A DNA stretch of 23,191 nucleotides, taken from positions 1 to 23,191 of the IMG/VR virus record IMGVR_UViG_3300045747_000019. One strand, written 5' to 3'. Position numbers and translations under genes: made by a program. Of this stretch, positions 1-23,191 are shown piece by piece (within the stretch, counting starts at the first letter, position 1; each line of letters opens with the position of its first letter). The notes under the pieces are model-generated. The model ran no database searches and was not told where the DNA came from. It was given only the letters and a program-made list of their open reading frames with translations. The DNA is from a virus.

Positions 1-305
1 CGCTTGCTGACAACTATGCGCAAAATTACGGGTCACGCGAATATGACCATCGAGCCGCCCTGATAGCTGCACTCGATGCCGCTGATGCTGCGTCGGAGTC
101 ACACAGGAATTCCTTGCGAACCTACGAACAGCAAATGCTTACTCTGGCACAAGAGGAAGATGAGATTCGTGCCGCACTGAAGGCAGAGAACGCGGCGTTG
201 CGCAGCATTGTTGAAAGTGCAGCAGATCACCACTGTCTTGAAGACGACGAATGCGGCCAGTGCCTATCGTGCCGTGCCCGTGCAGCATTGGGAGGAAAGA
301 CATGA
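1..305 (+). CDS. 5'-truncated small phage protein, coiled-coil-like with Cys cluster
   Basis: The frame is open from the first bases of the window to TAA/TGA-type termination at 303-305, so this gene begins upstream; the TTG at 114 is an internal codon, not a convincing start. About 101 residues are visible. The middle is Glu/Ala/Leu-rich (around AALKAENAALRSIVE) and looks helical or coiled-coil. The C-terminus has closely spaced Cys and His residues (HHC, ECGQC, LSC) that could bind a metal, a pattern common in small accessory phage proteins. The next gene starts at 302 within its stop region, so the two are probably translationally coupled. I do not recognise the family, and no function is assigned. 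Confidence 0.6.
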   Translation, partial: LADNYAQNYGSREYDHRAALIAALDAADAASESHRNSLRTYEQQMLTLAQEEDEIRAALKAENAALRSIVESAADHHCLEDDECGQCLSCRARAALGGKT

Positions 306-526
306 AACTCGTTGACAAAGTAACTGTGCTTCCAGTTGTCACAAGGCTTGATCTGGATGTAGAGCGTGTGCTACTAGCTGCCATTGAAGCGAAGCCTGAG
401 TTTGTAGTAATCATTGGAGAAGATGCAGAGGGCCAGTTGTACTTCGCATCATCAAAGGCAGATGGTGGAGACATTTTGTGGTGGATGGAGAAGGCTAAAC
501 GCGCACTTATGGAGATTTCAGAATGA
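302..526 (+). CDS. small hypothetical phage protein (74 aa)
   Basis: The start is ATG at 302, chosen because GGAGGAAAG lies just upstream at 293-300; the ATG at 251 in the same frame lacks such a site and would overlap the previous gene extensively. The product begins MKLVDKVTVLPVVTRLD and ends in RALMEISE. It is acidic with a hydrophobic strand (FVVIIGEDAEGQLYFASS), suggesting a small alpha/beta fold. It overlaps the previous stop region and, by ATGA at 523-526, the next start. Its last codons contain the ribosome site for the next gene. The family is unknown. It may be a small accessory protein of early infection, judged from position only. Confidence 0.6.
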   Translation: MKLVDKVTVLPVVTRLDLDVERVLLAAIEAKPEFVVIIGEDAEGQLYFASSKADGGDILWWMEKAKRALMEISE

Positions 527-672
527 CCACACAAACCGCCGATCAGATGCGTGACTACGGACGCGCAGAGTACCTGCGTGGGCTGGAGCAGGCTGCGAAG
601 GTGTGTGAATCAATGTGGGGGGATGGCGGTGATGCTAACGATTTTGCCCAGGCTATCCGCGCACTTATGGAG
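500..672. repeat. 15-bp direct repeat CGCGCACTTATGGAG doubling as coding end and ribosome site
   Basis: The exact 15-mer occurs at 500-514 and 658-672, 158 bp apart. In both places it is read in frame as RALME near the end of a small gene, and in both the embedded GGAG precedes the next ATG, by eight and five bases, inside an ATGA overlap. This looks like duplication of a gene-end/ribosome-site module rather than chance. Confidence 0.8.
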
Positions 673-681
673 TCAACATGA
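523..681 (+). CDS. very small hypothetical phage protein (52 aa)
   Basis: ATG at 523 overlaps the previous TGA as ATGA; the frame is open for 52 codons and ends at TGA 679-681, which again overlaps the next ATG at 678. A GGAG at 511-514, eight bases before the ATG, serves as ribosome site. The product starts MTTQTADQMRDYGRAEYLRG and contains a helical stretch with one Cys, ending RALMEST. The matching RALME tail in the previous gene comes from an exact 15-base repeat. Consistent coupling on both sides supports real translation despite the short length. No family is recognised. Confidence 0.5.
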   Translation: MTTQTADQMRDYGRAEYLRGLEQAAKVCESMWGDGGDANDFAQAIRALMEST

Positions 682-965
682 ACTGGCAAGAATGGTTTGA
701 AGCCAACAAAAAGTATATCCACGGTGCTGATGTCGATGCGTGGTGCGAGACTGCGTTTGATGCGGGTGTGAAGCACGGAGCAGCAATGCTCCGCTCGCAG
801 GCTCAAGAGATTGAGCGACTTAACAAAGCCGAGAACGTCAACTACATGCAGGAAATACTGCACGACTTGGACGCATTCAAAGATGAGAACGACCAGCTAC
901 GCAAAGAACTCGCAGAACTGAAACTCGCATACTCTGAATGTTCACGGCAGAAGAATGATAAATAA
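678..965 (+). CDS. small coiled-coil hypothetical protein (95 aa)
   Basis: ATG at 678 overlaps the upstream TGA (ATGA), with GGAG five bases before it at 669-672. The N-terminal third (MNWQEWFEANKKYIHGADVD) is aromatic and charged. Residues about 35-90 are rich in Glu, Lys, Leu and Gln with heptad-like spacing (SQAQEIERLNKAENVN, DENDQLRKELAELKLAY), suggesting a coiled coil. It closes the first run of coupled small genes: its TAA at 963-965 is followed four bases later by the -35 element of a strong promoter. The family is not recognised; an oligomeric accessory role is an inference from the coiled coil alone. Confidence 0.6.
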   Translation: MNWQEWFEANKKYIHGADVDAWCETAFDAGVKHGAAMLRSQAQEIERLNKAENVNYMQEILHDLDAFKDENDQLRKELAELKLAYSECSRQKNDK

Positions 966-968
966 GTG

Positions 969-1004
969 TTTACAGTATCATAAATGCTTGGTATAATCAA
1001 TCCA
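969..1004 (+). promoter_or_regulatory. strong sigma70-type promoter with extended -10
   Basis: TTTACA at 969-974, a 17-base spacer and a perfect TATAAT at 992-997 preceded by TGG (extended -10, TGn). The predicted transcription start is about 1004. It sits in the only gap between the first small-gene block and the gene at 1032, so it should be read by the host RNA polymerase and drive 1032 and beyond. The -10 region and what follows are shared with a second promoter at 12172-12206. The RNA would begin at an ATG opening a four-codon ORF (1004-1018) that ends in the ribosome-site region of the next gene. Confidence 0.8.
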
Positions 1005-1031
1005 TGTTCAACTGCTGAGGATTAAAGAAAA

Positions 1032-1433
1032 ATGGCTACTGCTACTAAACTTAGTTACAAGTTCCCCAAGACCATGGGTGCTTGCGCTGACATGCTCTAC
1101 GAACTCAAGGCCAAGCGCCTTGCCGGTCAGAAGCTTGTTGATGAAGTCGAAGCTGAAGAGAAGGCACTCAAGGCTCACATCATCGATACGCTCCCCAAGT
1201 CTGAAGCTTCTGGTGTTGCTGGCGCTATCGCCCGTGTTACTGTGGTCACTCGCGACGAGCCACAGATCGAAGATGCTGATCTTCTTCACAAGTACATCGT
1301 GAAGTCTAAGCGCTGGGACTTCATTCAGAACCGCTTGTCTCCGGCCGCCATCAAGGAAGTCTGGGAGGCTGGTAAGGAGGTTCCTGGTGTGAAGCGCTTC
1401 CAAGTCGTTACTCTGAGTCTGAACAAGGTATAG
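1032..1433 (+). CDS. conserved-looking phage protein of unknown function (133 aa)
   Basis: ATG at 1032 with GAGGA at 1017-1021. It is the first full-length gene after the strong promoter. The product starts MATATKLSYKFPKTMGACAD. Residues about 20-55 are a charged helix (KAKRLAGQKLVDEVEAEEKA), followed by a beta-rich segment (GAIARVTVVTRDEPQIED) and a C-terminal part with WDFIQNRLSP and KEVPGVKRFQVVTLS. The organisation (basic start, long helix, compact C-terminal domain) is familiar from proteins encoded just before phage DNA-binding and polymerase genes, but I cannot name a family. A replication or host-takeover accessory role is inferred only from its place beside the gene at 1524. Confidence 0.65.
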   Translation: MATATKLSYKFPKTMGACADMLYELKAKRLAGQKLVDEVEAEEKALKAHIIDTLPKSEASGVAGAIARVTVVTRDEPQIEDADLLHKYIVKSKRWDFIQNRLSPAAIKEVWEAGKEVPGVKRFQVVTLSLNKV

Positions 1434-1446
1434 TTCTAACTCCGGC

Positions 1447-1465
1447 GCATCAGCGGTTCTGATGC
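1447..1465 (+). other. perfect 7-bp hairpin in the 90-bp gap
   Basis: GCATCAG (1447-1453) and CTGATGC (1459-1465) pair perfectly around a five-base loop between the genes at 1032 and 1524. No T-run follows, so it is not a normal terminator. It could be an RNA-processing or stabilising element. The rest of the gap holds the ribosome site AAAGGAA before 1524. Confidence 0.35.
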
Positions 1466-1523
1466 TGACATCCTGGAAAGCCTGGAACTACGTAACCAAC
1501 CACCAACTTCAAAGGAACCTTAA

Positions 1524-2363
1524 ATGGTCACCAAGAAAACCGCTCCTGCGAGCACCTCCCGCGCCGTCGCTAATTGGGACGAAGAGCTTGCCAAACAGGC
1601 AGCTGCTGCAGCGCAAACCGAAGCCAGCACGGCAACGGGCAACTTCTTCAGTCTCAAAGGCGGCATCCTCGCCTGGAATGATTCACCCATGAAGAACAAC
1701 GAGATGGCAGTCATCATCCTTGACTCCGTTTTGGAAAACGTGTACTATGGCTCTGACTTCGATCCTGATGAACCCAAGGGTCCTCTGTGCTTCGCCTTTG
1801 GCCGTGAAGAGAAAGACATGGCACCTCATGCTGATGTCGTTGAAGCAGGGTCTGAGCAAAACGAAACCTGCCATGGCTGCCCCATGAACGAGTTCGGAAC
1901 TGCTGACAAGGGCAAAGGCAAAGCCTGCCGCAACGTGCGTCGTATGGGCCTCATCCCAGCCGGCAGCTTTGCAAAGGACGGAACCTTTGAACCTGAAGAA
2001 GACGAGGACGCTTACCGCGACGCCCAGCTGGGCTTCTTGAAGCTGCCTGTCACTTCTGTCAAGGGCTATGCTGCCTATGTCAAGACCCTGGCCGCCTCTT
2101 TGAAGCGCCCTCCCCTCGGTGTGTTCACCAAGATCACCGTGGTGCCAGACGCCAAGAGCCAGTTCCGCGTGACTTTCGAAGCCCTTGGAAACGTTCCCAA
2201 TGAATTGATGTCGGCTGTCATGGCTCGGAAACCAGAAGCTGTGAGCACTATTGATTCGCCTTACAAGGTCGGTGAAGCCGAAGAAAAACCAGTCCGAGGC
2301 CCAGTTTCTCGCAAGGGTGCCGTGAAACCTCCTGTCAAACCTGTGGCTAAGCGCAAGTACTGA
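1524..2363 (+). CDS. putative phage single-stranded-DNA-binding-type protein with four-Cys cluster (279 aa)
   Basis: ATG at 1524, preceded by AAAGGAA. The N-terminal 35 residues are Ala/Thr/Lys-rich and probably disordered. A folded core (FFSLKGGILAWND, then MAVIILDSVLENVYYG) follows. Cys89, Cys116, Cys119 and Cys135 (PLCFAF, ETCHGCP, GKACRN) could bind zinc. The later core contains LGFLKLPVTSVKGYAAYVKTL and the strand pair FTKITVVPD and FRVTFEALG. The last 35 residues form a basic/proline tail (PVRGPVSRKGAVKPPVKP). The architecture and position just before a family A polymerase fit a phage DNA-binding or recombination protein, but this is inference and I cannot match a named family. It is followed by two terminator-like hairpins, so high expression of the 1032-1524 pair may be separated from the replication genes. 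Confidence 0.55.
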   Translation: MVTKKTAPASTSRAVANWDEELAKQAAAAAQTEASTATGNFFSLKGGILAWNDSPMKNNEMAVIILDSVLENVYYGSDFDPDEPKGPLCFAFGREEKDMAPHADVVEAGSEQNETCHGCPMNEFGTADKGKGKACRNVRRMGLIPAGSFAKDGTFEPEEDEDAYRDAQLGFLKLPVTSVKGYAAYVKTLAASLKRPPLGVFTKITVVPDAKSQFRVTFEALGNVPNELMSAVMARKPEAVSTIDSPYKVGEAEEKPVRGPVSRKGAVKPPVKPVAKRKY

Positions 2364-2375
2364 TCCCTCCCCGGA

Positions 2376-2410
2376 GGACGCGGGCTAGTGATTACACGCC
2401 GGTCCTTTTT
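2376..2410 (+). terminator. rho-independent terminator-like hairpin 1
   Basis: GGAC at 2376-2379 and CGG at 2381-2383 pair with CCG at 2399-2401 and GTCC at 2402-2405, with one bulged G at 2380 and a 15-base loop; TTTTT follows at 2406-2410. It lies 13 bases after the stop of the gene at 1524. The large loop makes it moderate in strength. Confidence 0.55.
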
Positions 2411-2412
2411 AC

Positions 2413-2441
2413 ACCCTGGATCTTCGGGCTCAGGGTCTTTT
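2413..2441 (+). terminator. rho-independent terminator-like hairpin 2 (UUCG loop)
   Basis: ACCCTG at 2413-2418 pairs with CAGGGT at 2431-2436. A C-G pair and wobble pairs extend the stem to a TTCG tetraloop, and CTTTT follows at 2437-2441. It directly follows hairpin 1, making a tandem pair that should reduce read-through into the polymerase operon. Its T-run is also one strand of the long helix described at 2437-2533. Confidence 0.65.
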
Positions 2442-2533
2442 CAGAATCGATCTGGCAAGCTAGTGAGCTTAGGTTACCATCAAAACCGAGGACTGGAGTG
2501 ATGACCTGGTCTGGTCAGTAAGATTCTGAAAGG
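2437..2533 (+). ncRNA. candidate structured leader RNA masking a ribosome site
   Basis: Twelve bases at 2437-2448 (CTTTTCAGAATC) pair with 2522-2533 (GATTCTGAAAGG), with a single G-U. Inside this closing helix are three small hairpins: 2457-2470 (AAGCT/AGCTT, four-base loop), 2472-2487 (GGTT/AACC) and 2502-2517 (TGACC/GGTCA). The 3' strand of the closing helix covers part of the ribosome site AAAGGAG (2529-2535) five bases before ATG 2541. The arrangement is a four-way junction that could regulate translation of the 2541-2735 gene pair. I recognise no known riboswitch class. The folding was done by eye, and no conservation data are available. Confidence 0.4.
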
Positions 2534-2540
2534 AGAACCT

Positions 2541-2738
2541 ATGAACCACAAAGACCCCATATTACAAACCTGGCGAGGGCTCAATGAGCACCTGATGACC
2601 TCAGATGAGGCGGAGTGTCAACGCCTGATAAAGCTCGAGCAGAAGGGTCCCCGTAAGAGCCGGACCATCTTGCTGCGCATCCATTCGCGTCTGAACATGG
2701 TTCGTGCTCATCGTGAACGGGAAGAGCTTACCAAATGA
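2541..2738 (+). CDS. small basic hypothetical protein ahead of DNA polymerase (65 aa)
   Basis: ATG at 2541 with AAAGGAG at 2529-2535. The product (MNHKDPILQTWRGLNEHLMT...) is helical and basic, with many Arg/Lys in its second half (KGPRKSRTILLRIHSRLN). It overlaps the polymerase start by ATGA at 2735-2738, so it is probably translationally coupled to it. The leader upstream can fold over its ribosome site. The family is unknown; a small polymerase-associated or nucleic-acid-binding role is possible from charge and position only. Confidence 0.6.
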   Translation: MNHKDPILQTWRGLNEHLMTSDEAECQRLIKLEQKGPRKSRTILLRIHSRLNMVRAHREREELTK

Positions 2739-4651
2739 AAATTCCACATCCCGTGTGCGTGGACTTTGAAACGATGGGCATCATGAGCAGGCCAATCTAT
2801 CCACCTGCTCCTGTTGGTGTTTCCATCAAGTACCCAGGAAAGAAGTCTAAGTACTATGCTTTTGGCCATGTCACCAAAAACAGCTGCTCGTGGGGCGAAG
2901 CCAAAGCAGCCTTGGAGAAAGCTTGGTCTTGCAAGGATGGAGTGCTTTTCCAGAACGGCAAGTTCGACGTAGACGTTGCTGAAGTCCATATGGGGATGAA
3001 ACCTCTTCCATGGGATAAGGTCGAGGATACGTTGTTTCTGTTGTTCCTGGATGATCCTAATCAGACAGAGCTAGGTCTGAAACCGTCTGCTAACCGCCTT
3101 CTTGGCATGCCTCCTGAAGAACAGGATGTTGTGGCCGACTGGCTTATTAACAACCAACCAATTCCAAATGTCAAAATCTCAAGATCCAAGGCTTCAGACC
3201 ACTACTATGGAAAGTATATCGCCTTTGCTCCTGGCGACCTTGTCGGGAAATATGCGGAAGGCGATACAGACAGAACTGAGCAGATTTTCGACCTCCTGTA
3301 CCCTAAGACCGTTGAGCGTGAAATGCTCGGCGCATATGACCGTGAACGGGAGCTCTCAAGAATTCTGCTTGAGATTGAGCGTCTCGGAATCCGGGTCGAT
3401 CTTGATCGTCTCAGAGCCGACGTTGGGATCTACACTGAGTGGCAAAAGCGGATTGACGAGTGGATCATAAAGGCCATCAAGGCAGATGCTGACATCAACC
3501 TGAATTCCGGTGAGCAGCTGATTTCAGCCATGATAGCCTCTAAGAAGGTCAATGAAGACATCATGCCGCGGACTCCAACAGGGAAGTTCCAGACCAACAA
3601 GGATGCCCTGCTGATTGGCGTGACCGACAAAGTTTTGCTGTCTATGCTGAAGTACAGGGCAAGTCTGAAAACTTGCGTCGGTACCTTTATGGGCCCTTGG
3701 CTTGAAATGGCCGAGGTCTCTAACGGATATATCTATACCCAGTGGAACCAAACCAAATCGTCAGAAGGTGCCAATGCAATCGGAGCCCGCACTGGCCGCT
3801 TGTCTGCCACCTGGTTCATGAACATGCCCAAGGATTTCGATGCTCTTTGGCAGCATCAAGACCCAAAGAAGCCTAAGTGCCCACTAAAAGGCATTCCAGA
3901 CTTGCCTCAGTGCCGTGGATACGTCATTCCGTACTTTGACGACCACGTGTTGATTGACCGAGATTACAGCCAGCAAGAGCCCAGAATTCTGGCCCACTTT
4001 GATGGTGGTGCCCTGATGGACAAATACATCGAGAATCCATGGATTGATTTGCATGACTATGCAAAGGCCGAGCTTGAGAAAATGGGCAAGTTCTATGCTC
4101 GTAAACAGGTGAAAGGCGTGAACCTAGGGCTCATTTACGGAATGGGTGTTGGCAAGCTCGCTGAGAAAAACGAGATGTCCGTGGCAGAGGCTGGTGACTT
4201 AAAGAAGGCCGTCTTGACGCTTTATCCTGGGCTCAAAGAGATGTACAAGGATGCAAAGGCACGGTCCATTGCCAATCTGCCAGTCCGTACGTGGGGAGGC
4301 CGCGAATACTTTTGCGAACCTAAGAAGCTAGTCAACGGGCGCATGATGGAGTTCAGCTACAAAGTGCCAAACGCTTTGATCCAGGGCTCAGCGGCCGACT
4401 GCACCAAACAAGCTGTCATTGAGTGGTGGCGCAAAAAGGCTCCCGATGAGTATTTGCTCTTTAACGTGCATGACCAGATTACCTGCTCAGTGCCAAAGAA
4501 GAAGATCAAACCAGCTATGGAGAAGCTTCGAGTAGCTATGGAAGGGATTCAATTTGACGTCCCCATGCTAAGTGAAGGTTCGTGGTCTGACAAATCATGG
4601 GCCGATTTGATTGATTTTGACAAAAAAGGCGCGGTGCTGTATGGCAACTGA
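2735..4651 (+). CDS. family A DNA polymerase with 3'-5' exonuclease domain
   Basis: 638 residues, T7/Pol I-type replicative polymerase. The proofreading domain shows Exo I (FVDFET-like VDFET, D10 and E12), Exo II (NGKFD, N74-D78) and Exo III (YAEGD, Y173-D177). The polymerase domain shows motif A (DYSQQEPR, D410-R417), motif B (RKQVKGVNLGLIYG, R456-G469) and motif C (VHDQ, H579-D580-Q581). The residue equivalent to E. coli Pol I Phe762 is Leu464. Motif A reads QEP rather than the usual IEL, and motif C has Gln where Glu is usual. All catalytic Asp residues are present, so activity is expected. The start overlaps the upstream TGA (ATGA), and the last codons (YGN, stop) overlap the start of the endonuclease gene at 4641. 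No 5'-3' exonuclease domain is present, as usual in phages. Confidence 0.95.
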   Translation: MKIPHPVCVDFETMGIMSRPIYPPAPVGVSIKYPGKKSKYYAFGHVTKNSCSWGEAKAALEKAWSCKDGVLFQNGKFDVDVAEVHMGMKPLPWDKVEDTLFLLFLDDPNQTELGLKPSANRLLGMPPEEQDVVADWLINNQPIPNVKISRSKASDHYYGKYIAFAPGDLVGKYAEGDTDRTEQIFDLLYPKTVEREMLGAYDRERELSRILLEIERLGIRVDLDRLRADVGIYTEWQKRIDEWIIKAIKADADINLNSGEQLISAMIASKKVNEDIMPRTPTGKFQTNKDALLIGVTDKVLLSMLKYRASLKTCVGTFMGPWLEMAEVSNGYIYTQWNQTKSSEGANAIGARTGRLSATWFMNMPKDFDALWQHQDPKKPKCPLKGIPDLPQCRGYVIPYFDDHVLIDRDYSQQEPRILAHFDGGALMDKYIENPWIDLHDYAKAELEKMGKFYARKQVKGVNLGLIYGMGVGKLAEKNEMSVAEAGDLKKAVLTLYPGLKEMYKDAKARSIANLPVRTWGGREYFCEPKKLVNGRMMEFSYKVPNALIQGSAADCTKQAVIEWWRKKAPDEYLLFNVHDQITCSVPKKKIKPAMEKLRVAMEGIQFDVPMLSEGSWSDKSWADLIDFDKKGAVLYGN

Positions 4652-5106
4652 GTACAAGCTTCTGCCTCGTCAGCGTGAGAAGAAACGACTCGCTGCCGCT
4701 GAGCATAGAAAAACGTCTCCAGGCGGTTATGAAAAGAAAACTGTCTTTAAGAACTCAGAGGAAGTCCGGATAAAAGCTAGGGCCAAAGTAATTGAATGGC
4801 GTAAGAATAACCCGTTGACTCCTGAAAAAAGGATTGAGTACAACGCGGCTGCTAGGAGAAGCAAACTCAAAGCATACTATGGGTTGACAGTGGAAGAATA
4901 CGAAAAGATGAAGGCAAAGAGTAAGGGCAGGTGCGCCATCTGCAAAATAATCTCGGATAAAATTCTTCATATTGACCACGACCATAAAACTAGAATGGTC
5001 AGAGGTCTCCTTTGCCAAAAATGCAACATGGTTCTTGGATTGGCAAATGATAGCGAAAAGGTTCTTCAAAAAGCGATAGATTACTTAAGGAAACACAATG
5101 GCAACT
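4641..5106. repeat. 9-bp direct repeats ATGGCAACT flanking the endonuclease VII gene
   Basis: Copies lie at 4641-4649 and 5098-5106. The left copy holds the last polymerase codons and the endonuclease start; the right copy holds the last endonuclease codons and the start of the next gene. Joining the flanks across one copy restores polymerase ending YGN-stop and leaves the next gene untouched. Confidence 0.85.
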
Positions 5107-5108
5107 AA
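4641..5108 (+). CDS. recombination endonuclease VII-type nuclease (155 aa), probable mobile insertion
   Basis: ATG at 4641, overlapping the polymerase stop by 11 bases; the earlier in-frame start at 4611 would lie deep in the polymerase gene. The N-terminal 75 residues are highly basic and helical. The C-terminal 80 residues carry the endonuclease VII signature: C98-x2-C101, IDHDH at 111-115, MVRGLLC to C125-x2-C128, then an acidic helix (DSEKVLQKAIDYL). The family (T4 gp49-like) cuts branched DNA, and many phage members behave as free-standing homing endonucleases. The gene sits between polymerase and the Fe-S nuclease, flanked by exact repeats of ATGGCAACT that provide its start and stop overlaps. 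It is likely a homing-type insertion, though it could also serve as the phage junction resolvase. Confidence 0.9.
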   Translation: MATEYKLLPRQREKKRLAAAEHRKTSPGGYEKKTVFKNSEEVRIKARAKVIEWRKNNPLTPEKRIEYNAAARRSKLKAYYGLTVEEYEKMKAKSKGRCAICKIISDKILHIDHDHKTRMVRGLLCQKCNMVLGLANDSEKVLQKAIDYLRKHNGN

Positions 5109-5826
5109 TAAAATGAAAGTCACCGCTTGGAGTTTTTCTAGATACTCCACATATAAGCAGTGTCCTGCGAAATTTAAATACTCGGCTCTTATGAAAATCC
5201 CCGAGCCCAAGAATGACGCCATGCAACGGGGTGCTGATATTCATACCATGGCAGAGCAATATCTCAAAGGGCTGGTAACAAAACTTCCGGCAGAATTGAA
5301 ACTCTTTGAACCTGAGTTCAAAAAACTTAAGGCGATCTACAAAAAGAAAACATCGGGTATGGTAGTTGAAGATGATTGGGCCTTTGATGTTAACTGGGAT
5401 CGTACCGAGTGGAACAACTGGATCAAGTGTTGGTGTCGCATTAAACTTGATGCTGCACACACTGAAGAAGATGGCGTGATGATTGTGTCCGATTGGAAAA
5501 CGGGCCGCTTTCGCGAAGAAATGCACGAGGAATACTTAGAGCAGCTTCAGCTTTATGCTCTTGCGGCTATGCTGCTACATCCACATATTAATGAGGTTCG
5601 CCCACGTCTTGTGTACTTAGACCAAGGCACTATCTACCCCGCCGAAAGTGACCCCATCATCTACGACCGGTCTGATATTCCTAAGCTGAAAAAGCTGTGG
5701 GAAAAGCGTGTCAAGCCAATGTTTGTTGACAAGACCTTTGCACCAAAAGCCAACTCTAAGTGCCATTGGTGCTTCTATGGCCAGTCTGGCAAAGCCAAAG
5801 GCGGGCCTGGGCTATGTCAGTTCTAG
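5098..5826 (+). CDS. PD-(D/E)XK nuclease, Cas4/RecB-like with Fe-S cysteines
   Basis: 242 residues from ATG at 5098. The fold markers appear in order: SRYSTYKQCPAKF at the N-terminus (C22), RGADIH (H49), a beta strand reaching D118, then VSDWKTG with D132 and K134, and the QLQLYALAA helix (Q149-A156). C222, C225 and C240 at the C-terminus, with C22, make the four-Cys iron-sulfur cluster site typical of Cas4 and AddB-like nucleases. It probably resects DNA ends in phage recombination or processes replication intermediates. No CRISPR genes or arrays are present, so it need not be linked to adaptation. The final Cys codon lies in the 13-base overlap with the next gene at 5814. Confidence 0.9.
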   Translation: MATNKMKVTAWSFSRYSTYKQCPAKFKYSALMKIPEPKNDAMQRGADIHTMAEQYLKGLVTKLPAELKLFEPEFKKLKAIYKKKTSGMVVEDDWAFDVNWDRTEWNNWIKCWCRIKLDAAHTEEDGVMIVSDWKTGRFREEMHEEYLEQLQLYALAAMLLHPHINEVRPRLVYLDQGTIYPAESDPIIYDRSDIPKLKKLWEKRVKPMFVDKTFAPKANSKCHWCFYGQSGKAKGGPGLCQF

Positions 5827-6356
5827 AGCACTGGAGGCCTATACCTGGGTATGAGGACTTTTACGAAGTCTCAGACTTGGGTAGGGTGAGATCCAAACCT
5901 AGAATCTTGCCACACAACTATGGCGGGCTGAGAACGACGCCTCAGAAGTACCTAGGCTGTCAAATGCCTAACGGGTATGTTAGATGTATTTTAACTGATG
6001 AGACTGGCCGCAGGAAGAACTTTGACATTCACCGCCTAGTACTTTTGGCGTTTGTAGGGAAGCCTCCAGAAGGTTGCTATACATTGCATGGACCTAGAGG
6101 GCAAACGGTACATGAGCTAAGCAATCTGTCTTACGGAACCCAAAAGCAGAACCTTGCCGACCAAGACAGAGACGGAGTTTTAGTGCACGGCGAAAGAAGC
6201 GGAATGCATAAACTAACTGCAGAGCAGGTCAAATACATCTTTCTTAGTAACGAAGTTGGGATGAGATTAGCGGAGCGATTTGGTGTTACGCCCACCCAAA
6301 TCAGTGCGATCAAACACCGCAAAACTTGGGCAAGGACAACAAAGGATTTAGTATGA
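5814..6356 (+). CDS. NUMOD4/HNH homing-type endonuclease with C-terminal helix-turn-helix
   Basis: 180 residues from ATG at 5814, overlapping the upstream stop by 13 bases; the longer in-frame start at 5760 lies inside the Fe-S nuclease gene. It starts with a NUMOD4-like segment (HWRPIPGYEDFYEVSDLGRV), followed by an HNH_3-like core (DIHRLVLLAF, then LHGPRG and ELSNLSYGTQKQN). The C-terminal part (KLTAEQVKYIFLS, AERFGVTPTQISAIKHRK) is a DNA-binding helix-turn-helix typical of this family. In place of the Asp-Asn pair normally seen after HGP-x-G are Val99-His100, so nuclease activity may be weakened. It ends with TGA overlapping the next ATG (ATGA). It is probably a selfish homing gene. Confidence 0.85.
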   Translation: MSVLEHWRPIPGYEDFYEVSDLGRVRSKPRILPHNYGGLRTTPQKYLGCQMPNGYVRCILTDETGRRKNFDIHRLVLLAFVGKPPEGCYTLHGPRGQTVHELSNLSYGTQKQNLADQDRDGVLVHGERSGMHKLTAEQVKYIFLSNEVGMRLAERFGVTPTQISAIKHRKTWARTTKDLV

Positions 6357-6895
6357 AGCACATAGTCGTAGATCTTGAAACCCTAGGCACAGTTCCTGGC
6401 TGCTCAATTCTGAGCATCGGAGCCGTCTTCTTTGACGGCGAAGACCTCGGTGACGAGTTCTACAAGGTGATCCACCGTCGCAGCTGCGAAGAAGCCGGTC
6501 TCCATGAAGATCCTGATACCATTGCATGGTGGAGCAAGCAAAGCATCGAGGCCACCCAGGTCTTGCGCGATGCCCAGCTCGACGGTCAAAGTACTCTGCA
6601 GTCTGTCTTGACAGAGTTCAACGCTTTCATTAAGCGCGACACGGGCGTCAAAGTCTGGGGTAACGGCGCTGATTTTGATAACCCCATCTTGGCAGTTGCC
6701 TACAAGGCAGTTGGCATGAAGCAGGGGTGGCTCCCGTACAATGGACGCTGCTACCGAACCATGAAGAATGTTGCTGAGCACGTTCCTAAGCTGGAGCGAG
6801 TTGGCACCTATCACAATGCTCTTGATGACGCAAAGTCACAGGCCCTGCATTTGAACACCATCATTCAGCTCAACCCTGGGCTTAAGCTGAAGTGA
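6353..6895 (+). CDS. DnaQ-like 3'-5' exonuclease (DEDDh)
   Basis: 180 residues from ATG at 6353, overlapping the previous TGA; the in-frame start at 6326 is inside the HNH gene. Exonuclease motifs are MKHIVVDLET (D7, E9), GNGADFDNP (D107/D109) and the terminal HNALDDAKSQA (H154 with D158/D159), matching the DEDDh layout of phage exonucleases related to the Rv2179c-type family. It probably degrades or proofreads single-stranded DNA or RNA during phage replication. It lies inside the replication block and overlaps the next gene through GTGA at 6892-6895. Confidence 0.88.
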   Translation: MKHIVVDLETLGTVPGCSILSIGAVFFDGEDLGDEFYKVIHRRSCEEAGLHEDPDTIAWWSKQSIEATQVLRDAQLDGQSTLQSVLTEFNAFIKRDTGVKVWGNGADFDNPILAVAYKAVGMKQGWLPYNGRCYRTMKNVAEHVPKLERVGTYHNALDDAKSQALHLNTIIQLNPGLKLK

Positions 6896-7206
6896 GAGAC
6901 AGAGAAGTTGACGAGGAAGCCAAGTTTGTCCGCGAATGCTGGAAGCGCTGGGGCCTTAAAGTCAGCAAACTTCAAATCATAGGCGACACCGGGTACCCAG
7001 ATCGCGTGGTCTGGTTTCCTGGTGGCAAGCCCATCTTCATAGAGTTCAAGCGTGAAGGCTATGAGCCAGAACCTAAGCAAGTAGAGATCCACGCAGAACT
7101 AAAGCGATTGGGTTACCATGTCGAAACACACACCAATGCAAATAGAGCTCTTCAAACCATCGGCAAAGCCGTGGAAACCTCATCTTTATCAAAAGAAGGC
7201 TGTTAA
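6892..7206 (+). CDS. VRR-NUC domain nuclease
   Basis: 104 residues. The start is GTG at 6892 (GTGA overlap with the previous stop); no later in-frame Met precedes the domain. The VRR-NUC signature is clear: GYPDRVV with D37, FIEFKREG with E51 and K53, then EPKQVEI with Q63, and LKRLGYHV. These are compact PD-(D/E)XK-fold nucleases commonly encoded beside SNF2-like helicases in phages. Here the helicase start at 7118 lies within this gene, giving an 89-base overlap in another frame and suggesting coupled expression. It is likely a structure-specific nuclease for recombination or replication intermediates. Confidence 0.88.
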   Translation: MRDREVDEEAKFVRECWKRWGLKVSKLQIIGDTGYPDRVVWFPGGKPIFIEFKREGYEPEPKQVEIHAELKRLGYHVETHTNANRALQTIGKAVETSSLSKEGC

Positions 7207-8620
7207 ATTCCTGCTAGAGCACGGAGCAGCGGGCTTGCTTCTGTCGCCCGGCCTTGGGAAATCATCAATAACGCTAGCCGCGATAAAGTTGCTAATCAAA
7301 GCCAAGGTAGCTTCTAAGATCTTGGTTATTGCTCCTCTGCGCGTAGCCCACAGTACATGGCCTGGAGAAGCAACCAAATGGCTTGACTTCAAAGACCTTA
7401 AGATGGTGGTACTCCACGGCCCTGATAAAGAAGCTCTTCTAAAGTCTGAAGCCGACATCTACGTAATAAACCCTGAGGGCCTTGACTGGTTGCTAGGAGT
7501 CACCAAAACGAAGTCCATAAGGACTGGAAAAAACACTGTCACGGCCGATGTAAAAAAGTTCAAAAAATTGGATTTTGACACTTTGGTCATAGATGAACTC
7601 ACAAAATTTAAAAACCACAGCTCAGACCGCTTTAAGGCAATGAAGCAGGTCCTTCACCTGTTCAAACGACGCTGGGGCTTGACAGGGTCGCCCGCGGCCA
7701 ACGGGCTGCTTCAGCTGTTTGGCCAGATGTATATGCTCGACCAGGGAAATGCTCTAGGCCAGTATGTGATGCACTATCAAAAAACCTACTTCACACCAGC
7801 GTGGAACGGATTTGGATGGGACATCAAGCCAGGCGGCGAGGACCAGATTTATGAAAAGATCAGCCCACTGTGCCTACGGATGGCGGCAGAAGATTATCTA
7901 GACATGCCTCAGTTGATTGAAAACATCATCAGAGTAGAGATGCCTGAGAAGGCGTTCCTGCAGTACCTCAACATGGAGAACAACCTTGTTGCCCAGATGG
8001 ACTCGGGCAAAGTGACTGCTAAGACGGCAGGTGTCTCTATGGGGAAGTGCAGGCAGATGGCCTCTGGTGCGGTATTCCTTACGCCAGAAGTGACTGGGCT
8101 GTTGAAGCCACCAAAGACCAAGCGCGACTGGGCTGAGATTCATACTGTGAAGATAGAAGCCCTTGAAGACCTGATAGAAGAATTGCAGGGGAGCCCACTA
8201 CTAGTGGCCTATGAGTTTGAGCACGACATGGAGAGACTACGCAAAGCCTTTCCGACCGCAGTCTTTGCATCTGACTACCAAGCCAAGGACTTCAAGAAGC
8301 TAGAAGACAAGTGGAACAGAGGTGAAATCGAGGTCCTGTTTGGGCAGCCACAGGGACTTAGCCATGGTTTGAACCTGCAAGAAGCTGGCTACCATGTAGC
8401 ATGGTTTACGCTGACTTGGGATGGAGAGATTTATGAGCAGTTTATCAAGCGTGTTCTCCGCCAAGGCAACAAGAGCAAAAAGGTCTTCGTGCATGTCATT
8501 CTGTGTGATAACACAGTAGACCTAGTAGTATGGAATAGTTTACACACGAAGGAAAAGGTGCAGCAAAACCTTTTTGATGGTCTTGAGAAACTCTCAAAAT
8601 CACGTCGCCAACGATCATAA
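7118..8620 (+). CDS. SNF2-type DEAD-like helicase/ATPase
   Basis: About 500 residues. ATG at 7118 begins MSKHTPMQIELF; ATG at 7136 is an alternative, and neither has a strong ribosome site. Helicase motifs: Q-like PHLYQKKAV, Walker A SPGLGKSS (about 43-50), motif Ia IAPLRV, Walker B VIDELTKF (about 157-164), motif III LTGSPAANG (about 188-196), motif V SHGLNLQ (about 414-420) and motif VI QFIKRVLRQGNK (about 440-451). It belongs to the superfamily 2 SNF2-like phage helicases that travel with VRR-NUC nucleases. It probably translocates on DNA for replication or recombination. The gene ends at TAA 8618-8620, followed by a possible promoter region. Confidence 0.92.
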   Translation: MSKHTPMQIELFKPSAKPWKPHLYQKKAVKFLLEHGAAGLLLSPGLGKSSITLAAIKLLIKAKVASKILVIAPLRVAHSTWPGEATKWLDFKDLKMVVLHGPDKEALLKSEADIYVINPEGLDWLLGVTKTKSIRTGKNTVTADVKKFKKLDFDTLVIDELTKFKNHSSDRFKAMKQVLHLFKRRWGLTGSPAANGLLQLFGQMYMLDQGNALGQYVMHYQKTYFTPAWNGFGWDIKPGGEDQIYEKISPLCLRMAAEDYLDMPQLIENIIRVEMPEKAFLQYLNMENNLVAQMDSGKVTAKTAGVSMGKCRQMASGAVFLTPEVTGLLKPPKTKRDWAEIHTVKIEALEDLIEELQGSPLLVAYEFEHDMERLRKAFPTAVFASDYQAKDFKKLEDKWNRGEIEVLFGQPQGLSHGLNLQEAGYHVAWFTLTWDGEIYEQFIKRVLRQGNKSKKVFVHVILCDNTVDLVVWNSLHTKEKVQQNLFDGLEKLSKSRRQRS

Positions 8621-8662
8621 CTATGATACAATAATCATATCATCATGCTGAGGAACATTTAA
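8605..8662 (+). promoter_or_regulatory. possible promoter with inverted repeat and mini-ORF leader
   Basis: A weak -10 TACAAT (8627-8632) lies 16 bases after TCGCCA (8605-8610). TATGAT (8622-8627) and ATCATA (8634-8639) form an inverted repeat over it. ATAATCA followed by CATG resembles the promoters at 992 and 12194. ATG at 8645 opens a five-codon ORF (MLRNI) whose TAA overlaps the ATG of the next gene. Confidence 0.4.
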
Positions 8663-9261
8663 TGCCAATTCACTTCCCCGCCGTTTGTGCAGACCGGGAG
8701 CGCCGTACATGCTTAGCATTGGACGGATCAGGAAGCACGGTACAATTCATTCCCCTAAGCATTGAAAACGGTTTTCAAATCGAGTCAATGCCAAGGAAGA
8801 CATTCGACGAGGTGTACAAACACCTTGAAGATTACCCACCGGCTCGGTGTGCTACGCTCTACGCGCAGTATGCCATGTCAGTGGGTGCGACAGCGGAGGC
8901 CATGGAAGCTCTTGGCCGTATTACTAAACTCACACAAAAGGAAATTGAAATGGCTACTGCCAAGAAGGCGCCGACTGCCAAAGTCGAAAAGGTCACTGCT
9001 GAAAAGCCGGCAAAAGTTGCTAAGGTGGCCGCAGAAAAGGCTGAGAAGCCAGCAAAGAAAACCGGCGTCTCGGCCGCTCAGATGTTCCGTGACCTGATCA
9101 TGGCTGGAAATTTGTCTGACGCCAAGATCTTTGAAAAGGTCCAGGCAGCTCACGGTCTTTCCGACGACAAGGCCAGCTACGTTGCATGGTACCGCAAGGA
9201 CATGATTAAAAAGGGCGTCGAGGGCGTGCCAGAAGCTAAGCCTGTCAAAGCAGCCAAGTAA
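8662..9261 (+). CDS. Lys/Ala-rich linker protein with C-terminal small domain (199 aa)
   Basis: ATG at 8662 with GAGGA at 8650-8654. Residues 1-90 form a compact domain beginning MPIHFPAVCADRERR. Residues about 93-133 are a low-complexity Ala/Lys/Val/Pro segment (repeats of AEKPAK and VAKV) like histone-H1-type tails. Residues 134-190 form a helical domain (SAAQMFRDLIMAGNLSDAKI, then YVAWYRKDMIKKG) similar in style to small DNA-binding domains in phage proteins. A nucleic-acid-binding or nucleoid-like role is inferred from charge and layout. It stands at the start of the nucleotide-metabolism block. Confidence 0.65.
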   Translation: MPIHFPAVCADRERRTCLALDGSGSTVQFIPLSIENGFQIESMPRKTFDEVYKHLEDYPPARCATLYAQYAMSVGATAEAMEALGRITKLTQKEIEMATAKKAPTAKVEKVTAEKPAKVAKVAAEKAEKPAKKTGVSAAQMFRDLIMAGNLSDAKIFEKVQAAHGLSDDKASYVAWYRKDMIKKGVEGVPEAKPVKAAK

Positions 9262-9298
9262 CCTGTTACAACACAATTTGCTGAGGATCCAGAACACC

Positions 9299-10063
9299 AT
9301 GGCTACTGCACACCGTAAAGAAAAGAATCGCGATGACCGTGAGTACGACACCACCCAGCTCCATGCTAACGGGCACGGGAAAACGCTGGGCCGGGACTAC
9401 TCAGCCCACTTCTGGCGCTGGAGTTTTGCCCGCCGCTTCATTACGGTCAAAGACCGAGTCCTTGAGATTGGCTGCGGCGAAGACAAACCGCTGAGCAAGA
9501 TCTTGACTGGCGGCGCTGCTCCTCACGTGCTGCACTACACTGGCGTGGACTTGAACAAGCTCAAGCCATCTGCCGCAGGCCGCCTAAACTTCATTGGCGA
9601 GTTCAACTTCGTGGAACGTTACAAGGAGTTGCTCAAAGGCGAAAATGCCGGCGGCTTTGACGTCATTGTTCACTTTGAAGTCATTGAACACATGAAGGTC
9701 GAGCATGGCGCCAAAATGCTCAAAGCATGTTTCTCCGCCCTGAAGTCTGGTGGTATCATGCTCATGTCAACCCCTTGTTATGATGGAGTGCGCCATGCCG
9801 CCAACCACATCCACGAATATGAAGTCCCCGAACTTCAGAAAGCAACTGAAAAAGCTGGCTTCCGGGTTGAAACCCGCTACGGCACCTTCATGGACATCAA
9901 GCATATCGGGAAGGCGGAAACGGACAGAGCCGGGAAGTCTGCGATTGCTGAGGTCCGAAAAGCTCTCTCGGCGTACTATGACAATGATGCAATTAGTTGC
10001 CTCTTTGCTCCACTCTACCCCGACGATGCACGGAACAACCTGTGGGTCTGCATCAAGCCATGA
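9299..10063 (+). CDS. class I SAM-dependent methyltransferase
   Basis: About 254 residues from ATG at 9299; the in-frame TTG at 9278 lacks a better site, and GAGGA lies at 9283-9287. Motif I is VLEIGCGEDKPL, the acidic loop is YTGVDLN, and FDVIVHFEVIEHM and ALKSGGIMLMSTP match motifs IV-VI of UbiG/Methyltransf_11-type enzymes. There is no DPPY/NPPY or PCQ motif, so it is probably not a classical DNA adenine- or cytosine-C5 methyltransferase. Its substrate could be a small molecule or a modified nucleotide. It opens the cluster of MazG-like, Nmad1-like, hydroxymethylase-like and dCMP deaminase genes, with which it overlaps as ATGA at 10060. Confidence 0.85.
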   Translation: MATAHRKEKNRDDREYDTTQLHANGHGKTLGRDYSAHFWRWSFARRFITVKDRVLEIGCGEDKPLSKILTGGAAPHVLHYTGVDLNKLKPSAAGRLNFIGEFNFVERYKELLKGENAGGFDVIVHFEVIEHMKVEHGAKMLKACFSALKSGGIMLMSTPCYDGVRHAANHIHEYEVPELQKATEKAGFRVETRYGTFMDIKHIGKAETDRAGKSAIAEVRKALSAYYDNDAISCLFAPLYPDDARNNLWVCIKP

Positions 10064-10482
10064 GCCCCCTTACATTCATTAAGCGTAAGTTCTTCTATGA
10101 TGAGATGGAAGACGTCAAGGCGTTCTACGAAAAGTTTGAGCAGCCCATGTCTTCCATCCCGACTCAGGATTTGGTTACGCCTACCCGGCTTATTGAGCGC
10201 ATCAATTTCATGCAGGAAGAGCTTGATGAGTTCAAAGAAGGCGCAGCTACGCGCGACATGGCCCTCATGGCAGACTCTTTGATCGACCTGGTGTACGTCG
10301 TCAAAGGTACTGCCATCGAGATGGGCCTTCCATGGGAAGAACTCTGGATGGACGTGCAACGTGCAAATATGGCTAAGGTAATTGGCCAGACCAAGCGTGG
10401 CATCCAAATAGATGTGGCAAAACCTCCAGGATGGGTAGGTCCTAAGACCGAAGCCATTCTGTTTACGTACATGGGGAACTAA
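10060..10482 (+). CDS. MazG-like nucleoside triphosphate pyrophosphohydrolase
   Basis: 140 residues from ATG at 10060, overlapping the methyltransferase stop (ATGA). The core helix pair carries the MazG/PRA-PH metal site: MQEELDEFKEG (E53, E54, E57) followed by MADSLIDLVYVV (D72, D76). Phage members of this all-alpha family hydrolyse (d)NTPs to NMPs plus PPi, often to remove an unmodified nucleotide from the pool. The N-terminal 40 residues (DVKAFYEKFEQP) are also usual in phage forms. Placement next to a hydroxymethylase-like enzyme fits removal of a normal dNTP, but the specificity cannot be read from sequence. Confidence 0.82.
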   Translation: MSPLTFIKRKFFYDEMEDVKAFYEKFEQPMSSIPTQDLVTPTRLIERINFMQEELDEFKEGAATRDMALMADSLIDLVYVVKGTAIEMGLPWEELWMDVQRANMAKVIGQTKRGIQIDVAKPPGWVGPKTEAILFTYMGN

Positions 10483-10863
10483 ATGGCTCGGATAATCAAA
10501 CCTGAAAATGTGTCTCGTCAAGAACCGACCAGTGATGTTCCCACTGAGCTGCTTCTGAAGATCATTGAGAAGCGCGGTGGCCATCCCGGTGCCCTAGCTA
10601 CTGCTGCCCTGCTGTGCATCAAGAAAAGCCAGGATTACAACCATGGGCAATCTACGGATCCTCATACTGTTGACCGCACTGGGTACTTCCCCTTTGGGAC
10701 TACCAGCTATGCACAGATGCTTCATACGAAGACAGAGCGGTTCGTATCGCTTACACGCAAGGCGCAAGATGGCGGTACTTCCACGTTTGAAGGACTGCAC
10801 GATACAGCTTTGGACATCATCAACTACGCCGGCTTTTTCCTGGCAGATCCAAGGACCAAGTGA
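10483..10863 (+). CDS. Nucleotide modification-associated domain 1 (DUF1599) protein
   Basis: 126 residues; ATG at 10483 directly follows the previous TAA. Features match the DUF1599/Nmad1 family: KKSQDYNHG, a YFPFGTTSYAQMLHTKTERFV stretch split over two helices, and the terminal DTALDIINYAGFF. The family was named from its repeated occurrence in phage and bacterial operons for modified DNA bases; its exact reaction is not known to me. Position between MazG-like and hydroxymethylase-like genes agrees with that context. The TGA overlaps the next ATG at 10863. Confidence 0.75.
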   Translation: MARIIKPENVSRQEPTSDVPTELLLKIIEKRGGHPGALATAALLCIKKSQDYNHGQSTDPHTVDRTGYFPFGTTSYAQMLHTKTERFVSLTRKAQDGGTSTFEGLHDTALDIINYAGFFLADPRTK

Positions 10864-11648
10864 TGAACCATTCGTGGCTAACCACCGTTGGCACCATACT
10901 TACACAAGGCCTTAACGTAGAGCCCCGTGGTAAGCGCACTCTGGAAATACCGCAGCATACCGTGACAGTTCCTATGCGCTTGCCAGTCTTGACGGTCCCT
11001 GAGCGCAAGCTCAGTTACCAGTTCATGGCAGCCGAGGCCTACTGGATCCTGTCCGGTGACAACCGAGTTGACGGAATTTCACCGTGGAACAAGCGTATCG
11101 CCGACTTCAGCGACGATGGCAGCACCTTCTTCGGAGCCTACGGGCCGAAGATCTCTGACCAGTTGGACTATGTGATTCGCAAGTTGGCCGAAGACCCTGA
11201 TACTCGTCAAGCTGGTCTGATGATATGGCGAGAAAAACCTCCTCAGACGAAGGATGTTCCATGCACCATCGCCATCTTTGCGTCCATCAGGAATGATCGC
11301 CTCAACCTGTCTGTCTACATGCGGTCGTCTGACGTTTGGTTGGGACTTCCTTATGACGTCTTCAACTTCAGCATGTTGGCCCACTTGATCTGCTGCCGTC
11401 TGAGTTCTCAGAAGAATATTCATGTTTCACCTGGCACTCTTTATTTGACTGCCGCATCGAGTCACTTATATGAGGATCAATGGGCTCAGGCCGAGGCACT
11501 GGTTCAGATGCCAAACGTTGATCGTCAGAATCCAACTCCTGAAATTCTTTTCAAAGAAGAAGAGGCGTTGATGCGAGCCCTCGAGGTTCTTCGTGAAACA
11601 AAGGCGGGTGACGCGTGCCGTTGGTGGGAGCATAAGAATGCGGCCTGA
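10863..11648 (+). CDS. thymidylate-synthase-fold enzyme, probable dCMP (hydroxy)methyltransferase
   Basis: 261 residues from ATG at 10863 (the in-frame GTG at 10860 is less likely). TS-fold features: E58 in AAEAYWILSG, GAYGP (91-95), DTRQAG with R115, catalytic C134 in DVPCTI, MRSSDVWLGLPYD (153-165) and HLY (201-203). In thymidylate synthase the last position of LGLPFN is Asn (E. coli N177), which selects dUMP; here it is D165, as in T4 dCMP hydroxymethylase (Asp179). The MRS-x-D spelling also matches the T4 enzyme rather than QRS-x-D. It probably makes 5-hydroxymethyl- (or methyl-) dCMP using methylene-tetrahydrofolate. Product identity is inferred. Confidence 0.82.
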   Translation: MNHSWLTTVGTILTQGLNVEPRGKRTLEIPQHTVTVPMRLPVLTVPERKLSYQFMAAEAYWILSGDNRVDGISPWNKRIADFSDDGSTFFGAYGPKISDQLDYVIRKLAEDPDTRQAGLMIWREKPPQTKDVPCTIAIFASIRNDRLNLSVYMRSSDVWLGLPYDVFNFSMLAHLICCRLSSQKNIHVSPGTLYLTAASSHLYEDQWAQAEALVQMPNVDRQNPTPEILFKEEEALMRALEVLRETKAGDACRWWEHKNAA

Positions 11649-12198
11649 TCGCGATTCTTGGGCCATGGCCATGGCCGTCCTTACGGCAGAAAGGGCCACG
11701 TGTCTCCGGCGTAAAGTCGGAGCCGTGTTCCTCAATGAGCGCGGTCATGTGCTAGCCACTGGGTACAACGGGGTTGCTTCTGGTCAGAAGCACTGCAATG
11801 AACTGACAGGAGAAGTTCCTAACCCAAGTCTTGAGATGGCTGATGGAAGTTTCAGGCGTGCTGAGCACTGGGAACTCGCTACTGTCAAGGTTCACACCCA
11901 CGCTTGTTCTGGAGCCAAAGCGGCCAGCGGTACCAACCTTGATGGGTGCCAAGCCATACACGCTGAGCAAAATGCCCTTTTACAAACGCGAGACGTCTAC
12001 TCTATCCACACAGCCTACGTGACTGCCAGTCCGTGCATGACATGCACAAAATTGCTCCTGAATACTTCATGCCAGAGAATAGTCTTCCTAGAGGACTACC
12101 CACACTCAGCATCGAAGGAACTCTGGGAGTCATCTGATCGTGAGTGGACTAAGTTAAACTTTAAATACACGGTTACAAATGCAGGGATTAGGTTATAA
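11638..12198 (+). CDS. dCMP deaminase
   Basis: 186 residues from ATG at 11638, overlapping the previous stop by 11 bases. It has the cytidine-deaminase zinc site HAE (H108-E110) and SPCMTC (C133, C136) and the usual start (DSWAMAMAVL, CLRRKVGAVF, GYNGVASG). Between GYNG and HAE there is an extended segment (about 54-105) with C53, H86, H88, C90 and C104 that could bind a second metal, as in T4-type enzymes. It converts dCMP to dUMP, feeding thymidylate synthesis and draining dCMP beside a probable hydroxymethylase. The stop TAA lies within the -10 box of the next gene's promoter. Confidence 0.92.
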   Translation: MRPDRDSWAMAMAVLTAERATCLRRKVGAVFLNERGHVLATGYNGVASGQKHCNELTGEVPNPSLEMADGSFRRAEHWELATVKVHTHACSGAKAASGTNLDGCQAIHAEQNALLQTRDVYSIHTAYVTASPCMTCTKLLLNTSCQRIVFLEDYPHSASKELWESSDREWTKLNFKYTVTNAGIRL

Positions 12199-12206
12199 TC
12201 AATGCA
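12172..12206 (+). promoter_or_regulatory. sigma70-type promoter, predicted leaderless start
   Basis: GTTACA (12172-12177), a 16-base spacer and perfect TATAAT (12194-12199). The predicted start, seven bases on, is 12206, the A of the ATG of the deacetylase gene, so the mRNA may be leaderless. The -10 and following bases are nearly identical to those at 992-1009. It lies within the end of the dCMP deaminase gene. Confidence 0.65.
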
Positions 12207-13081
12207 TGATCATATTTAAGCCGCCGCACCGCGTTGAAGGTGCTCCTAACTTGTCCAAGGGTATGGACGTGTTTTCCACAGCTGCCAACATGGCTACAGA
12301 CACGATCATCACCTTGGACCCTTCTTCTGAGCCAATCTATGAAGAGACTGAGCTTCAGCTAGAGGCCATCCACGACAAGTCTTACGTCAAAAACGTCCTG
12401 AGTGGCGATGATGTCAACGGCTACGGATCTTCTGGCCTGTCTGCTCATACTGAGAACATGCACTCGGTGCTTTCATGCGCTATCATGCACGAAGCTGCTT
12501 TGATGGCCCTCAAAAACCCAGCAACCACGGTCTTTGCACCAGTCTCAGGATTTCACCATGCTGGATACGATTATGGCGGTGGCTACTGTACGTTCAACGG
12601 GCTCGTTTTGGCAGCAAAAGCTGTGCGTGGTCTTCGACCAAATGCAAAGGTGCTCATCATTGACGGTGACGGACATTGGGGTGATGGCACTGATAATCTT
12701 ATTGACACTCTCCGATTAGATTGGTTAGAGAATTGCGCTCTGGACAAAGCATCGGTTGCCGGAAGTTATGTCGCTTGCATTCTTAACATTACCACAGCCT
12801 TTGGGCATGACGAGTGGGATCTTGTCATCTACCAGGCAGGGGCCGACTCCCATATTGACGACCCATACTACTCTGGGTATTTGACTGATGACCAATGGGA
12901 TCGCCGAGATGCCATGGTTTTCAAACTATGTAGGGAAAAGAACATCCCAATCGTGTTCAACCTAGCTGGTGGCTACAACGGACTCAAGACTATCTCTTTG
13001 CACAACCGCACTGTGTCAATGGCCCGAAGGGTTTACGGGGAGCCTCCACGCGCCCACCTTTCGCCTTTGCCAAGCCCTTGA
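12206..13081 (+). CDS. histone deacetylase/acetylpolyamine amidohydrolase superfamily enzyme
   Basis: 291 residues from ATG at 12206 (an upstream in-frame ATG at 12179 precedes the -10 box and has no ribosome site). The zinc-deacetylase active site is complete: GFHH (H117, H118), GGYCTFN, zinc ligands D155 and H157 in IDGDGHWGDGT, D214 in QAGADSH, and the transition-state Tyr257 in AGGYN. The second His of the usual D-x-HHG is Trp158. The YGGGYC stretch resembles acetylpolyamine amidohydrolases more than eukaryotic HDACs, and the metal-motif spacing (155 to 214) is short. The family removes acetyl/acyl groups from amines. Its own promoter and place after the nucleotide-modification block suggest a special role. 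Its last 92 bases overlap the opposing virion gene. Confidence 0.88.
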   Translation: MIIFKPPHRVEGAPNLSKGMDVFSTAANMATDTIITLDPSSEPIYEETELQLEAIHDKSYVKNVLSGDDVNGYGSSGLSAHTENMHSVLSCAIMHEAALMALKNPATTVFAPVSGFHHAGYDYGGGYCTFNGLVLAAKAVRGLRPNAKVLIIDGDGHWGDGTDNLIDTLRLDWLENCALDKASVAGSYVACILNITTAFGHDEWDLVIYQAGADSHIDDPYYSGYLTDDQWDRRDAMVFKLCREKNIPIVFNLAGGYNGLKTISLHNRTVSMARRVYGEPPRAHLSPLPSP

Positions 13082-14141
13082 TCAACTCAGATCCTTGAAA
13101 GTCTCTGGGGTCTATGTCTGGGTTTTGAAGGATGTCATTGGTAATGCCGGACCTCCGTAGCGTGTCATAACCTACTGGTCTGGCAACCCCAAGCTGTTGG
13201 GACAAATCACCGATGGCGTCTCCTACCCGGGCAAAGTCTGTATTGGATGATGGGACAAACTGCTTGCCAAGACCTAAGCGCTTGGCGGCCTCGTAAGATT
13301 GGTCAAAGCGGTTGAACTTGTCGTCGCCAGTAAGAATGTCAGAGTTTCCCATCTCAGCAGACCGGAGCTCCTCATCAGACAGGCGCATGAGTTCATGGAT
13401 CTTAGCAGTCGTGTTATTCCCAATGGCCATGTTCAATGCGCCGATTTGGGTCGGCGTATCAGACTTCTGGAATGGGCGCTCATTGTGGAATTTACCCCAC
13501 GCGGCATCCAATTGTTCTGGTGCCATTTGCATGAGGTTTCTACCGCGGTCTCCATACTTCTCAGCAGCCATGGCTTGGTATAGAGCCTTTTTCTGGACAT
13601 TACTGTTAGACAGACCAAGGTTCAGGGCGGCAGATCCAGGATGGGCCAGAAGCCAGTCAGTGAACAAAGGATACAAGGTCTTGGCCATACCAGAACCTTC
13701 CTTGGCTCCCATCATGTCTATAGCATTGAAGTCGCCAGATGGGCTCATCCCAGCATCCTTAGCAAACTTGATCCTATCCATCAAGGTGGCTTGCCTAAAC
13801 TCTGGTGCGTTCCTGAGAGCTGCTGCCAGTGTCAGTGGAGTGTCACCAATGGGGCTGATACTGGCACCTGACGGCCTGTGGGTCAGCATGCCGTCCTCTG
13901 TGTGAAGGTGGTCTGGATCTATGCCGTATTTCCTGGCCAAGACTCGAGCCATGCCTCTGTCGTCTCCTTTAGGTATATCTCGGCTGGTTGCTGCATAGGC
14001 AGGATCCTCAGCAAGACCCTGGAAGAACTTCCCTACCTTCGACTGAACCGCTTGCATCTCAGGTGTCCAGGCCTTGCCCAGACGAGCGTACATCTCAGAC
14101 AGAGGACCTACAAGATGCTCTAAAGCTGCAATGCCACTCAT
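12990..14141 (-). CDS. putative internal virion protein (383 aa)
   Basis: Last gene of the leftward operon, starting by ATGA overlap with the transglycosylase gene stop at 14138-14141, with AGGTGG upstream. The product begins MSGIAALEHLVGPLSEMYAR; it is mostly helical with Asn/Gln/Met-rich stretches (LNLGLSNSNVQKKALYQAM, AWGKFHNERPF) and ends in a basic tail with GGRVEAPRKPFGP and two Cys. I recognise no domain. Its place after a transglycosylase-bearing virion protein suggests an ejected or internal head protein of a short-tailed phage. Its 3' end overlaps the opposing deacetylase gene by 92 bases, and I see no terminator hairpin there. Confidence 0.65.
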   Translation of the reverse strand: MSGIAALEHLVGPLSEMYARLGKAWTPEMQAVQSKVGKFFQGLAEDPAYAATSRDIPKGDDRGMARVLARKYGIDPDHLHTEDGMLTHRPSGASISPIGDTPLTLAAALRNAPEFRQATLMDRIKFAKDAGMSPSGDFNAIDMMGAKEGSGMAKTLYPLFTDWLLAHPGSAALNLGLSNSNVQKKALYQAMAAEKYGDRGRNLMQMAPEQLDAAWGKFHNERPFQKSDTPTQIGALNMAIGNNTTAKIHELMRLSDEELRSAEMGNSDILTGDDKFNRFDQSYEAAKRLGLGKQFVPSSNTDFARVGDAIGDLSQQLGVARPVGYDTLRRSGITNDILQNPDIDPRDFQGSELIKGLAKAKGGRVEAPRKPFGPLTQCGCAKR

Positions 14142-16459
14142 GGCGCGTCCACCTGGTCAAGCTGCGGAGTATCGTCCATCGGTGCATGAGCCCGAAGCAA
14201 AGCCTCCATAGAAGGTGCTGGCTGAACCAAACGGGCCCAGTCGGCAAGGGCACCGCGAGGTTCGTTCAGCTGGTTCAAAGTGACTCGCTTGTTCATAGAA
14301 CCCTTTGTGGCAGCAAGAGCAGCAAGAGCCGCAAGAGGCAGGACTGAGGCCTTGGCTACTTTGGTGACAGGTCCGTCATCTTCAGATGAGTGGCCGGTGC
14401 CTGATGCAATAATGGCGCCTTCACCAAGACCTGTGGCAATGTATGGAGCTGCCGTCTTGGCAAACTGTTTGCCCTGTTTCCACAGACTTTGTTTTCCTTG
14501 ATTCGCGTCAATACCCATGAAGGTGGCTCCAAACTGGGCGAGGTCTTGGAGCGTAGGATCACCAGCATCGAACTGAAGTCCAGGGGTCCGCTGAAGTTTC
14601 CTAGCCACCGTAGTTGGATTGAAGTCAGACGTCAGATCAGCTGGTGCCAGACCTTCCAGTGTCTTCATATTGCGGAACTGACGGTTGGTCTCGCGAAACA
14701 GGTCTTGCTGCCAAGGCGGAATTGCAGTCGATGCTTGATCGTGCAAAGCATCTATCATTTGGCCGTAGGCGTCAGCCGCTTCGTGGTCAGGGGCACCAGT
14801 CTGCACGTTATTCACGATGGAAGTCTTACGGGCTCTGGAACCTGCAGATGAATAGTCGCGTAAGTAGTTCTGGTACTGGCGCCCAGTCAGAGTTCCACTG
14901 TTGTTTGAGTGTGCAAGAGCCGCGTCAATATCACCGAGAAGTCCTGAGTCCGGTGCACTCATCGGCTTAGAACGCAGGTAAGAATCACGGATGTCCATCA
15001 ACCGCTGACTGAAATTGTTTGGGGGCTGGGGGCCGTTTGTGCCTATACCATTTGCAGGAGGCGGACCTGACGGAGTATTGAGACGGATGACCTTGTTTCC
15101 AAGGATACCATCATACACGTCACTGAGCCGGGCTCGACTGTCAGAAAGAGCCCCGTGAATATCATCAGATGCAGAACCATGTGTTGAGTTCATTGCCCTA
15201 GTCAGCGCAGACGCCTGGTCAGCAGACTGATTAGATCCAATGGCCATTCCAGGAGTGTCTAGCTGCTGAGGATAAACAGGAACGTCGTGCATTGCGGCCC
15301 GGGCAACTACCTGCTGCTCACTCGGTGTCGCAGTGGCATTGAAGCTCTTACGGAGAATCGGGCCTAGATTTGCGTGGTCACCCAGCCACTGAATGGCTGG
15401 GCGGGTAGCACGACCGATAAGCTCTCCGCCTTTGTCTGCAACAGGACCTAAGACAGCACCAACAGCTGCATTGGTCGCGCGCTCACCAGGGGCCGTCGTT
15501 GGAGTCAACGTAGAAAGAGCACCGCCAGTTGCAGCTATCGGTGCATACCTAGCGGCCGCTGCCCTGACGACAGGGTTGTTAATGGCTGCAATAGCTGGTT
15601 TTAGAAGCGCATTGGCACCCTTAGCAACAACACCTCCTGGCAAAGCAAGTGAGGCGGCTGCCGCTCCCCCATAACCAATGTTGCCTCCCCATGTGTCCAT
15701 GAGGGCGGCCTCATTGACTTTGCGCTCTTGCTCGCCCTCGTAGTCGGCAGTCATGATGTCCTTGCCATTCAAGGCCTGTGACACCGCGTTGGCTGGGATG
15801 GCTGCAAGCTGGCGGATGCCGGACCCAGTATCAGAGAAGAACTTACCAGCTCCAATCAGAGCATTCTGGCCGAAACTGTTGCCGTACGTTGGGTCAGATT
15901 TAGGATCTGCTTTGTACCGCGCTTTGTTGTAGGTGACCTTGTCATCAGGAGTCAAGTCATTGTAGCTAATACCTGGCGGCAGTTGAGGAGCTTCTGGATG
16001 TGCGGTCTCAGACGGCGTGTTGTCTGCAACATGTCTAGTAACCCGGTCCACATAGGCTTCGGTCTTTGGGGATCCTGTCATGTCACCAGAAGCCGGGCGC
16101 GAAGAGGGTCCTGCATGATAGGCAGCAGCAAGCACCTTTGGGTCATTGGTCTTCAATTGAGCGGCCAGTTGGGCAAGATACTTAGTGCCACCGTCAATGG
16201 ATTGCACAGGGTCAGTTGGGTCCTTGACACCCATGGAGGCCCCGGTTGCTGGGATGGTCTGCATTACTCCGCGGGCATTTGCAGAGCTCACAGACTTAGA
16301 TCCAGACTTTTCACCAGCATTCTTAATGGCCAATGCAAGTTTAGGATCAAGACCCAGCTGGATTGCTCGGCGTGTTGCATACTCATCCAGCATCGGATGG
16401 TTGTAAGGAAGTTTGGACCGGTCTGAGGGGTCTAGATCTTCTAAGCGTAGGCGGTCCAT
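14138..16459 (-). CDS. large virion protein with N-terminal lytic transglycosylase domain
   Basis: 773 residues from ATG at 16459 (AAAGG upstream). Residues about 25-135 form an SLT transglycosylase domain: catalytic E50 in IKNAGEKSGS, SSANARGVMQTIPATG (58-73), KYLAQLAAQL and ALAAAYHAGPSS. Residues about 225-330 and 690-725 contain Ala/Gly/Leu-rich hydrophobic stretches (GGAAAASLALPGGVVAKG, ASVLPLAALAALAATKG) that may cross a membrane. The middle is Ser/Asn/Gln-rich. This matches the T7 gp16-like idea of an ejected protein that opens peptidoglycan and forms a DNA channel, though the sequence is not clearly homologous. Its neighbours are other low-complexity virion proteins. Confidence 0.85.
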   Translation of the reverse strand: MDRLRLEDLDPSDRSKLPYNHPMLDEYATRRAIQLGLDPKLALAIKNAGEKSGSKSVSSANARGVMQTIPATGASMGVKDPTDPVQSIDGGTKYLAQLAAQLKTNDPKVLAAAYHAGPSSRPASGDMTGSPKTEAYVDRVTRHVADNTPSETAHPEAPQLPPGISYNDLTPDDKVTYNKARYKADPKSDPTYGNSFGQNALIGAGKFFSDTGSGIRQLAAIPANAVSQALNGKDIMTADYEGEQERKVNEAALMDTWGGNIGYGGAAAASLALPGGVVAKGANALLKPAIAAINNPVVRAAAARYAPIAATGGALSTLTPTTAPGERATNAAVGAVLGPVADKGGELIGRATRPAIQWLGDHANLGPILRKSFNATATPSEQQVVARAAMHDVPVYPQQLDTPGMAIGSNQSADQASALTRAMNSTHGSASDDIHGALSDSRARLSDVYDGILGNKVIRLNTPSGPPPANGIGTNGPQPPNNFSQRLMDIRDSYLRSKPMSAPDSGLLGDIDAALAHSNNSGTLTGRQYQNYLRDYSSAGSRARKTSIVNNVQTGAPDHEAADAYGQMIDALHDQASTAIPPWQQDLFRETNRQFRNMKTLEGLAPADLTSDFNPTTVARKLQRTPGLQFDAGDPTLQDLAQFGATFMGIDANQGKQSLWKQGKQFAKTAAPYIATGLGEGAIIASGTGHSSEDDGPVTKVAKASVLPLAALAALAATKGSMNKRVTLNQLNEPRGALADWARLVQPAPSMEALLRAHAPMDDTPQLDQVDAP

Positions 16460-16468
16460 GGTCTACCT

Positions 16469-18085
16469 TTACTGAACTTGTCCAGAGACCTGGCGGCTAC
16501 GAGCTGGCCGTGGAACACCGTGGTCTAAGACGTAAGGGATGCCCGTAGGACCTACTTTTGTCCCTGGCTCGTAGTTACGCAAGTCTATGGGAGCCCGTTG
16601 AACTGGGGCAGGTGCTGAGGCTTGCTGAGGTGCTGCTGGGCGCTGAGGAGTCTGCATGACAGGCGATCCTGGCTGATTAGGCAAAGGAGATGCTTGTGTA
16701 GGAGACGCCACAGCCGGGCGCTGAACATTTGCAGGAGGCTCCAGTTGGCCAGCCTTTGGAGGTTGCTCTTTGCTGCCAATCAGCTGCGTAGCCTCATTGA
16801 CTGACCACGGGATTTCAAAGGCTGGGACAGATACGTCATTGCCCTTGGCCTTTGCAAATTCGCCCCACGACTTCAACTTGTTTGCAACGTTGGCCGCGCG
16901 GCCGCGGGTGAAGTCCATGAACTTACTGAACGCGGCTGGGTCAGAAGAAACGCCAAGCATGGCCGCATTCAGCGAGCGGAATTCTTGCTGTCCGATCCGG
17001 CCGGCCCCATCAAGTGATGCTTTGAGCTGAGCCAGGGTTTCTTGAGTTTTCAAACTCTCAGCAAACTGGGCAGCTGCTACTGGGTTTGCATCTGTGCCGT
17101 CACCCTTAGACCCCATCAAACTTGTTACGTAGTTGTTGAGAGTTGATGTCGTCGCATTGGGGAACATCTTCTGCAAGTCTTTGGTGGCTGCGGCCAAACC
17201 AGAAACCGTGTTAGAGTATTTACCAGGAGAGAAGCTGTTCAGGGAAGACTGAATAGCATTTCCGCGCTGTAGGATGTCGTTATAGGCGCCCATCGTTCCG
17301 GTAAGATCCTCTGTGTACTTGCCAGGGTCTTGGCGGTACTGCTTGTCTATTTCGACGCCAGTCTTCGTAGGATTAACAGCGCCATCTTCAGCAGTGGCGG
17401 TAGCCGGAAGCCCCACAGTGCCCTTAACCGGATTCTGAGTGGTCGTCTGGCCAGCCGCATTGGTACCAAACTTGGTGATGCCCTCAGCAGCTGGGGCAGC
17501 GGCCGTCCGAAGCTGCTGTAAGTAGCTGGAAATATTTTTGCCATCGGAGCCAGCGCCGTGGTGAAGGGCAATATGATGTGGCAACAACTCTTGAGGGCCC
17601 ATGCCGAACATGGCTCCTGTTTCATCGATACGCTTATGGGCAGTTGCCAGGTCAGGAGGCGTATCCCCACCCTGCATTCCATAGAGCGATGAGTTGATCA
17701 ATGGTGTGACCTTCTCAGCCCGATCTTGAGCAAACTTTGCGTATCCTAGATCATTGGCTCTTTGCTGCGTCATGGTTTGCATGATCATTGGAATGTAAGC
17801 AGCCCGCAGTTTGTCCTGTGCATCACGGGCCGCTACTTGAGCAGACATGGCATTGCTGACGCCGGACATTCCGCCAGTTTGAGGACCTGTCATGCCAGCC
17901 CAGAATGCTTGGCGCTCAGTCTGAGCACTACGCTCTGGATCTACGAGGGCAGAAAGAGCACCTTGGAACATCTGGTTGCTGCCGCTAGCTCCATAAGCTA
18001 GGCCACGAGCAATGTCTCGCCCGCCTGCTGGAGCGAGGTCCTGGCCGTCGTAGTTTGAGTTGAGTGCTCCGCTTTCGTCTGCCAT
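16469..18085 (-). CDS. putative internal virion protein (538 aa)
   Basis: ATG at 18085 with AAGGAT upstream. The product begins MADESGALNSNYDGQDLAPA. It is rich in Ala, Gln, Ser and Thr with helical segments (AQVAARDAQDKLRAAY, MIMQTMTQQRANDLGYAKFA). The last ~110 residues are Pro/Gln-rich linker (PPKAGQLEPPANVQRP, then PAAPQQASAPAPVQRA) followed by a short basic end. No domain is recognised. Composition and place between a Gln-rich protein and the transglycosylase protein suggest an internal or ejected virion protein. Confidence 0.7.
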   Translation of the reverse strand: MADESGALNSNYDGQDLAPAGGRDIARGLAYGASGSNQMFQGALSALVDPERSAQTERQAFWAGMTGPQTGGMSGVSNAMSAQVAARDAQDKLRAAYIPMIMQTMTQQRANDLGYAKFAQDRAEKVTPLINSSLYGMQGGDTPPDLATAHKRIDETGAMFGMGPQELLPHHIALHHGAGSDGKNISSYLQQLRTAAAPAAEGITKFGTNAAGQTTTQNPVKGTVGLPATATAEDGAVNPTKTGVEIDKQYRQDPGKYTEDLTGTMGAYNDILQRGNAIQSSLNSFSPGKYSNTVSGLAAATKDLQKMFPNATTSTLNNYVTSLMGSKGDGTDANPVAAAQFAESLKTQETLAQLKASLDGAGRIGQQEFRSLNAAMLGVSSDPAAFSKFMDFTRGRAANVANKLKSWGEFAKAKGNDVSVPAFEIPWSVNEATQLIGSKEQPPKAGQLEPPANVQRPAVASPTQASPLPNQPGSPVMQTPQRPAAPQQASAPAPVQRAPIDLRNYEPGTKVGPTGIPYVLDHGVPRPARSRQVSGQVQ

Positions 18086-18094
18086 AGTGAATCC

Positions 18095-19261
18095 TTATGT
18101 TTTACCGAGCGTAGTAGACAGAGCGCCAACGCCAGACAATGCCGAGCCACTATAGGGTGATGCCGTAGAAGCCGGAGAGTTGACTGCCTGGGCTGATGTA
18201 GACGGCAACTGAAGGCCGCGGACCACTGAGTTAAGATTGTTGAGGGTGTTCCAATCAAAGTTATTTGTATTGGTTGCATTTGTGTACGCGGCATCCAAGC
18301 CTTGCTGTTGAAGACCTTGCTCTTGAGCACCAATTGCGCCAAGCTGCTGAGTATCATTCAAGTTCAGCTGCTGTGTTGCTGTTCCAAGGGCTCCAAGCTG
18401 TTGTGCACCGGCTGTTCCTGCTGAGGTCACTGCACCGGCTCCTTGGAGAGCTGCGCTGCCTTGCATTTGCTGCTGCTGTTGCTGCCTTGTCGCGTCTGCA
18501 GAAAGAGCTCCGGCCACCATATTTCCAGCGCCTAGCTCTGTGCTGGCCTGCAGAGATTGCTGCTGTTGCTGGCGGTTAGCGTCTGCTGTGAACGCCGTCT
18601 GGGCATTTGTGTACCCACCGTTAAGCGCATTCGTCACTTGGCCGTTGATGTCAGTGTTTGCATCTCGAACAGTGCGGCCAAGAATGTCAGCATTGCGTGT
18701 AGACCCAAACTGGCCAGACCCAAGAAACTGATCTTGAACTTGCGGAAGGAGATTCTCCGTCAAGTTTCTTTTTCCGAGCCGTTGGATGTTGTCTATGACC
18801 TGAGTCGTGTAAGGGCTCATATATTTTTGAGCCTGAGCGTTATCCCACATTCCAGCTGGTCCTGCAACAGAGCTGATTGCGTCGGTACCATAGACAGTAG
18901 CCTGTCCAGACGTGTCTCTCGAAGGTCCGGCAACGGCGCCAATTGCTTGGTCAACCAACCCAGATGCTCTACCATTGATGCCAGCTGCTGTCTGTGAAGC
19001 CGCGGTGATATTAGGCATCCAAGAGCCTTGGTTATCACGGACGGCTTGGAAAGCTTGCGTCTGGTCAGCATTAAACCCTGCGACTGACTGTGCCGGGACT
19101 GGCATGCTTGCTTGGTCGCCAGCAATTTGAGTGGCTTTTCCTGCAATTCCTGATAGGTACTGTTGGTACCAAGTGGGCAGCCCATTTGTAGAGGCCGCAG
19201 ATGTGTCAACGCCAGATGGCTGTTGACCTCCGAAGAGGTAATCAAGTGGTCCAGCTGCCAT
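18095..19261 (-). CDS. Gln-rich repetitive virion protein (388 aa)
   Basis: ATG at 19261, AAGG upstream. The N-terminal half has a folded region starting MAAGPLDYLFGGQQPSG, with YLSGIAGKATQIAGDQ and MSPYTTQVIDNIQRLGKRN. Residues about 225-290 contain two 29-residue repeats starting ADANRQQQQQ and ADATRQQQQQQ, encoded by CAG/CTG-rich DNA, followed by further QQLGA(L/I)G repeats. The rest is Asn/Thr/Gln-rich. This composition is typical of short-tailed phage internal or tail-associated proteins; no enzyme motif is seen. Confidence 0.7.
   Translation of the reverse strand: MAAGPLDYLFGGQQPSGVDTSAASTNGLPTWYQQYLSGIAGKATQIAGDQASMPVPAQSVAGFNADQTQAFQAVRDNQGSWMPNITAASQTAAGINGRASGLVDQAIGAVAGPSRDTSGQATVYGTDAISSVAGPAGMWDNAQAQKYMSPYTTQVIDNIQRLGKRNLTENLLPQVQDQFLGSGQFGSTRNADILGRTVRDANTDINGQVTNALNGGYTNAQTAFTADANRQQQQQSLQASTELGAGNMVAGALSADATRQQQQQQMQGSAALQGAGAVTSAGTAGAQQLGALGTATQQLNLNDTQQLGAIGAQEQGLQQQGLDAAYTNATNTNNFDWNTLNNLNSVVRGLQLPSTSAQAVNSPASTASPYSGSALSGVGALSTTLGKT
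18461..18587. repeat. degenerate 87-bp tandem repeat with CTG/CAG runs
   Basis: Two copies on the - strand, each encoding A-D-A-(N/T)-R followed by five or six Gln, start near 18587 and 18500. The CTG-type runs (TTGCTGCTGCTGTTGCTG near 18466-18483 and GCTGCTGTTGCTGG near 18559-18571) are prone to slippage, so copy length may vary between relatives. Confidence 0.7.
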
Positions 19262-19262
19262 G

Positions 19263-20192
19263 TTATTTCACCTTTCCAAGGTAGTGAGAAGGTGCTTTTG
19301 CCTTAGGTGGGATTTTATCGATTGGTGCTGACCGCTTCTGGCGCCGAAGTTCTTCGCGCCACTTATCTAGAATGTTTGCGCCGGCCTCGTTGTTACCGTC
19401 GCCAAGAGCTGCTACAGTGTCTGCATCAAACACGTACTCCCCATGCGACAGATGGGCTTTAACCGTGTCTGCCTGCCCAGAATCTGCGCCGCGCACAAGG
19501 CTCAAAGGGCCTCGACTGTCAAAGTCACCGGCAGGTTCTACACCACCACCTTCAGCGTAACGCTTGCCTGCGACAATCGGAGACGCCATGGTGCTAGCGG
19601 CCTGCTGGTCATGGCGCTTATAAGCGCTACCATAATAGGCGTCTGCTGCTGTTTGCGCAGGCGCCGAGAATTTATCATACGGATTTTTGAACTGGGAAGA
19701 AAGCTCGGAGGCTGTTTTCCGGTTCTGAGGACCTTGCAGCGTGGTCAAGATGTTACCGCCGATGGCAACGGCCTTCATGATTCTATCTAGGACCTTGGGG
19801 TCAGAGTAGTCAATGTTGCCGGCCTTGTCTTGGATCCCCATGCCTTGCATGAGCCTGCTGAAGACCCCAGCTTGCGTGGAACCGTCAACACCAGGGACTT
19901 CGGTTCCGTTATTGGCAGCGCCAGTTGCATTCGCAGCTTGGGCCGCAGCACCTGGCTGATTAGCAGATGCAGAATGCGGGTTCTGAGCGTAGTAGGCTGC
20001 TAAAGCACCGGCTGGATCAGTAGCAGATGATGTGTCAGTAAAAGTCGGCGTATCAGTCGAAGTTGTGGAGCCAGTGTCTGTGACCGTTGGAGTGCCCACA
20101 TCAGCCGGTGTGGCGGGAGACGTATTCGGAGAGCCGTCGTCCACATAATCGTACCCACCAGTTGCTTCATTGTAGATGTATGTTCCAGCCAT
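19263..20192 (-). CDS. virion protein with conserved C-terminal GEY/D motif region (309 aa)
   Basis: Start ATG at 20192 with GAGG six bases upstream; a longer in-frame start at 20234 would overlap the previous gene and lacks the better site. The first ~110 residues are Thr/Ser/Pro/Ala-rich and probably disordered (TVTDTGSTTSTDTPTFTDT). The middle is helical. The C-terminal part (YAEGGGV, then GQADTVKAHLSHGEYVFDAD, LGDGNNEAGANILDKW) is a motif I know from many phage structural proteins of unknown exact function. Probably an internal or tail-associated protein; the immediate downstream neighbour starts two bases after its stop. Confidence 0.75.
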   Translation of the reverse strand: MAGTYIYNEATGGYDYVDDGSPNTSPATPADVGTPTVTDTGSTTSTDTPTFTDTSSATDPAGALAAYYAQNPHSASANQPGAAAQAANATGAANNGTEVPGVDGSTQAGVFSRLMQGMGIQDKAGNIDYSDPKVLDRIMKAVAIGGNILTTLQGPQNRKTASELSSQFKNPYDKFSAPAQTAADAYYGSAYKRHDQQAASTMASPIVAGKRYAEGGGVEPAGDFDSRGPLSLVRGADSGQADTVKAHLSHGEYVFDADTVAALGDGNNEAGANILDKWREELRRQKRSAPIDKIPPKAKAPSHYLGKVK

Positions 20193-20200
20193 ATTTGACC

Positions 20201-20461
20201 TCAAGAAATTGTGCCTAACAAGGCGTGCGCCCAATCCTGCCAGTTGCTAAATCCTAACGGACTCGGTGCTGGCGAACCTGGCATGGTTCCGTCTGTGAAA
20301 CTGGCAGCCCACGTCTGCCACCCTGTCTCTTCAGGCGCGTTCTGAAGGCCGTACGAGGCCAACTGCTCTACAGCAATTTGCGCCCACTCCATGAATTTTA
20401 ACCCATCTGGTGTGGGCAAACTCACAAAATTCGGTGTTGTGCTAACCAGATCCACGCTCAT
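20201..20461 (-). CDS. small virion-operon protein (86 aa)
   Basis: ATG at 20461, inside the last 20 bases of the nozzle-like gene, with AGGAG directly before it. The product begins MSVDLVSTTPNFVSLPTPDG and has several Trp residues (FMEWAQIA, TGWQTWAASF, NWQDWAHALL). No family is recognised. Its position between the nozzle-like and low-complexity virion genes suggests a small tail-associated or chaperone-like protein, by inference only. Confidence 0.6.
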   Translation of the reverse strand: MSVDLVSTTPNFVSLPTPDGLKFMEWAQIAVEQLASYGLQNAPEETGWQTWAASFTDGTMPGSPAPSPLGFSNWQDWAHALLGTIS

Positions 20462-22403
20462 CTCCTGGCTCTAATTTCACAATAGTTTGGCCTAGCTCAA
20501 AGAACCCGCCAATTTCGTTGGAGGCTACCTTAATCTGAAGTATTCGCTCCTGTACCCTAGGAGTAATGAAGGAGGTGCCCTCAGGAACTACGTCAGATGA
20601 CAGAGTTTGGTAAGCCTGGGCTGCGTAACTCTTTCCAAGAACGTCGATCCTCAGGTCTCCTGACTGACCAAGGTCCGGCTCTATTTTTGTGATGCGTGTC
20701 ATGACGTCCATGGTTTGTGGCGCGTCGTCAAAAGGGCCTCCTACGGCCAGGCCAAAGTTGCAGCTAGTAAAGCTAGCGGGTATGGCACTCACAGTTTGGC
20801 CAACAATCTTGTCGTACCCGGTTTCATGCCTGTACACGCCGGCCAAAGTCTGATCAAAACTAGAGCCCAATGTTATGCAAGTGGCCCCGGCCGTTCCGGT
20901 GACCACCTCAGCAGCAGTGAACGTGCCGCTTACATTGATCAGATTCAGGTAAAGTTCTGAGGCTCTAACCACAGTGCCGATAGAGCCAGAAGTGCTTCCG
21001 GTTGCTAGCTGGCCAGGGACAAAGCCAGTAGTCATAGATGTGAACGTTATAGCCGTACCTGCTGCTATGGTGGCAGTAGCAGAGGCTGTCATTGTCACAG
21101 AGGTTCCTGTGAATGATAGAACGGAGGCTGTTGATGGGATTCCAGAGTCTCCGCTGATCTTCATGCCGTTGGCAACACCTACAGTGCTCGTGAACGTGAG
21201 AACAGCACTGCCACTTAATGTCTGCGCAGAAGAAGCAAGGATGGTCCCAATTGGTAAGCACGTAGTGTCTTGAGCATCTTCGTCACCGGCCCAGACTGGT
21301 TTTGGATAAAGCTGAACTGTGTGCCCAGCACTTCGAGCTGCCACCGCCTCGTACCAGGTATTTTCAACGTAGTTGAAGATGACCGCATTTCCGCACTCGG
21401 TATCTGTTCCTCTTGGGTAGAACCACCATATCTCACCGAAGCGTCCAACTTTTGTACCCCACACTTTATTACGGTGCGCGTAGTTCATGGTGTCAAAAAA
21501 GTCATTGCAATTCATCTGGTTGGGCAGCTCTTGCACAACGCCGTTGTAAAACAGAAAGCGGTCCGTCCCTATCCAGAAAAACCTGCCGTCGTGCTCGACA
21601 ACAGTCTTCTTGCCCATGATTGATGTTGGCTGAGACAGCGTATCATACGAGAATATCTTAGTGCCGCCTACAAAAGACATTCGAACCAGTGAGTCTAACG
21701 ACCAAAATAATCCGGCGGGCGCTTGGCCACCTCCTCTGATAGGAGCCCCATGAATAATCTTTGTTCCTGCTGGGTTTGCAGAATTCGCGTAGCCGGTTCC
21801 TGTTGCCCACCCAGTAGATGCCGAGAAGTCGTTTGCGTTGCTGTTTCTGATCAAGCCATTGCTACCGTACACAACCAAGAATGGTTGCATGACACAAACT
21901 CCGCCGCTCACAGTTAGCAGGCCAGACGAGTCACTGACGGGAGTTAATGGCGCCATTCCTCCTACATCACCAGCATAGACAGACCCTGACGAGTCAGATG
22001 ACATGTCTAACAGGTCAGGAGTAGCTGCCGCGATCATCGCTGCATAGGAGCCTCCTGTAGATGAGTACATCACATTATGCGACCATGTGAAGTTGTCGTT
22101 AGCTACAAAGCCTACCGGAGTCCTGTCTGTAAGACCAGTGGCTGAAATACCAGATAAAAGCTGACGTTGGACACCCCACTTACCAAAGTAGTGAGCTGTT
22201 GTCTGGCCGTTGCGGGCATCAATAAAGACTGACCTGATGGGAGAATTCAGCTGGCCTGATAACTGGGAGTAGCCTCCGATCTTCCTCGGCTTCCCACGCT
22301 GGAATCTTGTCCATACAACGTCAGCATAGAACGGTGAGTCTAGTTCTGTGCCGTCGCGGCGAACACCAGATTGGCTTTTAAGTGTGAAGATTGGATCTGA
22401 CAT
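20442..22403 (-). CDS. putative tail nozzle/stopper-type structural protein with beta-repeat insertion
   Basis: 653 residues from ATG at 22403, preceded by AGAGG. The N-terminal ~385 residues look like a beta-propeller-rich tail-hub protein (FQRGKPRKIGGYSQLSG, FVANDNFTWSHNVMYSS, MQPFLVVYGSNG, HDGRFFWIGTDRFLFYNGVV, IWWFYPRG). Such proteins lie next to the adaptor in SU10- and P22-like short-tailed phages. Residues about 388-520 are a Ser/Thr/Gly-rich beta-repeat stretch (SAVLTFTSTVGVANGMKISG, ATIAAGTAITFTS) unlike the rest, and the last ~130 residues return to a structural fold (VMTRITKIEPDLGQSG). It most likely forms the tail nozzle. The gene begins one base after the adaptor stop. Confidence 0.75.
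   Translation of the reverse strand: MSDPIFTLKSQSGVRRDGTELDSPFYADVVWTRFQRGKPRKIGGYSQLSGQLNSPIRSVFIDARNGQTTAHYFGKWGVQRQLLSGISATGLTDRTPVGFVANDNFTWSHNVMYSSTGGSYAAMIAAATPDLLDMSSDSSGSVYAGDVGGMAPLTPVSDSSGLLTVSGGVCVMQPFLVVYGSNGLIRNSNANDFSASTGWATGTGYANSANPAGTKIIHGAPIRGGGQAPAGLFWSLDSLVRMSFVGGTKIFSYDTLSQPTSIMGKKTVVEHDGRFFWIGTDRFLFYNGVVQELPNQMNCNDFFDTMNYAHRNKVWGTKVGRFGEIWWFYPRGTDTECGNAVIFNYVENTWYEAVAARSAGHTVQLYPKPVWAGDEDAQDTTCLPIGTILASSAQTLSGSAVLTFTSTVGVANGMKISGDSGIPSTASVLSFTGTSVTMTASATATIAAGTAITFTSMTTGFVPGQLATGSTSGSIGTVVRASELYLNLINVSGTFTAAEVVTGTAGATCITLGSSFDQTLAGVYRHETGYDKIVGQTVSAIPASFTSCNFGLAVGGPFDDAPQTMDVMTRITKIEPDLGQSGDLRIDVLGKSYAAQAYQTLSSDVVPEGTSFITPRVQERILQIKVASNEIGGFFELGQTIVKLEPGDERGSG
20844..21242 (-). 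other. beta-repeat insertion domain within the nozzle-like gene
   Basis: This part encodes residues about 388-520, which change abruptly to Ser/Thr/Gly/Ala-rich beta repeats of the type V-x-x-G-x-x-I-x-G-x-x-G-I-P, then resume with YRHETGYDKIVG. Such repeats are common in fibre and adhesin parts, so the segment may be an acquired surface domain. Confidence 0.55.
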
Positions 22404-22404
22404 C

Positions 22405-23046
22405 TTAGCCTCTAGTCACAACTTCTGAGCGATCAGCCAAGCGTTCTGCAGTTTCCTGCATAAGCCCGGCTTTCGACGATGAGTAGTGGGCTTCCCATTC
22501 TTGAGCCTTTGCCGTGTTCTTCAGCCAGAGCTGAGCTTCTAGAATGCACGCGTAGAGCAGACACTGCGGAGCATTCAAAGTCAACCAGTTGGTTTCGTTG
22601 GTGGTGTCTAAAGGTTCTAGACGTGCATAGTAAGCAAGCTCAAAATTATAGGCGGAGTCAGGCGAAGGCGCCACCAGGAAATTCTGAAAGTTGTAGTCTG
22701 CGTAGAAGCGCGGGGCGCTAGTTTGGCTCTGTAGAGGCCAGAAGTTCTTCAGATATTCCAAAGATCTTATCTTCATAGGCTTCCAGCCTAGAACAGGATC
22801 TTTATAATTGAAACTGATGGTTTCGCGCCAGAATGCTGGCTTGGCAATCACTGCTCCAACTGAGCCTGCCGTAAATGAACCGCTCACCACGGATTGAAAG
22901 CCTTGCTGCTTCATGTCTGTAGCAATGCGGTTTTCCGCCAGCATGATGAGCATTGGCAACTGAGCGGCCAGCGCCGCGTCATTTAGGCGCTCGCAGTAAC
23001 CCGGTATTTGGTTTATCAATTCTGTGTAGGTAAGAGCTGAGGCCAT
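22405..23046 (-). CDS. head-tail adaptor-like protein (213 aa)
   Basis: ATG at 23046 with TAGGAA upstream. The N-terminus (MASALTYTELINQIPGYCER, AQLPMLIMLAENRIATDMKQ) is helical; the middle has the KPAFWRETISFNY and LKNFWPLQ pattern, then RFYADYNFQNFLVAPSPDS and a long terminal helix (CLLYACILEAQLWLKNTAKA). This is the layout of SU10/phiRSK-type podoviral adaptor proteins that link portal to tail. It sits directly before the nozzle-like gene, as expected. No competing function is evident. Confidence 0.75.
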   Translation of the reverse strand: MASALTYTELINQIPGYCERLNDAALAAQLPMLIMLAENRIATDMKQQGFQSVVSGSFTAGSVGAVIAKPAFWRETISFNYKDPVLGWKPMKIRSLEYLKNFWPLQSQTSAPRFYADYNFQNFLVAPSPDSAYNFELAYYARLEPLDTTNETNWLTLNAPQCLLYACILEAQLWLKNTAKAQEWEAHYSSSKAGLMQETAERLADRSEVVTRG

Positions 23047-23054
23047 AATAGTTC

Positions 23055-23191
23055 CTATTTCATCGGTGTTGAGTTAGCCAGCATCTCAGTCTTGCGGGCA
23101 GAGTCTTTGTTGCTGCCGTACCAGTAAACGAGCACCATCATCGTAACGGCGTCCATGAGGCCCAGGATGCGGCCTACCACCATCTCCGACG
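23055..23191 (-). CDS. partial small membrane protein (C-terminal 44 aa)
   Basis: The frame is open from the right window edge to TAG at 23055-23057; the start lies outside. The 44 visible residues contain a hydrophobic segment (GRILGLMDAVTMMVLVYWYG) followed by SNKDSARKTEMLAN, a transmembrane-then-charged tail typical of small phage membrane proteins, some of them holins. With the start missing, membrane topology and function cannot be settled. The next gene starts nine bases after its stop. Confidence 0.6.
   Translation of the reverse strand, partial: SEMVVGRILGLMDAVTMMVLVYWYGSNKDSARKTEMLANSTPMK

Follow-up and report, generated by a model that had tools for sequence, protein, structure and literature searches.

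The window analysed here is the whole of an IMG/VR virus record (23,191 bases, classed as linear). Its early operon is closed by a gene for a protein of the histone deacetylase (HDAC) superfamily, which lies on the same strand as the upstream genes from the methyltransferase to the dCMP deaminase. The features of this region are as follows:

8662..9261, + strand: conserved protein (phrog_34102), left edge of the exchanged modification module
9278..10063, + strand: SAM-dependent methyltransferase (PF13489), 88-92% identical in two relatives (L003, L013)
9997..10482, + strand: PRA-PH/MazG-like nucleotide pyrophosphohydrolase (PF01503, E=1.6e-12; phrog_671)
10483..10863, + strand: 126-aa module protein (phrog_18404, 'hydrolase'), also in relatives L003, L012 and L013
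10860..11648, + strand: thymidylate synthase (TS) homologue, predicted dCMP hydroxymethylase or methylase, with Asp at the Asn177-equivalent position (LPYDVFNF)
11638..12198, + strand: dCMP deaminase (PF00383, E=3e-19; phrog_174), ending 7 bases before the deacylase start
12179..12205, + strand: 9 extra residues from a possible alternative in-frame ATG, overlapping the dCMP deaminase stop
12206..13081, + strand: HDAC-superfamily deacylase gene (PF00850, E=1.1e-25; AlphaFold2; Foldseek)
12551..12559, + strand: foot-pocket gatekeeper position F116 and catalytic dyad H117-H118 (SGFHH), from conservation and the HDAC11 literature
12662..12685, + strand: D153-G-D155-G-H157-W158-G-D160, with zinc ligands D155 and H157 and charge-relay residues D153 and D160, from conservation
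12845..12847, + strand: D214, third zinc ligand (GAD), invariant
12968..12976, + strand: G255-G256-Y257 with the catalytic Tyr, invariant

The deacylase frame begins with ATG and is open to the stop ending at 13081 (291 aa). The upstream start at 12179 is less likely, because it overlaps the dCMP deaminase gene and because the ATG at 12206 agrees with the relatives. At its 3' end the gene overlaps a convergent structural ORF (12990-14141) by 92 bases (window 12990-13081), a stretch that covers the disordered C-terminal tail of the deacylase; an overlap of ~70-110 bases recurs in L003, L004, L012 and L013. Further upstream, a gene of the NUMOD4/HNH homing endonuclease type (5760-6356), without a match in L003 or L013, is located between a PD-(D/E)XK nuclease gene and an exonuclease gene.

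The initial annotation had placed the enzyme among phage nucleotide genes, and the early operon with its TS homologue, dCMP deaminase and pyrophosphohydrolase agrees with this. The best PDB match of the TS homologue was CMP 5-hydroxymethylase 5b6d (E=2e-18). Asp177 is known to mark enzymes directed at dCMP, as well as contigs with modified cytosine, and in the latter PRA-PH domains are found together with dCMP deaminase domains (PMC8670742). Since all three are present in the window, its phage is predicted from gene content to carry modified cytosine. The methyltransferase is a candidate enzyme for one of the steps by which the modified base is made; it is 70-77% identical in Stenotrophomonas phage AXL3 and Caudoviricetes MW202621, higher than most of its neighbours. 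The layout of the module is common to three relatives (L003, L012 and L013). A carbamoyltransferase beside the cytosine module, as described in PMC8670742, was found in none of 15 records.

Active site and structural class of the deacylase

In a survey of homologues, 217 viral-contig stretches matched the family patterns, at least 188 of them encoding a relative, and the same search matched 326 stretches in bacterial and archaeal genomes. The gene had been called unusual among phage nucleotide genes; the setting is real, but the gene is thus no lone oddity. Bacterial copies (L100, L112, L113, L156; L094, L128, L155) are flanked by hemW-like and rdgB-like genes in Lysobacterales or, elsewhere, are located near WYL-type regulators, as judged by eye. 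Weak deacetylase-like matches in the records of Staphylococcus phage UPMK_1 and Pseudomonas phage Y10 (MG543995.1, OQ572411.1) may be host DNA in the assemblies.

The catalytic residues originally proposed (H117/H118, D155, H157, D214 and Y257) were each found at the position given. Together with D153, G255 and G256 they do not vary among the homologues compared, 85 viral and 76 bacterial (161 in all), so that the tandem His dyad, the D-x-H and Asp ligands, the charge-relay acid and the GGY tyrosine of the HDAC/arginase-deacetylase superfamily are all in place. F116 is present in 157 of the 161 proteins (82/85 viral, 75/76 bacterial). Position 160 is D or N among the homologues, and both charge-relay acids, D153 and D160, are present in the window protein. 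Trp158 does follow H157 directly, replacing the second His of the HHG motif, but it was rejected as a sign of a special branch, because Tyr, Phe or Trp is usual at this position (Tyr in 57/85 viral and 58/76 bacterial members, with Trp or Phe next and other residues in the remainder). Zinc is not bound by the second His of HHG.

The 291-aa protein matched Pfam Hist_deacetyl, with no match to any PHROG or NCBIfam model. Its AlphaFold2 model, built from a 104-row alignment (two rows from another collection left out), covers the full length with a mean pLDDT of 94.2 and a pTM of 0.92, only the last residues being disordered, and both the model and the Foldseek results correspond to the alpha/beta deacetylase fold. 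In gene pairs with measurable dS, dN/dS was 0.065-0.21, indicating purifying selection; distant pairs, including the window versus L003 and versus L013, were saturated. The Pfam match, the model confidence and the dN/dS values uphold the original reading of a complete zinc deacetylase-superfamily gene: the frame is a genuine member, far beyond chance. That it might instead be a non-enzymatic relic or a chance ORF has a negligible probability, being refuted by conservation (an invariant active site, dN/dS well below 1), and no evidence in favour of it was found.

The closest PDB structure in the Foldseek search was Vibrio cholerae HdaH (VcHdaH) with decanoic acid (9gky, E=2.7e-14, TM 0.77), followed by Leptospira HDAC11 with cis-5-dodecenoic acid, then by a Burkholderia HDAC protein and by a lysine deacylase. 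A PDB profile search (106-row profile) likewise gave VcHdaH as the best match (9gkv, E=5e-42), followed by HDAC6 entries with two domains and by 9rje and 9gz5 of class IV. The nearest proteins by both sequence and structure therefore belong to cluster 5/class IV, and the two closest solved ones, VcHdaH and Leptospira HDAC11, both bind long chains. The foot pocket of the window protein is of the clade B kind, with no RPP and a bulky Phe/Tyr gatekeeper (F116). Published mutants show that the Phe gatekeeper before HH is needed for HDAC11 deacylase activity (PMC13325672). At the class IV loop L1, neither the HPFD motif (clade B) nor the Arg variant (clade A) is present, the family consensus there being SPSAxKP. 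The window protein is hence best described, on sequence and model, as class-IV-like (HDAC11-like, cluster 5), in a phage and proteobacterial branch of its own, rather than filed as class IV, because the HPFD motif is absent. A long-chain preference is possible, as an extrapolation from the foot pocket alone given the missing HPFD.

A resemblance to acetylpolyamine amidohydrolases (APAHs) had also been proposed, with reference to a YGGGYC stretch (residues 123-128). Graf et al. tied an RPP motif before HH, and PIS/PEG near the third zinc ligand, to polyamine and robust acetyl activity (PMC11532494). Further traits of APAHs are an extended L2 loop for polyamine specificity and a head-to-head dimer. 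The window protein, which is short (291 aa), reads PVSGFHH at the first site and P220-Y221-Y222 (PYY) at the second, where most of the family has P-Y/L-G. The first APAH in the PDB profile search was 6phr, at E=7e-18 versus 5e-42 for VcHdaH, and in the Foldseek search APAH 3men ranked 15. The APAH assignment was rejected on motifs and similarity, and the proposed resemblance is unsupported. As a functional alternative, an APAH could liberate spermidine or putrescine, to be used in replication, packaging or base modification; the superfamily is common to both, giant-virus APAHs release polyamines (PMC9992855) and polyamines are important for phages. Given the missing RPP and PIS/PEG motifs and the remoteness of APAHs by sequence and fold, this role is improbable. 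AdoMet decarboxylase, a polyamine-pathway partner, was likewise found in 0 of 38 records, nearly all of which carry the deacylase gene.

Modification modules in phages carrying the gene

In the window and in L003, L012, L013, L004, L014 and L016, the deacylase gene keeps its place as the last of the early operon, followed by the convergent structural genes, while the modification module that precedes it is swapped. L004, L014 and L016 have the same backbone (SNF2 helicase, deacylase, convergent structural genes) with another module, comprising 5-hmdU kinase parts, an Asn-type TS and a DatZ-like dATPase. L004 additionally encodes an amino acid:DNA transferase (glycinyltransferase 8z2m, E=2e-52), a flavin-dependent lyase (8z2o, E=9e-43) and a GNAT acetyltransferase, and the homologue of the window protein at 8662..9261 is located upstream of its transferase gene. 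One gene run of L004 (L185:4146-12437) thus unites thymidine hypermodification of the Na-GlyT/5-NmdU type with a DatZ-like dATPase without PurZ, an unexpected pairing.

A third setting was found in a set of Z phages, in which the genes upstream of the deacylase form the 2-aminoadenine pathway: polymerase, PurZ (phiVC8 6fm1, E=2e-84), dATP/dGTP pyrophosphohydrolase and DatZ (6zpa, E=3e-15), then the deacylase. PurZ-family matches were obtained in 12/12 tested records of this set. Among isolate phages, 192 of 50,697 records have PurZ/PurA-like genes, and none of the PurZ-bearing isolates listed was among the isolate-phage deacylase matches. In the Z-genome phages (L026, 10707-13355, and its kin) the gene next after the deacylase encodes a conserved protein, usually of ~380-450 aa and in a few cases longer, with no Pfam or PHROG match. 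The 398-aa gene at this place was considered as a functional partner and set aside; by eye, it looks like a virion protein.

In an IQ-TREE analysis of 70 rows of viral and bacterial homologues, the group of the window and L004 together with the Z-phage group was split from the other homologues at 100/98 (bootstrap/SH-aLRT), each group being supported at 100/98 or better. The distinct branch suggested by the initial annotation is thus borne out as a phage-only clade. One of three modules (cytosine, 5-hmdU hypermodification, PurZ/DatZ) was present in 19/19 tested records of the supported clade; L006, a 33-kb fragment placed in the clade by a quick tree, has none of them. The 5-hmdU kinase helical domain occurs in no record outside the clade; there, five records have a TS matching the ordinary family much more strongly, and L057, L060 and L070 have a strong PurA-family match (PurA or PurZ0). 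The last three represent another phage group, in which the deacylase gene lies beside tail-tube genes and the adenylosuccinate synthetase match is strong. The co-occurrence of clade and modules is to be taken as an association; the tested records are related to one another and so do not count as independent events.

This 19/19 co-occurrence makes a role closer to DNA modification possible. The clade might, though this is rather unlikely, be a dedicated partner of genome-wide base modification, deacylating the modified nucleotide, the modified DNA or their handling enzyme whatever the base (C, T or A). It is also unlikely, if conceivable, that the enzyme acts on N-acylated modified bases or nucleotides as an eraser, proof-reader or editing enzyme; such a nucleic-acid role is suggested by the supported clade (100/98) with its modules, and by the L004 run with transferase, flavin-dependent lyase and GNAT genes that ends in the deacylase gene. 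Acetyltransferases are reportedly able (in work of 2022 by Lee et al.) to act on aminated thymidines in phage DNA. Yet the deacylase is common to three unrelated chemistries, neither Z nor hmC synthesis is known to include an acyl step, and among the tested phages whose enzyme belongs to another branch the majority have no match to any of the three modules. In L016, moreover, the 5-hmdU kinase occurs with no match to GNAT (PF00583) or the transferase. A general pairing of a GNAT writer with the deacylase as eraser was rejected because PF00583 is missing from most tested phages: it was detected in L004 and L014 only, and not in the window, L003, L012, L013, L016 or the tested Z phages.

Phages that manage without the deacylase also argue against a role on nucleic acid. 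AXL3 and MW202621 have the same gene order and the same Asp-type TS as the window, and Pseudoxanthomonas phage PW916 has the polymerase, TS and dCMP deaminase in common with it. The early operon of AXL3 contains, in the same order as the window, polymerase, helicase, methyltransferase (70% identity), pyrophosphohydrolase, Asp177-type TS (56%) and dCMP deaminase (57%), but no deacylase gene. All three phages are absent from the phage records matching the deacylase, and the AXL3 and MW202621 stretches gave no convincing match to its family. Of 37 restriction enzymes, 35 failed to cut the DNA of AXL3, and cleavage was confined to A/T-only sites (PMC7504290). Since AXL3 combines the module and restriction-resistant DNA with the lack of a deacylase, the cytosine module appears to work without it. 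The gene is therefore an accessory of modified-DNA phages, one that synthesis of the modified base does not require, being absent from AXL3, PW916 and MW202621, which carry the module or its core genes. Of the earlier proposal that the enzyme releases an amine for DNA hypermodification, the gene context stands, while a role as amine supplier is unlikely, as AXL3 and the two other relatives do without it.

Proposed function and comparison with known systems

The best explanation, to which we assign a probability of about 60%, is an early-expressed zinc deacylase that acts on acyl-lysine of a host or phage protein and is accessory to modified-DNA phages. We infer that the window protein is catalytic; the most likely substrate would be acyl-lysine, possibly with a medium or long chain, on a host or phage protein. 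The enzyme would be a Zn2+-dependent amide hydrolase (HDAC, arginase/deacetylase fold), presumably made with the early nucleotide genes because of its gene position. D155, H157 and D214 would hold the zinc, His118, itself polarised by D160, would activate the water, and Tyr257 would stabilise the tetrahedral intermediate. The N-acyl-amine would thereby be cut to amine and carboxylate, the acyl product exiting via the foot pocket gated by Phe116. The nearest solved homologue, VcHdaH, has only weak activity, on decanoyl-lysine (PMC11532494), so that the true substrate in this part of the family may be a small molecule.

A deacylase of this kind could also serve counter-defence, either reversing the acylation of a phage or host protein by a host defence system or destroying an acylated signal that such a system produces. 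The patchy spread over many phage lineages and bacteria is consistent with this, as are the deacylase identity of 50-64%, below that of most operon neighbours, and the WYL-type regulators that adjoin some bacterial copies (by eye only). We nevertheless consider such a role quite improbable, in view of the strong purifying selection; no defence system with such a target was identified (PADLOC library left out).

Lysine deacylases of bacterial viruses are nearly unstudied, and a phage-only clade that tracks three base-modification chemistries connects acyl removal with modified-genome phages in a way that is open to testing. A ready chemical probe is available in HDAC inhibitors, for instance SAHA, which inhibits bacterial HDAC members (PMC11532494).

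Among the solved systems, VcHdaH (cluster 5b; class IV clade A; 9gkv/9gky) is the best match of the window protein by sequence profile and fold, with the same catalytic set and an SGG/SGF-type foot-pocket motif without RPP. It differs in having only ~20% identity in the fold alignment, a Tyr gatekeeper (SGGYHH) where the window protein has Phe, and the second His of HHG, and it is a weak de-decanoylase only. Leptospira HDAC11 (9gz5; class IV clade B; TM 0.77) shares the Phe gatekeeper before HH, but is a cellular protein of 18% identity, and its HPFD loop motif is not found in the window protein. The cluster 4 APAHs (Mycoplana ramosa, giant viruses) have the superfamily and the catalytic residues in common with it, but carry both RPP and PIS/PEG, and the similarity is much lower.

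A survey of polyamine metabolism in the virosphere placed APAHs in giant viruses only (PMC9992855), a BFVD search returned no phage protein with a deacetylase fold, and a literature search found no mention of an HDAC for phages that are hypermodified or have Z genomes. An annotation as 'putative histone deacetylase protein' already exists for Rhodococcus phage E3 gp202, which is, like the window protein, an HDAC homologue carried by a phage (34% identity, covering 76% of the query). In contrast to the window gene, it forms a long branch and adjoins a tail-fibre gene in a 142-kb phage with none of the three tested base-modification families. Phage HDACs were thus previously known from E3, whereas the branch of the window protein and its association with base modification appear to be new.
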